Assembly: GCF_900102185.1 (NCBI RefSeq)
Contig: NZ_LT629690.1
Coordinates: 1,302,001 to 1,366,000, forward strand
DNA: 64,000 nucleotides
Direction of reading: 5' to 3'
Origin: Terriglobus roseus
GTDB taxonomy: Bacteria; Acidobacteriota; Terriglobia; Terriglobales; Acidobacteriaceae
A program made the translations under genes and the position numbers. The notes under the pieces were generated by a model that searched no databases, was not told the DNA's origin, and saw nothing but the letters and a program-made list of their open reading frames with translations. Below are positions 1 to 64,000 of this stretch, one piece after another (the first letter of the stretch is position 1; every line of letters starts with the position of its first letter).

Positions 1-130
1 TTTCGCGATTGCAAAGTATTGGGAGAGAAACCGCGCCGCGTGCACTAATGGCAAAGCACCTCTAGAGGAAGACTAGAAGATAATCGTCCAGCTTCATGTG
101 AAACTCGAGAATTTCGGAGAGGCAATGAAT

Positions 131-1048
131 ATGAATCGTAGAAATTTCTTATGGAGTTCGTTGAGTACTGCGTTTCTTGCAGGGATGAACTCGCCGCAGG
201 CCTCAAGAAGCCGCATGTCCCCAGTTAACGATTCGAGCCCGGAAGTTTACTCGTTCGTGAAACCATCGGATCCGGGCTTCGAGCGGCTAGTCAATGCGTC
301 CTTTCCAGGCATACTAGAACTGCCTGAGTGGCAGACTCATCGACGCAAACTTGTTCTTGTCCGGAATGGAACGAGCTTCGATATTTATGCTCACTCAGTC
401 ACCTGGTCAACAAACCACGATCTTGCACAGAAAAAAATCTACCGACGAACCTATATGTCACGCCCCGCACTGAATGACAAAGCCCTTGGCAGCGGCTGTA
501 GACCGCTCTTGAAGCCTGGCGAAAGCGGAATCGTGACCCCCTTGGTTTTCTGTTCAAGTGGTCGATATATGGACAACGGCTTTAAGCTTGCTCTGGAGAA
601 AATTGGAGATCGACACTCTGATGGTCAAGCGTTCTTGGCGGCAACTGCCGAGGACGAAGTGAATTGGAGCACAGACGGGGCAGTTTTCGATAACATCGCG
701 ATTGCTCCTCCCAATTCAAGAGGCCTTCTACATCTACTCGCACGTTTTGATGGAGAAAGGGAGGCAGCACAAGAAGCTCTTCTCGCCATTCAGAATGAAA
801 CTGACCCGTTTCATGCAATTACAGCATCACGGGGCTCCTCTAAGTCGTTCCAACATGCGTCAAGGTCAACATCGGCAACCTTCCAAAGAGCGAAGCGTGA
901 GATGAGCGTAATGGTCAAAGTCGGCTTGGAGCAATTGGGAAGTGAAGCACTCCAACTGAAGCTCAGCAATCTACTCTCACGCCCCAAACTATACCCGCAA
1001 AGTTCTGCTGGGCTGTTTTCCGCTGATGGAATTTCCGTGGTTATCTAA
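131..1048 (+). CDS. Exported protein of unknown function, Tat-like signal
   Basis: This 305-residue protein is not one I recognise. It begins with N-R-R-N-F-L-W followed by a hydrophobic stretch to about residue 18, which resembles a twin-arginine (or Sec) export signal, so the mature protein is probably periplasmic. I chose ATG 131 because GGAGAGG at 116-122 sits 8 nt upstream; a GTG at 98 is also in frame but has no such site. The centre has two cysteines (in GSGC and VFC) about 30 residues apart. The C-terminal third is rich in Ser, Arg and Ala. It ends 15 bp before a small Gly/Asp/Cys-rich peptide gene that has its own ribosome binding site, so the two are probably co-transcribed and may work together. 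Function unknown. Confidence 0.6.
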   Translation: MNRRNFLWSSLSTAFLAGMNSPQASRSRMSPVNDSSPEVYSFVKPSDPGFERLVNASFPGILELPEWQTHRRKLVLVRNGTSFDIYAHSVTWSTNHDLAQKKIYRRTYMSRPALNDKALGSGCRPLLKPGESGIVTPLVFCSSGRYMDNGFKLALEKIGDRHSDGQAFLAATAEDEVNWSTDGAVFDNIAIAPPNSRGLLHLLARFDGEREAAQEALLAIQNETDPFHAITASRGSSKSFQHASRSTSATFQRAKREMSVMVKVGLEQLGSEALQLKLSNLLSRPKLYPQSSAGLFSADGISVVI

Positions 1049-1063
1049 ACGAAAGGAAGAGAT

Positions 1064-1291
1064 ATGTCAGAGCCCCGCCTGAACAACGCCGTTACTACTA
1101 AGGATGCCGTAGCTATTCCAGAGACCACCCGCGAACCCATTAAGTTCGCCGAGAACTTAACAGAAGTGAACGATAATTTTTTCTTTGAATGCGGTGGCGA
1201 TGGGGGAGGGGACGGGGGCGACTACGGAGATGGAGATTGGGGAGATGGCTGTGTCCCCGGATGGGACCCGGGTTGTGGTACGTGGTGCTGA
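1064..1291 (+). CDS. Small Gly/Asp/Cys-rich peptide, possible RiPP precursor
   Basis: This 75-residue protein has two clearly different halves. Residues 1-41 are ordinary and polar, like a leader peptide. Residues 42-75 are almost only Gly, Asp, Cys, Trp, Tyr and Pro, with Cys at 43, 63, 71 and 75, the last being the C-terminal residue. It has a good ribosome binding site (AAGGA, 6 nt before ATG). The layout (leader, low-complexity core, terminal Cys) is what ribosomally made and modified peptide precursors look like, but no modification enzyme is visible in the window. It could instead be a metal-binding or disulfide-rich exported peptide. The gene follows an exported protein gene by 15 bp. 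Translation is likely; the RiPP assignment is inference. Confidence 0.5.
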   Translation: MSEPRLNNAVTTKDAVAIPETTREPIKFAENLTEVNDNFFFECGGDGGGDGGDYGDGDWGDGCVPGWDPGCGTWC

Positions 1292-1550
1292 CGGTCCCAA
1301 CCAGACCTGCTACTTTAGGCTGGAAGCCTCTTAGAAAGGCAACTTACGCTCCGTTGTTCGGTTTGGACTGTTTGGCACGATCTAGAGTGTCATCCGCTGA
1401 CCTGCATGTTGCTGAAATTACGTCATCATGTTGATTTGATTCCTACAGGCCCGATCGGAGCGCGATTTCTCATGAGGCGACGTTGTCCTTTTGATCTCTT
1501 GATTCAAACCTCTTCGACAGTTTAGATATCTCGAACCATTTACGCTCGGG

Positions 1551-1885
1551 CAAAGTGGGAGAGTAAGAGTTGCCATCGTAACTGGAGCGGCGCAGGATAT
1601 CGGACATCGCACTTCCGAAGTTTTTGGCTCAGGTTGGTTATGCCCTTTTACTGCTCGATCTGCAGCCCTGCGAACCGGTACTCGCGCTGCGTGCGGCGGG
1701 CTGTGACGTTGAAGGATTCACTGGCGACATCGCTGACGAAGCTTTCATTGCCTTGGCGGTCAAGGTCATCATGGAGCGTTGGGGCCGAGTCAACGTTCTT
1801 GTCAACGATGCGGGCATCGGTTTCATCGCTCCCGCTGAGACGATTGAAGCTCCTGCCTTTCGACGCGTGCTACCTCCAAGCCGTG
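1551..1885 (+). pseudogene. Short-chain dehydrogenase/reductase remnant
   Basis: A reading frame around 1569-1620 encodes VAIVTGAAQDIGH, the N-terminal NAD(P)-binding TGxxxGIG motif of SDR enzymes with one Gly changed to Asp. A shift of frame near 1620 then continues as LAQVGYALLLLDLQP, followed by GDIADEAF and the NAG-type motif written here as NDAGIGF. Homology stops near 1885, before the catalytic YxxxK region, so about two thirds of a normal 250-residue SDR is missing. The gene is dead: it is frameshifted, truncated and has no clear start. It belongs to the decayed part of the island. Confidence 0.7.
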
Positions 1886-2351
1886 AGTTGACTCCAAAAT
1901 CCCAGAACCATGGCGAGCGATGATGGAGTACTGGAGGAAGTAGGGAAAATTGGACGATTTCGGGATATCGAATCAAATGAGCATCCGGACGAGGGGGAGC
2001 CATGTTGCGTAGCGATCGATTGCTTCGCAACTTAACCTACGTTTTAGGGGGCGAAGCGGAGTTTTTTCGATCTTACTTCTCCCAAGCTTGTTAGATGCTG
2101 CATCGGACTAGGTCGAGCGGACGGTTGAATAACTACCTTAGAGGTGCCAATCGGTTCCAACTGTGGGAAGTCATAGGAGAGACAATTTCTTAGTCTGGAA
2201 ATCCATTAACTCGCAATCGACAGCTTGTTTACTTGGGTGCCGTTTCCTAGCCTTGATAGATTAATAAAGTTTTGTCGCAAACATTGGCGCTGCAGGTGAT
2301 ATAAAGTGGCGTTCCCGCCTGATCGACTTTACAGCACTCTTAGGAGACCTC
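1886..2351. other. Intergenic stretch without a recognisable gene
   Basis: Short open frames occur on both strands but none has a credible start and recognisable motif. The only functional element I can support is AGGAG at 2342-2346, the ribosome binding site of the following gene, 5 nt before its ATG. The rest may be debris of the SDR gene or of a lost insertion. Confidence 0.4.
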
Positions 2352-3926
2352 ATGTCGGGCTTGCTCCGTATTGCATTGACGTCGATAACTATCTGGCTCT
2401 CGACGCTTTCCGCATGCTACTCGCAGCAATATATGAAGGCCGTGAGCAATGTTGACGATGCGAAATTCGATAGCTGGGTGAAGAGACACGAGATTTCTAA
2501 ATGCAGAGCCGTGGCTCCTGCAGCTTACCCGGATGGTCCTGGAGAGGTTATGGTCAGCCCGAAGCCATCGGGAGTCTGTTACTGGGATATCGATCGTACC
2601 GCTGAGGTCGCGCCCCCACCACTGTCGCTTCACGCAAGAACCCGTATCGTTGTGCGAATCAAACACCCGCGTCCAGACGAGTCAATCAACCCTAGCGTTG
2701 TGTACGCGAAGATTGCTCCTCCGAGCCCTGGAAATGATGTGCTAAAGAATGCGGTGAATCCTCTTCAAACGATCCAACCGTCTCCTGCCGTTGGAACCAG
2801 AATGTTTGACAAGTCTAATCTGCCGAGTGCAACCCTATGTGATACGAAGCGGGTGGGAGTGAGTAAGACCGCGGCCCAAGCTTGTCAAGCCTATCTAATC
2901 AACACGGTAAATTCGATTCTCGTATCAGTCAATCATGCAAATGCGGCATTGGCATGCTTCGAGAATTATCAGATTGCACAACCGGCAGCATCGCCCGAAG
3001 TATTGGTGACGCCTCCGTCGATAGCAGCCTACAAATGCGATTCGACCGTTCAGATCGATCCGGAGGAGAAGGGCACAACTAAGCAAGCAAACTTCGCTTA
3101 TCAGAAGGCGTTAGTGAAAGCCGAGATGGAGAAAGCTATTTCGCTCCTACCGCCAACAGGGATCTTCAAAATCTTCGACAACTACATACAGGGAAAATCG
3201 GACAGCTTCACAGACGAGATTGCGGGAGACGCGCCGATCAATTCGGGGATTTTAGCAGTTCAGAGTGCTCAAGCAACACTACAACAGAACGATTTCATCA
3301 TGATGCAGATCCCAGATTCGGTTCCAAGTCGGTTCTATTACTATGATGTGCCGGCTCTGACAGCTGCTACGGCGACAATCACTGCCACCGAAGTGATTAG
3401 CAAGGCATCGAACACGATCTCCACTTGGACAGCGAATGCCAATTCTTACAATATTGTCTTCTCTGCCGGGCTTGGGTTCGCGAACCTCGTGAACAGGTCA
3501 TATGCGAATACTCCGCAAGTGAATAACGGGAAACCGGTTCTGGACGACAAGGGCAATACGGTTGCGATCGTGACCGAGACAGATACGCGTCTTGCGGTGC
3601 TTGCCCCAGAGGTACTCGGTAGCTATCTCCTGCCGCTTCCCCGAAAGGCCTATACCCTCTGCTCGTTCGGATGTTCGCTGCTTGTGAGTGGAGGGTTGGG
3701 GGCGAACCTTACATCCAAGACAGCAGACTTTGATACTGGTATCTCACTGCGCCTGTCGGACTTCCTTCTCACGCCCGCAATTCACTTTGGTAGAGAGCAA
3801 CGTCTTATCAATGGAGTTACAGTCGGGGAGCAGATAGGAGCGGGGGCCCCAAGTACGCTTGCAACTCAAAGTAAGTGGGTGAGGAAATTTGGCTTTGTTC
3901 TCACTTATAACATTCCTTTGCTTTGA
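2352..3926 (+). CDS. Secreted or outer-membrane protein of unknown function
   Basis: The 524-residue product starts with a signal sequence that ends in L-S-A-C (residues 19-22), so it may be a lipoprotein or a Sec-exported protein. The middle is mostly polar, with a helical stretch near 170-260. The last 150 residues alternate hydrophobic and polar residues and end in FVLTYNIPLL, a pattern typical of beta-barrel or outer-membrane proteins whose last strand carries an aromatic or hydrophobic end. Several Cys are spread through the protein. I do not recognise a family. The ATG is set by AGGAG 5 nt upstream. It is a single-gene unit: the upstream neighbour is a pseudogene, and downstream there is only a weak CAGATC-TTTT-GATCTG hairpin (3944-3959). 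Confidence 0.6.
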   Translation: MSGLLRIALTSITIWLSTLSACYSQQYMKAVSNVDDAKFDSWVKRHEISKCRAVAPAAYPDGPGEVMVSPKPSGVCYWDIDRTAEVAPPPLSLHARTRIVVRIKHPRPDESINPSVVYAKIAPPSPGNDVLKNAVNPLQTIQPSPAVGTRMFDKSNLPSATLCDTKRVGVSKTAAQACQAYLINTVNSILVSVNHANAALACFENYQIAQPAASPEVLVTPPSIAAYKCDSTVQIDPEEKGTTKQANFAYQKALVKAEMEKAISLLPPTGIFKIFDNYIQGKSDSFTDEIAGDAPINSGILAVQSAQATLQQNDFIMMQIPDSVPSRFYYYDVPALTAATATITATEVISKASNTISTWTANANSYNIVFSAGLGFANLVNRSYANTPQVNNGKPVLDDKGNTVAIVTETDTRLAVLAPEVLGSYLLPLPRKAYTLCSFGCSLLVSGGLGANLTSKTADFDTGISLRLSDFLLTPAIHFGREQRLINGVTVGEQIGAGAPSTLATQSKWVRKFGFVLTYNIPLL

Positions 3927-4314
3927 TTGCAGAGCTTTCTACTCAGATCTTTTGATCTGTGCTATCCAGCTGATGATACAACGTCAATCCGTTACAAAAA
4001 GATTTGCTAGTTGTGGTGCATTTAGCGATCCGCCAAAGCAATCAAAGGAGATACTACAGGTGGCTGGCTGAACAGCCGTTATAGTTGCCATGTGATTAGC
4101 GGCGGACGCAGGTGTCCTGCTTCAATCGGGATTAACCGCTTTGTTTATTTAGGTAAGAAATACACCCTCCTCTCCTGGTCAGAGCGGCCGGCCTGTGGAC
4201 CCCTTTATTGAGTGAGGACAACGAGTCGGCAACCCCTTCGTTTTGTCGGATCACTCGTGGCTCGTCGGTTGATGTTAAGTTGTACGACTTGATTGAACTG
4301 GATAGGCTCTGGCT
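3927..4314. other. Intergenic stretch with one small hairpin
   Basis: The only structure I see is a 6-bp stem with a TTTT loop at 3944-3959, 18 nt after the preceding stop codon. It has no U-run after it, so a terminator role is doubtful. No coding frame here shows recognisable motifs. The downstream part must contain the promoter of the HNH gene, but no convincing -35/-10 pair stands out. Confidence 0.35.
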
Positions 4315-5247
4315 GTGCCAAACGTCGACGACTATGCAATGTGGCTAAAGGATGAATGGCCCCTTGATCGATTCGAGGGATGGTCACGCGAGTATGGGCC
4401 GGTTCGCCATACCGTCAGTCCTGTAGCGAGAGAGACGCCGGTACTCTTCACGTTCTGGTCCTCATCGGATACAGAGTTCCCATCGTTTGTGAAATCTACC
4501 ATTTCGCGACGGTATTTTGCATTCGCCAGTTGCGTTCAATGCGGTGCGATGATGGGCGTCTTTCAGACGCGCATCATCAAACGAGTTGGCGATCAAAGGC
4601 TCTACTTCGCGTGCGAGTGCGGACATCCGATTTGGCAGATGTGCTATCGGCACTTTGAGGTGGCACTGAATGTCATGGAGGACAGTGCCAAACGATATCG
4701 ACGCAAACACCTACTGGCTGAAGCCGGAGGCCGACATTACGAAAAGGACATCGCTGAGATACTGGTTAAGCAGAAAAGGCGTTGCATCTACTGCAATCGT
4801 TTATTTGGCGCCTATCTAGCACCGACAAGAGATCACCTTCTTGCATTAACCCACGGCGGAGGGGATTGGCCTCTGAACATTGTGCTGGCCTGCCGCAGCT
4901 GCAATTCGAGCCGCTGCAATCTGCCGTTTCGGACCTACGTCCGCATGCTTAGCCCTACGCAGAACAAACGGATTCTTGCCCATCTGGTCAGGCGTCTAAG
5001 TGATCTTAAGGATGACGCAGCAACGCGGCAGGGTTTGGATTGCTTCGATTTTGCGCTGAGGCTCAATGACACCAAGAGTCTGCGCTTCAAGATGATGAAA
5101 CATAAGCCTGCAGCGCGTCGAAACCTTATGCTCAACAAGCTCTTTCCTAACAGCGCCATTGGAGTTCAGAAGGCTTACATTTCGGTGCTGAAAAGAGAGA
5201 TCGAGAGGAACTCCACCTCACCTACTTCACAACCCAGTCTCTCGTGA
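4315..5247 (+). CDS. HNH endonuclease with extra zinc cluster
   Basis: Residues 157-197 carry a classic HNH nuclease core: CxxC at 157/160, R-D-H at 172-174 with the catalytic His 174, Asn 188, and CxxCN at 193-197. The four cysteines of the core should bind structural zinc. A second set, CxxC at 73/76 and CxC at 100/102, suggests another zinc ribbon in the N-terminal half, which may recognise DNA or a partner. At 310 residues it is longer than a bare HNH protein. The start is a GTG with only a weak ribosome binding site, so the first residues are uncertain. It converges on a large SF2 helicase gene 254 bp away. HNH proteins in islands serve in restriction, anti-phage defence or homing; which applies here is not shown. 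Confidence 0.75.
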   Translation: MPNVDDYAMWLKDEWPLDRFEGWSREYGPVRHTVSPVARETPVLFTFWSSSDTEFPSFVKSTISRRYFAFASCVQCGAMMGVFQTRIIKRVGDQRLYFACECGHPIWQMCYRHFEVALNVMEDSAKRYRRKHLLAEAGGRHYEKDIAEILVKQKRRCIYCNRLFGAYLAPTRDHLLALTHGGGDWPLNIVLACRSCNSSRCNLPFRTYVRMLSPTQNKRILAHLVRRLSDLKDDAATRQGLDCFDFALRLNDTKSLRFKMMKHKPAARRNLMLNKLFPNSAIGVQKAYISVLKREIERNSTSPTSQPSLS

Positions 5248-5501
5248 CCATCGACGCCCTACTCACCTTGTTCCCAGCGTTGCATCAGGTAAACGCCGCC
5301 GTTCGGACCATCTCAATGGTCTACAACGAGATAACTGAGAGGCGTGCGCCGGTGCTTGATCGCAAAGCACGCTTGAAGACTGGGTTCGACAGTTGGAATT
5401 TGGTTCATTGCATGCAGACGAATCGAGGTCCAGATGCGGAATCGCAACGGCCACCGATAAAGGTCGATTGTGGACTTAATCGGCAAGATAGAAGCAGGCT
5501 C

Positions 5502-8500
5502 TCAATCGCAGAAGACTCTCAAATCGACTTGTAGCTGAGAACAGTTCGCATTAAGGCTCGAAAGCAGATAAACCACCTGACCGGAGACTGGAGTCCACTG
5601 ATTTTGGTTCCGAAGTTGTTCCAATAAGCTGTCTTTACTGAGGCTGGCCCCCAACACAAGCCATACCTCCTTTTTCCCGTCCGGATGGTCGAGCACGTCC
5701 GAACGAATCTTCTCCCAAAGAACTTCGCCCTCCGGAAGAGTGGCAGTTCCCCTTCTCCATCGGAGCACTTTGGTTGTGGACCAGAGGGCCTTGCGATTCC
5801 ATCGTGCGATCTCCGGAGGTTTGGGACCGGACCTAGCTAAAACGCCCAAATTCTTCAGTGCTTGGGCCACGACGACGTGAAGTGCAGAGGCGGATACCTG
5901 ATTCTCATCGCCATGCTTTGCATGTATAAGGCTGATTCTCCGGTGTCGAAAGCTGACACAAACGAAGTCCGCGATCTCTTTGCCAAGGTCGTCGCAGAAA
6001 ACGAAATCAGCGTCCGGGAAATGCGTCGCAATGAGGCCATCTTCGTTCCGCCAATCGATCACGCCAAATAGACTTGATTTGACCCAGCTCCGCTGTTTCG
6101 CCCGCTGTTGCCCCTTCTCGCTTGTTACAGTTTCCAGAACGCTCTCTGTCGTGAGAAGGCCGCCCAGCCGATCCTCAGCAAACGAGTAATCGATCTTATA
6201 AAAGGATTGCGCGTTATAGAAAATATCCGGTTCCCTCATCGCAACCGTGAATTGTTCGTCGTTATTGTTCAAAAAACTAACTGCCCCATGCGATTCTTTT
6301 CCTTCTCCTTCGGTTACGAAGACACCTGCATTCCAACGCTCTCCTTGAACAATGAATCGATTTGTCTTGGAGTGATAAACGAGGGCGAACGTGTAGTGTT
6401 GTTCTTGTTGAGGGCCAACCAGTCTGCAGAAAATGACGGTGCCACGAAAACGAGGATTACCTGAATCGTCGTTGTCAACGGAAAGCTTAATGATGGTCTC
6501 TTTGGGCCACAATGCATTTCCTGCCTCATCCATCATTTCCGCATCTCCCTCAAAAATGTTAAGGACAAGGTATGTGGCTTGGATCGTCATCGGCGGTTCC
6601 GCTGGCGCAAGGTATCGCTGAAAGAATTCGGGAAGTCGTCTACGCTGGGACCGAATCAAAGCGGCGAAATCTTTGGTCCACGAAACAAACTGATCGAGAC
6701 TGAACTCGTTTCGATCGACGGCATATAGCTGTTCAGAAATTCTCCCTCGAGAAAATCCAAGATAATGCCGTCGCGGGGAATCGGTCACCCTCTCGGGTGG
6801 AACGGTTGCACGGACGTTCATGCACATAAAGATTGAATCTGTGAGTTGAGGAGAAGTTGCCGCGAGATCACTGGAGGATATCGTTGATCGTTTTATGCTT
6901 GGTCCGGCTGGCCACGGATTCTGTAACGATACTCCGTGGGGTACCGACTTCTCTGTGAGGACCTTTCCAAGGTCACTTTGGTTCAATTTTCTTGTGTGCT
7001 CATTCACATATACGTCTGGGTATCTTCCTTCCGTGTCCGTGAGAAATAATAGTTTGTTGTGTGAAACCGCTGCCATCGCCCCTAAACGGATTTCGTACTG
7101 TGATCCGCTAATGAGAACCGGAGAGTTCGAAAACATCGCATAGGTCCAGAGACGCGCGTCGTCTGCTCCCGTTTCATATCCCAGGGCAGGGCCGAGAAGA
7201 ATGCAGTCATCTAGTTGGAGAAAATCAGAAATGAAAGCCGAACACTGATCCCAATCAAATGAATTCAAAACTGTGCGCACTACCGCGCTTGGAAGTAGTC
7301 GGATCTCGTTTTTGAGGCTTGGCTCTCCGGGTTCGAATCTGCGCCGGAATTGACCGTCGAAATATTCCATGTCTGGTTGCGCCGACAACAATCCGTGCAG
7401 GAGATTTCTGTAACGGAATGGATCGTTAAGGCCAGGTTGTGTTTCGAAAGCTCGATAGTTGTTCCACGAACGTTTAATTGGAAGAGTGGACGAATACAAA
7501 ACGATCGCGGGGTTGCTATCTCGTGTTTGGCGACGAAGGATACGTCCGATCTGCTGAATAAGTTTTCGATCGTTCCGAATGCGATTTAGGATGGCTAGAA
7601 CGCGAAACCGCTTATCGTCCAAGCCCTCCGTAAGCTTATTCTGGTGCACCCAAACATCGAAATCCACTGAGCGAGGATCTGGAGTGTCTTGTTTGAGCCA
7701 CGTCTCTTTCTCTTTTCCGAATCGGTCGTGGATACCAACTGCGTTGATTCCGAGCACTCGAAGCCGCTTTGTCACCGACTTCACCGTCGCCATGTCCCCG
7801 CAGCAAACAATCGCTCTCGCATCGCGAGAATGTTTTGTTTTCCGTAACACAGTCCAGAAAGTATTGAATTCAGCGCACCACGGAGTTAGGTCGCTCGGTC
7901 TCCGAGGTTCAGGGGCTTTCATTTCTTGCAGGGTCAATGATCGGATGATTTGATCGCGTTCGGCATCTTCGTGCGTGTAGTGGAAGATATGCTCCGGGAG
8001 AACTCTGAAGAGTTTGAGGTCATTCCGATATGGAGTCGCAGTGAGAAGTAGAGTTGGGACGTTAAGCTGCTTGACTGCCTGGCCCCATTCGACCGCCGGC
8101 TCATAGTGGCCTTCATCGACAAGCACCTGCGAAAGCCTCGCCGCCAATGCGTCATAGGATGACCTGTAGCGCTTGAAAAGAGAAATGAGGGTCGTGAATG
8201 TTGCGACCAGGACGACATGCGCATCCTCCTTGCCCAAGACCTCATCAACATTGCTCGGTAACAAACGCAAAACCCTTGGCGCCGGGCTAGGCCGCCACTC
8301 GGAAATGTTCCAAAACCTCTCTCTTAGGTCTCCAATCAACTGAGCGCAAAGATTTGCCCATGGGGTCAAGACAAGGGTCCATTTCGGAGGCGGAAGTGCA
8401 ACGGAAAGCACCGCAATCACACCGGTCTTTCCGGTTCCGGTAGGCATCCGAATTAAGGAAGCAGTTGAAGGCTGCTCGTGGCGAAGCAGACGAATGGAAA

Positions 8501-8564
8501 ATGCGATTGCCTTCTTCTGGTGATCCCAAAGCTTCGCTTCAAGTGGTTTTGGCAGAGTATTCAT
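5502..8564 (-). CDS. Large SF2 helicase with nuclease-like C-terminus
   Basis: The N-terminal half is a superfamily 2 ATPase. Counted from the ATG used here: Walker A (MPTGTGKT) at 40-47, motif II as D-E-G-H at 150-153, motif III T-A-T-P at 175-178, and motif VI QQIGRILRR at 337-345. The remaining 650 residues are not a standard helicase region. Near 865-885 the pattern A-D-F-V followed by H-A-K and then a helix with QALKNL recalls the D...(E/H)xK core of PD-(D/E)XK-like nucleases; this is inference. ATG 8564 is chosen over an in-frame GTG at 8579, giving 1,020 residues. A perfect 10-bp inverted repeat lies just upstream. With the convergent HNH gene this could be a defence module, but neither gene matches a named system that I can identify. 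Confidence 0.7.
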   Translation of the reverse strand: MNTLPKPLEAKLWDHQKKAIAFSIRLLRHEQPSTASLIRMPTGTGKTGVIAVLSVALPPPKWTLVLTPWANLCAQLIGDLRERFWNISEWRPSPAPRVLRLLPSNVDEVLGKEDAHVVLVATFTTLISLFKRYRSSYDALAARLSQVLVDEGHYEPAVEWGQAVKQLNVPTLLLTATPYRNDLKLFRVLPEHIFHYTHEDAERDQIIRSLTLQEMKAPEPRRPSDLTPWCAEFNTFWTVLRKTKHSRDARAIVCCGDMATVKSVTKRLRVLGINAVGIHDRFGKEKETWLKQDTPDPRSVDFDVWVHQNKLTEGLDDKRFRVLAILNRIRNDRKLIQQIGRILRRQTRDSNPAIVLYSSTLPIKRSWNNYRAFETQPGLNDPFRYRNLLHGLLSAQPDMEYFDGQFRRRFEPGEPSLKNEIRLLPSAVVRTVLNSFDWDQCSAFISDFLQLDDCILLGPALGYETGADDARLWTYAMFSNSPVLISGSQYEIRLGAMAAVSHNKLLFLTDTEGRYPDVYVNEHTRKLNQSDLGKVLTEKSVPHGVSLQNPWPAGPSIKRSTISSSDLAATSPQLTDSIFMCMNVRATVPPERVTDSPRRHYLGFSRGRISEQLYAVDRNEFSLDQFVSWTKDFAALIRSQRRRLPEFFQRYLAPAEPPMTIQATYLVLNIFEGDAEMMDEAGNALWPKETIIKLSVDNDDSGNPRFRGTVIFCRLVGPQQEQHYTFALVYHSKTNRFIVQGERWNAGVFVTEGEGKESHGAVSFLNNNDEQFTVAMREPDIFYNAQSFYKIDYSFAEDRLGGLLTTESVLETVTSEKGQQRAKQRSWVKSSLFGVIDWRNEDGLIATHFPDADFVFCDDLGKEIADFVCVSFRHRRISLIHAKHGDENQVSASALHVVVAQALKNLGVLARSGPKPPEIARWNRKALWSTTKVLRWRRGTATLPEGEVLWEKIRSDVLDHPDGKKEVWLVLGASLSKDSLLEQLRNQNQWTPVSGQVVYLLSSLNANCSQLQVDLRVFCD

Positions 8565-8586
8565 GTTTGTACCTGACACGACACTG

Positions 8587-8627
8587 ATATGTCGGCCATC
8601 AAGTTGACTTCAAGGTTGCCGACATAT
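8587..8627. promoter_or_regulatory. Perfect inverted repeat upstream of the helicase gene
   Basis: The arms ATATGTCGGC (8587-8596) and GCCGACATAT (8618-8627) are perfect 10-bp inverted copies separated by 21 bp, ending 23 bp upstream of the helicase ATG. The spacing between arm centres is about three helical turns, which suits a dimeric or tetrameric repressor or a looped binding site. A possible minus-strand -35 (TTGAAG) and a weak -10 lie within and beside the repeat. No regulator gene is adjacent. Confidence 0.45.
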
Positions 8628-9115
8628 ACCTGTTCGAATGATCGAGGCACACGCCGATCCATCACTTTAGGGTGCTTTCAAGAGAAGAGTCACGATATCA
8701 GGCGAATGGCATCAGGGATGGAGCCCTGCGGCCTCTGAAATTGTACTGTCCGCGAGGGCTGAGAAGAGGAATTGAGTATACGGGCTTGTCGCCAGAAATG
8801 GTCGTCGTTTTCGCCGCCAACGCACTCGTTGTTACCGTAGTAGTCCAGCAGGTCGATCTATCCCTGGGCACATAGACTTTACACTTGCGCACTTTCTTCG
8901 TTTGGGGGGGGAACGATCTGCTGACATAGCCGCGTCCGGAAAAGCGATCCAGCCAAACAGCCTTAACAAGCGTTGCACTTATGACCATTGATACTCAACG
9001 TTCTATGCAGATAGAACGTTGAGTATCAATGCGTGTTCTATTTCGCACCACAAAACGAAATAGAGATGCGAGGCTTCGCAGACCAACACGTTCATGGGTA
9101 CTTCTTGAGGCCAAA
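8628..9115. other. Intergenic stretch with a long palindrome
   Basis: Apart from the palindrome at 8987-9030, listed separately, I see no supportable gene. Short open frames on both strands near 8670-8990 lack ribosome binding sites and family motifs. One contains a short hydrophobic run, but it begins without a credible start. Confidence 0.35.
8987..9030. repeat. 20-bp perfect inverted repeat with 4-nt loop
   Basis: The arms 8987-9006 and 9011-9030 are perfect reverse complements over 20 bp, separated by GCAG. There is no T-run on either side, so it is not a standard terminator, and both arms are AT-balanced. Such a near-perfect palindrome can be a joined pair of transposon ends, a recombination or binding site, or a hairpin RNA. 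It lies 86 bp beyond the end of a truncated ThiF-like gene, in a stretch with other signs of rearrangement. Confidence 0.6.
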
Positions 9116-9822
9116 TCAGGCAGCATTCGCTACCGCATTTTCATTATTATCAAGCATCGTTCGAGATGCTACCAAATGTCCGAAGGCATATGGTGGTGCA
9201 GTCGCAGAGACTGTCTCAATATCGACTAAGGCCAATGCGGAACACGCGATAACTTCATAAGCTTGTCCACCATTGAGTCGACGCATCAGTTCAGCCAGTG
9301 CTTGACATGCTGCGATCTGCCCAACGAAGGGGACAGCAACCGTTCGGGAGGCGAGCTGAGCCACCCCGCAGGCATCGAGTCCCTTCTCTAGTAGTGCTTG
9401 GTAGGCAGGCAAGTGGGAGACCTGAGTACCTGCAGTACCCACTTGGGCGGACCACAAATCGGAGGCTTTTCGGGAGGCGGGAAAGGTGTGTATCGACATG
9501 CTTCGGAAAGCTTCTGGCCCTCCTCCTAACCCAAACTCAACAACAAGACCGAAACCAACCGCCTCTAGTTGAGCGCGAGCCATTGCGTTGTCGACGCCAC
9601 AGAGTGCGACGCGCGGATCCTCTGGTCCAAGCTTCATCCACGTTCCGAATGGGCGTTCCTCCAAGGAAGTTAGAAATCCGCGTTCTTCCAGCCATCTACC
9701 GACGGCTCGGGCCTTCTTCTGGCCTGCCTTGGTCACATCGGAAAGCAAAGATGTACTCCAGTTGGACTCAGTGATTACATCGAAATCGTTAAGAATCAGC
9801 TGGACCATACCTTTGTCAGCAA
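9116..9822 (-). pseudogene. ThiF/E1-like adenylyltransferase, 5' part missing
   Basis: The sequence from about 9820 downward encodes the C-terminal two thirds of a ThiF/MoeB/E1-like enzyme: the metal and acceptor region LNDFDVITESN, GQKKARAV, the CGVDNAMAR motif, and the C-terminal PFVGQIAACQALAELMRR helix. The N-terminal ATP-binding GxGxxG and its following strand are absent. Upstream the frame simply runs through the wrong frame of a DUF1254 gene fragment, so the enzyme has been cut and fused to unrelated DNA. Intact relatives adenylate the C-terminus of a ubiquitin-like or sulfur-carrier protein and occur in thiamine or molybdopterin synthesis and in bacterial ubiquitin-like defence operons; which this one came from cannot be told. 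Confidence 0.65.
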
Positions 9823-10464
9823 AAGGTAGACCTTGAGCCGTTTGCCATAAGCAAGCGCCTTCGCGATGTCCGCATCGCCATGGCTGGAAAGGTTCGAACG
9901 GAAGAGGGCGTATCCACCGAAGGTATCGGATTGGACCGTGATATATCCGGAGGGTTGAGTGCCTTTCCACCCCGGTGGCAAAACGAGGTATCGTCCGCCC
10001 TTGCCCAGATCAGCACCGATCAATCCTGCGTCTTCCAACGGCATCTGCCACACAGTATCGATGTTGGCTGCAAAAGCTCCAGTATCCGCCGGAGGAACGT
10101 CGATCACGAGTGGCCCTGCATCCCTTGTGTTGAAGAAGATCATGAAGTAAAGCGCATCTGGATTGGGCGTAAGTGTCTGGTTGTTCCAGTCCATTGGCCT
10201 TGACCAGTAAACAATCTCGTTTTGTTTCGAGGCCGTTTTGGTGAGCATCTCCTGCAGCATGAGGTCGTAATTGACGGCGGGCATGCCCCAGACAACTGCC
10301 TGTACGGCGCGGGCTCGGAGAACAGATTCTTTTACATCCCCGTGAGTGTCCTGAGCAGACATTACCGGGGTTGCCTGTTTGTTTTGTCCTTCGCATTCGG
10401 AGACCGAAAGCATGAAGAACGCCGCTGCTATCGATAGCGCGATTTTGGAAACTATTTTCTCCAT
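9823..10464 (-). pseudogene. DUF1254 protein, 3' part missing
   Basis: The first roughly 213 codons encode an exported protein (signal segment about 7-26, ending near SECEGQ) with features I associate with the DUF1254 family: WGMPAVNYDLM, TPNPDALYFMIFFNTRDAGPLV split over neighbouring strands, and PPGWKGTQPSGY. Family members are usually more than 400 residues and continue into a DUF1214 domain. Here the match stops after GKRLKVY and runs into the ThiF-like remnant on the same strand. It lies 30 bp after a four-helix membrane protein and behind a broken arylsulfatase, probably the remains of one operon. The product, if made, would lack its C-terminal half. Confidence 0.6.
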
Positions 10465-10494
10465 TGGCTTCTCCTCAAACGTTAGGAAACATAA

Positions 10495-11001
10495 CTACTG
10501 TGCAATAGCTCCATCGAGGGTGCTGTCAATCCCTCGCACGGCCATCACCGCACCCACAAAGCAGACTGCAAGGCAAACTCCCTGCACACCCAGCCATAGG
10601 TCTTTGCCTTCATGAATTGGCGTGAAGTAGAAGTCCGGCCACATATGATTGACCACGAAGTAAAACAGATACCCCGCAACAAACTCCCCAAGGATGCCGT
10701 AGAAGCAAAGTGGCAGAGCCATCTTCACTGTTGCCGTCACCGGCACCGCGGAATCACGCGCACACATCCGGAAACAAAGCCCAAAGGCCACCATCGCAAG
10801 GCTGCCCAGCTGCGTGTCATAGACCGCCAGGGTCCACGGGCAGCCCCACCACAGCGTCACGTTCTTCAGAAATGCTTCATGCACTTCCTCCATTGCACCA
10901 TGCATGTAATGCGCCCACGGTCCAAAGCCGATGAACAAGCCAAAGACAAACAGCCAAAGACCACGCCGCACAAATTTAGAGCCCAGTTCCATCGTCGTCA
11001 T
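10495..11001 (-). CDS. Four-helix integral membrane protein, unknown
   Basis: A 168-residue protein with four hydrophobic segments at about 12-28, 58-78, 92-115 and 136-158. His and aromatic residues lie at the membrane edges (GPWAHYMHG near 27-35, WWGCPW near 51-56, HMWPDFYF near 118-125). I do not recognise the family with confidence; size and topology are similar to small haem- or substrate-binding membrane proteins such as styrene-oxide isomerases, but no sequence match is claimed. ATG 11001 has AAAGGGAC 9 nt upstream. It sits between a broken arylsulfatase and a truncated DUF1254 gene, all on the same strand, and is the only intact member of that group. Confidence 0.5.
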   Translation of the reverse strand: MTTMELGSKFVRRGLWLFVFGLFIGFGPWAHYMHGAMEEVHEAFLKNVTLWWGCPWTLAVYDTQLGSLAMVAFGLCFRMCARDSAVPVTATVKMALPLCFYGILGEFVAGYLFYFVVNHMWPDFYFTPIHEGKDLWLGVQGVCLAVCFVGAVMAVRGIDSTLDGAIAQ

Positions 11002-11033
11002 GAGGGCTGTCCCTTTCGTTTAACGAGCGTGCT

Positions 11034-11551
11034 TTACAGCAGTCCAGTGGCCGCATGTGATCTCTTCCTTGGGCCAGTAGTTCTACATCTCATCAAAGCC
11101 ATGTGCGGTGGGAAGATCTCGGGCTTGTCCCCGAGATGCCACTTGCCCAGCATGACTGTCGAATAATCGGACTTCTTCATTGCTTCCGCCACGATTGGCG
11201 TCAGCGCGGTTAGGCCATTCGGATCACCCGGCACAAGCACGGAAGAAAGCGAGCTGCGAATGGGAACTCGCCCCGTGATGAACGAGACGCGACCCGCTGT
11301 ACAGCTGGCTTGACCGTAGTAATTCACGAGCCGCATACCTTCAGCGGCCATGCGGTCGAGGGTTGGGGTCGGTGCACCTCGCATCGCGCCTCCGCCATAG
11401 CTCCCAAGGTCACCCCGGCCAACATCGTCAGTCGTGATCACCATAAGGTTTGGCTTCTTACCTGCGCCGTCTGAGAGCAAGTTCCCGTCAATAAAGCGAC
11501 GGCACAAACGCTGTTTGCCAAACGTGTAATCCACTTGATCGCGATGCTCAT
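11034..11551 (-). pseudogene. Arylsulfatase remnant with frameshifts
   Basis: The start near 11551 (AGGTGG a few nt upstream) encodes a signal peptide, MSIAIKWITRLANS onward to TCSQT. A frameshift near 11465 leads into KKPNLMVITTDDVG, the metal-binding start of sulfatases, then C-T-A-G-R, the cysteine that would be converted to formylglycine, and MLGKWHLGD. A second frameshift near 11085 switches to a frame reading GFDEM, stop, NYWPKEEIT. The gene ends near 11030, so two thirds of a normal 450-550 residue sulfatase is lost. It was probably the first gene of an operon with the membrane protein and DUF1254 gene that follow. Confidence 0.75.
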
Positions 11552-11880
11552 GAGATTTCCACCTTTAGGTTTCTCGATTGCTACTGATCCGGGAACCGCT
11601 AAAGACAATGGTGCAGAGCTCGCGGTCCCGAACTTATCTTGAGATACATGACCAACCACGGGGCTGAGAACTGTAACAAAGTACAGTGTGGCGTGGCATC
11701 AGGGTGGGATGATTTCGGAGTTGCCGGCCTTTGACCTGCTGAATTCCTAAAGCCGATGTGTCCTTCTGAATGGTTATGCAAAACTACTGCCCGCATTTCC
11801 AGTCCGATACTCAATGGCGGCGGGTCTTGAGACTTCCGGACGGCCTCTATCCTTCGACGCAAGGTATAGTTTTGCCATCC

Positions 11881-13659
11881 ATGACAGCTAGTCGATACTT
11901 CGTCCTACTGTTGGCCTGTTTTCTCTTCGTTGCCACCGCGGCTCACGGTGAGCATTTGAAGAATGTCCTTGTCCTGCACATGGAAAACTCACATACGCCT
12001 GCGAACGCCGCGGCATCTCGCGCTATCCAAGAGGTCTTCGGACGCGACCCTACCGTTCAAATATTTGAAGAGTATCTTGATGAAGATCGCCTGGGCGTGG
12101 AGGGTGCGGCGATGGCCGATGTCTTTGCCCGCAAATATACCGGACAACGCTTCGCTCTCATCATGACGGTTGGGCCGCCGGCACTCCGGTTCCTCGCACA
12201 ATACGGAGAACAGCTCTGGCCATCCGTTCCGAGAGTGTTTGCTGACGTCGATGGCAGGCCGGCGCAGCTTCCGCCGAACACTACCGGCGTGTACGGTTTC
12301 TTTCGCTTCGCGCCCACCCTCGACTTGGCACTTCGATTGCGGCCCGACGTGCAACACGTCTTCTATATAGGGGGCGGCGCCTCAGGAGAGATTGCGCGCC
12401 GGATCATTGCACAGAACGAGTTCCGCCCCTACATGGGGCGACTGGACTTCACCTACATAAACGGTCTTCCCCTGCCGCAACTTTTGAATCAACTCTCCGG
12501 TCTGCCTCCACACAGCGTTGTAATCTACACGACATTCTTCAAAGACAACGAGGGGAATACATTCGTCACTGCCAACCTTGCGCCCGTGATTGTCGCTGCT
12601 TCGAATGCCCCAGTGTATGGAACCCTGCAGGGCGTTCTGGGGAGCGGAATTGTAGGGGGCAGCCTATTCGATTTTGGGCCGCAGACTCATGCAGCGGCTG
12701 AGCTCGGGCTGAAGATCCTTCGCGGTACCCCTGCCACTTCTTTGGCCGTTGAGGAGGGCCCTCCCAACAAGGTCGTGGTTGACTGGCGGCAGCTCAAGCG
12801 ATGGTCGATTCCAGAGAGCAACGTACCACCGAACGCCACGATCATGTTTCGCGAGCTCACCCTATGGGAGCGCTACCGAGACTACGTCTGGATCGCTGCC
12901 GGGGTGCTGATTGGTCAGACGCTTTTGTTGATGGTGTTGTTCCTCCAAGTGCGAGCTCGACAACGTTCCAATGTGGCGATTCGTGGTCTGACGATGCGGT
13001 TGGTTCATGCAACCGAGGATGAGCGTAAGCGCGTCGCCAGCGAACTGCATGACGACATTGGCCAGCGGCTTTCGCTATTGTCAGCTCAGCTTGATTCCAT
13101 GGTCATCCGATCTGGAAATGAAATCGAATCGCAAGAACTGAAGGAATGCCTTCACGAGGTAGATGCTCTTGTTACGGACGTGCACGACCTCTCGCACCAG
13201 CTGCATTCCTCGCAGGTGCAGCATCTTGGCTTAGATGTTGCTCTGCGGAATCTATGCAGAAGCATCGCTCAGCGAAACAATCTGAACATCGTGGCGGAGT
13301 GTGCCGATCTCCTCCCGGAATTACGACCGGACGTCTCGGTCTGCCTCTACCGCATAGCGCAGGAAGCTTTAAACAACATCGTGCGCCACAGTGGTAGTGA
13401 CCGGGTCGAGATAAGCGTTAGCGGAGCAGGAGGCCGAGTCACGATGATCGTGAAGGACTTTGGCCATGGGTTCGAAGCAGCCAAATCTCCTGCTGGTCTT
13501 GGCCTTGTAACGATGGAGGAGCGCCTGAAGGCGATCTCCGGCACTTTTTCAGTGTCTTCTAAATTGGGGGTCGGCACCACGATCAGTGCTTCGCTACCCT
13601 TGCGCGAAGCAGTTGCGGGGCACAAGACAGAAGAGACGCAACGCGGCTCTGCTGCTTGA
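11881..13659 (+). CDS. NarL-type sensor histidine kinase with ABC-binding-like sensor
   Basis: The 592-residue protein has a signal or anchor segment (residues 5-22), a periplasmic region of about 300 residues resembling the ABC_sub_bind (PF04392-type) ligand-binding fold, a membrane helix near 334-356, and a HisKA_3/HATPase module. The H-box ELHDDIGQRLS carries the likely phospho-His 390; N (ALNNIVRHSG) and G boxes (DFGHGF, GLGLVTMEERL) are present. It should sense a small ligand outside the membrane and signal to a NarL-family regulator. ATG 11881 is chosen because the signal segment follows it directly; frames further upstream carry no motif. The nearest response regulator is the convergent gene beyond its 3' end, which lacks an output domain. 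Confidence 0.75.
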   Translation: MTASRYFVLLLACFLFVATAAHGEHLKNVLVLHMENSHTPANAAASRAIQEVFGRDPTVQIFEEYLDEDRLGVEGAAMADVFARKYTGQRFALIMTVGPPALRFLAQYGEQLWPSVPRVFADVDGRPAQLPPNTTGVYGFFRFAPTLDLALRLRPDVQHVFYIGGGASGEIARRIIAQNEFRPYMGRLDFTYINGLPLPQLLNQLSGLPPHSVVIYTTFFKDNEGNTFVTANLAPVIVAASNAPVYGTLQGVLGSGIVGGSLFDFGPQTHAAAELGLKILRGTPATSLAVEEGPPNKVVVDWRQLKRWSIPESNVPPNATIMFRELTLWERYRDYVWIAAGVLIGQTLLLMVLFLQVRARQRSNVAIRGLTMRLVHATEDERKRVASELHDDIGQRLSLLSAQLDSMVIRSGNEIESQELKECLHEVDALVTDVHDLSHQLHSSQVQHLGLDVALRNLCRSIAQRNNLNIVAECADLLPELRPDVSVCLYRIAQEALNNIVRHSGSDRVEISVSGAGGRVTMIVKDFGHGFEAAKSPAGLGLVTMEERLKAISGTFSVSSKLGVGTTISASLPLREAVAGHKTEETQRGSAA

Positions 13660-13703
13660 TCATGCTTCTCACCTTAGGATTCGTTCCTCAGCTGTTTTTC
13701 AAC

Positions 13704-14099
13704 TCAGCGGACAAGTCTGGGAGTCATATACTGCCTCCCCGCTAGCACTTCCCGAACAGCATGTACCAGCTCAGAACTTGCCGACTTCTTGAGCACATAA
13801 CCATGCGCCCAACCGCTCAAGGCACTCGCTGCGATCTCTGGATCCTCGTTCATCGTAACGATAAGCAGTTTCGTATGCGGTGCGAACTCAGCCAATTGTC
13901 GCCTGGCTTCGTTTACTTCGAACGACGGCATCGAAAGATCAAGCGTGATGAGGTCAGGCCGCAACAGCATAGCCTCGCGCAAAAGAGTGCGACCGTCAGA
14001 CACGATACCAAGCACCTCGAACTCCGGTTCAAGCAGCTTCCGAAAAGCCTCCGCAAGTCGGACATAGTCTTCTGCAATAAGAATCCGCTGTCGAGTCAT
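13704..14099 (-). CDS. Stand-alone receiver, NarL-type without DNA-binding domain
   Basis: This 131-residue protein is a CheY-like receiver: D11 in the acidic pocket, phospho-acceptor D54 (LDLSMP), T82, and K104 or K105 near the C-terminal end. It stops at MTPRLVR, the point where NarL/FixJ regulators normally continue into a LuxR-type helix-turn-helix. Downstream bases do not encode such a domain in any frame, so the gene was either shortened or evolved as a single-domain receiver. It converges on the NarL-type kinase gene with a 44-bp gap, an unusual arrangement for a cognate pair but a reasonable partner. ATG 14099 is used because the receiver fold starts there. Confidence 0.65.
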   Translation of the reverse strand: MTRQRILIAEDYVRLAEAFRKLLEPEFEVLGIVSDGRTLLREAMLLRPDLITLDLSMPSFEVNEARRQLAEFAPHTKLLIVTMNEDPEIAASALSGWAHGYVLKKSASSELVHAVREVLAGRQYMTPRLVR

Positions 14100-14679
14100 T
14101 GCAACCCTTCTTACAAAAGCAGTCCGCTCATCGACCAAAGTCTTTGGACGATGAGCGGCGACATCCTTAACAATTCTAGCCAAAGCGACAATAAACGGAC
14201 TACCGAACGATCCGGTACTGTCACTGTGGACAGCAATTTCAATTGGAAATCGTTATTGGTGTATTCGGAGCGTACATTTTGCGACTTCTTCTAACGGGCA
14301 CATTAGACTTTGGATAGAGGCTTCCTTTAGTCCGAGCACCTACATCGCGAATGGACTCAGAGTTGACTAGGATTTTGCGGGCCGAACCGGTGTCGCACAG
14401 CGAGGTTGTATTTTGTGCGAGGGAATGCCTGAGCCAGACCCGCGGAGTCTGGCTGTGGCGTCAGTCCCACACTATCGTGAACACCTTCGGGGATGCCGCG
14501 CACCCGAAGGTGTTTCGAGCTTGGACTCGCAGGAGCGATCCCCTCTTTCCATACTCTTGGCGCAACGACTGTGTGGTGGTTGAGAGGATCGATCTCACCC
14601 GCCATCATCTGCGACCACTATGTCGCCTTCTCGAATCACAGAAACAGCACAAAACTTTGCAGAGAAGTGGGACAACAAC
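14100..14679. other. Non-coding stretch between receiver gene and hipA remnant
   Basis: I see no supportable gene. Two small dyads near the left end, CTGTC-N6-GACAG (14218-14233) and ATTTC-AATTG-GAAAT (14236-14250), lie about 120-150 bp upstream of the receiver gene start and may be regulatory. The right end probably holds unrecognisable remains of hipA. Open frames on both strands between 14350 and 14830 have no motif and no ribosome binding site. Confidence 0.35.
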
Positions 14680-14910
14680 CTACACTTGCCGGGCTAGAGG
14701 GAAGACCGAAATAGGTCGGCCTGGGAAGGGCAGGGAACGCGAACGTTTGCGCCGGTCCCCGACAGGCATGGTCAAGGGCGCTAATTCGATCTCGCGGCGT
14801 TTCCATGTCGGTTCATGTTCAAAGACATAGCACCCCAACGTCGGATCTGCCGTGGTCGCGCCTACACGCTTGCCCCAAAGAAGGACTTCGATGACATCGA
14901 CCGGTTTCAC
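14680..14910 (-). pseudogene. hipA: hipA toxin remnant (N-terminal part)
   Basis: The start overlaps the hipB stop by 4 bp, the normal hipBA arrangement. The first 50 codons read VIEVLLWGKRVGATT, a downstream F-E-H-E motif and W-K-R-R-E-I-E-L-A-P-L-T-M-P, which is the HipA N-subdomain. Near 14750 a frameshift occurs: another frame carries FAFPALPRPTYFGLPS, which in intact HipA continues to the LLADALPD region, and then homology ends. The kinase domain of this Ser/Thr protein kinase toxin is missing, so the toxin is inactive. Intact HipA phosphorylates aminoacyl-tRNA synthetases such as GltX and induces dormancy. Confidence 0.75.
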
Positions 14911-15230
14911 GAAACCCTCGTTCTTGTGCCCGAAGCGCGCCGCACTCGCTGTCGTGGTTTCGAGCTACGGAGTAAGGCTAATGGACTCACCGTGGGAGTC
15001 GGAACGAGCAGGTCCAATCCATCAAGGGAATCGAGTGCCTTCAGGACTCGCAAGAACGTCTCGATCGTGGAACCCCTCCCGGATTCGAGATTCCTCAACG
15101 CCTTTTCAGAGATGCCTGCCCTTTCAGCCGTTGAAACTTGATCCAGGTTCCTGGAAAGCCGCAGCATTTGGATGCTGTTTCCTAGTTGTGTCTGAAGCTC
15201 TTGGATCGACTTGAAGGACGAATCTGCCAT
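14907..15230 (-). CDS. hipB: HipB-like XRE antitoxin/repressor
   Basis: A 107-residue protein with an XRE-type helix-turn-helix at about residues 18-70 (IQMLRLSRN, TAERAGISEKALRNLESGRG, FLRVLKALDSL). The C-terminal tail is basic and Pro/Ser-rich. It overlaps the downstream hipA remnant by 4 bp, so it was the antitoxin and autorepressor of a HipBA module. With the toxin destroyed it may persist only as a DNA-binding regulator. An imperfect palindrome 40 bp upstream of the ATG could be its operator. Confidence 0.75.
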   Translation of the reverse strand: MADSSFKSIQELQTQLGNSIQMLRLSRNLDQVSTAERAGISEKALRNLESGRGSTIETFLRVLKALDSLDGLDLLVPTPTVSPLALLRSSKPRQRVRRASGTRTRVS

Positions 15231-15740
15231 AACGGCATACTAGTGCCGATTATCTCGAGAAAGTCAAATAAGTGGTAGTTATCTGCCGCTTATGTATCAA
15301 TGTGTGGGAAAGCGCTTGGATGCTTGACACGTTCAACGTGAGGCATGTTTCCTACTGGTGTTTGAACAAGCAAGTTCCGCGCCATAGAGGGTTTGCTTCA
15401 GAATCAAGCGATTGATGCGGAGCGTTCGAAAGATGTGCCTCTTTACACAGAGCTTTCCACATTCGGACAAACTTCGGTAGTTCCTTTAAGCCTGCGATGC
15501 AGCCCTATGCGTGTCAATAAGCATTTCCTCGGCGCTGAATTACAAACCCTGAAATCTGGTCGTCAAGAACATTTCGAAATACGAAGCCATACCTGATCAG
15601 ACAATGTCAGCGTTATAACGGCATCTCTCATGAGCATTCCCAGTGAGGGGCCACCCTCGAGAACTGGCGAATCGCTCATCGTACCGAAATGCTAACCTGC
15701 GAAGACAACTGAAACTCACACCGTCGAAGGAGAACTTCGT
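15231..15740. other. Intergenic region between hipB and the TonB receptor
   Basis: The left part carries the hipB promoter with a dyad (listed separately). The right part must hold the promoter of the TonB receptor, but I see no strong -35/-10 pair. AAGGAGA at 15727-15733 is the receptor's ribosome binding site. No gene could be supported in between. Confidence 0.4.
15270..15291. promoter_or_regulatory. Candidate HipB operator dyad
   Basis: AAGTGGTA (15270-15277) and TGCCGCTT (15284-15291) form an inverted repeat matching at 6 of 8 positions around a 6-bp centre, 40-60 bp upstream of hipB. A related half-site, TAGTGCCGATTATC, lies at 15241-15254. HipB-type repressors bind short dyads in their own promoter, so this is a reasonable operator candidate, on weak evidence. 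Confidence 0.3.
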
Positions 15741-18700
15741 ATGTCTGTGTCCCTCCCCCGTAAAGCGTTTCTTCTCTCTCTCCTATTCACTCCGTGTTTC
15801 AGCGCAGTGATGACTCCGGTCTCGCTCCATGCGCAGGTCTCAACCGGGGATGTCGTAGGCAATGTAAAGGATTCCAGCGGCGGCATCATCGCGGGGGCCA
15901 AAGTCACCCTCACGCAAACCGATCGCCAGGATGTGAGAACAGGTACTACAAATGGCTCGGGTGACTTCGTATTCAGTTTGCTTCCAAGCGGCAGCTATTC
16001 GCTGACGATTGATGCGCCGGGCTTTGGTCGTTATGAGATCAAGTCGTTCGTCGTATCTGCCGGTGACCGCCGCCGTATGGACGCGACACTTTCGATCGCT
16101 GGAAATCAGCAGCAGATCGATGTCACTGCAAGCGCCCCGATTCTGGATGCTGACTCGAGCAATCTCAGTACGCAAGTCGACCAGCGACAGGTTGAAGATC
16201 TACCACTGAACGGACGCAACTTCGTACAACTCGCTCAGCTTGCTGCGGGTGCCAATGAGGGCACTTCGTCTGCCATCTCGAATGGAAACCGTCCGGATGA
16301 TCGCCGACAGACATCGGCCGTCGTTGCGAATGCACAGTCTGACACCTTGAACTACCAGATGGTGGAAGGCATCGACAACAATGAAGGAACAGTGGGAACC
16401 ATCGGGGTACGTCCATCCGTGGAAGCCATCGCGGAGTTCCGCGTGATCACAAATGTCCCCCCGGCCGAAGTTGGGAAGACACCCGGTGCGATCGTGAACC
16501 TTATCACCAAGGCCGGCACCAACCGGTTTCATGGCTCGGTTTATGAGTTTGTGAGAAATGACATTTTTGATGCGCGGAATTTTTTTGCGACTGCTGTGGT
16601 TGTGCCTCAGAAGCCACGTTTCCGACAGAATCAATTTGGCGGCAGTATCGGCGGTCCACTCGTTCGGCAGAGAACCTTCTTCTTCGCCGACTACGAAGGC
16701 TATCGGCGGATTGACGCGACAAACGCGCTTGTGAACAACCAGGTCCCGACTGCCTATGAGGTCGCTCATCCTGGCGACTTCTCCGATCGCGGGGGACCTG
16801 TGTTGACTCCCACACAAATCAACCCAATTGCGACGAAGTATTTTGCTCTCTACCCAGCACCAAACAATGGGGCAACCACGTTCACCTCCTCCTATCCCCA
16901 AACGCAGAACAGTACGACCGCAGACCTGCGCGTTGACCACAGGTTCAATGACAAGAATAGTCTGTTTGGCCGCTGGACCTATAACAATGTGAGCACCATC
17001 ACCCCAAGCGCTCTCCCGGCTGTCGGAGGCGTCGACCCAGGCGGGTCCGTATCATTCCCCGGCCCGGCGTCACAACAGGCACAGCAGTGGCTGCTGGACT
17101 ATACGCACACATTTACTCCTCGGCTATTGCTGGAGTTGAAGGCTGGATATACACACATCAGCAATGTCTCTCTGCCTCTGAATTACGGAAAGTACTTCGG
17201 CAATGCATTCGGCATCGTGAACTCGAATGTCGATATCTTCACCTCCGCGTTGCCCACCGTTTCTATAACGGGCTACGCGCCATTGGGTGTCTCGTCATCG
17301 CTTCCGCTGTTCGATCGGACCAATACCTTCCAGTACAGCGGGACACTGATCCAGGTGAAAGGGCGGCATTCTCTCAAGTACGGTGCAATGCTGATCCGTC
17401 GTCAAATTTTCAATGAGCAGCCAACCTCCGGCTCCGGAGCGTTCAGCTTTACGACGAGTCCGGCTTCAACAACGGTGTCCACTGTGACCCCGCTGGTGAA
17501 TCTTCTTCGCGGAAATGTTTTTCAGGTGTCGCGTGTCGTGCAGCTTTTCCCGCGCTACTTGCGCAGCTTTGAACCGAGCCTCTTTATCCAGGATGACTGG
17601 AGAGTGACAGATAAGCTCACGTTGAACCTTGGTATGCGATACGACATTCTCACCCCGGACAAGGACAAGTACAACCACATCTCGCATTTCGATCCTGTCT
17701 CGGGAACCTTCCGCGTTGCAGGTAGCGGCGCATCCGATACGGCGGATATTAAGACCGACTACAAGTCGATTGCTCCACGCTTTGGCCTCGCCCTCAATGC
17801 GACTCCCCGTACGGTATTGCGCTCGGGGTATGCGATTGTATTCTTCCGGGACAACACCGGCCCATCGGTACCGTTTGCGGATCCACCGTATGTGGGGACC
17901 TACCAGCCGAACCAAAACTCCACCAATTTTTCCGACCCACTTCCATTACCCACGCAAGCGTCAACGACCACACCATCGGGCGCTCTACGCGGCATGGCAT
18001 TGAACTATTCGAATTCCTATGTTCAAGAATTTAATGCCAACATTCAGCGCGAACTCGGTTTGAGCACCGTACTGACGGTGGCATATGTGGGTGAGTTGGG
18101 GCGCTCCTTACGTACTTCGCCGAATGTGAACCTTGGACCATTGGGACAAAGTGTGGCGATGGGTACGCGTCCGTTCGCGTCGAAATACCCAAATGTTACG
18201 GATATCTACAATATCCAATCCAACGGTGCCTCGAGCTATCACGCCCTCCAAGCCACTGCAGTAAAGCGCGCCGGTCATGGGTTAACGGTGCAAGCAAACT
18301 ACACCTGGGCACACGCGTTGGGGAACACCCAAGGCTTTTCGGCAGGGGGGCTGTATACAAGCGCAGATCCGGCACACTTTGCGACGGTTGAGTACGGAAA
18401 CAGCGAATTAGATGTACGCCATCGGATTGCGATGATGTTGAATTATCGGCTGGCATTTGCGGACAAGCTCTCTGGCTTTGCTGCTGCTGTGGCAAAGGGA
18501 TGGCAGGCGAATGCGATTGACGTATGGGAAACAGGGCAGCCCTTCACGGTCTTGAATTCCGCTCCTCGGACGAATACGGGTGTTGGCTCGGATCGGCCGA
18601 ATCAGATCGGCGATCCAAATACCGGACCGAAGACCAACAGCCGCTGGTTCAATACTGCCGCCTTCTCCGCCCAACCATTGGGAACCTTGGGGAGCACCGC

Positions 18701-18938
18701 AAGGAATAGCCTGTACGGTCCGCATTTCCGTCATTTCGATCTCTCGTTGTTCAAGGACTTTGCGTTTTCAGAACGGGCGGAACTGCAGCTCCGAGCAGAA
18801 GCATTCAACCTTACCAATACGCCGAACTTCGGACAGCCGGGATCGACTCTGGGGACCGCCACGTTCGGAGTGGTGAACTCACTTCGTACCAATGCACAAG
18901 GACGGCAGCTGCAGTTTGCGGCACGCCTCACCTTCTAG
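15741..18938 (+). CDS. Oar-like TonB-dependent receptor
   Basis: The 1,065-residue protein has a signal peptide (to about residue 32, SLHAQ), a carboxypeptidase-regulatory-like beta-sandwich at about 35-115 (GDVVGNVKDSSGGIIAGAKV), a plug domain (around 140-260, with LPLNGRNFVQL) and a large beta-barrel ending in LQFAARLTF, the aromatic-terminated last strand needed for outer-membrane insertion. This is the Oar-like TonB receptor type that is very numerous in Acidobacteriota and takes up oligosaccharides, peptides or unknown ligands. AAGGAGA is 8 nt before ATG. The gene after it (27 bp) encodes a NamZ-like protein, so the two probably form a scavenging unit, perhaps for cell-wall fragments. 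Confidence 0.85.
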   Translation: MSVSLPRKAFLLSLLFTPCFSAVMTPVSLHAQVSTGDVVGNVKDSSGGIIAGAKVTLTQTDRQDVRTGTTNGSGDFVFSLLPSGSYSLTIDAPGFGRYEIKSFVVSAGDRRRMDATLSIAGNQQQIDVTASAPILDADSSNLSTQVDQRQVEDLPLNGRNFVQLAQLAAGANEGTSSAISNGNRPDDRRQTSAVVANAQSDTLNYQMVEGIDNNEGTVGTIGVRPSVEAIAEFRVITNVPPAEVGKTPGAIVNLITKAGTNRFHGSVYEFVRNDIFDARNFFATAVVVPQKPRFRQNQFGGSIGGPLVRQRTFFFADYEGYRRIDATNALVNNQVPTAYEVAHPGDFSDRGGPVLTPTQINPIATKYFALYPAPNNGATTFTSSYPQTQNSTTADLRVDHRFNDKNSLFGRWTYNNVSTITPSALPAVGGVDPGGSVSFPGPASQQAQQWLLDYTHTFTPRLLLELKAGYTHISNVSLPLNYGKYFGNAFGIVNSNVDIFTSALPTVSITGYAPLGVSSSLPLFDRTNTFQYSGTLIQVKGRHSLKYGAMLIRRQIFNEQPTSGSGAFSFTTSPASTTVSTVTPLVNLLRGNVFQVSRVVQLFPRYLRSFEPSLFIQDDWRVTDKLTLNLGMRYDILTPDKDKYNHISHFDPVSGTFRVAGSGASDTADIKTDYKSIAPRFGLALNATPRTVLRSGYAIVFFRDNTGPSVPFADPPYVGTYQPNQNSTNFSDPLPLPTQASTTTPSGALRGMALNYSNSYVQEFNANIQRELGLSTVLTVAYVGELGRSLRTSPNVNLGPLGQSVAMGTRPFASKYPNVTDIYNIQSNGASSYHALQATAVKRAGHGLTVQANYTWAHALGNTQGFSAGGLYTSADPAHFATVEYGNSELDVRHRIAMMLNYRLAFADKLSGFAAAVAKGWQANAIDVWETGQPFTVLNSAPRTNTGVGSDRPNQIGDPNTGPKTNSRWFNTAAFSAQPLGTLGSTARNSLYGPHFRHFDLSLFKDFAFSERAELQLRAEAFNLTNTPNFGQPGSTLGTATFGVVNSLRTNAQGRQLQFAARLTF

Positions 18939-18964
18939 CGATAGACGGATCGGAGAGAACGAAT

Positions 18965-20206
18965 ATGAAATATTGGAAGATCGGAATCGTCGCGCTGCTC
19001 TGTGTGGCCCCCCTCTCTGCTCAGGTAAAAACAGGCATCGACGTGTTGGAAGACGACCACTTCTCGCAGTTGAAGCAACTGGTTTCGAAGCATGGGGGCC
19101 ATCTTCGGCTCGGCGTGCTGACCAACCCTGTAGGCATTGACGGGCACGAACGCAGAACCATTGATGTTCTACGCACCGATGCTCCGGCTGCTGTACGTGG
19201 CCTTACTGTGACAAAGCTGTTCAGCGCAGAGCATGGTATCAATGCTGCGGTGGACAACGTGCACATCGTAGAGGATAAAGATCCCTCTAGCGGTTTGCCG
19301 ATAGTCAGCCTTTTCGGAGCCACGGAGGAGCAGCGCCATCCGTCGAAGCAACAACTGGAGGACCTCGACGCGATTGTGATCGATCTCCAAGACGTCGGAG
19401 TTCGATACTGGACCTTCCAAACACTGGTCAAGTATTTCGTTGAAGCATCTGCGGCGAATCACCTCAGCGTGGTCGTACTGGACCGACCCAATCCTGTAAA
19501 CGGTCTCGATGTCCAGGGGCCTTTGTCGACACAGGGCAGAGAGAACTATGTCAATCCGATCTCGGAACCCATGAGACCGGGAATGACGATGGGAGAGTTG
19601 GCACAGTTCTTCAATGGCGAGGAACACCTCGGAGCTGATCTCACGGTGATCAAGATGGCAGGGTGGAAGCGCCAGGATTGGTGGGACGATTCTGGGTTGC
19701 TTTGGGTAAATCCATCCCCAAACATTCGTACCCTTACACAAAATTTGGTCTACCTCGGCACGGGACTGCTTGAGGGGACGAATGTAAATGTCAAAGGTCC
19801 GACGGAGCCGCCCTTCGTACGCTTTGGAGCGCCATGGATCGTAGCTACCGATTTAGCGCGCTATTTGAACAACCGGAAAATACCCGGCGTAACCTTCATG
19901 GCGATCTCCTACGTTCCGACTGGCGAGGAACATTATCCCTATCGCGGACAACGTGTCGAAGGGGTTGAGGTAATCGTGAACGATCGCTCAAGGGTCGATG
20001 CTCCCGAACTGGGCATCGAAGCGGTATCCGCGTTGTGGAAACTCTATCCCAAAGACTTTCAGATCGACCGCGTGGATAGGTTACTCCTCAACAAGAGCGT
20101 GTTGGAGCAGATTAAGAAGGGAGTCGATCCGCAGGACATTGCAAAGGGTTGGCAGCAGGAGCTCAATACGTACAAGGTCAAGAGAGCCAGATATTTGATC
20201 TATTGA
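18965..20206 (+). CDS. DUF1343/NamZ-like exo-muramidase family protein
   Basis: A 413-residue exported protein (signal peptide to about residue 20, PLSAQ) of the DUF1343 family, whose characterised member NamZ is an exo-beta-N-acetylmuramidase that releases MurNAc from peptidoglycan ends. Conserved family features include LGVLTNPVGID, LFSAEHGI, IDLQDVGVRYWT, VLDRPNPVNG and WVNPSPN. The segment usually written GTNLS-GRGT-PFE is altered here to EGTNVNVKGPTEPPF, so activity or specificity may differ. GGAGAG precedes the ATG. It follows the TonB receptor gene by 27 bp. A MurNAc connection fits with the anmK gene in the neighbouring core region, but that gene is outside the island. Confidence 0.75.
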   Translation: MKYWKIGIVALLCVAPLSAQVKTGIDVLEDDHFSQLKQLVSKHGGHLRLGVLTNPVGIDGHERRTIDVLRTDAPAAVRGLTVTKLFSAEHGINAAVDNVHIVEDKDPSSGLPIVSLFGATEEQRHPSKQQLEDLDAIVIDLQDVGVRYWTFQTLVKYFVEASAANHLSVVVLDRPNPVNGLDVQGPLSTQGRENYVNPISEPMRPGMTMGELAQFFNGEEHLGADLTVIKMAGWKRQDWWDDSGLLWVNPSPNIRTLTQNLVYLGTGLLEGTNVNVKGPTEPPFVRFGAPWIVATDLARYLNNRKIPGVTFMAISYVPTGEEHYPYRGQRVEGVEVIVNDRSRVDAPELGIEAVSALWKLYPKDFQIDRVDRLLLNKSVLEQIKKGVDPQDIAKGWQQELNTYKVKRARYLIY

Positions 20207-20461
20207 GTCTGTACCGTCGAAGGATACCCTCGGGGTCCAGATCGTACGTTCGGAAGTGGGAATTGTTATTGAACCTACACCTCCGGATTGTCGGCGGTTC
20301 GGCGTGCTGTTTGAGAAGCTGAGGTCGGTCGCGCCTGAACTCCGAGGATTGCACGAAAGTAGCAGCGAACCGGTTGGGGGCGCTTAGCAGCCACCTACCA
20401 GAGCGTTACCGCCACAACTTCAGGTGCCGTGGGAACTCCATCGGCCTCGGAATGTCAGTTG

Positions 20462-20893
20462 TCACAATCGTGCTTCGCTTACAAGACCGTTAGCCTTGAG
20501 TGCACGAATATCCCGAATCGGCGGGAGCCCAAAACAGCGGCTGTACTCGCGGCTGAATTGGCTAATGCTCTCGTATCCGACTTCGTATGCAGCGGTCGTT
20601 GCATCTAGGCCATCCATCAGCATGCGTTCGCGCGCGGTTTGCAGTCGCAGCATCTTCTGATACTGCAAGGGACTCATCGAGGTCAGTGCCCGAAACTGAT
20701 GGTGAAGCGTAGACACGCCCGTCCGTCCTGTATGAGCGAGCTCTTCGACACTCAACGGTTTTCGTGAAGTCCGCGCGAAGCCAGGAGATTGCTCGTGCGG
20801 TTCGCTGAACGAGATCCCGCGTGTTGCTATGGCGCGTAGCCGGCTGGCCTGAGGGGTTTTGTGTAAACGGTAGATAATCTCACGTTGGATCAA
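20462..20893 (-). pseudogene. AraC-family regulator, truncated and frameshifted
   Basis: The C-terminal two helix-turn-helix units of an AraC regulator are clear: VSTLHHQFRALTSMSPLQYQ, followed by AAYEVGYESISQFSREYSR and FGLPP. The beginning, LIQREIIYRL, matches the end of the AraC_N (PF06719-type) domain and lies exactly at the edge, so about 150 residues are missing. Between 20835 and 20775 the sequence makes sense only in another frame (DLVQRTARAISWLRADFTK), so two compensating frameshifts are present. The gene cannot make a normal regulator. Its broken 5' end abuts the broken 5' end of the VIT-family gene on the other strand. Confidence 0.75.
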
Positions 20894-21768
20894 AGGACTC
20901 AGGACTCAAAGCACTTGGAGACGATGCGAGCATTGCAATCCTCAACGAAGTCATTGCTGACGAGCGAGAGCACTACAGTATCCTCGGAAATCTCATTCGC
21001 TCGCGGGGTACGTTTCCGCCGTTGTCACCGGAAGAGGCAAAAGCGGCTCTCGGTGAACTCGTCGCCGCGCGAAACAACGGGAAAAGGCAAACTGCGGCAT
21101 GGATTGGTGACGCAATCTACGGGGTTAATGATGGACTGGGCTCAATTTTTGGTATTGTTTCAGGCGTTTCAGGAGCGACACTCGGCAATAGTCATTTCGT
21201 CCTGATCGCAGGCATGGCTGGGATGATTGCAAGTGCTTTGTCGATGGGGTCTGGAGCGTATCTGGCGTCGAAGAGCGAACGGGAGATCTACGAAGCGGAG
21301 TTCGCACGAGAGAAAACAGCTGTGGAAGTGAATGAAGCTGAAGCCCAACAGATTTTGTCCTTGAGTTATCAGATTCGCGGACTGCCGCCTAAGGATGCCG
21401 AACGGTTTGTTCATCATCTATCCAGGAACAAAGCGCAACTCATCGCCGCACTTGCAAGAGAACAGCTGAACACCACAGAAGAAGGATTAAGTGAGCCAAT
21501 TGTGTCGGCCATCTCAGGAGCGCTGTCGACCGCTATCGGTGCGTTTATACCGATCATTCCATTTTTCTTCTTGAACGGGATTCCAGCTGTCATTGTGGCA
21601 GCGATCGTTTCTCTGCTTGCTCACTTCGTGGTGGGCGCCGCAAAGTCCCTTATCACGATTCGCTCTTGGTGGGCGAGTGGTTTCGAAATGACTTGGATTG
21701 GAGCCCTTGAGGGGGTTGTGACCTACGTCATTGGCATCGGTCTAGGGAAACTAGGTGGAGCTTCGTAA
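20887..21768 (+). pseudogene. VIT1/CCC1-family transporter, 5' end missing
   Basis: From about 20890 the frame reads KALGDDASIAILNEVIADEREHY, the last part of a rubrerythrin/ferritin-like domain with the ExxH iron ligand pattern. It is followed by GDAIYGVNDGLGSIFGIVSG and four further membrane segments typical of the VIT/CCC1 family of Fe/Mn exporters or vacuolar-type transporters. The beginning of the ferritin-like domain is missing, there is an in-frame stop at 20875, and no ATG or GTG occurs before 21022, where only TTG is available. A 248-residue transporter core could still be made from TTG 21022, but I treat the locus as a 5'-truncated gene. Confidence 0.7.
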
Positions 21769-22126
21769 ATCAAACTGTCGCATTCAATGTTGGGCGAAAC
21801 GCCTCTCATCGCAAAGCAGATCGATATCCAGTCGATAGCATCAAGGTATCTGGCACTATGACATGGCTATGAAGTGACACCCTGAGTCATGCCAACACGT
21901 CCGACAAATTCGGCGCTTTCGCCATGGTTCTCTGCGGGCAGCGTATTTGTACGTATCTGTTATTCAGTAGTTTGAAGTGGAACCCTGGATGTTTTGGGTT
22001 CGACTCTTAATGGATAGTTGTAGGGGGAAGAAACGAGAAGGCTTCACCGCAGGTCAGAGACTCCGAAACTCTCTTCTGAAAAGTAACGAACTGTTGAGTG
22101 CGCGATGAACGCTGAGAACCGAAGGA
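21769..22126. other. Intergenic stretch with nothing recognisable
   Basis: No coding frame, repeat or clear hairpin terminator stands out between the VIT-family remnant and the small protein gene on the opposite strand. Confidence 0.35.
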
Positions 22127-22306
22127 CTATTTCGAGATGTATGCGTTTAGTCCCACTGTAACTGGCTTGCCATCGACCGTGGCATCCGTTACGACGTTCC
22201 CACCGCTCGTCGCTACTAACATCGTCTTCCCGCTTTTTGATTTTGTTGGTGTCTCCAGCATGGAGATTCTGATGACGAGTTCGTTTCCTTCGATCGTTAC
22301 CTGCAT
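22127..22306 (-). CDS. Small basic protein of unknown function
   Basis: A 59-residue protein beginning MQVTIEGNELVIRI, with a beta-rich pattern, a KSKSGKT basic turn in the middle, and VDGKPVTVGLNAYISK at the end. AAAGG stands 6 nt before this ATG; a longer in-frame start at 22357 has no site. The alternation of hydrophobic and polar residues suggests a compact beta fold, perhaps DNA-binding, and its place near the integrase and AlpA gene suggests a role in the mobile element. I do not recognise a family. Confidence 0.5.
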   Translation of the reverse strand: MQVTIEGNELVIRISMLETPTKSKSGKTMLVATSGGNVVTDATVDGKPVTVGLNAYISK

Positions 22307-22430
22307 TGATATCCTTTCGCCTCTTAAGATTGTGGTTGCATCGATGTCGCGTCGCACACCAAACCGATGCGTCCGACGAATCAGCCGATAAATAAAAAGT
22401 ATTAGACCATGGCGTATGGATGTTTCACGC

Positions 22431-22458
22431 TGAGAGTCTCAGGCGTTCGCGGACGCCA
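22431..22458. promoter_or_regulatory. Two adjoining palindromes upstream of the AlpA gene
   Basis: CTGAG-AGT-CTCAG (22431-22443) is directly followed by GGCGT-TCGCGG-ACGCC (22443-22458). They end 23 bp before the ATG of the AlpA-like gene, just ahead of its ACGGAGA ribosome binding site. They may be an operator or a leader hairpin controlling excision-regulator synthesis. Confidence 0.3.
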
Positions 22459-22481
22459 AAACGACTTACGGAGAACTCTTT

Positions 22482-22829
22482 ATGGCTTCAAACCGTGGTG
22501 ATCGATCTCCCCTCGTAGGTTCTCTTGTCCCCTTGACGAAAGAAGAGATCGGGACCGATGCGCACTCGCATGTTCTGCGCGGTCGTGGTCGATTCCTTCG
22601 ATTGCCACAGGTGACGGATACCGTTGGACTGTCGAAAACAAGTATTTACGAAATGATCAAACGAGAAGCGTTTCCGTCTCCGGTTCCGATCGGAAAACGC
22701 GCAGTGGGGTGGATTGAAGAAGAAATCAGGGGGTGGGCGGAGGAACAAATTCGTCTCAGAACTTTGCAACGTCGCCATTCAACCAAGGCATTGGATCAAA
22801 CGGTTCGGGGCATCAGGAAGACGGCCTAG
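22482..22829 (+). CDS. AlpA-family regulator / excisionase-like
   Basis: A 115-residue protein with a MerR/AlpA-type winged helix at residues 35-92: LRLPQVTDTVGLSKTSIYEMIKR, then FPSPVPIGKRAVGW and EEIRGW. AlpA-like proteins from phages and islands activate or repress the integrase gene or assist excision. The N-terminal 35 residues are polar and the C-terminal tail is basic. ACGGAGA gives a good ribosome binding site. It is convergent with the integrase gene (about 100 bp apart), so control of the integrase would be in trans. Confidence 0.8.
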   Translation: MASNRGDRSPLVGSLVPLTKEEIGTDAHSHVLRGRGRFLRLPQVTDTVGLSKTSIYEMIKREAFPSPVPIGKRAVGWIEEEIRGWAEEQIRLRTLQRRHSTKALDQTVRGIRKTA

Positions 22830-22930
22830 CATCGCGAATTGTTTTCAGCGGACATCCGAACCGGCAGCCTATATGCCGTTCACGGATTTATCCGTGACTC
22901 CACAGTTGGTCTAGTCACTCCACCATTGGT

Positions 22931-24160
22931 CTAGCTTGCCAGCGCTGCAATTCCTTTGGCCAACTGCGTGTCGACATAGTCCGCCCACCATTGCATCATC
23001 TTCGCTCGTTGCTTGATATATTTCGCTTTGTTGTATGCGCCTTTGACCTTGTTCTCTTCAACATGAGCGAGTTGCATCTCGATCCAGTCCTCTTCGAATA
23101 GGTTCGACTCATACAAAACAGTCGACGCAACTCCTCGAAAGCCATGCCCGGTCATTTCGCCCTTGTATCCAAGACGATAGAGAGCGAATAGGATCGTGTT
23201 GTTGCTCATCGTCTTGTCCTTATCATTCGCTCCAGGAAACACCTTCGTTCCATTCCCTGTGCGAATCGAGAGATCTCGGAGAATCGTGACGGCTTGGTGT
23301 GGCAACGGCACGATGTGAGAACGTCTCTTCTTCATGCGCTCGCCTGGGATTTCCCATTTCTCTTTATCAAGCTCGAATTCGGCCCAGTCCGCTTCGATTA
23401 GCTCCGCTGTTCTTACCCAGAGGTAGGCCATTAAGCGCATCGCGTAGATGGTCAGAAGGTCGCCCTTGTAGGTCCACATCTTCGCCAACAGCTGGGGAAG
23501 ATCGCTTTCATCCACCCTCGCGAAGTTCACCTCCATCGCCGGTTTCAAGATGTCGGATGGCTTGAAGTCGGCTGCTGGGTTACGCGTCGCCAATCCATTC
23601 GCAATGGCGAACCGGAAGATCTGTCCAATGGTTTCTTGGGCGCGTTTCGCAACATCGCGAGCGCCGCGGCCCTCAATCGCAAGCACTAATTCGCGAACGT
23701 CGGCTGCCTTCACGTCGTCGACAAACTTGTGCCCAATGATGGGGAAGACGTCGGCTTCAAGACGGCGCATGACCTGAGCGGCATGTCGGGGTGATTTGCC
23801 AGTGGCCCAAGTGGCCCACCACTTCCGAGCCACCTTCTCAACGCTGCTTTCCGTCCGACGAAGGAGTGTTCTAGCGTGTTCTTCTTTTGCTGCTGCGTCT
23901 ACCTTGCGCTCTTCCATTGGGTCAACACCGCCAGCCAATGCCTTCCGAGCTGCGAAATGCAGATCGCGGGCCTCCTTGAGCGATACAAGAGGGTACTCGC
24001 CTAAGGCCATCATCTTCTCTTTGCCTTCGAAGTAGTAGCGCCATCGCCATAACTTGGAGCCAGACGATGTGACGAGAACACAGAGACCACCACCGTCAGT
24101 CAATTTGTATGGCTTGGCAGCGGGCTTTGCGTTCTCGATTTCTCGAATCGTAAGTGCCAT
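22931..24160 (-). CDS. int: Tyrosine recombinase, island integrase
   Basis: A 409-residue tyrosine recombinase of the P4/CP4-57 type. An N-terminal DUF4102 arm-binding domain (residues about 1-80, with TDGGGLCVLV and GEYPLVSLKEAR) is followed by a core-binding domain and the catalytic domain with R250 (WVRTAEL), H339 and R342 (HGFR), H366 and the nucleophile Y376. The family integrates at tRNA 3' ends, and the tRNA-Gln gene lies 206 bp away, in the expected direction. ATG 24160 is chosen because MALTIREIENAKP is the usual start of this family; an in-frame start at 24208 would add 16 residues. All catalytic residues are present, so the enzyme may still work. Confidence 0.9.
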   Translation of the reverse strand: MALTIREIENAKPAAKPYKLTDGGGLCVLVTSSGSKLWRWRYYFEGKEKMMALGEYPLVSLKEARDLHFAARKALAGGVDPMEERKVDAAAKEEHARTLLRRTESSVEKVARKWWATWATGKSPRHAAQVMRRLEADVFPIIGHKFVDDVKAADVRELVLAIEGRGARDVAKRAQETIGQIFRFAIANGLATRNPAADFKPSDILKPAMEVNFARVDESDLPQLLAKMWTYKGDLLTIYAMRLMAYLWVRTAELIEADWAEFELDKEKWEIPGERMKKRRSHIVPLPHQAVTILRDLSIRTGNGTKVFPGANDKDKTMSNNTILFALYRLGYKGEMTGHGFRGVASTVLYESNLFEEDWIEMQLAHVEENKVKGAYNKAKYIKQRAKMMQWWADYVDTQLAKGIAALAS

Positions 24161-24189
24161 GTCTGCCTCCAAATCGCGGATATATGCGA

Positions 24190-24231
24190 TACCCGCAATT
24201 CGTCCCAACTATACCCGCATCCGTACCCGCA
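24190..24231. repeat. Three TACCCGCA direct repeats, possible arm sites
   Basis: TACCCGCA occurs at 24190-24197, 24212-24219 and 24224-24231, all in the same orientation, between the integrase start and the tRNA-Gln 3' end. Integrases with a DUF4102 arm-binding domain use short direct repeats on the element side of the core site, so these are candidate arm-type sites. They also overlap the likely integrase promoter, which would allow autoregulation. Confidence 0.5.
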
Positions 24232-24365
24232 ATAAAGTCAGGCTCTCTCCGCACGACTAAGAGCCATTTCGAACGACAAAATTGCGCAAAACCTTGTATT
24301 TATGAGGTTTTTCGACGTTCGGAGAGGTTTTAGAGAGTCCGGGGAAGTACACCAGAAAAGGAAAT

Positions 24366-24439
24366 TGGTTGCCCCCCAGGGATTCGAACCCCGATTAGAC
24401 GAGTCAGAGTCGTCGGTCCTACCATTGAACGAGAGGGCA
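24366..24439 (-). tRNA. tRNA-Gln (CTG)
   Basis: Read on the minus strand, the gene folds as a cloverleaf. The acceptor TGCCCTC pairs with GGGGGCA, followed by discriminator A and an encoded CCA. The anticodon stem GACGA/TCGTC holds the loop CTCTGAC with anticodon CTG. The T-arm is CGGGG-TTCGAAT-CCCTG. CTG reads CAG codons for glutamine. The 3' end faces the island, as expected for an attachment site used by the adjacent integrase; the 3' end of the gene is therefore probably the attachment core. Confidence 0.92.
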
Positions 24440-24547
24440 ACACAGATACGGAAGAGCTTCCGCTTGCTTGTGTAAGCGAGTCGCTTGCGCGTCTCAACTG
24501 ACTTTCTAAGTGTACGAAACAGTTGCGATTGAGTCAAACCGCCGGGG

Positions 24548-26077
24548 TTAGTTCAGTGTGGCTGTGCGAAGCCACCCGAAGCTTCCCGCTGATGCTGGCA
24601 CAATGCCCTGCAGGCGCCTGGTGTGGACCACGATGTTATCTGGCGACCACAGCACCAATGTTGGCTCATCCTCTGACAGAATGCGCTGCAATTCCAGGTA
24701 AATCGTCCGGCGTTTTGTGTTGTCTATTTCCGCTGCGCCTTGGGCAATCAAAGCATCTACACGTGGGTTACTGTAGTGGCCACGGTTGGAGCCTTTAGGA
24801 GGCATCATCGCAGAACTGTAGGCGTAGCGGAAGATATCCGGGTCTTCGTTAGAGCCTACCCAGCGCAACACGTACATCTGGAATGCGCCCTTGGTGACGT
24901 CAGAGTAGAAGGTGCCAAACTCGTTCTGGCGCAGGGACAATTCGATGCCCGCATCGCGCACTTGCTGCTGCACGACTGCTGCTAGCAGACGCATCGTATC
25001 GTCAGTGGAGCTCTTCAGCGTTAGATGAATCCGTGTTCCGTTTTTATCTGCGTGATAGCCCGCTTCTTCTAAAAGCTGTTTTGCTTTTGCAATGTTGTGT
25101 GCATAGCGGGTGAGGGAATCGTTTGCATTCGGCGCAGCCCAGTGGCCGTTCGGTAGTAGTGTGTCCTGCGACTCGGCCTGTCCGTGGTACAGCGCCTGAA
25201 TGATCGCGGGGCGATCGACGGCGTAAGCAAAGGCTTGCCGGACACGCGGATCGCGTAGTTGTGGATCGGTTGCATTGAAGGTGATGTAGAGCACGATGGA
25301 GCCGGGCTTCGCTTCGACAACGAGGCGAGGATCCTTTTGCATTACGGCAACCATGTCGCCCGTGAGTGCGTTGGAGGCCGCGTCGGCAGAGCCTTTCTGC
25401 AGTTCCAGCGCGCGGGTGATGGCATCGGGGACAATGGCGAAGCGCACACGCGGAATTGTTGGAGCGCCTCCCCAATAGTCTGGATTGCGCGCCAGAACCA
25501 CTTCCTTATCCTGCTCTTCGCTGACAAAGCGAAATGGACCGGTACCGATGGGATGGTCGCCCATGTTTTGTCCTGCACCCTTCTCGACAACGGCGCTGAG
25601 CTCATCGCTCATGTTGAAGAGAAGGCTGGCGTCAGGCTTTTTCAGGTGAACGATGCAGGTATGAGCATCGGGAACTTCCGTGTGATCGACGCTGGCAAAG
25701 TTGCCGCTCTTGGCGGTGGTGATGGCACCGTTATGCATCGAGTCGATCGACCATGCGACGTCGTTTGCGTCAAGTAGCTTGCCATCATGGAAGTGCACTC
25801 CATCGCGGATGTGCAGCACAAGTGTTAGCGGATCGCGCCATTCCCACGAAGTGGCAATCGCGGGTTGCAGGTTGTAATGCTGATCCTTGCGAACAATGGA
25901 ATCGAAGAGTAGCGCGCCGATGTGTTCCGCCTGCGCATCGGAACCGATACGAATATCAAGATTGGTCGGTGAGTTTTCAATATCGATGACAACGGTGTCA
26001 CGGTCAGGACGTTCGTGGCACGCGGCCAACGGCAGGAGACTCAGCAGAAGCGCAATGCAGCTGACGCGCTTCCTCAT
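24548..26077 (-). CDS. Oligopeptide/dipeptide ABC substrate-binding lipoprotein
   Basis: A 509-residue family 5 (SBP_bac_5) extracellular binding protein. The signal ends in the lipobox L-A-A-C with Cys 20, so it is a lipoprotein. Typical segments are GALLFDSIVRKD, WEWRDPLTLVLHIRDGVHFHDG, HPIGTGPFRF and DPRVRQAFAYAVDR. Relatives bind oligopeptides, murein peptides, haem or nickel for an ABC transporter; no permease or ATPase gene is in the window. It overlaps the end of anmK by 4 bp and is the last gene of the mutS-anmK operon, so murein tripeptide or muropeptide binding is an attractive but unproven idea. Confidence 0.85.
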   Translation of the reverse strand: MRKRVSCIALLLSLLPLAACHERPDRDTVVIDIENSPTNLDIRIGSDAQAEHIGALLFDSIVRKDQHYNLQPAIATSWEWRDPLTLVLHIRDGVHFHDGKLLDANDVAWSIDSMHNGAITTAKSGNFASVDHTEVPDAHTCIVHLKKPDASLLFNMSDELSAVVEKGAGQNMGDHPIGTGPFRFVSEEQDKEVVLARNPDYWGGAPTIPRVRFAIVPDAITRALELQKGSADAASNALTGDMVAVMQKDPRLVVEAKPGSIVLYITFNATDPQLRDPRVRQAFAYAVDRPAIIQALYHGQAESQDTLLPNGHWAAPNANDSLTRYAHNIAKAKQLLEEAGYHADKNGTRIHLTLKSSTDDTMRLLAAVVQQQVRDAGIELSLRQNEFGTFYSDVTKGAFQMYVLRWVGSNEDPDIFRYAYSSAMMPPKGSNRGHYSNPRVDALIAQGAAEIDNTKRRTIYLELQRILSEDEPTLVLWSPDNIVVHTRRLQGIVPASAGSFGWLRTATLN

Positions 26078-27261
26078 GGCAGCGTGATCCTTCCCAAAAT
26101 TGCGGGCCTTGTGGCTCCGGTTGCGGAAGGGACGTTGCCGGGAAGTTCATGCCAACGCAGCCAGGCCAGGAGTGCGAAGGCCATGGCTTCTTTTGCTTGT
26201 GAAGGGACGCCGAAATCATCGGTGGTGCTAACTGTGACGCCGAGCGGTTCCAGGCCGTTGCGCAGCATTTTCATCAGCGTTACGTTCTTTGCTCCACCTC
26301 CTGCAACGATGTAGTCCGTGGATTGTGCAAGGGGGGCGTTCTGTCCCAGGAAGGGCCAGACGATACTGCGATACGCGGCGAGGATGCTTTCCGCTGTGAG
26401 TGCCGTCGCGGTGGCGATGACGTCTTCGTCCTTCGCATTATGCTGACGGCAGGCAGCGATGAAGCGTTCCACATAGGTCTTGCCGAACTCTTCACGTCCG
26501 CAGCTCTTTGGTGCTGGCAGATGGAAGTAGGGGAGTTTCAATGCGTTAATAAGCACTTCATGGATCACGCTTCCACGCTTTGCTGTTACTCCATTGCGGT
26601 CGTAGCTTTTGCCAAAGAGTTGCTGCATGCAGGCATCGATCACCATGGAGGCCGGGCCGCTATCAAAGGCGAGAAGCTTGTCTGTGCCTGTGGGAATCGC
26701 TGTCATGTTTGCAATGCCGCCAAGATTTTGCAGAACACGATTGCGCTTGGCATGTGCAAAGAAGACACGATCGAACATGGGTACCAGTGGTGCTGCTTGT
26801 CCTCCTGCAACCATGTCAGCAGGTCGGAAATCGCTGACCACGGGCAGACCCGTGCGTGTCGATACTTCGCTTGCTTCACCAATTTGCAGTGTGCAGCGTA
26901 GTGGCTCTCCTAAAAACTTTGCTACAGTTCCTTGGTGATAGATCGTTTGTCCGTGCACACCAGCGAGTTTGGCGCGGATGCCGCTTTGTTCCTGCGCCTG
27001 AGTGATGCAGTCGCCATAAAACTCGCCGAGCCGCCAATGCAACCGGGCGAATTCCGCTGTGCTCATCGCAGGTGCATCCATCGAGGCAAGCACCGCTTCG
27101 CGAAGCTTCTTTGGATAAGCGAACTCTGTATGTGAAAGCAGCTTCAACCGCGGTTTCGCAGCATCTTTTGTGGGCGTGATGCGGACGAGCGCAACATCCA
27201 CGCCATCGGCAGATGTACCGCTCATTACACCCGCTACGATCATCGCTTTCTGCGTCTTCAT
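26074..27261 (-). CDS. anmK: Anhydro-N-acetylmuramic acid kinase
   Basis: A 395-residue AnmK, which phosphorylates 1,6-anhydro-MurNAc (with ring opening) to MurNAc-6-phosphate in cytoplasmic peptidoglycan recycling. The ATP-binding start GVMSGTSADGVDVALV, the HGQTIYH segment, the DFRPADMVAGGQAAPLVP motif and the GGIANMT segment are all present, and the length is normal. It overlaps both neighbours by 4 bp (mutS upstream, binding protein downstream), so it is translationally coupled in one operon. Confidence 0.93.
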   Translation of the reverse strand: MKTQKAMIVAGVMSGTSADGVDVALVRITPTKDAAKPRLKLLSHTEFAYPKKLREAVLASMDAPAMSTAEFARLHWRLGEFYGDCITQAQEQSGIRAKLAGVHGQTIYHQGTVAKFLGEPLRCTLQIGEASEVSTRTGLPVVSDFRPADMVAGGQAAPLVPMFDRVFFAHAKRNRVLQNLGGIANMTAIPTGTDKLLAFDSGPASMVIDACMQQLFGKSYDRNGVTAKRGSVIHEVLINALKLPYFHLPAPKSCGREEFGKTYVERFIAACRQHNAKDEDVIATATALTAESILAAYRSIVWPFLGQNAPLAQSTDYIVAGGGAKNVTLMKMLRNGLEPLGVTVSTTDDFGVPSQAKEAMAFALLAWLRWHELPGNVPSATGATRPAILGRITLP

Positions 27262-29933
27262 TCGGCAATCTCCCGCTTCAGTTCGGCAAGCAATTGCAGC
27301 GCCTCCATGGGCGTCATGCGGTCTACATCGAGCTCGCGAACACGATCCACAACGCGCTGCGACAGTGGTGTGAAGATGGTCATCTGCATCGGTGGTGCTG
27401 TTGGCTGCGCGGCTTGTCCGGCTGCCGCGATGGATGCTGACTCCGCCTTCTCATGCATCTTCAACACGGCGCGAGCGCGTGCGATGACTTCTCGTGGCAG
27501 GCCTGCAAGCTTGGCGACTTCAATGCCGTAGCTGCGGTCTGCTGCACCGCTCTCTACGTGATGCAGAAAGACAATTCCTTGCGGCGTTTCGCGGCAGGCC
27601 ACGCGCAGATTCTTCAACCGTGTCAGCTTCTCTTCCAGCAGCGTGAGTTCGTGGTAATGCGTTGCAAATAGTGTGCGCGCGCCAATGCGTTCGTGCAGAT
27701 GCTCGACCGTAGCCCATGCGAGCGAGAGGCCGTCGTACGTGGCAGTTCCGCGCCCCATCTCGTCCAGCAGAACAAGGCTGCGACGCGTTGCGGAGTTCAG
27801 AATAGCGGCGGTCTCAGTCATCTCCACCATGAAAGTGGAGCGTCCACGCGCAACGTTGTCGCTGGCACCGATACGCGTGAAGATGCGGTCGACAAGTCCC
27901 AGCTTCATCGCCGCGGCAGGAACGAACGAACCGCTCTGCGCCAGGATGACAAGAAGCGCGGCCATACGCAGATAGGTGGACTTACCACCCATGTTAGGGC
28001 CGGTGATGAGCGCCAGAGACGGGCCGTTGTCGCTGTCGAGATAGCCGGAGTTGGGAATGAAGCGGCCCGTGCCGTTCTCTTCCAGTCGAAGTTCGACTAC
28101 GGGATGTCGAGCCTCTGCAAACTCAAGGACGGTGCTATCTGCGATTACTTCTGGCTGTGTCCATCCGCGCAGCGCGGCGAGATGCGCGAAGTTTGCCAGC
28201 AGATCAATCTCAGCAAGGCGTCGAGCCGTGTCGCGCATACGCGGAGCTGCGTCGAGCACTTCACGTCGCAATGCGGCGAAGATGCGGCGCTCGATTTCTC
28301 CCAGCCGTTCCTGCGCTGTCAGGATCTTGCGTTCGTAATCCTTCAGCTCAGGCGTGGTGAAGCGCTCCGCGTTTACCAGTGTCTGCTTGCGTTCGTAATC
28401 CGTAGGGACGTTGGCGAGGTTCGCCTTGGTGATCTCAAGGTAATAGCCGAAGACGTTGTTGAAACGAACCTTGAGGCTGCCGATGCCGGTGCGTGTGCGT
28501 TCGCGTTCTTCAATGGCCGCGATCGCTTCGCGTCCACTGCGGGAAAGGCCACGCAGTTCGTCGAGTTCGGCGTCTACTCCGGGTTGAATTGAGTCGCCTT
28601 CACCAAGACGCAGTGGTGGTTCTTCAACAATCACTTGCGCAATGCGAGTGCAGACGTCGACGAGCGTATCGAAGTTATTCTTGAGCGCCGACCAGCGACC
28701 ATCTTGTAAATCCTGCAGTGCGTCATGAATGGTGGGCAATGTTGCCAGTGTGCGTCCAAGGGCAACGACCTCGCGCGGTCCTGCAGAATCCAGCGCAAGA
28801 CGTGCTAGCAGTCGTTCCAGGTCAAGCACGCCTTCCAATGCACGACGCAGGCGTTCACGTGCGGCCAGATCATTCTTCGCCTGTGCGACCGCTTTGTGCC
28901 TTGTTTCGATCTCTTCTGCATGGATGGAGGGCCGCAGTATGACTGCACGCAGAAGGCGTTTGCCCATCGGCGTGCGGCAGGCGTCAAGCGCGTAGCACAG
29001 CGTGGTCTGCTGATTCTCACCGCTGAACAATGGCTCAACGAGTTCCAGATTCCGCACGCTGACCGCATCCAGCTCAAGGCATGTGGTGCGCTCGTAGAAA
29101 CGGGGCACATCGAGATGCTCGATCTCTTCATGTTTCGTCGCGCGCAGATAATGCAGCAGCGCACCAGCTGCAATCCCAGCAGACGTTTTACCTGCGAGTC
29201 CAAAGCCTTCCAACGAATGCGCGCGATAGTGGTTTTGCAGCAACGGCAAAGCGTACTCGCTGGTGAAGACCCAATCCTCTACCGGTGTGCGCGTGCGGAC
29301 ACCGGAGAGCAGATCGGCTTCGGTATCGTCTTCGCCGTTTAACTCGGCTTGCCCACCGCCCAGATGCAGACTGGCAGGCAAAAGGATTTCGCGCGGACGA
29401 TTGCGTGCGACTTCTTCCAGCGCAAGATTAACCGCGTTCGCACCGCGAAACTCCGTGGTGCGGAACTCTCCAGTGGAGAGGTCCAGCATGGCCACGCCGG
29501 ATGATTTGCGATCTGCGCCGACTGTTAGTGCGGCAAGGAAGGTGTTCTCGCTGGCGGCTGCTGTGGGATCAAGCGCCGTCCCGGGCGTCATCACGCGTGT
29601 GACTTCGCGTTTGACGATGCCCTTTGCCAGTTTGGGGTCTTCCATCTGCTCGCAGATGGCAATGCGATAGCCCTTGCGCAACAAGCGTTGCAGGTAGCCT
29701 TCCGCGGCATGATAGGGGACACCGCACATGGGCTGCTGGCGTTCGCGGTCGCGCGCGGTAAGGGTCAGTTCCAGTTCGCGGGAAGCAACAATCGCGTCGT
29801 CGTAGAAGAGTTCGTAGAAGTCGCCCATGCGGAAGAACAGCAGCGCATCGGGGTGCGCGGCCTTGGCGGCGGCAAACTGCTGCATCATGGGCGAAAGCTT
29901 GTTGCCTTCGACGGTGGTCTTTTCCGGGGGCAT
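27258..29933 (-). CDS. mutS: DNA mismatch repair protein MutS
   Basis: An 891-residue MutS of normal length. The N-terminal mismatch-binding domain has F39-Y40-E41 (the Phe-x-Glu contact) within FFRMGDFYELF. The connector, lever and clamp domains follow, and the ATPase domain carries Walker A GPNMGGKST, Walker B DEMGRGT and the ATHYHEL signature. It recognises base mismatches and short loops and recruits MutL. It is the first gene of a three-gene operon with anmK and a binding protein. Its start lies about 100 bp from the divergent hemX-like start, so a shared promoter region is likely. Confidence 0.95.
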   Translation of the reverse strand: MPPEKTTVEGNKLSPMMQQFAAAKAAHPDALLFFRMGDFYELFYDDAIVASRELELTLTARDRERQQPMCGVPYHAAEGYLQRLLRKGYRIAICEQMEDPKLAKGIVKREVTRVMTPGTALDPTAAASENTFLAALTVGADRKSSGVAMLDLSTGEFRTTEFRGANAVNLALEEVARNRPREILLPASLHLGGGQAELNGEDDTEADLLSGVRTRTPVEDWVFTSEYALPLLQNHYRAHSLEGFGLAGKTSAGIAAGALLHYLRATKHEEIEHLDVPRFYERTTCLELDAVSVRNLELVEPLFSGENQQTTLCYALDACRTPMGKRLLRAVILRPSIHAEEIETRHKAVAQAKNDLAARERLRRALEGVLDLERLLARLALDSAGPREVVALGRTLATLPTIHDALQDLQDGRWSALKNNFDTLVDVCTRIAQVIVEEPPLRLGEGDSIQPGVDAELDELRGLSRSGREAIAAIEERERTRTGIGSLKVRFNNVFGYYLEITKANLANVPTDYERKQTLVNAERFTTPELKDYERKILTAQERLGEIERRIFAALRREVLDAAPRMRDTARRLAEIDLLANFAHLAALRGWTQPEVIADSTVLEFAEARHPVVELRLEENGTGRFIPNSGYLDSDNGPSLALITGPNMGGKSTYLRMAALLVILAQSGSFVPAAAMKLGLVDRIFTRIGASDNVARGRSTFMVEMTETAAILNSATRRSLVLLDEMGRGTATYDGLSLAWATVEHLHERIGARTLFATHYHELTLLEEKLTRLKNLRVACRETPQGIVFLHHVESGAADRSYGIEVAKLAGLPREVIARARAVLKMHEKAESASIAAAGQAAQPTAPPMQMTIFTPLSQRVVDRVRELDVDRMTPMEALQLLAELKREIAE

Positions 29934-30037
29934 CTCTTCCGTCAGGATACCGTTTCGTGGGCCCTACCGCCTGTGGAGGACCGGGGGCGAAACATCGCAA
30001 ACGGTATACTAGATGGTGGCCGCAGGCCCGCTTGTTC

Positions 30038-30856
30038 GTGTCCATTTTCTGGCTCAAAGTCGCTGTTGTACTGTATGGCGTTGCCTCGCTGGCGGTGCTG
30101 CCTGCCGTGCTGTACGACCGTCCCCGGTGGCGGGCTGTGGCCATCCCGGCTACGGTAGCGGCGCTGCTGTTCCATTTCGTCTCCGTTGCGGAGATGCTGC
30201 GGTCGGCCCACCATCTTGTCCCGGTCAACGCGAGTGAGATTCAAGCGGCTTTGGGGCTGCTTCTGGCTGCCGCGTTTTTGCTGGTCTATGCGGCCTACCG
30301 GACGCTGACAGTGGGCGTGGTGCTGCTGCCTGCCGTGTTTCTGCTGGGACTACTGCCAGCGTTTGCGCCGGGCACGCGCGACATCACCGTGCCGTTCATG
30401 AATTCCGCATGGTTGTGGCTGCATATTGGGCTGCTGCTGGCCGCTTACGCTGCGCTGTTTGTCAGTGTGCTGGCATCCGTGCTGTACCTGATCCAGGAGC
30501 GCCGACTGAAGTCGCGTTCTCCGCGCGGCATCCTGAGTAAGCTGCCGCCGCTGGAGACCACAGATCAGATTGCGCTGAAGTCGTTGCTGGTGGGCTTGCC
30601 CTGCATGACGGCGGGTCTGCTGATCGGTACGGCGCTGGCGCAGATGACCTACGGCGCGTCGTATTTCCGCGATCCAAAGGTTCTGCTCAGCTTCACCATG
30701 TGGATTGCCTATGTGGCGATGATTGCCATTCGTAAATCCAGCGGTCTGCGCGGACGCCGCGCCGTGTGGCTGTCGTCATTTGTGTTCTTCATCATGCTTG
30801 CCGTGTGGTCAGCGGACCAGGTGAGCAGCGTTCACCAGTTTGCGGGGCGCCCGTGA
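30038..30856 (+). CDS. HemX/CcsA-type membrane protein
   Basis: A polytopic membrane protein of about 272 residues with roughly eight hydrophobic helices. The segment AWLWLHIGLLLAAYAALFVS, with a conserved His, resembles the CcsA/CcmC/HemX cytochrome c assembly family, but the full tryptophan-rich WWD haem-handling loop of CcsA is not apparent, which favours the HemX type. It overlaps hemA by 4 bp, the order known from several phyla, and probably influences haem synthesis or transport. GTG 30038 (or TTG 30032) is preferred because a -10-like TATACT lies at 30005-30010; a GTG at 29957 would leave only 23 bp to the divergent mutS start. Confidence 0.75.
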   Translation: MSIFWLKVAVVLYGVASLAVLPAVLYDRPRWRAVAIPATVAALLFHFVSVAEMLRSAHHLVPVNASEIQAALGLLLAAAFLLVYAAYRTLTVGVVLLPAVFLLGLLPAFAPGTRDITVPFMNSAWLWLHIGLLLAAYAALFVSVLASVLYLIQERRLKSRSPRGILSKLPPLETTDQIALKSLLVGLPCMTAGLLIGTALAQMTYGASYFRDPKVLLSFTMWIAYVAMIAIRKSSGLRGRRAVWLSSFVFFIMLAVWSADQVSSVHQFAGRP

Positions 30857-32103
30857 GCCTGAGCCTGCTGGGAGTCAATCACAAGAGCGCCCCGATTGAT
30901 GTACGTGAGCGACTGGCCATTGCGCCGGACCAGCTCGCCGATGCAATTCGTTCTCTGGTGCAGCATCCTGGCGTACACGAGGGGTTGATCCTCTCCACCT
31001 GCAACCGTGTGGAACTTCTTACGGAGCATGAGTCGGCGAGCGATGTTCGTGCATTCCTGTCGGATTACTTTTCAGTACCACAATCCACGCTGGCGCCGCA
31101 TTTATACGAGTTTCGCGAGGATGAGGCGGTACGCCATCTGTTCCGCGTGGCGTCGTCGCTGGACAGCCTTGTTGTGGGTGAGCCGCAGATTCTGGGCCAG
31201 GTGAAGGAAAGCTATTCCGTTGCGCGGGAAGTGGGGGCTGTCTCTTCGACATTGGAACGCCTGCTGCAGTCTGCGTTTACGGTTGCCAAAAAGGTCCGTA
31301 CCGAGACGGAGATTGGCTCATCCTCGGTCTCCATCGCCTCGGTTGCCGCCGACCTTGCAAAGCAGATCTTCGGGTCGCTGAAAGGGAAGCAGATCCTGCT
31401 GGTGGGAGCAGGCAAGATGAGCGAACTCGCTGCTCGTCACCTCATTGCGCAGGGAGCTACCGGCATCCTCGTCGCGAATCGCACGCCGGAACGGGCGCAG
31501 AAGCTTGCTGAGCAGTTTCACGGCCTTGCTGTGCCATTTGCCGATCTGCAACAGCACGCGCCAAAGGCCGACATTATAGTGACCGGTACCGGCTCACATA
31601 AGCATCTGTTCAATGTGCGAGACGCGCAGGAGATTCTGCACAAGCGGCGCGGGCGCCCCGTATTCTTTATCGACATTGCGGTGCCACGCGATGTTGAGCC
31701 GGCCGTAAACGGCGTAGACGGAGCATTCGTTTATTCCGTGGACGATCTGCAGCAGGTGGCCGCAGAAAATCTGACGGCACGATCGGAGGAAGCCGCAGCC
31801 GCCGAGCGCATCGTCTCCGACGAAGTCAGTCGGTACCAGCAGCGGTTGCAGATTTTGGATGCCGTGCCTGGAATTCTTGCGCTGCAGCAACATGCTGAAC
31901 AGTTGCGCTTGGCCGAACTGGACCGTGCACGCGCCAAACTTGCTGGTCTGTCAGCAGAGCAGCAGGAAGCCGTGGAGGCCATGACGCGCTCCATGATGAA
32001 CAAATTCCTGCACGCCCCCATGACCGGCCTGCGCAAGAGCGCAAATGATGGTGATGCAGTCGCGGTGGACATTATCCGCCGCATGTTTTCGCGCGATCGC
32101 TAA
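30853..32103 (+). CDS. hemA: Glutamyl-tRNA reductase
   Basis: A 416-residue GluTR that reduces Glu-tRNA(Glu) with NADPH to glutamate-1-semialdehyde, the first committed step of C5-pathway tetrapyrrole synthesis. GVNHKSAPIDVRER at the start, LSTCNRVELL with the catalytic Cys 50, GEPQILGQVK, and the NADPH motif VGAGKM near 184-189 are present. The GTG start overlaps the stop of the HemX-like gene (GTGA), so translation is coupled. The C-terminal dimerisation helix ends at FSRDR. Enzymes for later steps, hemC and hemD, are about 2.4 kb downstream, separated by an opposing gene. Confidence 0.95.
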   Translation: MSLSLLGVNHKSAPIDVRERLAIAPDQLADAIRSLVQHPGVHEGLILSTCNRVELLTEHESASDVRAFLSDYFSVPQSTLAPHLYEFREDEAVRHLFRVASSLDSLVVGEPQILGQVKESYSVAREVGAVSSTLERLLQSAFTVAKKVRTETEIGSSSVSIASVAADLAKQIFGSLKGKQILLVGAGKMSELAARHLIAQGATGILVANRTPERAQKLAEQFHGLAVPFADLQQHAPKADIIVTGTGSHKHLFNVRDAQEILHKRRGRPVFFIDIAVPRDVEPAVNGVDGAFVYSVDDLQQVAAENLTARSEEAAAAERIVSDEVSRYQQRLQILDAVPGILALQQHAEQLRLAELDRARAKLAGLSAEQQEAVEAMTRSMMNKFLHAPMTGLRKSANDGDAVAVDIIRRMFSRDR

Positions 32104-32191
32104 TTTTTCATTGTGGCGCATTTTGCGCTCTCCCCCGAAAGCTCCTTCGTTCTGAAACTCTCATCTCAGGAGAGAGTGGAGGTGACGAGCC

Positions 32192-32449
32192 GTGAATAAT
32201 GCACAATTCCACGAACCCAGGGGCTTTGGAGAACACGCACGTGGTGTTGCTGCTGAGCGAGCCCATGAAATGGGTTGGGATCTAAATCAGGAACAACGCG
32301 CCACGCCGCTGAAGGGAACCCAAAACTCCTACGGCGGGACTGATTACGATTACGGCGCACAGGACTTCGGCGATGAACCGCTCAACATGGGCGGCAATCG
32401 GCCAGAGGAGATCAAGAAAGCGCTCGATGTTCTAACGAAGGAGGACTGA
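32192..32449 (+). CDS. Small hydrophilic protein, unknown
   Basis: An 85-residue, very polar protein (HEPRGFGEHARGVAAER, DYDYGAQDFGDEP) with no membrane segment or known domain. GGAGGTGA lies 6 nt upstream of the GTG start, an unusually strong ribosome binding site that argues for real expression. The C-terminal EEIKKALDVLTKED may be a short helix. A second small hydrophilic gene follows 4 bp after the stop. The composition suggests an intrinsically disordered, stress-type protein; this is inference. Confidence 0.6.
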   Translation: MNNAQFHEPRGFGEHARGVAAERAHEMGWDLNQEQRATPLKGTQNSYGGTDYDYGAQDFGDEPLNMGGNRPEEIKKALDVLTKED

Positions 32450-32453
32450 GCCT

Positions 32454-32672
32454 ATGGCATCCATCGACAATACGAAGATGCATGCGGGCCGCGAGGATGC
32501 GGTACCCGGAAATGACAAATCGCACGCACATTCTTACGCGGCGCACCTCGGATCGCAGGGTAGCGTGAAGGCCTCGCCGGTTAACGTGGGCAAACAGGGA
32601 TTGGAGACAGATGCAATCCGGCAACCACCACAGGACCCCAGGCGAAACGGTAAAACGCATCATCGCCAATAG
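32454..32672 (+). CDS. Small hydrophilic protein, unknown
   Basis: A 72-residue polar protein, rich in His, Gly, Asn, Lys and Asp (HAGREDAVPGNDKSHAHSYAAH), without recognisable domain. AAGGAGGA lies just upstream of the ATG, partly within the end of the preceding gene, so the two are co-translated. The pair ends at a strong bidirectional terminator. It may be disordered and, given five His residues, could bind metal; neither is shown. Confidence 0.6.
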   Translation: MASIDNTKMHAGREDAVPGNDKSHAHSYAAHLGSQGSVKASPVNVGKQGLETDAIRQPPQDPRRNGKTHHRQ

Positions 32673-32692
32673 TTTTTTGTCATCGCTATAAA

Positions 32693-32723
32693 GAAAGGCG
32701 GCCCTTCGATTGGGCCGCCTTTC
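32693..32723. terminator. Bidirectional terminator
   Basis: A 12-bp GC-rich stem (GAAAGGCGGCCC paired with its complement) with a 7-nt loop, flanked by A and T residues, stands between the small-protein pair on the plus strand and the AsmA-like gene converging from the other side. Confidence 0.8.
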
Positions 32724-32745
32724 CTCTTGCTGGCTGTTCAAGCAT

Positions 32746-34392
32746 TTACATCACCACGCCGCTGTCCTTCGTCGCATCGTCTTTGTGTTTATTTTGCTCA
32801 TCCGGCGATTTGTGATGCAGGTCCAGGCCGAAGTGCGGCTCGTCCTCGGTTCCGGTGATCTTCACTGGAATCTCTGCCCCCGCGCCATTGTGATGAAAGA
32901 ACGGATCAACGGGCTTTAGCAGAAAGCTCTTCCACTTTGAGGCGATCATCTCTGACAGCTTGGCTTCGGTGCGCACCTTGCCGAAGAAATCAAACTGCTT
33001 GCCGTCCATGCTGTATGTGCCTTGCAGGTTTACTTCGCCGCCGGGCAGTGTGTAGTGCAACGTGGAAAATTCCAGCCTGCCATTACGACTGACAAGTTTG
33101 CCCTGCATGTTGGAAGACACATCTGGAGCACCGGGTTTGGCCGCTTTCGGATCGCCCTGTGCGCGCAGACTCAGCATGTCCACCTTGTCCTGCACCTTTG
33201 GGTTAGTGAAATGGATGTTGCGCAGGGTGAATCCGCCGTTCATCTCCAGCTTTTTGGTCACGCTTTCCTTGCCATAAGGAATGCGCAGATGCATCTTCAT
33301 GCCGATGTTGCTTTGCATGATGGGCGGTTTGGTTTTCACCGCAAGCATCAGGAAGTCGCGCAAATGGCCGTTAGGAATGTTTATATCGAGATCGGTGATG
33401 TGACCTTTGCCTTTCACATTGACGACAGCTCCAGCGCAGCTGAACTCAGAGTCGCCAAGCTTTGCATTGACAGGTTGCAGATAGGTGTCGCCACTGGTGC
33501 CATCAATGATGGCGTGGAAGGTGGTCTCTAACGGCATGGGATAGTCCGCGGTATCCAGCGTGAAATTCGGTGTGTGTGTGACGCCGTCCGCAACAATGCG
33601 ATCAAGCTGGCCGTCGAATTTTCCTGTCGAAGACAGCATCCCACCGATGCCCTTGATCGTTCCCAGATCGGCATTGTCGAAGGTGTAGTTGCCATTTACG
33701 AGCGAATCGCCGGGCTCTTCGTTGTTCCACGGACCAAAGTCACCGGTTGCGTGAATATCCCCTTTGGGAATCGCGTTCACAAGCACCGCGTCATACTTCC
33801 ACGGACGATCCGGACCGACATCACGCATACGAATGTGTTGCAGCTCAAAGTGCTTCGGATCCTTATCTGGCTTGAAGGTGCCAATGATCAGGTGTGAGTT
33901 CTCCACCTCAATCTGATCGACAAGAATCTCAATCTTGCCTTTTTTCTTATGCGGATTCGGAGGTGCCGCGGCACGAGCTTCCCGTGGCGGAATGTGAATC
34001 TCCATGCCGCTTACATAGACTGTTCCAACGTGGGTTGGCTTCACAAATAAGCCACTTAGGGGAGCATGGAAACGAAAGTGTTCCATCGCAATCAGTGGTT
34101 CTGTTGCTCCCGCTGCCACGACGTCATCTGGTGCATAGATGCGCAGCCCGGTGCCAGAGACTTGCAGACCTTGCATCAGCGAAACATCCAGCGTGTCCAG
34201 CTCCACGCGGCTGTTGAATCGAGTACTTAGCGTGTCAATCACACGGCCCTTCAGGATGGGACCCGCGCGATGCACCATGATGTTGCCAACGACGATCAAG
34301 ACAGCGAGGACAATCAGTGCGCCAATTGCTATCCACCGCCAGACCCCACGCCGTTTTAAAGGCGGGCGTGCTGCAGTTTCCTCATTCACCAC
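32746..34392 (-). CDS. AsmA-like inner-membrane-anchored protein
   Basis: A protein of about 548 residues: a short cytoplasmic N-terminus, one membrane helix (RRGVWRWIAIGALIVLAV onward) and a long beta-repeat periplasmic part of the AsmA/DUF748 kind, with VELDTLDVSLMQGLQVSGTGLRI near the start and VSRNGRLEFSTLHYTLPGGEVNLQGTY near the end. AsmA-like proteins act at the envelope, probably in lipid movement or outer-membrane assembly. GGAGGA is placed 5 nt before the GTG at 34392 (8 nt before a second GTG), so I start there and not at the far-upstream in-frame ATG. The end is marked by a shared terminator. Confidence 0.7.
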   Translation of the reverse strand: MVNEETAARPPLKRRGVWRWIAIGALIVLAVLIVVGNIMVHRAGPILKGRVIDTLSTRFNSRVELDTLDVSLMQGLQVSGTGLRIYAPDDVVAAGATEPLIAMEHFRFHAPLSGLFVKPTHVGTVYVSGMEIHIPPREARAAAPPNPHKKKGKIEILVDQIEVENSHLIIGTFKPDKDPKHFELQHIRMRDVGPDRPWKYDAVLVNAIPKGDIHATGDFGPWNNEEPGDSLVNGNYTFDNADLGTIKGIGGMLSSTGKFDGQLDRIVADGVTHTPNFTLDTADYPMPLETTFHAIIDGTSGDTYLQPVNAKLGDSEFSCAGAVVNVKGKGHITDLDINIPNGHLRDFLMLAVKTKPPIMQSNIGMKMHLRIPYGKESVTKKLEMNGGFTLRNIHFTNPKVQDKVDMLSLRAQGDPKAAKPGAPDVSSNMQGKLVSRNGRLEFSTLHYTLPGGEVNLQGTYSMDGKQFDFFGKVRTEAKLSEMIASKWKSFLLKPVDPFFHHNGAGAEIPVKITGTEDEPHFGLDLHHKSPDEQNKHKDDATKDSGVVM

Positions 34393-34530
34393 GAACTTCC
34401 TCCAGCCGCACAGCTTTTGCCGGGATGGACAAAATCGACAGCTTGTTTGCTTCTGATGCAAAGGATGGTCGCGGGGTATAGCCGCGGTGCGGGAGTGGGC
34501 AGGCGTTCCGGGCCGCAGTATGATCACTCC

Positions 34531-35628
34531 ATGCACCTGCGAATTGGTTCCCGCGGCTCGCGGCTCGCGTTATGGCAAAGCAATCACATCGCTGCGCACC
34601 TGCGCGCGCTGGGACACACCACTGAGATTCTGATTATCCGCACGACGGGTGACCGTATGCAGGACCCCGCCTTTGCCGCGACGATCATCGGCCCTGATGG
34701 CAAAACACCAGCGAATGTCGACGGCAAAGGCATCTTCATCAAGGAAATTGAAGAAGCACTTGCGGCTGGAACGATTGACCTTGCGGTCCATTCGTTGAAA
34801 GATCTTCCAACGGAGTTGGATGCGCAGTTCACGCTGGCGGCGATTCCGGAACGCGCCGACCCGCGTGATGTTCTGCTAGTTCCGGACTGGTTGCAGATTC
34901 ACACGCTGCCTGCGAATGCGCGTATTGGCACGACATCACCACGTCGCATGGCGCAGTTGCGCGCTCTCAATCCAGAGTTCCAGTTTGTCGCGATCCGCGG
35001 CAATATCGACACACGCATCCGTAAGCTGGGGCGCGGTGATTGCGATGCGTTGGTATTGGCTGCCGCAGGAATTGATCGCCTTGGAACAAGGCTGTTGAAG
35101 CCAGTGGAGCTTGATCCGCGGCATCCAGAGTTTGGTCGTCCGCCGCACATCGAGTGCATTACGCATCCGGATCACGATCATCTTGCCGATCATGACCACG
35201 GTGATGAACTTCCGGGACAGGCGGATTGGATTCGTCAGCGTTTTGATCCAGAGATGCTATGTCCTTCACCGGGGCAGGGTGCTCTTGCGATCGAGACACG
35301 CGCAGGTGACACAAGGACCATTGCCGCTATCCAGGTGCTGGACGATGCGACGACGCGTTATGCCGTGGAAAGCGAACGCTGGCTGCTGCATGCGCTAGGC
35401 GGAGGATGCTCGTTGCCCGTTGGCGCACTTTGCATTCAGGAACAGGGCCGCGCAAAGCTTCATGCAGTAGTGGCAGCGCCCGATGGCGAATGCGTAGTGA
35501 CTGCGACGCTATACGCGGCAGAAGGCGAATCCGCACAGAGCTTCGGCTCGCGTGGTGCCCAGACGCTAGTCGAGCAGGGCGCGCGCGAATTGCTGGCGGA
35601 AGGCTTTGCCGGGGTGGAGGCCGAGTAA
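34531..35628 (+). CDS. hemC: Hydroxymethylbilane synthase with His/Asp-rich insertion
   Basis: A 365-residue porphobilinogen deaminase, which joins four porphobilinogens into hydroxymethylbilane. Conserved parts are RIGSRGSRLALWQ, IDLAVHSLKDLPT, TTSPRRMAQL, RGNIDTRIRKL, SPGQGALAIE and Cys 293 (GGGCSLPVGAL), which carries the dipyrromethane cofactor. Between 190 and 238, where most HemC proteins have a short loop, there is an insertion of about 40-45 residues with the run H-P-D-H-D-H-L-A-D-H-D-H (212-223), which could bind metal. hemD begins 3 bp after its stop. The ATG is chosen at the family's usual first residues. Confidence 0.93.
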   Translation: MHLRIGSRGSRLALWQSNHIAAHLRALGHTTEILIIRTTGDRMQDPAFAATIIGPDGKTPANVDGKGIFIKEIEEALAAGTIDLAVHSLKDLPTELDAQFTLAAIPERADPRDVLLVPDWLQIHTLPANARIGTTSPRRMAQLRALNPEFQFVAIRGNIDTRIRKLGRGDCDALVLAAAGIDRLGTRLLKPVELDPRHPEFGRPPHIECITHPDHDHLADHDHGDELPGQADWIRQRFDPEMLCPSPGQGALAIETRAGDTRTIAAIQVLDDATTRYAVESERWLLHALGGGCSLPVGALCIQEQGRAKLHAVVAAPDGECVVTATLYAAEGESAQSFGSRGAQTLVEQGARELLAEGFAGVEAE

Positions 35629-35631
35629 CGC

Positions 35632-36381
35632 TTGGCTCCCCGTGTTCTGGTCACACGTGCCCCGCACCAGGCATCGGCGCTGGGAGATGCACTGGCCGCG
35701 CATGGTCTGCGCGTCGCTTCCGTACCCACCATTGCGCTCGCTCCTCCCAGCGACGAGTACGCCACGCTGGACCGCGTTCTCGTCCGTCTGGATGAGTTCG
35801 ATTGGATTCTGTTCACCTCTGCGAACGCAGTTGCTGTCTTCGCAGAAAGGCTTGAGGATGAGGCTGTTCCGTTAACCTGCGGCATCGCCAGCATTGGCGC
35901 GGCTACCAGCAAAGCATTGCGCGACGCGGGCTTTCCTGTGCGTCTGCAGGCGCAGACAGCCATCGCAGAGTCTCTCGCGAAATCGCTGTTACCACACGCC
36001 CGTGGTGCCTCCATGCTGCTGGTGCGCGCAGAGCAGGGAAGAGACGTCCTGATCGAAATACTCGAAGAGGCTGGCGCTGAAGTCACTTTGGCCCCTGCCT
36101 ATCGCACAGTGATTCCTACGGAATCGGTGGAGCGGTTGAAACGCGAACTGCCTACGGTAGACGCCATCACCTTCACCAGTTCCTCTTCGGTGCAGAACCT
36201 GTTTGCGTTACTCGATGCTGCCGGTCTGACTCTGTCCAAGGAAATGGTGCTGGCATCCATTGGTCCTATTACCACCGCATCGCTCAAGGAGCAGGGACTG
36301 AGGCCCACGGTAGAGGCGCGAGAGGCCACCGTAATATCGCTGGCTTCCGCGGTTGCGACGGCGCTCCGACATCGCGCATAA
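35632..36381 (+). CDS. hemD: Uroporphyrinogen-III synthase
   Basis: A 249-residue HemD, which closes and rearranges hydroxymethylbilane to uroporphyrinogen III. The family is poorly conserved but the usual marks are here: VLVTRAPHQASAL at the start, DWILFTSANAV, the ASIGAATSKALRD loop, and ITFTSSSSVQNLF with GPITTASLKEQGL in the second domain. It starts with TTG, 3 bp after hemC, with GGAGG about 11 nt upstream. It is co-expressed with hemC. Confidence 0.85.
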   Translation: MAPRVLVTRAPHQASALGDALAAHGLRVASVPTIALAPPSDEYATLDRVLVRLDEFDWILFTSANAVAVFAERLEDEAVPLTCGIASIGAATSKALRDAGFPVRLQAQTAIAESLAKSLLPHARGASMLLVRAEQGRDVLIEILEEAGAEVTLAPAYRTVIPTESVERLKRELPTVDAITFTSSSSVQNLFALLDAAGLTLSKEMVLASIGPITTASLKEQGLRPTVEAREATVISLASAVATALRHRA

Positions 36382-36398
36382 AAATCTTTGGAGACGGG

Positions 36399-36426
36399 TG
36401 TAAGGTTCGCTCGCTGGCTGCGTGTT
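36399..36426 (+). promoter_or_regulatory. Possible ECF-type promoter
   Basis: TGTAAG (36399-36404) and CGTGTT (36421-36426) are separated by 16 bp and lie about 40 bp upstream of the Cys-rich mini-gene. They resemble ECF-sigma promoters (AAC-like -35, CGT-like -10) and would fit autoregulation by the downstream sigma factor. The match is loose. Confidence 0.25.
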
Positions 36427-36433
36427 TCTCAGT

Positions 36434-36452
36434 GAGCCGCAGATTACGGCTC
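36434..36452 (+). promoter_or_regulatory. Leader hairpin before the mini-gene
   Basis: GAGCCG (36434-36439) pairs with CGGCTC (36447-36452) around a 7-nt loop, ending only 2 nt before the AAGGAG ribosome binding site (36455-36460). It may tune translation of the mini-gene and, through coupling, of the sigma factor. Confidence 0.35.
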
Positions 36453-36466
36453 TGAAGGAGAAACCA

Positions 36467-36538
36467 ATGAAGTGCAATGAATGCCAATGCGGTGAAGTCT
36501 GTGTCTGCGTCATTTGTGGATGCAAGCGGAATGGTTAG
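36467..36538 (+). CDS. 23-residue Cys-rich mini-protein
   Basis: This very short gene encodes 23 residues, seven of them Cys, spaced C-x2-C-x-C-x3-C-x-C-x2-C-x-C (Cys 3, 6, 8, 12, 14, 17, 19), a nearly mirror-symmetric metallothionein-like pattern. AAGGAG lies exactly 6 nt before its ATG and is too far (16 nt) from the next ATG (36477), which belongs to the sigma-factor frame; the ribosome binding site therefore serves the mini-gene. Its stop overlaps the probable sigma-factor start (ATG 36531), so translation of the two is coupled. The likely role is binding of Zn, Cu or similar metals, perhaps as a sensor or partner of the sigma factor, which ends in a related C-x2-C-x-C cluster. No known family is claimed. 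Confidence 0.65.
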   Translation: MKCNECQCGEVCVCVICGCKRNG

Positions 36539-37124
36539 TTCCTCAGGCGGCTACGGAACATCTCATTCTGTAGCCGCTGCCATGCCTGTAACCACACAAT
36601 TCGACACACTTCTGGAACACCGAGCGCAGTTTCTTGCGTTTTTGGAGCGTCGTCTGCATGACCGCAATAAGGCAGAAGACATTCTGCAAGCGGCCTACAT
36701 CCGTGCGCTGGAACACGAAGGCAATGTGCAGGAGCATGAGTCGGTTGTGGGGTGGTTTTATCGAGTCCTGCGTAATGCGGTGATCGATTCGTACCGCAGA
36801 CACAGTGTGGAGAACGAAGGTCTCGCAGTGCTGGCGAGAGAGATGGAAGATGCCGCTACCCCGCCTGTCGACCTGCGCGATGAGGTGTGTCTTTGTTTGA
36901 AGTCGGCGGTGGATTCGCTGTCGCCTGACTATGCGGAACTACTGCGCGAAGTGGATCTTGCAGATGAACCGCTTGCTGCCTATGCCCAGAAGCGAGATTT
37001 GACCAGCAACAACGCCGCAGTGCGAGCGCATCGTGCGCGTGCGGCTTTGCGCAAGGCGTTGATCCGTTCCTGCGGAGCCTGTGCGGAACATCATTGCGAA
37101 AACTGCACCTGCAAACGCTGTTAA
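36531..37124 (+). CDS. ECF sigma factor with C-terminal Cys/His cluster
   Basis: A 197-residue ECF-type sigma-70 factor. Region 2 (FLERRLHDRNKAEDILQAAYI, WFYRVLRNAVIDSYRR) binds the -10 element and core polymerase; region 4 (LSPDYAELLREVDL, NNAAVRAHRARAALRKAL) binds the -35. The last 17 residues hold six Cys (181, 184, 189, 192, 194, 197) and His 187-188, a likely zinc or redox site. No transmembrane anti-sigma gene is adjacent; the Cys tail and the Cys-rich mini-protein may take over regulation. I use ATG 36531, overlapping the mini-gene stop; an ATG at 36477 is in frame but reads through the mini-gene in the wrong frame, and ATG 36582 is another possibility. Confidence 0.8.
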   Translation: MVSSSGGYGTSHSVAAAMPVTTQFDTLLEHRAQFLAFLERRLHDRNKAEDILQAAYIRALEHEGNVQEHESVVGWFYRVLRNAVIDSYRRHSVENEGLAVLAREMEDAATPPVDLRDEVCLCLKSAVDSLSPDYAELLREVDLADEPLAAYAQKRDLTSNNAAVRAHRARAALRKALIRSCGACAEHHCENCTCKRC

Positions 37125-37129
37125 TGAAG

Positions 37130-37155
37130 AAAGGCATGGCTTGCGCCATGCCTTT
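37130..37155. terminator. Bidirectional terminator
   Basis: An 11-bp stem (AAAGGCATGGC with its complement) and a 4-nt loop TTGC, with T-run on the plus side and A-run on the other, separate the sigma gene from mqnD converging on it. Confidence 0.75.
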
Positions 37156-37176
37156 TCTCGTTCCTGGTGAATCGGA

Positions 37177-38034
37177 TTAGTCGATGAAATCGACCTTTGC
37201 CTTGTGTGGGATCACGCCGCGCTCATAACCCATGTCCAGCAGCTTCTTGATGGCTTCACGTCCGTCGTCGCCGTAGTTCAGGGTGCGCTCGTTCACGTAC
37301 ATGCCCACAAACTTGTTGGCCAGGTTTGGATCCAGATCACGCGCAAACTGCATGGCGTATTCCAGAGCTTGCGGACGGTGATCCAGCGCGTGCTGAATGG
37401 AGTCGCGCAAAGCCTGCGTGGCAATGTGCATGGACTCCGCACCCAGCGAGCGGCGGATAGCATTGCCACCCAGCGGCAACGGCAGACCATCAGTCTGTTC
37501 GCGCCACCACTGGCCCATGTCCAGAATCTTGTGCAGTCCGTTATCGCCGTAGGTGAGCTGACCTTCGTGGATGATCAGGCCCGCTTCGAACTCGCCTGCA
37601 ACCACGCGTGGAATGATCTGGTCGAACGGAACGACCTCATACGCCACTTCCGGATGGAAGAGACGCAGCGTCAGGAATGCAGTCGTTAGTTCGCCCGGAA
37701 CAGCGATCTTCAGCTTCTTCACTTCGTCCGTTGTGTACTTGCGGGGAGCCACGATCATCGGGCCGTAGCCTTCGCCCACTGAGCCGCCACACGCCATCAG
37801 GGCGTATTCGTCCTGCAGGTAGGGGTAGGCATGGAAGCTGATGGCGGTCACGTCATAGTACGGATCGTGAATGGCACGCTGGTTCAGCGTTTCAATGTCC
37901 GTAAGAACGTGGGTGAACTTGTAGCCGGGGACGCGGACCTTGTTCGTTGCAAGGCCGTAGAACATGAATGCGTCGTCGGAGTCGGGGCTGTGGGCCACCT
38001 TGATCTCTTGTACGCCTGTCGGGGTGGTGCTCAT
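37177..38034 (-). CDS. mqnD: 1,4-dihydroxy-6-naphthoate synthase
   Basis: A 285-residue MqnD-type enzyme of the futalosine route to menaquinone. It converts cyclic dehypoxanthine futalosine to 1,4-dihydroxy-6-naphthoate. The family start HSPDSDDAFMFYGL is clear, as are DIETLNQRA, TAISFHAYPYL and the GLIIHEGQLTY motif with its conserved His. The fold is that of periplasmic binding proteins but the protein has no signal peptide, as expected for a cytoplasmic enzyme. It follows bioY by 52 bp on the same strand. Confidence 0.88.
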   Translation of the reverse strand: MSTTPTGVQEIKVAHSPDSDDAFMFYGLATNKVRVPGYKFTHVLTDIETLNQRAIHDPYYDVTAISFHAYPYLQDEYALMACGGSVGEGYGPMIVAPRKYTTDEVKKLKIAVPGELTTAFLTLRLFHPEVAYEVVPFDQIIPRVVAGEFEAGLIIHEGQLTYGDNGLHKILDMGQWWREQTDGLPLPLGGNAIRRSLGAESMHIATQALRDSIQHALDHRPQALEYAMQFARDLDPNLANKFVGMYVNERTLNYGDDGREAIKKLLDMGYERGVIPHKAKVDFID

Positions 38035-38086
38035 GAAATGGTTTGTCCTTCAGGGTGTTCAGGTAATTGGGGGAGGAAGTTACGAC

Positions 38087-38665
38087 TTAACGACGAGCCA
38101 CAGCGGTGGCCATGCCTGCCGCAGCAAGAACCTTGATGGTGTCTGCCAGAGCAAACGGAGCCACAGCGCCACCGAGCGCCACGGAGAAGGGAACGTGCAG
38201 CGACACGCTGAACCACGCGGAGCCGCAGGCGTAAACCAGCAGCATGGCCGCAGCGCCCGCAGCAGCAAAGCTGACGTAACGGCGCGAACGCAGCGCAGCA
38301 GGAATACCCGCAATTGCTGCTGCCAGCGGATATGCGAACAGATAGCCGCCTGTAGGCCCCAGCAGGCGTGCCACGCCGGGCAGACCAGCGGTGGTGAAGA
38401 CCGGCATACCTGCCGCGCCTTCAGCCAGATACAGAGCCAGCGCGGCGAATCCTGCAGTTGGTCCCATCAGCATGCCCACCAGGATCACCGCAAAGGGCTG
38501 CAACGTGAACGGAACTGGCGTGAACGGCAGAGGTACAGAGATGTGTGCGCAAAGCGCGATGAACAGGCTTGCGGCCACAACAGCCGATGCCTGCAGCGCA
38601 AACGATACCGAACGCGACTCGCCCGCGATGGCGGGACGCAGAGAAGACAGAGAGATACGTGACAT
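38087..38665 (-). CDS. bioY: Biotin transporter BioY
   Basis: A 192-residue membrane protein of the BioY family, the substrate-binding (S) component of an energy-coupling-factor biotin transporter. Six hydrophobic helices, ISVPLPFTPVPFTLQ, LALYLAEGAAGMPVF and GPTGGYLFAYPLAA, with the conserved biotin-site residues, are present. No bioM or bioN gene is nearby, so it may work alone or with a shared ECF module. The start at 38665 is preferred for its fit to the first helix; a start 6 codons earlier is possible. The upstream gene on the same strand is a small membrane-anchored protein. Confidence 0.9.
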   Translation of the reverse strand: MSRISLSSLRPAIAGESRSVSFALQASAVVAASLFIALCAHISVPLPFTPVPFTLQPFAVILVGMLMGPTAGFAALALYLAEGAAGMPVFTTAGLPGVARLLGPTGGYLFAYPLAAAIAGIPAALRSRRYVSFAAAGAAAMLLVYACGSAWFSVSLHVPFSVALGGAVAPFALADTIKVLAAAGMATAVARR

Positions 38666-38718
38666 GGGCCAGGTGCCTTTCATTTCTGATTGTACCGGCT
38701 GTTACGCGTGATGCGAGA

Positions 38719-39105
38719 TCAACGGTATTCGGGCCTCGAAAGAGTCCCCGTTGGACGACGTACCCCACCTGCGGGTGTAACGCCAACATCAGGATCGCGC
38801 AGGTCGCCCAGATTTTCATTGAAATAGGCGCGGTCAGGCCGTTTGTGTAGTGGAGAATCCGGCGTGTCGGCGGCGGGCGTTTCTTTTTGCAATCCTTGCC
38901 CACGGCTGCGCGTCCGTACCGATTGCGATGACGCCACGACGCCGGCCGCCAGATCCATGCGTGGATGCTGCCGTTTCTCCCGCACGGCGGACTCAGATCG
39001 TGCGGGAGAAGAGGAAGTCGTCTTACGCATGCTGCGCCACAACGCAACGATGCTCAGTAGCAAAACAACGCAACATGCGGCGGCAATTTCAGCGAGCGTT
39101 TGCAT
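38719..39105 (-). CDS. Small membrane-anchored basic protein, unknown
   Basis: A protein of about 128 residues: one N-terminal hydrophobic helix (QTLAEIAAACCVVLLLSIVALW) followed by a long polar, Arg- and Pro-rich tail ending in RRPTGTLSRPEYR. This is the layout of a single-pass protein with a disordered cytoplasmic domain. It has no known motif. The start is uncertain: ATG 39105 precedes the helix directly but has no clear ribosome binding site. It lies 53 bp from bioY on the same strand. Confidence 0.4.
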   Translation of the reverse strand: MQTLAEIAAACCVVLLLSIVALWRSMRKTTSSSPARSESAVREKRQHPRMDLAAGVVASSQSVRTRSRGQGLQKETPAADTPDSPLHKRPDRAYFNENLGDLRDPDVGVTPAGGVRRPTGTLSRPEYR

Positions 39106-39215
39106 AAAGACCAGCCGAGAATACAACCACCGCACCGGGTTCTCAAAGCAGGAGAGCCGCTTATACCGGATTTGGCCTCATGGATAGCATTTTCACCGTA
39201 AAAAGGAGGTATCGA

Positions 39216-39641
39216 GTGGGGTGCCACCTCTTGCATCGCACTGCATCCACGCATCTACTGGAAGAAGTGGAAACGCAGCAAAAAACGACGCAGCTCCGCG
39301 GATTCGCAGCCACTCTAGGCCGCATCTGTGAGGCTTTCTACGGAAACCGACGCCGCCTGGCGACGGGCGCGGCGGCATTGCTGGCCATCATGGTTGGTTA
39401 CCACGTCGTCTTTGGAAAGAATGGCCTTACGGCCTATCAGAATAAGCGCCACGACCTGCGTGATCTGCAGTCACAAAGTCAGCAGTTGGAGCAGGACAAT
39501 GGGCGACTGCGCAGCCACGTGGAACGCCTGACGAACAATCCGGATGCCATTGAGCATGAGGCCCGCGAGGCGCTGCACTACGCGCGTCCCGGCGAAGTTA
39601 TCTACACTCTGCCTTCGGATCAAAAGCCCGCTGCAAAGTAA
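39216..39641 (+). CDS. FtsB/DivIC-like septum protein
   Basis: A 141-residue membrane protein of the septum formation initiator family: cytoplasmic N-terminus, one membrane helix (RLATGAAALLAIMVGYHVVF) and a periplasmic coiled coil (DLRDLQSQSQQLEQDNGRLRSHVERL), followed by IEHEAREALHYARPGEVIYTLP, the typical C-terminal segment. It should join the FtsQLB divisome complex. The start is set by AAAGGAGGT (39202-39210), 5 nt before GTG 39216; the in-frame ATG at 39180 lies upstream of the ribosome binding site. Confidence 0.75.
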   Translation: MGCHLLHRTASTHLLEEVETQQKTTQLRGFAATLGRICEAFYGNRRRLATGAAALLAIMVGYHVVFGKNGLTAYQNKRHDLRDLQSQSQQLEQDNGRLRSHVERLTNNPDAIEHEAREALHYARPGEVIYTLPSDQKPAAK

Positions 39642-39642
39642 C

Positions 39643-40233
39643 TCAGTCCACGTGCAGTGAACCGTCCAGATCGACGGTAAGACGATCCTTCGTCACCAGC
39701 ATCGAATGTACCTTCAGCGAATCCAGCGCCACGTTATAGCCGGTACTGTCCTTTGATTTTGCCAATGCCGCACGTAGTAGCTCTGCCGCATTTAGCTTCA
39801 TGCTGGCGGGCAGTTTGCGCTGCAGGAAGGGAACCAGCAGGAAGTCGAGTTCCTTGTTGCCGGTGAAGCGGTCCACCCGTGCGTCGCGGAATCCGATGGA
39901 TTCACCCTCAGCCTGCGGGACTACGGAGACGTCTGCCATAGTGTTGAATCCCACACCCACACACTTGCCAAAGACGCCGGCACCCAGACGCGAGTGCGTG
40001 CTGACATGCACCACCACGCGGTCGTCCTGGAAGCTGACGGTGGCCTGATCGATATACACGTAGCAAGCAGAATTGCGGTCGCCGCGCAGGTAGTAGCGGG
40101 CGTCCGGAGCATTGAAGAGTTGTTCTTTGAGGGTCCGTTCCAGCGCCGCCGCAGAGACTTTCAATTCAATGGCGCGGGCGTTCAGGGTAAGCAGCGACAT
40201 GAGCAACAAAACCGGGAGCAGAAGGCGCTTCAC
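39643..40233 (-). CDS. Exported protein of unknown function
   Basis: A protein of about 196 residues with a signal peptide (VKRLLLPVLLLMSLLTLNARA) and a mostly beta-structured mature part (ELKVSAAALERTLKEQLF, YIDQATVSFQDDRVVVHVSTHSRLG, LTVDLDGSLHVD). The alternating pattern suggests an envelope lipid-binding or AsmA-like small fold, without a family name that I can defend. GTG 40233 is selected by the signal peptide and a nearby AGGA; a longer frame upstream has no export signal at its start. It follows a peptidoglycan-binding-like gene by 73 bp. Confidence 0.55.
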   Translation of the reverse strand: MKRLLLPVLLLMSLLTLNARAIELKVSAAALERTLKEQLFNAPDARYYLRGDRNSACYVYIDQATVSFQDDRVVVHVSTHSRLGAGVFGKCVGVGFNTMADVSVVPQAEGESIGFRDARVDRFTGNKELDFLLVPFLQRKLPASMKLNAAELLRAALAKSKDSTGYNVALDSLKVHSMLVTKDRLTVDLDGSLHVD

Positions 40234-40306
40234 AATTCCTAGAATAGCGCTTCGCAAGATAGCTGTAGAGGGGCTACCGGGGCCCGGTGGGGGAGTCAAA
40301 CTGCGT

Positions 40307-40717
40307 TTATTTGCCGCCGAATGTTTCCACGTCGCTCGAGGTCGCAGCACCACCTTCTGAGAGCGCAACAGGAACCGTGGAGGGTGTCGTCTGCGAGGTG
40401 GGTCCAAGGCCCAGCTTGATCAGCGCGCGCGAGTCCGGTACCAGCTTGGTCTGCCAGCCGTTATCGCCCTGCAGCTTCTGCATGGCAGCCTGGCTTTCGG
40501 CATCCCAGTGGCCGCTGGCTTCCTTCAGGTAGCCAGCCTTCACCAACGCCGTCTGTATCTGCGCGGCGCGGGTGTCGTCCATGGCACGCTGGTGCGGTGC
40601 GGCGGTCTGGGTCTTCTTGTGTTTCGCTGTAGGGCCCCGCTTCACGCGAGAGGCCTGCAACGGGAGAACGGAAGAGAAGAGGAGCAGAGTCGCAGCGGAC
40701 GCCATATAAAAGCGCAT
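40307..40717 (-). CDS. Exported peptidoglycan-binding-like protein
   Basis: A 136-residue secreted protein: signal peptide (to about residue 22, LPLQA), basic linker, then a helical repeat of the PG_binding_1 type (AAQIQTALVKAGYLKEASGHWDAESQAAMQKLQ). The domain normally holds onto cell-wall peptides. The C-terminal part is Ser/Thr-rich and probably flexible. It is a single-gene or two-gene unit with the next protein on the same strand. Confidence 0.65.
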   Translation of the reverse strand: MRFYMASAATLLLFSSVLPLQASRVKRGPTAKHKKTQTAAPHQRAMDDTRAAQIQTALVKAGYLKEASGHWDAESQAAMQKLQGDNGWQTKLVPDSRALIKLGLGPTSQTTPSTVPVALSEGGAATSSDVETFGGK

Positions 40718-40892
40718 GAAAACCTCTAACAGCTGAATTTCTTATCCCGCAATGTGGACCGTTTCACCCACACTACACACTGAAAGAACCCCGGCGCAAC
40801 CCGAATGTGGCGGGAATGTGAACGTCCTTTGGGGACGGATTGCGCCATAGGTACAAATCGGCGGAAGTTGGCGTTCGATAGAAATTTCACAA

Positions 40893-40931
40893 AAAAAGAG
40901 GGTCGCTCCAAGCTGGAGCGACCCTCTTTTT
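40893..40931. terminator. Strong terminator, perfect 18-bp stem
   Basis: A perfect 18-bp inverted repeat around an AGC loop, with T-run on both strands, lies 14 bp beyond the stop of the anti-sigma-antagonist gene. It ends transcription of the partner-switching pair. Confidence 0.85.
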
Positions 40932-40944
40932 GTATTTGCTGAAA

Positions 40945-41292
40945 TTAGCGGGTGAAAGAACCCACGGCGTGCGTTTCGTCGTCCCGGACGTCGAACACGG
41001 TGTACAGCTTGGTGATCTGGAGCAAATCCTGCACCTTCTTGGTCAGGTTCAACAGCTTCAGCTCGCCGCCCGCGTTCTTTACCGAGGTGTAGGCGGAAAC
41101 CAGCTCTCCGATACCCGAGGAGTCGATGTAGGAAACATCGCCCAGGTTGAGGAGGATGTTCTTGTCGCCCTTCGCGACGAGATCGCGGATGGTGTCACGC
41201 AGGGTGACGGAGCCTTCGCCCAGGGTGATCCGGCCGCTCAAGTCGAGAATCGTAACGCCGTCCACTTGGCGCGTGCTTACCTTGATGCTCAT
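40945..41292 (-). CDS. STAS anti-sigma factor antagonist (SpoIIAA/RsbV type)
   Basis: A 115-residue single STAS domain. VSYIDSSGIGELV contains the likely phosphorylated serine (Ser 58 or 59). Unphosphorylated protein would bind the RsbW-like kinase encoded just upstream (70 bp) and free a sigma factor. A strong AGGAGAG precedes the ATG and a long terminator follows the gene. Together the two genes form a partner-switching module; the target sigma factor is not adjacent. Confidence 0.88.
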   Translation of the reverse strand: MSIKVSTRQVDGVTILDLSGRITLGEGSVTLRDTIRDLVAKGDKNILLNLGDVSYIDSSGIGELVSAYTSVKNAGGELKLLNLTKKVQDLLQITKLYTVFDVRDDETHAVGSFTR

Positions 41293-41362
41293 CGTCTGTG
41301 TGCTCTCCTGCCGAAGGAATCGGCGAAATTGAAACTTGGGAAATCTGCGGTCGTTAAGTGGT

Positions 41363-41803
41363 TCAGGCTGCGTCCTGCGCGGGAATTCGGTGCTTAATAA
41401 GTGTCAGCTCAGTTCCCGGGGACAGTTGGCGAAAGTGTACCTCATCCATGAAGGCGCGCATAAGGAACACCCCGCGTCCCGAGCCGCGGAGGATATTCTC
41501 CGGCGAAAGGGGATCGGGTATGGCTTCCTCATTGAAGCCGGGACCCTGGTCGCTGATGCGAATGACAAGGTCATCGTCATTTGCTTCAAAGCTGGCCGTC
41601 ACTTCCTTGTCGCTGCTGTAGCTGTTGCCGTGGATGACGGCGTTCACGGCTGCCTCGCGGACGGCCATGGCGATGTTGGAAATGTCGTCTTCCGCGAATC
41701 CGGCGCGGTTGGCGAAGGATTCCGCCTCCTGCTCCACACGATCCACGGTATCCAGCGTGGACGGCAGGGTGAAGGTTGTCCGTGTTGTAGGTGTATTGGG
41801 CAA
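41363..41803 (-). CDS. Anti-sigma serine kinase (RsbW/SpoIIAB type)
   Basis: A 146-residue GHKL-fold ATPase: N-box ISNIAMAVREAAVNAVIHGN and G-boxes ISDQGPGF and GSGRGVFLMRAFMDEV. It should phosphorylate the STAS antagonist and sequester a sigma factor (or act on a stress-response partner). It is upstream of the antagonist, the reverse of the common rsbV-rsbW order. The start is a TTG, with only a loose AGGGA upstream, so the exact N-terminus is uncertain. A divergent PRC/MgtE_N/CBS gene begins about 180 bp away. Confidence 0.85.
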   Translation of the reverse strand: MPNTPTTRTTFTLPSTLDTVDRVEQEAESFANRAGFAEDDISNIAMAVREAAVNAVIHGNSYSSDKEVTASFEANDDDLVIRISDQGPGFNEEAIPDPLSPENILRGSGRGVFLMRAFMDEVHFRQLSPGTELTLIKHRIPAQDAA

Positions 41804-41985
41804 CGTGTCTCGGTCCCTGGCCGCTTGGTCTTGCTGGCAGTGTGCTTTCCCCGCGCAGGAATGTCAAGGCGCTTACGCACACGATTGTTACGGACCGGTG
41901 ATTTCGCCGATCGCGATAGCTTCGATAGACTGCCGGAAGGGCATTCAAAAAGCACCAGATTCCGGGCAGAGAGGAGCGGTGACGC

Positions 41986-43257
41986 ATGAACGAACAGCTG
42001 GTTCGCCGCACGAGTCTCTCCTCGCTGCTGGGGTATCCCGTACGGGCGCATGACGGAAGCGTCCTCGGGCGTATTGCCGAGCTCGTCGTAGCGACCGAGG
42101 ACTCCGGAACGCACATCAGCACACTGCTCCTGACGGCTTCTGGCCGGTTGCGTAATGGCCAGGTCTATTCCGTTCCTCTCACCGCGTTGCGTTTCAGCCA
42201 TACCGGCGAGCTTCACATCAGGCAGGATGCAGATCAGCCGCAGGCCGTGGAGATTCCGCATAGCTCCGTGTTGTTAGAGCGCGACCTGCTCGACCAGCAA
42301 ATTATTGACGTACATGGCCATAAAGTGGTGCGTGTCAACGACGTCGACCTCGTATGGGAGACGCACGATGAACTCCACCGCCTGCGCATTGCAGAGGTGG
42401 AAGTGGGCATGCGTGGCGCGGTTCGCCGCCTGCTCCGTGGCCTGCCATTGAATGCGGTGGATGCGATGGCGCATCGCTTTCAGCCCCGCGTCATTCCATG
42501 GGAGTTCGTCGATCTCATTGACCGCGATCCTGCTCGCCGCGTGCGTTTGAAGATTGAAGGCGACCGCCTCTCGACCATGCATCCGTCAGACATCGCGGAC
42601 ATCCTCGAAGAGCTCGCACCCGCAGAGCGCGAGGCAGTGTTCGGCTCGTTGAATGAAGAGATCGCAGCCGAAGCACTGGAAGAGGTCGATCCAAAGCTGC
42701 AACGTTCACTGCTGGAGGGCATGGAGTCCAGCCGCGTTGCGGACATCGTAGAAGAGATGGATCCCGGTGCCGCAGCAGATCTTCTTGCAGAGCTGCCAGA
42801 GGAGCGTTCCGAAGAAATTCTTCTTGAGATGGAACCGGAAGAGCGCGCCGAGGTCGAAGAGCTGCTGGAGTTCCCGGAAGATTGGGCCGCAGGCCGTATG
42901 ACCACGGAGTATGTGGCCGTTCCCGAAGATGCGGATGTGCACCAGGCAATCGAAGCATTGCGCAGTTTCGAGGGCGATCTGGATGCAGTGAACGAAGTCT
43001 TCCTTCTGGACAGTGATGGTCGATTGAAGGGCGCTGTGACGTTGTCGAAACTTGCACTCTCCAACGGCGAAACGAAGCTGATCGATGTGAAGGAAGCACA
43101 CTTGCACACATGTTCCATTGATGCTGGAAGCCGCGCTATTGCTGAGCAATTCGATAAATACAACCTGCGTTCGCTTGCCGTGTTGGATCACGACCGTCAG
43201 CTCGCAGGTGTTATCTATCCGGAACACGTGATTGCTCTGCTAAGGGCGGGGCACTAA
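41986..43257 (+). CDS. Soluble PRC-barrel/MgtE_N/CBS regulator
   Basis: A 423-residue protein without membrane helices. Two PRC-barrel-like beta domains (about 10-80 and 90-165) precede an MgtE N-terminal superhelix (about 175-285, with MHPSDIADILEELAPAE and similar repeats) and a pair of CBS domains (285-423). In true MgtE the superhelix and CBS pair sense Mg2+ and gate a membrane domain; here that domain is absent. It is the first gene of a five-gene operon ending in an Nramp-like transporter, which it probably gates or regulates. Confidence 0.8.
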   Translation: MNEQLVRRTSLSSLLGYPVRAHDGSVLGRIAELVVATEDSGTHISTLLLTASGRLRNGQVYSVPLTALRFSHTGELHIRQDADQPQAVEIPHSSVLLERDLLDQQIIDVHGHKVVRVNDVDLVWETHDELHRLRIAEVEVGMRGAVRRLLRGLPLNAVDAMAHRFQPRVIPWEFVDLIDRDPARRVRLKIEGDRLSTMHPSDIADILEELAPAEREAVFGSLNEEIAAEALEEVDPKLQRSLLEGMESSRVADIVEEMDPGAAADLLAELPEERSEEILLEMEPEERAEVEELLEFPEDWAAGRMTTEYVAVPEDADVHQAIEALRSFEGDLDAVNEVFLLDSDGRLKGAVTLSKLALSNGETKLIDVKEAHLHTCSIDAGSRAIAEQFDKYNLRSLAVLDHDRQLAGVIYPEHVIALLRAGH

Positions 43258-43260
43258 AGC

Positions 43261-44313
43261 ATGAGGATTCTTTACGCCGGGCAGATTACTTCCTTTGATT
43301 CCGCGTGGTATCGCATTCTTGCGTTGCGCCGAGAAGGCCATGAAGTTTTCGAACTGAACACCCTGGATTACCGTCAGCAAAATCCTTTGCTGCAGAAGAT
43401 TGAATTTCGACTCGTCTGGGGACCAGAAGTTGAGCGCCTGAATCGCGACATCCTGTCGATGGCAGAAACCTTGAAGCCAGACGTGGTGTGGGCAGACAAG
43501 GTGCTTTTCATGAAGCCCTCCACGCTGGAGCATTTGCGTAAGAAGGGCATCGTCACTGTCTCGTACATGATTGACAACTTCTTCGGCCCGCGCCGCGACC
43601 CGGGTTGGAGGCTGTACGCCAAGACCATCCCGTACTACGACCTGCACTGCACGCAACGCGACGTGAATGTGACGGATTACAAGAACGCCGGCGCACGCGA
43701 CGTCATCAAAATCCAAACAGCCTATGAGCCAACCATCCACTTCGCACCGCCGGAGGGCTGGAGCGATCGTGAACGCGACCGTGATGTTTCATTCGTGGGT
43801 ACACCGTACGATCAGCGCCCAGAGTTTCTTACACGACTGGCAAACGAAGGTGGCTTTGACGTCGCGGTGAATGGCGGGTTGGTGTGGAAGCCAGCACTGG
43901 AACGTGTGGGCGGTGTTGCGTTGTATCGCGGTAACGGCGAACTGCGGAACGACGACTATCGCGAAGCGATCTGGCGTTCGCGTATCAATCTGTCATTCCT
44001 CACGCATTCCAATCAGGATGAGTTCGTTCACAAGAGTTTTGAGATTACAGCGTGTGGAGGATTCCTACTGGCCGAGCGTTCTGCCGGACACGCAGCGCGA
44101 TTTGTGGAAGACGAAGAAGCTGTGTTCTTCACTGGGTTGGAAGAGTGCATTGAAAAGGCACGGAAGTATCTGCATGACGAACCGGCGCGTACACGTATTG
44201 CACATGCGGGCTGGCAACGCGCTCTGAAGTCCGGCTATGACAACGACACGCAGGTGCGCCACATTGTGGAACGGCTGGAACCATTAGTGAGAGAGATGCA
44301 GGGAGCGGCATGA
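43261..44313 (+). CDS. CgeB-like glycosyltransferase
   Basis: A 350-residue protein resembling the CgeB/family 4-type glycosyltransferases: MRILYAGQI and FDSAWYRILAL at the start, YMIDNFFGP in the middle, and a C-terminal nucleotide-sugar domain with VSFVGTPYDQRPEFL, INLSFLTHSNQDEFVHKSFEITACGGFLL (a long acidic-aromatic motif where the donor binds) and the terminal helix. Sugar donor and acceptor cannot be told. It starts 3 bp after the PRC/MgtE_N gene and overlaps the GMC oxidoreductase gene by 4 bp, so it is tightly coupled. Confidence 0.75.
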   Translation: MRILYAGQITSFDSAWYRILALRREGHEVFELNTLDYRQQNPLLQKIEFRLVWGPEVERLNRDILSMAETLKPDVVWADKVLFMKPSTLEHLRKKGIVTVSYMIDNFFGPRRDPGWRLYAKTIPYYDLHCTQRDVNVTDYKNAGARDVIKIQTAYEPTIHFAPPEGWSDRERDRDVSFVGTPYDQRPEFLTRLANEGGFDVAVNGGLVWKPALERVGGVALYRGNGELRNDDYREAIWRSRINLSFLTHSNQDEFVHKSFEITACGGFLLAERSAGHAARFVEDEEAVFFTGLEECIEKARKYLHDEPARTRIAHAGWQRALKSGYDNDTQVRHIVERLEPLVREMQGAA

Positions 44314-45866
44314 CGTTCGATCTGGAGAAGCAGCCATTCACCAACGAAGCTTCCTATGATGTTTGCGTCATAGGTGCTGGCGCGGTGGGCATTGTGCTTA
44401 CCGTGCGATTACTGCGTGCCGGGAAGCGTGTGCTGCTGGTGGAAAGCGGCGGAACTGTCTTCGAAGACGCTTCGCAGCAACTCTATCGCACAGACGTAAC
44501 GGCGCAAGCGCACACAGGTGTTCACGTCGGACGCTTCCGTACATGGGGTGGCACCACCACGCGATGGGGCGGTCAGATTCTGCCGTTGGAGCCCATTGAT
44601 TTTGCACATCGGGACTGGGTTCCGCATAGTGGCTGGGACGTGTCACGCGAAGAGCTGATGCCGTTTTATGCGGAAGCGATTCAGTACGAAGGCCTGGGTG
44701 CTATCGGCGAAGACGCCGCGGTTTGGAAGGCTCTGGGCATGTCTAAACCTCAGCTTGGACCGGATCTTCAACCGTATTTCACGCGTTGGCTCAAGCAACC
44801 AAACTTCACGAAAGTCCACGGCGCGGAGATGGCGTCTTCGCCCAATCTCACTGTGCTGGTACACGCAAATCTGGTGGATCTGGAGCGCGCGGAAGATGGT
44901 GCACACATCCGCGCCGCAATCCTTCGCAGCCTGAATGGCACCACCGCGCGTGTAACTGCAAACGAGTTCGTACTGGCCACCGGAGCCATTGAAACCTCGC
45001 GCTTGCTTCTTCATCTGGAAGAGCAGCATGGATCTGTGTGGAACCCGAATGGCCTTGTCGGGCGCGGCTTTCAGGATCATGTGGACTGCGACGTAGTGGA
45101 TGTGGAACCGCTGAATCGCAATCGCTTTTTCGAAGCGTTCACCAACGTGCTTCTCAATGGCTACAAGTTTCACCCGAAGTTTCGCCTGACAGCGCGCGCG
45201 CAGGAGCAGCACAGAATTCTAAATGTCGCGGCGACCATGGCCTTTCACGACGACACAGAAGAGCGTGGCGCGGCAGTGAAAGCCATCGGCAAGCGCCTGC
45301 TCTATCGCCAGTGGAAAGACGTAGACAGCACGCAGGTTTCCGCGTTGATGCAGAATCTGCCGCTGTTGTTCCGGCAGACGTGGGCTTATGCAATGCGTCA
45401 TCGCGTGTACGTGGCTCCGGATGCGCGCATCACCATGCGTGTGCACTGCGAACAACAGCCCGATACTGAGAGTCGCATCACGCTCACGGAGGATCGTGAC
45501 GCGCTGGGCATGCGCCGCACCAGCCTGCGCTGGGTTATTTCAAAGTTGGAACTGGACACCATGCGGACCTTCCTACAACTGACCGGTGACGAACTGGCGA
45601 AGCAGGGGATTGCGCGCTTGAAGCCGCGCATTGATCTCACATCGGACGAAGCGATGCGTGCGCACTGCGACGATGGTCTGCATCACATTGGTGGCACGCG
45701 CATGTCCGCGGACCCTGCGAAGGGCGTAGTCGATACCAACCTGTGCATGTGGGGAACCAAGAATTTGCGACTATGCAGCGCCGGCGTCTTCCCAACCGGC
45801 GGCTATTCCAACCCTACCCATACAGCCCTGGCACTGGCGTTACGCCTGGGTGCAACGTTGGCATAG
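44310..45866 (+). CDS. GMC-type FAD oxidoreductase
   Basis: A 518-residue flavoprotein. The N-terminal FAD motif is VIGAGAVGIVLTVRLLRAG with VLLVESGG; the C-terminus has HHIGGTRMS and SNPTHTALALALRLG, matching the GMC family with its His/Asn active site. Substrates are usually alcohols, sugars or sugar alcohols. It has no signal peptide. The neighbouring glycosyltransferase (4-bp overlap) and the aldo/keto reductase 42 bp downstream suggest that a sugar or glycosylated small molecule is oxidised and reduced in one pathway. Confidence 0.8.
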   Translation: MTFDLEKQPFTNEASYDVCVIGAGAVGIVLTVRLLRAGKRVLLVESGGTVFEDASQQLYRTDVTAQAHTGVHVGRFRTWGGTTTRWGGQILPLEPIDFAHRDWVPHSGWDVSREELMPFYAEAIQYEGLGAIGEDAAVWKALGMSKPQLGPDLQPYFTRWLKQPNFTKVHGAEMASSPNLTVLVHANLVDLERAEDGAHIRAAILRSLNGTTARVTANEFVLATGAIETSRLLLHLEEQHGSVWNPNGLVGRGFQDHVDCDVVDVEPLNRNRFFEAFTNVLLNGYKFHPKFRLTARAQEQHRILNVAATMAFHDDTEERGAAVKAIGKRLLYRQWKDVDSTQVSALMQNLPLLFRQTWAYAMRHRVYVAPDARITMRVHCEQQPDTESRITLTEDRDALGMRRTSLRWVISKLELDTMRTFLQLTGDELAKQGIARLKPRIDLTSDEAMRAHCDDGLHHIGGTRMSADPAKGVVDTNLCMWGTKNLRLCSAGVFPTGGYSNPTHTALALALRLGATLA

Positions 45867-45908
45867 TCCTAAACCGCACAGGAAACGCTTAGGGGATACT
45901 GCATAAAG

Positions 45909-46892
45909 ATGGTCGATACGATTCAACTCGCGGACACCGGAAGACGCACAACGCGGCTTGGCTTCGGTGGGTCCAGCCTGATGGGCAGCATGGATCGTCG
46001 GCAGTCGCTGCGCACCTTGGAGTGGGCTTTTGACGCGGGTATTCGTCATTTTGATGTTGCGCCAATGTACGGCTATGGCGAAGCCGAGGCGTGTCTCGGC
46101 GAGTTCCTTTCGCGGCATCCGGGCGAGGTCACTGTCGCGACAAAGTTTGGTATACCTCCCGCCAAGCATCCCGGCATGATCGGCACCGCACGCCGACTTG
46201 TAACTCCGTTGGTCAAGGCGATTCCTGGATTGAAGAAGCGCGCGCAGCGCGTGGCAAAAAGCGTTGCCGGTCCGCGCGAACCGCGTGACCTATCGCCGCA
46301 GAAAGCCGCTGCATCGCTTGAGAAGAGTTTGCGCGATCTTCGTGTGGAACGCATTGATCTGTTCCTGTTGCATGACGCAACAGCAGAAGAAGTACACAGT
46401 GCGGCGTTGCTGGAGTTTCTGCAAACGGCCAAGACTGCAGGCAAGATTGGAGCATTCGGCATCGGCACGGATCGCGCGCACGTCGAGGCCATCCAGAATG
46501 AAAGCCCCGGTTATGCGCAGGTAATCCAGTGTGAGTGGTCTGTCTTTGATCCGACTCGTTCAGACGCTGCTTTCCGCATCCACCATCGTTCGCTTGGTGA
46601 CAACTTTCGATGTCTGCAGCAGTGGTTGTCCGTATCGCCACTTCGGATGAAGGAATGGTCTACAGAAGTGAATCAGGATCTATCGGACGGAGGCATTCTC
46701 AGCGAATTGATGATGCGCGCCGCTTTGCAAATGAATCCCTCCGGCTTGCTGCTGTTCTCGTCGAAGAATCAGAAACACATCTCGGAGAACGCGGCGTTTG
46801 CTGCGCCCTCGCCAAGAGATAAAGCGGCCCGCAAGCTTTACGAGAAGGTGCAGCAAGCTACTGATTCTATCCACGCGGAGTGTGACGCGTGA
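45909..46892 (+). CDS. Aldo/keto reductase
   Basis: A 327-residue NADP-dependent reductase with a TIM-barrel. The AKR tetrad is visible: Asp in HFDVAPMYGYGEAE, Tyr in the same segment, Lys in VATKFG and His in FLLHDATAEE. ALQMNPSGLLLFSSKNQKHISEN near the C-terminus is the cofactor-binding SSK pattern. It overlaps the Nramp-like gene by 4 bp. Substrate unknown. Confidence 0.82.
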   Translation: MVDTIQLADTGRRTTRLGFGGSSLMGSMDRRQSLRTLEWAFDAGIRHFDVAPMYGYGEAEACLGEFLSRHPGEVTVATKFGIPPAKHPGMIGTARRLVTPLVKAIPGLKKRAQRVAKSVAGPREPRDLSPQKAAASLEKSLRDLRVERIDLFLLHDATAEEVHSAALLEFLQTAKTAGKIGAFGIGTDRAHVEAIQNESPGYAQVIQCEWSVFDPTRSDAAFRIHHRSLGDNFRCLQQWLSVSPLRMKEWSTEVNQDLSDGGILSELMMRAALQMNPSGLLLFSSKNQKHISENAAFAAPSPRDKAARKLYEKVQQATDSIHAECDA

Positions 46893-48139
46893 AGTGGCTG
46901 AAGGTCTGGCGTTACCGCATCCTGTTCTTCCTCGCCGCACTTGGCCCAGGCTTCATCACGGCCAACGTGGACAACGATGCTGGCGGCATTTTCACGTATT
47001 CGCAGGCGGGTGCGCAATATGGCTACTCGCTGTTGTGGACGATGATTCCCATCACCATTGCGCTCATTGTGGTGCAGGAGATGTGCGCGCGCATGGGCGC
47101 GGTCACCGGTAAGGGGCTCAGCGATCTCATCCGTGAAGAGTTTGGCCTTCGTCTGACCTTCATCATCATGCTGTTGCTCGTGGTGGTGAACTTCGGCAAC
47201 GTCATCGCTGAGTTCACGGGTATTGCGGGCGCGCTAGGTCTCTTTCATGTCAGCAAATACATCGCTGTGCCCGTGTGTGCATTCCTGGTATGGGCACTTG
47301 TTGTGAAAGGTGACTACAAGAGCGTGGAGAAGATATTTCTCTTCGCCAGCGTGGTCTATCTTGCTTACATTGCAGCAGGCGTGCTCGGCAGACCCGACTG
47401 GCACACGGCATTGGTCGAGACGGTAAAACTGCCTGATCGTTCCCTGTGGCACGACCGCAATTACGTGTACATGACCATCGGCGTCATCGGTACCACCATC
47501 ACGCCGTGGATGCAGTTTTACCTTCAATCGTCCATCGTGGAGAAGGGCGTGACGGTGAAGCAGTACAAGGCCACGCGTCTTGACGTGACGATTGGCTCCA
47601 TCTTCACCGACGTTGTTGCGTGGTTCATTGTGGTGGTGTGTGCCGCCACGTTGTGGATTCACGGTGTACGCAACATCAATGTCGCAGCCGATGCCGCAGA
47701 AGCCATGCGGCCCATCGCAGGCGACTACGCATTCCTTCTCTTCGCTGCGGGTTTGTTCAATGCATCCTTGTTTGCGGCGTCCATCCTGCCGCTTTCCACT
47801 GCGTACACGGTCTGCGAAGGTCTCGGCTTTGAGAGTGGTTTGGATCGCACTTGGAAACAGGCGCCAGTCTTCTATTGGCTGTACACCATCCTCATCGCTG
47901 CAGGCGCAGCAGTTGTACTCATCCCAAACTTCCCATTGGTGAAGATGGCCGTTCTGTCACAGGTGTTGAACGGCCTGCTGCTACCTGTGGTGATGTATTT
48001 CATGTTGAAGCTGATCAACAAGCCAGAGCTGATGGGCGAGTATCGCAATCGCACATGGTTTAACGCCATCGCGTGGATCACGGGCATTTTGGTCACGGGG
48101 CTATCGCTTTTACTGGTGTGGCAATCGATACGGGGATAA
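46889..48139 (+). CDS. Nramp-related divalent metal transporter
   Basis: A 416-residue protein with about 11 membrane helices and the Nramp fold start GPGFITANVDNDAGG, with the second half GAQYGYSLL. The classical TM1 D-P-G-N reads D-A-G-G (30-33) and the TM6 M-P-H reads T-P-W (205-207), so the metal-site methionine and the His are absent. Nramp-related Mg transporters also lack that methionine, so Mg2+ or another hard cation is more likely than Fe or Mn. It is the last gene of the operon headed by the soluble MgtE-type protein, which supports the metal-transport inference. A strong terminator follows. Confidence 0.8.
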   Translation: MKWLKVWRYRILFFLAALGPGFITANVDNDAGGIFTYSQAGAQYGYSLLWTMIPITIALIVVQEMCARMGAVTGKGLSDLIREEFGLRLTFIIMLLLVVVNFGNVIAEFTGIAGALGLFHVSKYIAVPVCAFLVWALVVKGDYKSVEKIFLFASVVYLAYIAAGVLGRPDWHTALVETVKLPDRSLWHDRNYVYMTIGVIGTTITPWMQFYLQSSIVEKGVTVKQYKATRLDVTIGSIFTDVVAWFIVVVCAATLWIHGVRNINVAADAAEAMRPIAGDYAFLLFAAGLFNASLFAASILPLSTAYTVCEGLGFESGLDRTWKQAPVFYWLYTILIAAGAAVVLIPNFPLVKMAVLSQVLNGLLLPVVMYFMLKLINKPELMGEYRNRTWFNAIAWITGILVTGLSLLLVWQSIRG

Positions 48140-48152
48140 TCAGCAATCAAAC

Positions 48153-48194
48153 AAAATAAAAGGCGCCGCATTTGACTGCGGCGCCTTTTATTTT
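48153..48194. terminator. Bidirectional terminator, perfect 18-bp stem
   Basis: A perfect 18-bp inverted repeat with a 6-nt loop, GC-rich in the centre and A/T at the ends, lies between the Nramp-like gene and the converging protease gene. Confidence 0.85.
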
Positions 48195-48203
48195 GAAGAA
48201 GCT

Positions 48204-49532
48204 TTACTGCTTCGGAAAATACTTCGGCGCGTAGCCATCGGCCCATGGGTCGTAATGAGCAGCGAAAGCCGCACGGCGGCCGATGCTGGGATGACCGTAT
48301 GTCCAGAACTCGAGAAACTGGTTTGGATTCGGCAGGTCATAGCTTGTGTCGCCCAGTACCTGAAACGCTCCACGCGCCGTCTCCTGCGGATTGGTGACGA
48401 TACCGTGAATGGCCTCCATGCCGTATACGTCCGCCGCATGTTCCTGCGAACGTGACAGGGTCGAAGTAATCGGTTCAAGGAAGAAACTGAACAGCGAAAA
48501 TGCCAGCAACAGCACGGCAAGCGCACCCCAGTCGTTCTGCGTTGGGATGCCCCACGAAGCTCCAAAACGACGGATGGCCCATTGCACAAACAGGTATCCC
48601 AGGTAGAGCGTGATGAACGTGATCACCATGCTGACCAGGATGCCGCGCACAATGTGATGCAGCACGTAATGCCCACTCTCATGCCCGAAGATAAACAGGA
48701 TTTCGTCCGGTGTTCCCTTGGCAATTGACGTGTCCCACACCACCACACGCTTTGATGAGCCAAAGCCCGTCACATAGGCATTCAGCGTAGTCACCTTTTC
48801 CGACGCCTTCATCAGGAACATGCGATCCGGCGGAATGTTCATGTGACCGCGATCCGCCACATCTTCCAGTCGCTTCACCAGTTCAGGATGCGATTGCTGC
48901 AGAGGCTCAAACTTGTTGAACAACGGATCAATCACATACGGCGTAATGAAGATGCCCGCCAGCGTGATAGGAATGGAGACAATCCAGAAACCAAACCACC
49001 AGCGACGCGGAAATTTGCGGATGAACCAGAACAGCAGCATCACCAGCAGAATTCCGATCACCAAAGCAATCCCAGCACTTTTCGCCTGGTCGCCCAACCA
49101 GCTTCCCCAGCTCTGCACACTCAATCCGTACTTCAAACTCAACCAATGGCCGTAGACGCTGAATGGCGCATCCAGAAAACCTGTAATCACTACAAACAGG
49201 AGCAGGAAGGTGGCGCCCTGTAGCCAGCGGTTCTTGAAACGCGACGTTGCTGTCCGCTGCATCCACCCCACCACTCCCAGTGCCATCAGTGCCAGGGTGT
49301 ACACCAGCGACCAGATGGAGGTGGCGAAGTGCAGCACCGTACCTACCTTGTCCAGATGCTGGGCCTTGACCAGGTCTGCAGGCTTCAGTGAGTACGACGG
49401 AATGTTTCCGCCCTCAGGCGAAGAATCCAGTTCATGCTGCGCCGCGTCGTTCGCCAGCTTTTCAGCAGGTGTGGTGGCGGCGTGAAGGGGAACAGCCACA
49501 AGGAGCAACAGGAACAGCAGGAATCGACGCAT
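48204..49532 (-). CDS. M48 peptidase, Ste24/CAAX-protease-like
   Basis: A 442-residue integral membrane protease. It has a signal-like start (RRFLLFLLLLVAVPL), several hydrophobic helices, and the HEXXH zinc motif H284-E-S-G-H288 in FGHESGHYVLHH, with a likely third ligand in the EHAADVYGME segment. Ste24-type enzymes cut membrane or prenylated proteins; in bacteria related proteins do quality control of membrane proteins. It converges on the Nramp operon and is single. Confidence 0.88.
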   Translation of the reverse strand: MRRFLLFLLLLVAVPLHAATTPAEKLANDAAQHELDSSPEGGNIPSYSLKPADLVKAQHLDKVGTVLHFATSIWSLVYTLALMALGVVGWMQRTATSRFKNRWLQGATFLLLFVVITGFLDAPFSVYGHWLSLKYGLSVQSWGSWLGDQAKSAGIALVIGILLVMLLFWFIRKFPRRWWFGFWIVSIPITLAGIFITPYVIDPLFNKFEPLQQSHPELVKRLEDVADRGHMNIPPDRMFLMKASEKVTTLNAYVTGFGSSKRVVVWDTSIAKGTPDEILFIFGHESGHYVLHHIVRGILVSMVITFITLYLGYLFVQWAIRRFGASWGIPTQNDWGALAVLLLAFSLFSFFLEPITSTLSRSQEHAADVYGMEAIHGIVTNPQETARGAFQVLGDTSYDLPNPNQFLEFWTYGHPSIGRRAAFAAHYDPWADGYAPKYFPKQ

Positions 49533-49683
49533 TGCCGGTTTATAGCAGAGTTACGAACCACTCTGGCCACATAGTTTTTCTGGCCAAATATGACGGAGTA
49601 TCCGCCCCGTAAACCTCAAAGCCTGCTCTTCACTCAGAGCTTTAATGTGTTTATTTAAACAACTGTATTTTAAGGTTTTAAAT

Positions 49684-50202
49684 CTAGACTTTGAGTTTGC
49701 CTTCGGCCAGATCATGAATCATGCCTAGGTCAGCGGCTAGGAAGTCATACTCGGGAAGGGCTTCAAGTCCAGACCAGCGAATTTGCTGGAAGATCCGATT
49801 CTCCAGCTCCCCGGCAAAGCTGCGGACACGGAAAAACTGGATATCCACTGCGCCGCCGTTGCGGTAGTTATGGCGGACGCGGGTCAGCAGGGGTCCAATC
49901 TCCGCGTGGATGCCCAGTTCCTCATTCAGCTCGCGGCGTAGCGCCTCTTCTGGGCCTTCACCGGCTTCAATCTTGCCGCCGGGAAACTCCCACTTCAGGC
50001 TCATCGGTTGATCGGCCTTTCGCTGGCAGATCAGTACTTCCTCCGCGCCATCAGGGCCAGGACGAAGGATGAGCGCGGCCACCACAAGGCGAACGGTGCG
50101 AGGTAAACGCACTGCGTTTTCCCGCTTTCCGTCGAGCTTTCGAATGGCAGCTTTCTTCTTCAAGCCCTGCATCCCTCTGGCGGCGAATTGCACCACCGTC
50201 AC
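49684..50202 (-). CDS. Nudix hydrolase, MutT-like
   Basis: A 172-residue protein with a full Nudix box, G76-x5-E82-x7-R90-E91-L-x-E94-E95-x-G97-I98. The surroundings, EEVLICQRKADQPMSLKWEFPGGK, match the MutT/8-oxo-dGTP diphosphatase group, which cleans the nucleotide pool. The start is a GTG with no clear ribosome binding site; an ATG ten codons later is possible. It follows a HAD phosphatase by 30 bp, same strand. Confidence 0.82.
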   Translation of the reverse strand: MTVVQFAARGMQGLKKKAAIRKLDGKRENAVRLPRTVRLVVAALILRPGPDGAEEVLICQRKADQPMSLKWEFPGGKIEAGEGPEEALRRELNEELGIHAEIGPLLTRVRHNYRNGGAVDIQFFRVRSFAGELENRIFQQIRWSGLEALPEYDFLAADLGMIHDLAEGKLKV

Positions 50203-50232
50203 AGCAGTGTAGATGCTGAAGGGCCACTGGCC

Positions 50233-50955
50233 CTAGCCTTCGGTCGCCGGATAGTAAACGTTCCAGCCGAGTTCCGCCGATTTTTCCGCCAGCGCCACGG
50301 TCGGATTCACCGGATAGGGATGCTTTGCCATCTCCAGCATGTGCAGGTCATGCACGCTATTGCCAAAGACTGCGTCCGGGTGCGTCAGTCCTACACGGCG
50401 CAGGGCTTCCGCTTTGCCCTCGTCCGAGGGGATGTCCAGGATCGTCTCGCGCACGATGCCGTCTTCCACCGCAACACAGGCCGCTAACACGTGATCCGGC
50501 GCAATACCCAATTCCCGTACACCCTCTTCAATCATCCAGTTATTCGTGGACGATACTGCCCAGATATCCGTCCCACTGGCCTGTAACTCCTTCAGAATGG
50601 CGATCATCTCCGGAAAGAAGTGAGGCTGCACATGGTCTACGAAGTACTTTGCGGCCGATTCACGCAGGGCTTTTTCGGAAATACCGGCGTAGATGGAGGT
50701 CATCTCTCCACAAATGGCAATTTCGCCCACTTCTCCGCGGTTGTAGAGGGCATGGCGGTCCAGAATGTGGCGCGTCGCCTCTCCGGGCAGGAGGCGTGTG
50801 GCAATGGTCCAGTGCATAAATCCGGAGCCGGCATCGCCCGGCCAGAGGGTGCCGTCAAAGTCGAAAACGGCGGTGCGAGGGCGTGCATCACGCACATTTT
50901 GCAGGAATTCGCTACGGTTGAAGCGGCGAGGGCTGGCGCTTATAGCCTGATTCAT
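50233..50955 (-). CDS. HAD-superfamily phosphatase (HAD-IB)
   Basis: A 240-residue HAD phosphatase. D32 and D34 in VFDFDGTLWPGD are the nucleophile and acid/base, with AVSSTNNW as motif II and GNSVHDLHMLEMA as the last motif. The size and motif spacing resemble SerB-like or phosphoserine-type enzymes, but the substrate is open. The start ATG 50955 precedes the phosphatase fold directly; longer frames upstream carry no sequence of this family. It may form an operon with the Nudix gene downstream. Confidence 0.8.
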   Translation of the reverse strand: MNQAISASPRRFNRSEFLQNVRDARPRTAVFDFDGTLWPGDAGSGFMHWTIATRLLPGEATRHILDRHALYNRGEVGEIAICGEMTSIYAGISEKALRESAAKYFVDHVQPHFFPEMIAILKELQASGTDIWAVSSTNNWMIEEGVRELGIAPDHVLAACVAVEDGIVRETILDIPSDEGKAEALRRVGLTHPDAVFGNSVHDLHMLEMAKHPYPVNPTVALAEKSAELGWNVYYPATEG

Positions 50956-51120
50956 GCTTCTATTGTCGCAAGGCTGGATGAACCCTGCATGCACATACAG
51001 GGGTACACCTGAAGCGTTTTTGTGCTGGGTGCATCTATTCTTAAGCAGGAACGATCGCGAGACCCCCGCTAAGGCGGGTAATCCGGTCGAGCGAACATTC
51101 CCGGGAGAAGAGGCAAATCG

Positions 51121-51453
51121 ATGGCAGGACAGTTTGTAACCGAAGTGAACGACGTGGACTTTGAACAGCAGGTGCTGAAGAGCGAGACGCCCGTCCTGGT
51201 GGACTTTTGGGCCACCTGGTGCGGACCCTGTCGAGCACTCGCCCCTGTCGTGGACCAGGTTGCCGGTGAGTACGAAGGCAAGATCAAGGTCATGAAGATG
51301 GACGTGGACCGCAACGCAGCCACGCCGGGCCGTTATGGCATCCGCGGTATCCCCGCGCTGCTGCTCTTCAAGGACGGCAAGGTAGCAGAGCAGATTGTTG
51401 GCTACGTGCCCAAGGACACCATCGACAAGACCATCGGCAAGGTACTCGCGTAA
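51121..51453 (+). CDS. trxA: Thioredoxin
   Basis: A 110-residue thioredoxin with W33-C34-G35-P36-C37, the DFWATWCGPC core, the cis-Pro loop GIPALLLFKDG and normal length. It reduces cytoplasmic disulfides with electrons from thioredoxin reductase. It is a single gene with a terminator 30 bp downstream. The nearby YpdA-like reductase belongs to a related thiol system. Confidence 0.95.
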   Translation: MAGQFVTEVNDVDFEQQVLKSETPVLVDFWATWCGPCRALAPVVDQVAGEYEGKIKVMKMDVDRNAATPGRYGIRGIPALLLFKDGKVAEQIVGYVPKDTIDKTIGKVLA

Positions 51454-51482
51454 GCTGAGTCGCACGCCAAGAGGTTGCAGAA

Positions 51483-51512
51483 AAAGGCCCGGAGCAGATG
51501 CCCCGGGCCTTT
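51483..51512. terminator. Bidirectional terminator after trxA
   Basis: A 10-bp GC-rich stem AAAGGCCCGG with its complement and a 10-nt loop, followed by T residues, separates trxA from the converging nitroreductase gene. Confidence 0.7.
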
Positions 51513-51531
51513 CTGCGTTTGTAGTCGCGGT

Positions 51532-52146
51532 TTAGAACGAAGCGGCCTTTTCCCAATCGCTGAAAACGTATTCAGCAAGGCGCTTGCGGGAACGTGGCGA
51601 GGTCTCCGCGGCACGGTACTTCTCTGGAGCATCTTCCGGCTTGCCCAGATAGCCCAAGGCCCAGCAGGCACCTGCTTCAAAGTCGTCTGGCACACCGAAC
51701 GATGCGCGAAGCGTCTCTTTGTCGAATCCGCCCATGCCGTGCGTGTGAATACCCATGGAGATGGCTTGCAGCGTAATCACTGCGGAAGCCGCACCTGTGT
51801 CGTGCAGGCAATAGGGATTGGGCTGGCTATTGCTGGAGAAGGTCTTCTTACCGAAACTGCAGTACAGTACCGGGGCTGACTGTGCCCAGGATTGGTTCGC
51901 CGGCACCAGAGCGTTGAAAATCTTCTTGTAGGTCTCGTCGCCCTTGCGGCCCACCAGAAAGCGCCACGGCTGTTCGTTGCTGCTGCTCGGAGCCCAGGCG
52001 GCGGCAGCAAAAATGCTCTTCAGATCGGCATCGGAGATGGACTTGTCCGCGAATGATCGAGGGCTCCAGCGAGCCAGAATCAGGTCATGAACAATTGCTT
52101 CCGGGGTACCGTGTTTCAGCTTTTCCAATGCGGGAAGGTCAGACAT
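51532..52146 (-). CDS. Nitroreductase-family FMN enzyme
   Basis: A 204-residue FMN-dependent oxidoreductase: RWSPRSFADKSISDADL near the start, APSSSNEQPWRFLVG (FMN contact), and the C-terminal ALGYLGKPEDAP segment. Such enzymes reduce nitro compounds, quinones or other electron acceptors with NAD(P)H. There is no operon partner on the same strand; the divergent YpdA-like gene lies 138 bp away. Confidence 0.85.
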   Translation of the reverse strand: MSDLPALEKLKHGTPEAIVHDLILARWSPRSFADKSISDADLKSIFAAAAWAPSSSNEQPWRFLVGRKGDETYKKIFNALVPANQSWAQSAPVLYCSFGKKTFSSNSQPNPYCLHDTGAASAVITLQAISMGIHTHGMGGFDKETLRASFGVPDDFEAGACWALGYLGKPEDAPEKYRAAETSPRSRKRLAEYVFSDWEKAASF

Positions 52147-52284
52147 GGCTTTTTCCTTTTGAGGGCGAAGTGATTTCTGTTTGGATGTCGCGGACGATGG
52201 ATGTGATGCGCGTCAGCTTATGGCGTGTGCGATGACCGATGAATGGCGCTTGCGATCTGCGCACAGCATGATTCAATGGTCTGT

Positions 52285-53283
52285 ATGTCCGACATGTTGT
52301 TCGATGTGCTGGTGATAGGGGCAGGACCCACCGGGCTGGCGTGCGCCATTGATGCACAGAAGGAAGGCCTGCGCGTGGTTCTGGTGGACAAGGGGTGTCT
52401 GTGCAACAGCCTCTTCCATTACCCGGCGCATATGACGTTTTTTACCACGCCGGAGTTACTGGAGATTGGCAATATGCCCTTCAGCAGCCCCAACCAGAAG
52501 CCCACACGCAGTGAGGCGCTGGAGTATTACCGCAAGGTGGCAGAGCATTACGCTCTGGATGTGCGGCAGTACCATCACGTGGACCGTGTGAGCGGCACAG
52601 ACGGCGATTTCACCGTCCACACCACAGATCGTTTTGGACGCGGTCAGGACTTCCACGCGAAGAAGCTGATCGTCTCCACGGGCTATTACGATCTGCCGAA
52701 CTACCTCGGCCTCCCAGGCGAAGACCTCAACAAGGTTCATCACTACTACGACGAGCCACACCCGTACTACGGGCTGAATGTACTGGTAATCGGTGGCAAG
52801 AACTCCGCAGCGATTGCGGCGCTGGATCTGTGGCGCCACGGCGCGAAGGTGACGCTGGTGCATCGCGGCGAAGCCATGCACCGCCACGTGAAGTACTGGA
52901 TTCTGCCTGATATCAAAAACCGCATTGCAAATGGCGAAATTACCGCGTATTTTGCGTCAACTGTGAAGCAGATTGCGGAAGACACCGTTACGCTGAATAC
53001 ACCGGAAGGTGAAATTACCCTTGCGAATGACTTCGTGTTTGCACTCACGGGATACCACCCGGACTTCGAATTCCTGGAACGCATGGGTGTCACGCTTGAC
53101 CCGAACAACAGCCGTTGCCCGGTTTGCAATGTGAACACCTTGGAGTCAAACGTAAAGGGAATCTACATGGCCGGCGTTGTCGTTGCAGGAGAACGCACCA
53201 ACGAAATCTTCATTGAAAATGGCCGCTTCCATGGCGCTCTCATTGCGCGGGACCTGGCTGGCAAATTACTTGGCAAGTCGTAA
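52285..53283 (+). CDS. YpdA-like (bacillithiol disulfide) reductase
   Basis: A 332-residue FAD-dependent pyridine-nucleotide oxidoreductase with VIGAGPTGLACA at the N-terminus and VIGGKNSAAIAALDL for NADPH, plus HMTFFTTPELLEIG, which I associate with the YpdA/Bdr family. In Firmicutes this enzyme reduces bacillithiol disulfide, and several Acidobacteriota make bacillithiol. No CxxC pair is present, as expected for YpdA. The start is uncertain: in-frame ATG codons occur at 52243, 52276 and 52285, and none has a strong ribosome binding site. Confidence 0.8.
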   Translation: MSDMLFDVLVIGAGPTGLACAIDAQKEGLRVVLVDKGCLCNSLFHYPAHMTFFTTPELLEIGNMPFSSPNQKPTRSEALEYYRKVAEHYALDVRQYHHVDRVSGTDGDFTVHTTDRFGRGQDFHAKKLIVSTGYYDLPNYLGLPGEDLNKVHHYYDEPHPYYGLNVLVIGGKNSAAIAALDLWRHGAKVTLVHRGEAMHRHVKYWILPDIKNRIANGEITAYFASTVKQIAEDTVTLNTPEGEITLANDFVFALTGYHPDFEFLERMGVTLDPNNSRCPVCNVNTLESNVKGIYMAGVVVAGERTNEIFIENGRFHGALIARDLAGKLLGKS

Positions 53284-53304
53284 CAGGAAAGGGAACGAAG
53301 AACG

Positions 53305-55212
53305 ATGATGCGCTGGGCGCCGAAGACGATCATGGGGCAGTTGATCGCCGGTACGTTGTTGGTGCAGCTCGTCGTGTTCGGCGTCTTCCTGAGCTTCAGC
53401 GTGCGTGATCAGTTCCGCGAAAGCCGGGAACGCGATCGTGTCCGGCTACAGCGGCAAAGTACCATCATCGCCGCGTCGCTGGCAGAGCCGATGCAGCAGC
53501 ACAACGACGAGATGATCGACGATGTGATGCACGAACTGCCCATCGCTGCTTCGTTAAAAGGCGTTCGCGTGACGGATGTACACGGCACGGTCCTGCGTAA
53601 CACCAGCGACGAATTGCCGATGCAGCTTTCAGACCGCGAACAGAAGCTGCTACCAAAACTGCTTTCTGGCCGTAAGTATCTCCGCGTGATGTCTGATCAA
53701 GGCAACGAGGAAGGCGCACAGCCGATCGTCTCGGACGGATTGGTGCGCGGCATCCTCTGGGTCACGCAAGACTCTGCGCTCACCATGAACACGCCCAAGC
53801 GCGTGCTGCAAAGCCTGTTGATCTACTTTCCGTTTGCGCTGCTGGGCAATGTGTTGCTGGTATGGGCGCTGACCGCCACGCTGGCCCAGCCGCTGCGTCA
53901 ACTGCGCCGTGCCACTTTGCAATTGCGTAACGATCCCAACGACCTGTCAGCGTTCCCGTTATCGGTTCCGGTGGTGGCTGCACAAAACGAAGCAGGCGCG
54001 CTGCTCAACAGCTTCAACGGCATGGTGAATGAGATTGCGCGTCAGCGTCGTGGCACTCAGGAAACGTTGAACCTGTTGGACGCCATGCTCCGCACTGCTC
54101 CAATTGGCTTTGCGTTTTACGACCGAGACTATCGCTACATCCGCATCAACGATCGCTTGGCAAAGATGCACGGCGTGCGACTGGAGCAACACCTCGGCCG
54201 CCGTCTGCGTGATCTGCTTCCCGCAGCCGAAGGAGAGGTCAACTCATTGGCGCTGGAGTCGGAACAGCTTGTAGAACAGGTCTTCCGCACCGGAGAAGGC
54301 ATCGCCGAACAAGAGCTCAGCGGCGAAGCGGTGGGCGACACCTATCCGCGAATTTGGCTTGCAAGTTACTTCCCAGTGTTCATTGGCGAAGAAGTCCGTT
54401 GGGTGGGCGTTATCGTCACTGAAGTAACGGAGCGCCGACACGCGGAAGAAGCCATGCGTCGCAGTGAGAAGCTCGCAATCGCCGGACGGCTTGCGTCTTC
54501 CATCGCGCACGAAATCAACACTCCGTTAGAAGCCGTAACGAACGCGCTCTATCTTCTGCGCAACAACCCATCGCTCGACGTACAGGCGCAGGATTGGGTG
54601 GCGCTGGCGCAGACAGAATTGGAACGCGTCGGAGAGATCACGCAACAAACGCTGCGGTTTCATCGCCAGTCCTCAATCGCCACAGACATTGAGGTGACGG
54701 AGATGTTGCGCAGCGTGTTGCTCCTGCACACCGCGAAGTTGCGGTCGGCGAAGGTACAGACGGAGCTGCGGCTGGAAGAACAGGCGCTCCTGTTTGGCTA
54801 CGCGGGAGAGCTCCGCCAGCTCTTTGCAAACCTCGTTGGTAATGCGATTGACGCGATGCCACAAGGCGGCCGTCTCTTCATTCGCGCGCGCACCATGCGC
54901 CACAATGACAGAAGGGGCGTTCGCGTCACGATTGCGGACGAGGGGATGGGAATGTCGAACGCTGTGCGGCGTCGCATCTTCGAGCCTTTCTTTACCACCA
55001 AGGACGCCAGCGGCACGGGGCTTGGCTTGTGGGTCAGTGCGGAGATACTGGAGAAGCATCACGGAGACATGCTGGTGCGCAGTCGTCAGGCAAAATATCG
55101 TGGCGATGCCTCTGGCACAGTGTTCTCGCTGTTCTTCCCGTGGGATGGCGTGCCACGCGGCCCGCGCATCGTGCAATCATCCGCCCAAGTGCTTGCGGAT
55201 CATCTCGTCTAA
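53305..55212 (+). CDS. Orphan sensor histidine kinase, HAMP-PAS
   Basis: A 635-residue membrane kinase: helix 1 (residues about 10-30, GQLIAGTLLVQLVVFGVFL), a periplasmic part, helix 2 near 175-195, a HAMP-like linker, a PAS domain (around 255-385, DAMLRTAPIGFAFYDRDYRYI), then HisKA (IAHEINTPLEAVTNALYLL) and HATPase (QLFANLVGNAIDAMPQGG, GTGLGLWVSAEI). No response regulator is adjacent. It follows the YpdA-like gene by 21 bp and could be co-transcribed with it; a terminator lies right behind. Confidence 0.85.
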   Translation: MMRWAPKTIMGQLIAGTLLVQLVVFGVFLSFSVRDQFRESRERDRVRLQRQSTIIAASLAEPMQQHNDEMIDDVMHELPIAASLKGVRVTDVHGTVLRNTSDELPMQLSDREQKLLPKLLSGRKYLRVMSDQGNEEGAQPIVSDGLVRGILWVTQDSALTMNTPKRVLQSLLIYFPFALLGNVLLVWALTATLAQPLRQLRRATLQLRNDPNDLSAFPLSVPVVAAQNEAGALLNSFNGMVNEIARQRRGTQETLNLLDAMLRTAPIGFAFYDRDYRYIRINDRLAKMHGVRLEQHLGRRLRDLLPAAEGEVNSLALESEQLVEQVFRTGEGIAEQELSGEAVGDTYPRIWLASYFPVFIGEEVRWVGVIVTEVTERRHAEEAMRRSEKLAIAGRLASSIAHEINTPLEAVTNALYLLRNNPSLDVQAQDWVALAQTELERVGEITQQTLRFHRQSSIATDIEVTEMLRSVLLLHTAKLRSAKVQTELRLEEQALLFGYAGELRQLFANLVGNAIDAMPQGGRLFIRARTMRHNDRRGVRVTIADEGMGMSNAVRRRIFEPFFTTKDASGTGLGLWVSAEILEKHHGDMLVRSRQAKYRGDASGTVFSLFFPWDGVPRGPRIVQSSAQVLADHLV

Positions 55213-55232
55213 ACGCTTGCAACGTAAACGTG

Positions 55233-55267
55233 CATAGAAAAGCCCGCCATTGGCGGGCTTTTCTATG
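55233..55267. terminator. Bidirectional terminator, perfect 16-bp stem
   Basis: A perfect 16-bp stem with an ATT loop lies between the kinase gene and the RND adaptor gene on the opposite strand. Confidence 0.85.
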
Positions 55268-55280
55268 AGGCAAAGAGTAA

Positions 55281-56528
55281 TTACGGCTTCTGCGGCGCTT
55301 CCAGCTCAGGAGCCACTTTGGTTCCTTCCTGTACTGCATCCGACGGTGACAGGATCACATGATCGCCCTTTTCCAGTCCGCTGAGGATCTCCACACTGGT
55401 GCCGTAGTCGCGGCCAAGTACAACGCTGTGGAGGTGCGCAACGTTGTTCCCGTCCACGGTGTATGCCTGCGGCCCAGCGGTACGAACAACCAGGGCATTG
55501 CCTGGCAGCAGGACCGGCGGACGCGAATTCTTCACAGCGAAAGTCACCGTCGCAAACATGCCGGGAAGAATCTTGTTATCGGTGTTTGGCAGATCGATTT
55601 CCGTCAGCAGCGTGCGCGACGCCGGATCAATCGAAGTGGACGAACGTGTGATGGTGCCGGAGTAAACGTGGCCCGGAAGCTCGCGGAAGGTTACCTGCGC
55701 CGTGGATGCACTCAAGGCATCCGGTGCATTGCTCTGCGGCACATTCGCGAAGACGCGAACCATGCCTGACTGCGCAATCGTGAAGAGCTGCGTCACGCTG
55801 TTGGCAGAACCGGAAGTGATCAACGATCCGTTGTCGATAGAACGTGACAGGATCACACCGGTAAACGGAGCCACCACGCGCGAGAACGAAGCCTGTTCTT
55901 CCAGCGACCGTACATTCGCTTCACCTGCTGCGATGTTTGCCTTGGCCGCTTCCACGGTTGCATCATTCGCGCCTGACTGAGCGTTGTAGTTGTCCAACGC
56001 CTCCTGCGAAATAACGCCTTCCTGGTGAAGCTGCTGGCCGCGCGTATTGTTCAGCGTTGAGAGCTTCGCATTCGCCTGTGCCTGCAGTAGCTGCGCCTTC
56101 AACTGAAGCAGGGCGGCGCGTGCCTGACGCAGTGATTGCTCGGTCTGCGGATCTTCAATGGTCGCGAGCAACTGTCCGGCCTTTACGTGGTCGCCAATGT
56201 CCACATAGCGCTTGGAGATGTAACCCGAAGTACGTGCGTAAATGGGAGTCTGTGCAAACGCCTGTACCGTGCCGGGCAGTTCCAGTTTGCTGCTGGGCTG
56301 TCCTAGACCTACGGCCACAACGGCAACGGGCGGTGGCCCGGAGACATCGCGTGCGCGGTCTTCCAGGTCATTTTGATGATGCAGCTTCGGAATTAGAAAG
56401 GCGACGCCGACAACCGCAAGCAGAAGGAATCCACCCGCTGCGGCGACAAAAGGACCTTTGCCCGTGGGTTGTTGAATGGTGGCGGAATGCCCGGTCATTG
56501 CCGGATCCTGTGCGATGTTCTGGGCCAT
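55281..56528 (-). CDS. RND efflux adaptor (membrane fusion protein)
   Basis: A 415-residue periplasmic adaptor: an N-terminal membrane helix (FVAAAGGFLLLAVVGVAFL), a lipoyl/barrel-sandwich half (IYARTSGYISKRYVDIGDHVKAGQLLATIEDP), coiled-coil hairpin (about 120-200), the second half ASFSRVVAPFTGVILSRS, and beta-barrel and C-terminal domains. It joins the RND pump encoded 63 bp upstream to an outer-membrane channel. No TolC-like gene is in the window. AAGGAG lies about 10 nt before the ATG. Confidence 0.92.
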   Translation of the reverse strand: MAQNIAQDPAMTGHSATIQQPTGKGPFVAAAGGFLLLAVVGVAFLIPKLHHQNDLEDRARDVSGPPPVAVVAVGLGQPSSKLELPGTVQAFAQTPIYARTSGYISKRYVDIGDHVKAGQLLATIEDPQTEQSLRQARAALLQLKAQLLQAQANAKLSTLNNTRGQQLHQEGVISQEALDNYNAQSGANDATVEAAKANIAAGEANVRSLEEQASFSRVVAPFTGVILSRSIDNGSLITSGSANSVTQLFTIAQSGMVRVFANVPQSNAPDALSASTAQVTFRELPGHVYSGTITRSSTSIDPASRTLLTEIDLPNTDNKILPGMFATVTFAVKNSRPPVLLPGNALVVRTAGPQAYTVDGNNVAHLHSVVLGRDYGTSVEILSGLEKGDHVILSPSDAVQEGTKVAPELEAPQKP

Positions 56529-56591
56529 GCTCAGCGGGCTCCTTCAAACGTGTTGCGGTGGCAGTTCAAATAGGTTGAAAGCTGTTCAGCG

Positions 56592-59500
56592 TTACGCATG
56601 GGAAAACTCCTCTTCGGGCTCCGGCAACTCTTCCGTCTGGAGGTGGCTAGGAACCTTCTTGCGCAGCAGAGAATAGAAGATAGGAACGATGACAAGCGTT
56701 GTCGCGGTGGCCACCAGCAGGCCGCCAATTACGGCGCGTCCTAGCGGAGCATTCTGTTCGCCGCCTTCGCCCATGCCCAACGACATGGGAAGCATGCCCA
56801 GGATCATGGCCAGCGCGGTCATCATGACAGGACGCAGACGTGTGAAGCCCGCAGCTGATGCAGCCTGAATACTGTTCAGGCCCAGTGATCGCTGATCGTT
56901 GGCAAAGGTCACCATCAGGATGGAGTTTGCCGTTGCCACACCGATGGTCATGATGGTTCCCATAAGCGACGGCACAGAGAAGGTAGTACCGCTTAGGAAC
57001 AGCATCCACAGAATGCCGCAGGCGGCGCCCGGCAGAGCCATCAGGATGATGAACGGATCAAGCCAGCTCTGGAAGTTGACCACCATCAGCAGGTACACCA
57101 GCAGAACCGCGAAGATCATGCCCAGGCCGAGTCCTGTAAAGCTGTCCTGCATGCTCTTTACCTGACCGCGCACCGTAATGGTTGCGCCCTTGGACAGCTT
57201 GCCGCTCTGCACCGTGTAGGTCTTCAGCACCTTCTGGATGTCGCGGTTCACACCGCCCAGATCACGGCCCTGAACGCTGGAATACACGTCATATACCGGC
57301 TGAACGTTGTAGTGGTTTGTGATTGCCGGGCTTGCACCATGCTGGATCTGAGCCAGGTTGGAAAGGAACTGCGATGCCCCCACCGGCGGCGCACCAGCAT
57401 TGGTGGCTCCCTGCGTTGTGGTCGTGCCGTTGGAGATAGGCAGATTGTTCAATTTATCTACAGAATCCAGCGTCGTGGGCGGCACCTGTACCACCACGGT
57501 GTAGTTCACACCGTTCTTCGGGCTGAGCCAGTAGTTTGGCGCTGCGATACCTGATCCTGAGAGCGCTGTCAGCATGCTGCCCGCAACGTTCTGCTCGGTC
57601 ATGTTCAGCAACTGTGCGCGCGAGCGATCCACGTTGACACGCAACTCCGGCGCATACATCACCTGGTGAACGTGAGCATCCACCACGCCCGGAATCTTTG
57701 CAATGTCCGCACGAATCGCCTGAGCCGTCGCGTAGTTGGCATCGGCCAGACGTCCGCTCACCTGAATGTCAATCGGAGCAGGCAGGCCAAAGTTCAGGAT
57801 CTGGTTCACAATGTCCGAAGCCTGGAAAAAGAACGTGGTCTGCGGGAATTGTTTGCGCAGTGTCTCACGCAGCTTCTCGCGATAAAGCGCAGTGGGCTTA
57901 TGCTTTTCCTGATTCAGCGAGACAAGAATCTCGCCGTCCTGCACGTCTGTGAGGGCGCCGTCACCAAAGGCCAGATTGAATGCGCCATTTGGCGTTCCGA
58001 TGTTATCCAGAATGCCGTCCAGCTCGTTCGCCGGAATGGTCGCACGGATGACATCCTCCACCTGGGCAAAGATGGCTTCCGTCGCTTCCAGACGTGTTCC
58101 GGGAGCAGTGCGAACATGCAGCCGGAAGCTTCCCGCGTCCACGTCCGGGAAGAAGTCCTGACCGATGAACGGCAACAGGCAGGCGGACAGCACGATGAAC
58201 AGGCCGAAGCAACCAAGCGAAAAGCCAGGATGCACCAGCGCCCAATCCAGCAAACGCTGGTACCGCGATCGCAACGCCTCGAACACGCGGTTAAAGGCAA
58301 AGTGCGTACGCCAGATAAACCCCAGCCCGCGCATCTTCTCATCAACCGCTGCCTGCTCTTCCGCAGACAGGGGATGGTCGCCATGGGACGCTTCCGCCAG
58401 CGAGTAAACATCCACTTCCTTCGCCAGCAGGAACTTCACCATGGTGGGCACCAGCGTTCGCGACAGGAAGTACGAAGCCATCATGGCGAAAACCACCGCC
58501 ATGCCCAGCGGCACAAACAGGCTCTTGGCTGCGCCGGTCAGGAAGACCACCGGAACAAACACAATGCATATTGCCAGTGTGGAAACGAATGCCGGAACCG
58601 CAATTTGCGCAGCGCCGTCCAGGATGGCAGGTTCAATTTCCTTGCCCAGTCCCAGGTTGCGGTGGATGTTTTCAATTTCCACCGTAGCGTCGTCGACCAG
58701 GATGCCGACCGCCAATCCCAATCCGCCCAGTGTCATGGTGTTCAGCGTCTGCCCCAGGAACTTCAGGCAGATCACCGACACCAGGATCGACAACGGGATC
58801 GACACCGCGATGATCACCGTCGAGCGCCATGATCCAAGGAAGAGCAGGATCATGATGGCGGTCAGGCCAGCGGCAATGGCGGCTTCCTTCACCACGCCTT
58901 CCAGCGCCGCACGCACAAAGATCGACTGGTCAAACAGGATGCGGATTTCCGGCGCTGGCGGCGGCACATTCGCCAGAATGCGCGGGAGCACCTCTTTCAC
59001 CTTTGCCACGATGTCCAGCGTCGACGACGAGGAAGCCTTCAGAATCGTCATCAGCACGGCGCGTTGGCCGTTGTAGCGAACGATGGATTGCTGTGGAGCA
59101 GAACCCTCGTGAACTGTCGCCACATCGCGCATGTACACGGTCGCACCGTTGACCTGCTTGATGGGAATGTCGTTCAACTGCGCGGCAATCTGTGGCGAGG
59201 CATTCGTACGGACCACGTAGTCGCGGTCCTGAATCTTGATGTCGCCTGCGGGCAGAATCAGATTCTGCGCAGTCAGCGCATTCACCACGTCCTGCGGCGA
59301 AAGTCCCTTCGCATACAGCGCGGAGGGATCGAGGTCCACGGCCACCTGGCGGATACGTCCGCCGTACGGCTGCGGCACCTGCGCGCCCTGCACGGTCGCC
59401 AACTGCGTACGGATGAACTGCGAACCCACGTCGAACAGTTCGCTCTCTGACAACTTATTCGACGAAGCGACCGCCTGCAGAATCGGCACGTTCGAAGCGG

Positions 59501-59897
59501 AGAACTGCAGAATGAACGGCGGCGTGGTGCCCGGCGGCAGGATACGCAGAATCGTCTGGTTGACGGCCGTTACCTGCGCCACCGCGGCTTCCACCTTCAC
59601 GCCCGGCTGGAAGAAGATCTTGATGATGGAGATGCCGTTAACCGACTGCGACTCAAGGTGCTCAATGTCGTTTACGGTCGTCGTCATGGCGCGTTCACTG
59701 ATCGTCGTGAAGCGCTTCTCCATCTCATCCGGACTGGTGCCGCTATAGCTCCACACCACGGTGACGACGGGAATGTCGATGGTGGGGAAAATGTCCGTGG
59801 ACATGGTCTCAATGGAGACAATGCCAAGCACAAGGATCAGCACGCTCATCACCACGAAGGTGTAGGGGCGCCGAAGGGCAAGGCGGACAATCCACAT
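56592..59897 (-). CDS. RND-family efflux permease (AcrB/CzcA-like)
   Basis: A 1,101-residue inner-membrane pump with two repeats of six helices and large periplasmic loops. The TM4 segment GILVDDATVEIENIHRNL bears the proton-relay Asp pair. LRRPYTFVVMSVLILVLG at the start, GTSPDEMEKRFTT and VFLPVVFLTG-type segments fit the HAE-1/HAE-like branch more than the heavy-metal branch, but substrate assignment is not possible. It is upstream of its adaptor gene on the same strand. Start chosen at the canonical membrane start. Confidence 0.92.
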   Translation of the reverse strand: MWIVRLALRRPYTFVVMSVLILVLGIVSIETMSTDIFPTIDIPVVTVVWSYSGTSPDEMEKRFTTISERAMTTTVNDIEHLESQSVNGISIIKIFFQPGVKVEAAVAQVTAVNQTILRILPPGTTPPFILQFSASNVPILQAVASSNKLSESELFDVGSQFIRTQLATVQGAQVPQPYGGRIRQVAVDLDPSALYAKGLSPQDVVNALTAQNLILPAGDIKIQDRDYVVRTNASPQIAAQLNDIPIKQVNGATVYMRDVATVHEGSAPQQSIVRYNGQRAVLMTILKASSSSTLDIVAKVKEVLPRILANVPPPAPEIRILFDQSIFVRAALEGVVKEAAIAAGLTAIMILLFLGSWRSTVIIAVSIPLSILVSVICLKFLGQTLNTMTLGGLGLAVGILVDDATVEIENIHRNLGLGKEIEPAILDGAAQIAVPAFVSTLAICIVFVPVVFLTGAAKSLFVPLGMAVVFAMMASYFLSRTLVPTMVKFLLAKEVDVYSLAEASHGDHPLSAEEQAAVDEKMRGLGFIWRTHFAFNRVFEALRSRYQRLLDWALVHPGFSLGCFGLFIVLSACLLPFIGQDFFPDVDAGSFRLHVRTAPGTRLEATEAIFAQVEDVIRATIPANELDGILDNIGTPNGAFNLAFGDGALTDVQDGEILVSLNQEKHKPTALYREKLRETLRKQFPQTTFFFQASDIVNQILNFGLPAPIDIQVSGRLADANYATAQAIRADIAKIPGVVDAHVHQVMYAPELRVNVDRSRAQLLNMTEQNVAGSMLTALSGSGIAAPNYWLSPKNGVNYTVVVQVPPTTLDSVDKLNNLPISNGTTTTQGATNAGAPPVGASQFLSNLAQIQHGASPAITNHYNVQPVYDVYSSVQGRDLGGVNRDIQKVLKTYTVQSGKLSKGATITVRGQVKSMQDSFTGLGLGMIFAVLLVYLLMVVNFQSWLDPFIILMALPGAACGILWMLFLSGTTFSVPSLMGTIMTIGVATANSILMVTFANDQRSLGLNSIQAASAAGFTRLRPVMMTALAMILGMLPMSLGMGEGGEQNAPLGRAVIGGLLVATATTLVIVPIFYSLLRKKVPSHLQTEELPEPEEEFSHA

Positions 59898-60085
59898 GAA
59901 GGACAGCTCCGAAAGGAAAAACGTGCGTTAGAGAAATGCGGGGAATACCGCTAGGCACCATTGTGCCAAATTTGCAGGGACCTTGCGGGAGTTTCCTTAG
60001 TGTTTTCTCTAGACGAACGAGTCAGTACTTACGACTCAAGCCGTTTTGCGACATGTCTTTGCGTTGTGGGGCATAGAATGAATCC

Positions 60086-60334
60086 ATGGCACGCGGATGG
60101 GAGAAAGAAGACGTGGACGCACCAGAACCAACTCCAGCAGCAAAGCCGGCTACGGCGGCAGAACAGCAGCGCACGGAACGTGAGAAGAAGCGCCGCGTGC
60201 AGGAGCTTGAGCTGCAGCGCGAACGCGTCCTCAGCGAGCGCACCTCCAGCCCACATCGCCGTTCCGCTCTTGAGGCAGCCCTGCTTGAGATTGAGCGTGA
60301 ACTGGGTGAACTTGGCTGGGGCATCCATATCTGA
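60086..60334 (+). CDS. Small charged coiled-coil-like protein, unknown
   Basis: An 82-residue, highly charged protein. The first third is Pro/Ala/Glu-rich, followed by a long helix (EREKKRRVQELELQRERVL) with SPHRRSALEAALLEIERELGEL, and a short WGIHI end. It may form a coiled coil. It lies 66 bp upstream of glyQ and reads in the same direction, but no relation to glycyl-tRNA synthetase can be shown. Confidence 0.55.
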   Translation: MARGWEKEDVDAPEPTPAAKPATAAEQQRTEREKKRRVQELELQRERVLSERTSSPHRRSALEAALLEIERELGELGWGIHI

Positions 60335-60400
60335 TCAGGGGCTTTCCTGAGCGTCTCGCGATAAACTTACGGGAACGCATCAAGGAGTACGCACCCACAC

Positions 60401-61387
60401 ATGTCTGCCGTAGCAGAAACAGCCGCGACCACGCCGCGCCGTAGCGTGATGACTTTTCAGGAAACATTATTTGCCCTGCAACGCTTTTGGGCGGAGCAGG
60501 GCTGTGTCCTGCAGCAGCCGTACGACACGGAGATGGGCGCAGGCACCATGTCGCCGGACACCTTCCTGCGTGTTCTTGGCCCCACACCGGTTCGTATCGC
60601 CTACGCGCAGCCCTCGCGCCGTCCGGCAGACGGTCGTTATGGCGATAACCCCAATCGCCTGTACAAGCACACCCAGTTTCAGGTCATCCTGAAACCGCCA
60701 CCTGCCAACATCCAGGAGCTCTACCTCAAGAGTCTTGAGGCCATCGGCATTGTGCTGGCCGAGCACGACATCAAGTTTGAAGAGGACAACTGGGAATGGC
60801 CCGTGGGCGGCGCCTGGGGCGTCGGCTGGCAGGTCATGATGGACGGCCAGGAGATCACGCAGTTCACCTACTTCCAGCAGTGCGGTGGCATGGATCTGGA
60901 CCCCATCAGCGGCGAGATCACCTACGGCATGGAACGCCTGACCCAGTTCCTGCAGGACAAGGAATCCATCTACGACATTGAGTGGGCGAAGGAGCCGGAC
61001 ACCGGCAAGATCACCACCTACGGCGACATCCGCCTCTACGAAGAGCAGCAGCTCTCGGCCTTTGCGTTTGACCACGCAGATGTATCGAAGCTCTGGCTGC
61101 ATCTTGAGAATTACGAGGCGGAATGCCTCGGCCTTCTGGAAGCCTTCAAAGCGCTGCCGGAAGATGCGGATGAAGTCGCGGTCAAGCGTTTCCCCGTGCT
61201 TGGCGCGTATGAACTGGCATTGAAGTGTTCGCAATTGTTCAACCTGCTGGACGCACGCGGCGCCATTTCCGTAACGGAGCGCGTGGGCATCATGGCTCGC
61301 ATCCGCACGCTGATTGTGGGCGTGGCGAAGATCTACGCGGAGCAGGTGGAACGCCTTGCTGCCTTGAAAGAAAAGGCTGGTGCATAG
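60401..61387 (+). CDS. glyQ: Glycyl-tRNA synthetase alpha subunit
   Basis: A 328-residue alpha chain of the bacterial alpha2-beta2 GlyRS: TFQETLFALQRFWAEQGCVLQQPYD, YGDNPNRLYKHTQFQVILKP and EDNWEWPVGGAWGVGWQV are signatures of the catalytic domain, which activates glycine. Sixteen extra residues precede the usual start (ATG 60449), with AAGGAG at 60382-60387 serving ATG 60401. It overlaps glyS by one base (TAGTG). Confidence 0.95.
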   Translation: MSAVAETAATTPRRSVMTFQETLFALQRFWAEQGCVLQQPYDTEMGAGTMSPDTFLRVLGPTPVRIAYAQPSRRPADGRYGDNPNRLYKHTQFQVILKPPPANIQELYLKSLEAIGIVLAEHDIKFEEDNWEWPVGGAWGVGWQVMMDGQEITQFTYFQQCGGMDLDPISGEITYGMERLTQFLQDKESIYDIEWAKEPDTGKITTYGDIRLYEEQQLSAFAFDHADVSKLWLHLENYEAECLGLLEAFKALPEDADEVAVKRFPVLGAYELALKCSQLFNLLDARGAISVTERVGIMARIRTLIVGVAKIYAEQVERLAALKEKAGA

Positions 61388-63501
61388 TGGCAGAGTTTCT
61401 GTTTGAGATTGGATTGGAAGAAGTTCCCGCACGCATGTTGCCGGGAGCGGAAGCAGAACTGACGAAGCGTGTCAGCGACCTGCTCACGCGCGAACGTCTC
61501 GTCGAAGAAGGCTTCTCGGTTGAGAGCTACTCCACGCCGCGCCGCCTGGCCGTATGGGTTAAGGGTGTGATCGCGCAGCAGGCCGACGCAGAAGAAGAAC
61601 TCGTTGGACCGCCGGTAAAGGCTGCCTACAAAGATGGCCAGCCCACCAAGGCTGCAGAAGCCTTCGCGGAGAAGGCTGGTATCCCAGTCGATCAACTTCG
61701 CACCATCACCAACGCCAAGGGCGAATACCTCGCAGCTACCGCAAAGCGCGCAGGCAAGTCGTTCTCTGAGGTTGTTCTCGCGGAACTGCCAAAGGAAATC
61801 GCGGCCATGTACTGGGCCAAGAACATGCGCTGGCGTCCGTTCCTGCCAGAGCGTTTCGTGCGCCCCATCAAGTGGATTCTCGCGCTCCTCGACGGTGCAG
61901 TCCTCCCCGTGGAATGGGCAGGCATCACTGCGTCCAATGTCACTTATGGCCACCGTGTTCTCTTCGGCTACGAGCCCATCACCATCGCCGCGCCCGCTGA
62001 ATACGCGGACAAGCTGTACCAGGCGAAGGTTATGGTCAACGTGGAGCATCGCCGCGAACGCATCCGCAAAGACCTCGACAAAGCCACGCGCACCGTTGAG
62101 GGCGCTCGCTGGCGCGAAGACCGTCCGCTGGTTGACAAGGTAACGCATCTGACCGAGTGGCCCACCGTCCTCCTCGGCAAGTTTGAAGACGAGTTCCTGG
62201 CCCTACCAGAAGAAGTTCTCGTAACGGTCATGCGTGACCACCAGAACTACTTCGCGCTTGAGAATGGCGAACACATGCTGCAGCCGTATTTTCTCGCCGT
62301 GCTCAATACAGAGCCAGTGGGCGAGGGCGTTGAGATCATCCGCCACGGCAACGAACGCGTTCTGCGCGCCCGCTTCAACGACGCACGCTTCTTCTACGAG
62401 TTCGATCAGCGCATCTCGCTGCAAGAGCGTGTCGAACTGCTGAAGAACGTCACCTTCCAGAAGGAACTCGGCTCGTACTACGCGAAGATGGAGCGCACCA
62501 ATGCGCTCGTCGTCACGCTGGGCCAGTTCGTGCGTGAACGCGCGAATGCGCAGCGTGGTCAGGGCCTGAGCGTGAAGCTGGATGCACTCACCACTGCTGC
62601 AACGCTGGCCAAGGCCGATCTCACCACCGAACTGGTGAAGGAGTTCACCGAGCTACAGGGCATCGTGGGTGGTCTATACGCGCGTGCCCAGGGTGTGGAC
62701 GAAGCCGCTGCTATCGCCATCTACGAGCAGTACCAGCCCGCAGGTATGGAAGACGCCGTCCCATCCACCGTTGAGGGTCAGTTGCTCTCGATCGCGGACA
62801 AGGCAGACACCATCGCCGGCATGTTCGGTCTCGGCATGCAGCCAACAGGATCGAAGGATCCCTTCGGTCTGCGTCGCGCGGCCAACGGCATCGTCAAGAT
62901 CCTTGCGGAAAGCGATCTGCCGCTGACGCTCGGCGAAATCGCAGGTGCTGCCACGAATAACGACACCCTCTGCGCCAACGTAAAGAGCTTCCTTAGCGAG
63001 CGCCTGGAGTGGTATCTCCGCGATATCCGCGGCGGAGCCTACGACGTGGTGAAGGCCGTCATGATCACTGAGCCGGACGACGTACGCGATGCCATGAAGC
63101 GCGTTGATGCCGTCTCCGCTGCACGCACAGGTGCAGACTTCGCCGCTATCGCTGCAGCATTCAAGCGCATGAAGAACCTCGTCGAACAGGCGAAGGCCAA
63201 GGGTGAAGTGTTCACACCCGGCTCCAAACACGAGTTCCTCACCGAACCCGTGGAACGCGCACTGGCGGAAGAAGCTGGACGCCGCGCCGCATGGGTGGAA
63301 GGTCTGCGCAAGGATGGCGACTACACGCTCGCTCTCGCCACCATCGCAGAGCTTCGTCCCTTCGTCGACGCCTTCTTCGACAAGGTGATGGTCATGGCAC
63401 CCGAACCGCAACTGCGCGCCGCACGCCTGGGCCTGCTGCTGCGCATTCTGATGGACTACAGCAAGGTCGCAGACTTCTCAGAGATCGTGATCGCGGGCTA
63501 A
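61387..63501 (+). CDS. glyS: Glycyl-tRNA synthetase beta subunit
   Basis: A 704-residue beta chain needed for tRNA-Gly binding by GlyRS. FLFEIGLEEVPARMLPGA, RRLAVWV, MRWRPFLPERFVRPIKW, and the conserved DPFGLRRAANGI with the KVGDALTEKK-type helix region are present. The GTG start shares its G with the glyQ stop, coupling the two. The length is normal for the family. Confidence 0.95.
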   Translation: MAEFLFEIGLEEVPARMLPGAEAELTKRVSDLLTRERLVEEGFSVESYSTPRRLAVWVKGVIAQQADAEEELVGPPVKAAYKDGQPTKAAEAFAEKAGIPVDQLRTITNAKGEYLAATAKRAGKSFSEVVLAELPKEIAAMYWAKNMRWRPFLPERFVRPIKWILALLDGAVLPVEWAGITASNVTYGHRVLFGYEPITIAAPAEYADKLYQAKVMVNVEHRRERIRKDLDKATRTVEGARWREDRPLVDKVTHLTEWPTVLLGKFEDEFLALPEEVLVTVMRDHQNYFALENGEHMLQPYFLAVLNTEPVGEGVEIIRHGNERVLRARFNDARFFYEFDQRISLQERVELLKNVTFQKELGSYYAKMERTNALVVTLGQFVRERANAQRGQGLSVKLDALTTAATLAKADLTTELVKEFTELQGIVGGLYARAQGVDEAAAIAIYEQYQPAGMEDAVPSTVEGQLLSIADKADTIAGMFGLGMQPTGSKDPFGLRRAANGIVKILAESDLPLTLGEIAGAATNNDTLCANVKSFLSERLEWYLRDIRGGAYDVVKAVMITEPDDVRDAMKRVDAVSAARTGADFAAIAAAFKRMKNLVEQAKAKGEVFTPGSKHEFLTEPVERALAEEAGRRAAWVEGLRKDGDYTLALATIAELRPFVDAFFDKVMVMAPEPQLRAARLGLLLRILMDYSKVADFSEIVIAG

Positions 63502-63517
63502 ATGCTCCAATGAAAAA

Positions 63518-63552
63518 GAAACGCCTTCCAGTTCTTCACTGGAAGGCGTTTC
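63518..63552. terminator. Bidirectional terminator after glyS
   Basis: A 15-bp stem GAAACGCCTTCCAGT with its complement and a 5-nt loop stands between glyS and the converging gene at the right edge. Confidence 0.8.
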
Positions 63553-63568
63553 GCTTTGCAAAAGAGAA

Positions 63569-64000
63569 TTAGTTCACGCGCTGTAACGTAGCAATCAGCT
63601 TCTCTGCCAGCGGCTCACCGCTCTCGGTCCAGAGCAACCGCGATGAAATGCCGCAGTGCTTCTCGACACTCAGCACAAAGGCCAGCAGCTTCTCCACGTT
63701 CTGCTGCAGACGCTTCTGTCCGTCCTCATCCAGATCGTTTTCATCCTGCACCCACGGCGTATCCAATCCGAAGTCCACGCGGATGTGTCCGTTCTGCTCG
63801 TAGCTGGCGTCGTCAAACTCCGGCCCAAAGCCGATGATTTTTACGGTCGCCGGTTCCAGCCGCCAGGTGCTGTCGAAGCCCTCGGCGCCTTCTTCCGGCT
63901 GCCACAGTTGCCACTTGACCTCAAACTCATAGGCCATGTCGTCATGAAGCTGTTCGGTGGCTTCGGCGACGGCATTCTTCGCCAGCGAGTCATCCGAATC
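63569..64000 (-). CDS. Unknown protein, 5' part outside the window
   Basis: The frame stays open from the stop at 63569 to the right edge without a break, so the gene may begin beyond the window; the ATG at 63937 (MAYEFEVKW) would make a 122-residue protein, but the upstream frame (DSDDSLAKNAVAEATEQLHDD) reads like continuing protein. The visible part is acidic and mixed alpha/beta, with W-rich segments and a DFGLDTPWVQDENDLDEDGQKR helix. I do not recognise it. Confidence 0.5.
   Translation of the reverse strand, partial: DSDDSLAKNAVAEATEQLHDDMAYEFEVKWQLWQPEEGAEGFDSTWRLEPATVKIIGFGPEFDDASYEQNGHIRVDFGLDTPWVQDENDLDEDGQKRLQQNVEKLLAFVLSVEKHCGISSRLLWTESGEPLAEKLIATLQRVN

Follow-up and report, generated by a model that had tools for sequence, protein, structure and literature searches.

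A minimal metallothionein-like gene, probably for copper, with predicted control by a neighboring CorE-like sigma factor in Terriglobus roseus

A 23-codon open reading frame (ORF) flanked by hemD (35632-36381) and an ECF sigma factor gene in Terriglobus roseus raises the question of whether so short a frame is a gene at all and, if it is, what its product does beside such a regulator. Positions refer to the window, that is, the whole stretch of 64,000 nucleotides that was analyzed. The translation of 36467-36538 on the forward strand (ATG to TAG), MKCNECQCGEVCVCVICGCKRNG, contains the seven cysteines in 23 residues claimed for it in a preliminary description, arranged as CxxCxCGxxCxCxxCxC, and the AAGGAG likewise pointed out there, a Shine-Dalgarno sequence at 36455-36460 (+), does stand 6 nt ahead of the ATG at 36467. 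With no aromatic residue, no histidine, a cysteine content of at least 20%, and CxC/CxxC clusters, the predicted peptide has the general features of a metallothionein. The mirror-like cysteine spacing noted earlier (gaps of 2-1-3-1-2-1) holds for the first six cysteines and is broken by C19.

A frame this short, matching no family, might have arisen by chance and have no product. It is, though very short, the sole Shine-Dalgarno-led ORF of 15 to 30 amino acids with at least six cysteines in the 64-kb window, and 100 shuffled windows contained a total of two such ORFs, none of them with at least seven cysteines. When the Shine-Dalgarno rule was dropped, the count rose to three in the window, including one that is the sigma gene's own tail read in frame, and to 30 over all of the shuffles. 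Chance is contradicted by these shuffled windows as well as by the conservation, locus controls, promoter motif, excess of pS over pN, and co-occurrence described below, and we regard it as extremely improbable. From the ORF as read, its relatives, the controls, and the substitution pattern, the 23-amino-acid frame is, by all appearances, a genuine gene, one whose metallothionein-like (MT-like) family has not been described.

A search with the sigma protein covered 61 related genomes; the genus is represented by 19 genomes, the organism's own included. The sigma factor (E ≤ 1e-50) was present in 11 of the 19 genus genomes and the mini-ORF in all 11, so that the same frame upstream of the sigma gene, which had been proposed as a check, was recovered throughout; it lies directly upstream in 10 of them and is displaced in one (G006), where it is located about 1.4 kb upstream with a 376-amino-acid ORF in between and with the promoter motif discussed below kept. 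The other eight genomes, some of them incomplete assemblies, yielded neither a sigma nor an MT match. In one genome (G005), a further CorE-like sigma factor, less closely related, is present as well. Conservation of the cysteine spacing, the absence of which was to refute the earlier claim, was also found. Within the genus, all seven Cys of the pattern are retained: C3, C6, C8, G9, C12, C14, C17, and C19 are invariant among nine aligned peptides, two of which have a gap or an insertion. In an alignment of 16 more distant same-strand members, the first Cys varies and the other six Cys columns do not. Substitutions were counted in ten chosen sequences over the exact seven-Cys core, in which cysteine retention is given by construction; the informative part is the silent drift between TGC and TGT, seen in six of the seven Cys columns, together with pS exceeding pN, a pattern that fits a protein product. 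For the window against G007, pS was 0.56 and pN was 0.11, and G015 differed from G008 by three synonymous changes and no nonsynonymous change.

The neighboring gene (36531-37124, +) encodes a CorE-like ECF sigma factor. Both ECF regions were recognized, sigma2 above the cutoff (PF04542, E 4.7e-11) and sigma4 below it (PF08281, E 2.7e-4, 21.0 bits against the Pfam cutoff of 25.7); TIGR02937 matched with 56.3 bits against a cutoff of 42.9. The linker between sigma2 and sigma4 carries a CXC motif at residues 120 to 122 (36888-36896, +), invariant in all 13 aligned sigma factors, and the C terminus carries a Cys-rich domain, C181-x2-C184-x4-C189-x2-C192-x-C194 (37071-37112, +), also invariant in the 13 proteins. 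In the parts of the literature available to us, the linker CXC is described as a feature of CorE-like factors (PMC8999054), and copper-responsive CorE is reported to have cysteines 181, 184, 189, 192, and 194, four of which (181, 184, 192, and 194) are the invariant CorE-type cysteines, with Cys189 in addition in CorE (PMC3107203, PMC9023288). None of the immediate neighbors (the MT-like ORF, hemD, and a menaquinone biosynthesis gene) is a linked anti-sigma factor. The start of the sigma gene is ambiguous: the ATG at 36531 overlaps the MT stop, homologs begin near the ATG at 36582, and the extra N terminus was seen, besides the window, in its two closest relatives.

To place the pair in a wider setting, GTDB genomes were scanned with the sigma alignment; the best 80 of 157 relatives were used and, together with 8 genus and family loci, after removal of five duplicates (L005, L006, L008, L009, and L012, of L049, L048, L044, L051, and L088), gave 88 CorE-like loci. 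A Shine-Dalgarno-led ORF of 15 to 75 amino acids with at least five cysteines and at least 18% cysteine, located from -600 to +400 of the sigma gene, was found in 43 of the 88 loci, a count of nonindependent events because many of these loci are related. Among the controls, the rule picked out none of 17 loci with other types of ECF sigma factor, none of 75 distal segments, and a single one of 880 shuffled segments. No ORF passed at the remaining 45 CorE-like loci, at least six of which (L003, L090, L096, L105, L112, and L121) hold Cys-rich ORFs that fail the rule. With one of these (L003) added by hand, the set comprises 44 MT-like ORFs encoding proteins of 22 to 53 amino acids with 6 to 15 cysteines; relative to the sigma gene, 25 are upstream on its strand, 16 divergent, and 3 downstream on the opposite strand, in hosts that include Acidobacteriota, Nitrospira, and deltaproteobacteria. 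Seven loci (L081, L107, L108, L111, L113, L118, and L122), six of them in Nitrospira, have near-uniform 53-amino-acid Cys-rich ORFs divergent from the CorE-like sigma gene. Given this range, it is plausible that the peptide is among the smallest bacterial metal-binding proteins, as had been suggested.

One argument of the preliminary description did not carry over to the family. The overlap of the MT stop with the sigma start (8 nt) exists only if the sigma gene starts at 36531, and as proof that the frame is real we rejected it, because it is confined to the window and its two closest relatives and 17 of the 25 same-strand loci have at least 54 nt between the MT-like stop and the matched, perhaps not the true, sigma start.

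What the family members have in common, besides their cysteines, is the sequence that precedes them. TGTAA-N17-CGT stands ahead of 43 of the 44 MT-like genes, one of them with N18, and ends 22 to 53 nt before the start codon. In the window, the predicted CorE-like sigma promoter consists of a -35 element TGTAA (36399-36403, +) and a -10 element CGTGTT with the CGT core (36421-36426, +), both assigned from the single motif match in the window (36399-36423) and from conservation at MT-like genes. Because 0.88 matches are expected by chance, this match alone proves nothing, and the weight falls on conservation. Over all loci and both strands, a gap of 17 occurs 80 times and every other gap from 8 to 27 occurs 0 to 22 times, and the motif was found at 73 of the 88 CorE-like loci. 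No sigma70-type promoter was found in 36300-37250. The sole MT-like ORF without the motif is that of L095, whose sigma factor has an aberrant Cys tail. Upstream of the sigma gene of L076, the motif and a Shine-Dalgarno sequence are present, the frame of the proximal ATG is not Cys-rich, and a Cys-rich frame, seen by eye, is in another phase.

The motif also precedes other genes. Under a fixed rule, 32 of the 38 non-MT motif sites are followed by a Shine-Dalgarno-led ORF of at least 40 amino acids; the 6 without one include those of the MT-like L096 and L112. Copper or heavy-metal domains were present in 19 of the 32 ORFs, namely, 11 P-type ATPases (one partial, in a 373-amino-acid ORF), 3 cupredoxins, 3 YHS proteins, 1 HMA protein, and 1 HMBD protein, and all six ATPases scanned with NCBIfam exceeded the TIGR01511 copper-ATPase cutoff. 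At other spacings, the same rule gave such a domain in 1 of 19 distinct ORFs, a YHS match below the cutoff after a gap of 18, with the control ORFs at L084, L097, and L099 left out of the 19 as being gap-17 ORFs as well. The 13 ORFs without a copper or heavy-metal domain were an RND/HlyD adaptor (L056), a NAAT transporter (L094, NCBIfam scan only), a DUF4177 protein, the sigma gene of the locus itself (L098), and nine matchless ORFs, two of which (L090 and L121) are Cys-rich and MT-like. Comparison across these genomes thus shows that the MT-like gene and the CorE-like sigma gene form a putative unit, that the Cys pattern is kept, and that the motif recurs ahead of MT-like and copper genes.

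The transcript of this unit appears to be structured. A 5' untranslated hairpin, GAGCCG-CAGATTA-CGGCTC (36434-36452, +; z of -2.55 for 36427-36466), lies between the motif and the Shine-Dalgarno sequence, and a hairpin of differing sequence occupies this place in most members (mean z of -2.13 for 42 distinct untranslated regions, with z below -1 in 35 of the 42). Support for these hairpins comes from folding energies compared with those of shuffles, the MAFFT alignment of 24 such regions being too poor for covariation. Just past the sigma stop, a stem-loop (37129-37156, +; z of -6.76 for 37120-37165) that is absent from the consensus terminator scan list faces a convergent gene (37177-38034, -) and is probably the terminator of the MT-sigma unit. 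At a number of same-strand loci, L005, L010, L004, L067, and L077 among them, a strong GC-rich hairpin is located instead between the MT-like ORF and the sigma gene; such a spacer is lacking in the window, which has the stem-loop after the sigma gene, and in its two closest relatives. Where the spacer measures at least 54 nt (17 same-strand loci), it usually forms a strong hairpin, as surveyed without a shuffle control; against shuffles, z was -4.47 at L010 and -2.26 at L005. Such a hairpin may favor MT over sigma mRNA, possibly as a partial terminator or an mRNA stabilizer. With the common promoter motif, the 5' hairpin, and the repeated pairing with a CorE-like metal sensor, the earlier proposal of a real metallothionein-like gene gains support from comparative data.

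Since the window ORF immediately precedes the sigma ORF and overlaps it, it might be read as a cysteine- or metal-sensing leader peptide, in which ribosome stalling on Cys codons tunes the downstream sigma gene. Poly-Cys leader ORFs in mycobacteria tune downstream genes, and polycysteine, cysteine-responsive attenuation is mentioned in the portion of the literature available to us. A leader has to act in cis, upstream of the gene that it regulates; the window ORF has this position, but the divergent, downstream, and unlinked members do not. G074 has an MT copy INDEPENDENCE from the sigma gene, on one contig with the sigma match but at a distance of 130 kb, and this copy keeps its own TGTAA-N17-CGT, with an inverted repeat in its leader as judged by eye. 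As this copy and the one separated from the sigma gene in G006 keep the motif away from the sigma gene, control of the MT genes in trans is suggested and a leader peptide is disfavored. Moreover, at most 43 nt separate the window stop from the later possible sigma start, which leaves scant room for an attenuator, and the TGC/TGT drift speaks for a protein product. We set the leader peptide aside on the divergent and unlinked copies and consider it very unlikely.

The association also extends across the class, where among 299 genomes the MT profile (E ≤ 0.01) matched in 18 and the sigma profile (E ≤ 1e-25) in 50. Both matched in 17 of the 18 MT-positive genomes (Fisher P of 7e-14), a test that is not blind because the MT profile was built from MTs beside the sigma gene. 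The two genes are at most 300 nt apart in 15 genomes and 1.4 kb apart in G006. All nine MT loci read outside the genus have the motif; it is absent from L142 and L041. The profile match in G175 was rejected as a false positive, L142 having neither a Cys-rich ORF nor the motif. The 51-amino-acid Cys-rich ORF of L041 lacks the motif and comes from a genome (G054) with no strong CorE-like match; it perhaps encodes an unrelated metallothionein. A search of plasmids with the sigma protein returned 280 records, all with less than 60% identity.

Which metal the pair handles is suggested mainly by the sigma factor. A Zn(II)/Cd(II) metallothionein could be run by the same circuit, with the cognate metal as for CorE2. 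Seven cysteines could bind Zn or Cd, and the best PDB match of the peptide, a weak one (E 0.37 and 0.07, nonsignificant) with the string CGxxCxCxxC in common, is wheat Ec-1 (2kak), a zinc metallothionein. In the available part of PMC9023288, the response of Myxococcus CorE2 is to Cd and Zn, and the second Cys of a Cys-Cys pair sets the specificity. This pair is absent from the window sigma tail, which has the CorE spacing, and from all readable tails of the 88 loci, 77 of which were scored as CorE-type by script; ten others, for which the script frame was wrong or absent, have the CorE spacing by eye, and L095 differs. The tail is spaced as in CorE rather than CorE2, which makes copper the likelier signal, and the genes that follow the motif in relatives include those for copper-type ATPases, cupredoxins, and an HMA protein, so that we hold the Zn/Cd reading to be rather doubtful. 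The sole heavy-metal ATPase of the organism's own genome to exceed the cutoff (L123, 1480-4002, -) was rejected as a target, the motif not having been found in the stretches read (no TGTAA-N16-18-CGT in L123 and L125); therefore, copper is deduced from the sigma spacing and the relatives. This ATPase, whose N terminus resembles a YHS stretch (DPVCGM, by reading), is probably controlled otherwise. Perhaps the metallothionein is the principal target in this species, or perhaps further targets escaped the analysis.

Considering these data, we think it likely that the locus comprises a minimal metallothionein gene, probably for copper, which is driven by, and probably feeds back on, a metal-sensing sigma factor. 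In the proposed circuit, excess metal, most likely copper, would bind the tail and the CXC linker of the sigma factor, and the metal-loaded factor would recognize TGTAA-N17-CGT as its promoter, transcribing the MT gene and also, in this species, its own gene. Several metal ions would then be chelated in the cytosol by the peptide through its seven thiolates, and this sequestration would lower free metal until the sigma factor gives up its metal and transcription ceases. The peptide would in this way detoxify and at the same time serve as the off-switch in a short feedback loop. At the 16 divergent loci, the sigma gene has no motif of its own on its strand within 300 nt, and self-activation would therefore be limited to arrangements such as that of the window.

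Alternatively, the peptide might act mainly on the sigma factor, as a metal donor, competitor, or anti-sigma-like partner, rather than as a bulk chelator. CxxCxC occurs in both proteins, the window pair further shares CxCKR close to the C terminus, and one promoter motif precedes both genes there. Sequestration is the better fit for divergent and unlinked members of up to 53 amino acids and 15 cysteines, and the accessible text of PMC3107203 describes such sigma factors as having no linked anti-sigma factor, with one for CorE not excludable. We consider a peptide acting mainly on the sigma factor improbable. A broader form of the feedback circuit, which we offer as speculation with low expectations, would make an unrecognized family of tiny metallothioneins (22 to 53 amino acids; Acidobacteriota, Nitrospira, and deltaproteobacteria) the standard output of CorE-like sigma factors, with the peptide stripping metal directly from the look-alike Cys tail of the sigma factor as off-switch and detoxifier in one.

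The closest known regulators are CorE and CorE2 of Myxococcus xanthus (former ECF44, now partly ECF238), which share with the window sigma factor the linker CXC, the C-terminal Cys domain with CorE spacing, and the lack of an adjacent anti-sigma gene. A motif ahead of copper genes is likewise found in the relatives studied here, a likeness judged from motif placement. The targets of CorE are a copper oxidase and an ATPase, whereas the predicted adjacent target in the window is a 23-amino-acid MT-like gene; in the available main text of PMC3107203, from which these CorE targets are taken, the word "metallothionein" does not occur.

On the side of the peptide, membership in a known metallothionein family was rejected: no Pfam or NCBIfam model exceeded its cutoff for the window peptide and ten relatives, and the PDB matches were nonsignificant. 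Weak matches below the cutoff among the ten relatives were to Metallothio_2 (E 0.041) and a bacteriocin precursor (E 0.7). SmtA is small and very Cys-rich, and both SmtA and MymT are larger than 22 to 53 amino acids. SmtA/BmtA and MymT of mycobacteria resemble the window peptide in being small, Cys-rich, and under metal-responsive control but differ in that the proteins described here have 22 to 53 amino acids and apparent sigma factor rather than repressor control, a distinction drawn from their descriptions. MymT is controlled by RicR, as stated in the available part of PMC10141476. More similar in size and cysteine number is the metallothionein of Neurospora crassa (PDB 1t2y; 25 amino acids, seven cysteines), five cysteines of which are arranged as CxCx3CxCx2C, as in C6 to C17 of the window peptide. 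This protein, which binds copper, is fungal and absent from the PDB matches of the window peptide; the likeness is probably convergent.

Among the literature matches listed (titles and abstract openings, with few subscription papers covered), we found no report that pairs a metallothionein with an ECF or CorE-like sigma factor. CorE-like sigma factors, characterized in one myxobacterium according to the literature available to us, would gain a widespread output with a defined promoter motif. If the proposal is true, metallothioneins extend down to 22 residues, unrecognized by the family models tried, and one of them belongs to a two-gene metal-responsive switch that would be simple enough for rebuilding and measurement in the laboratory.
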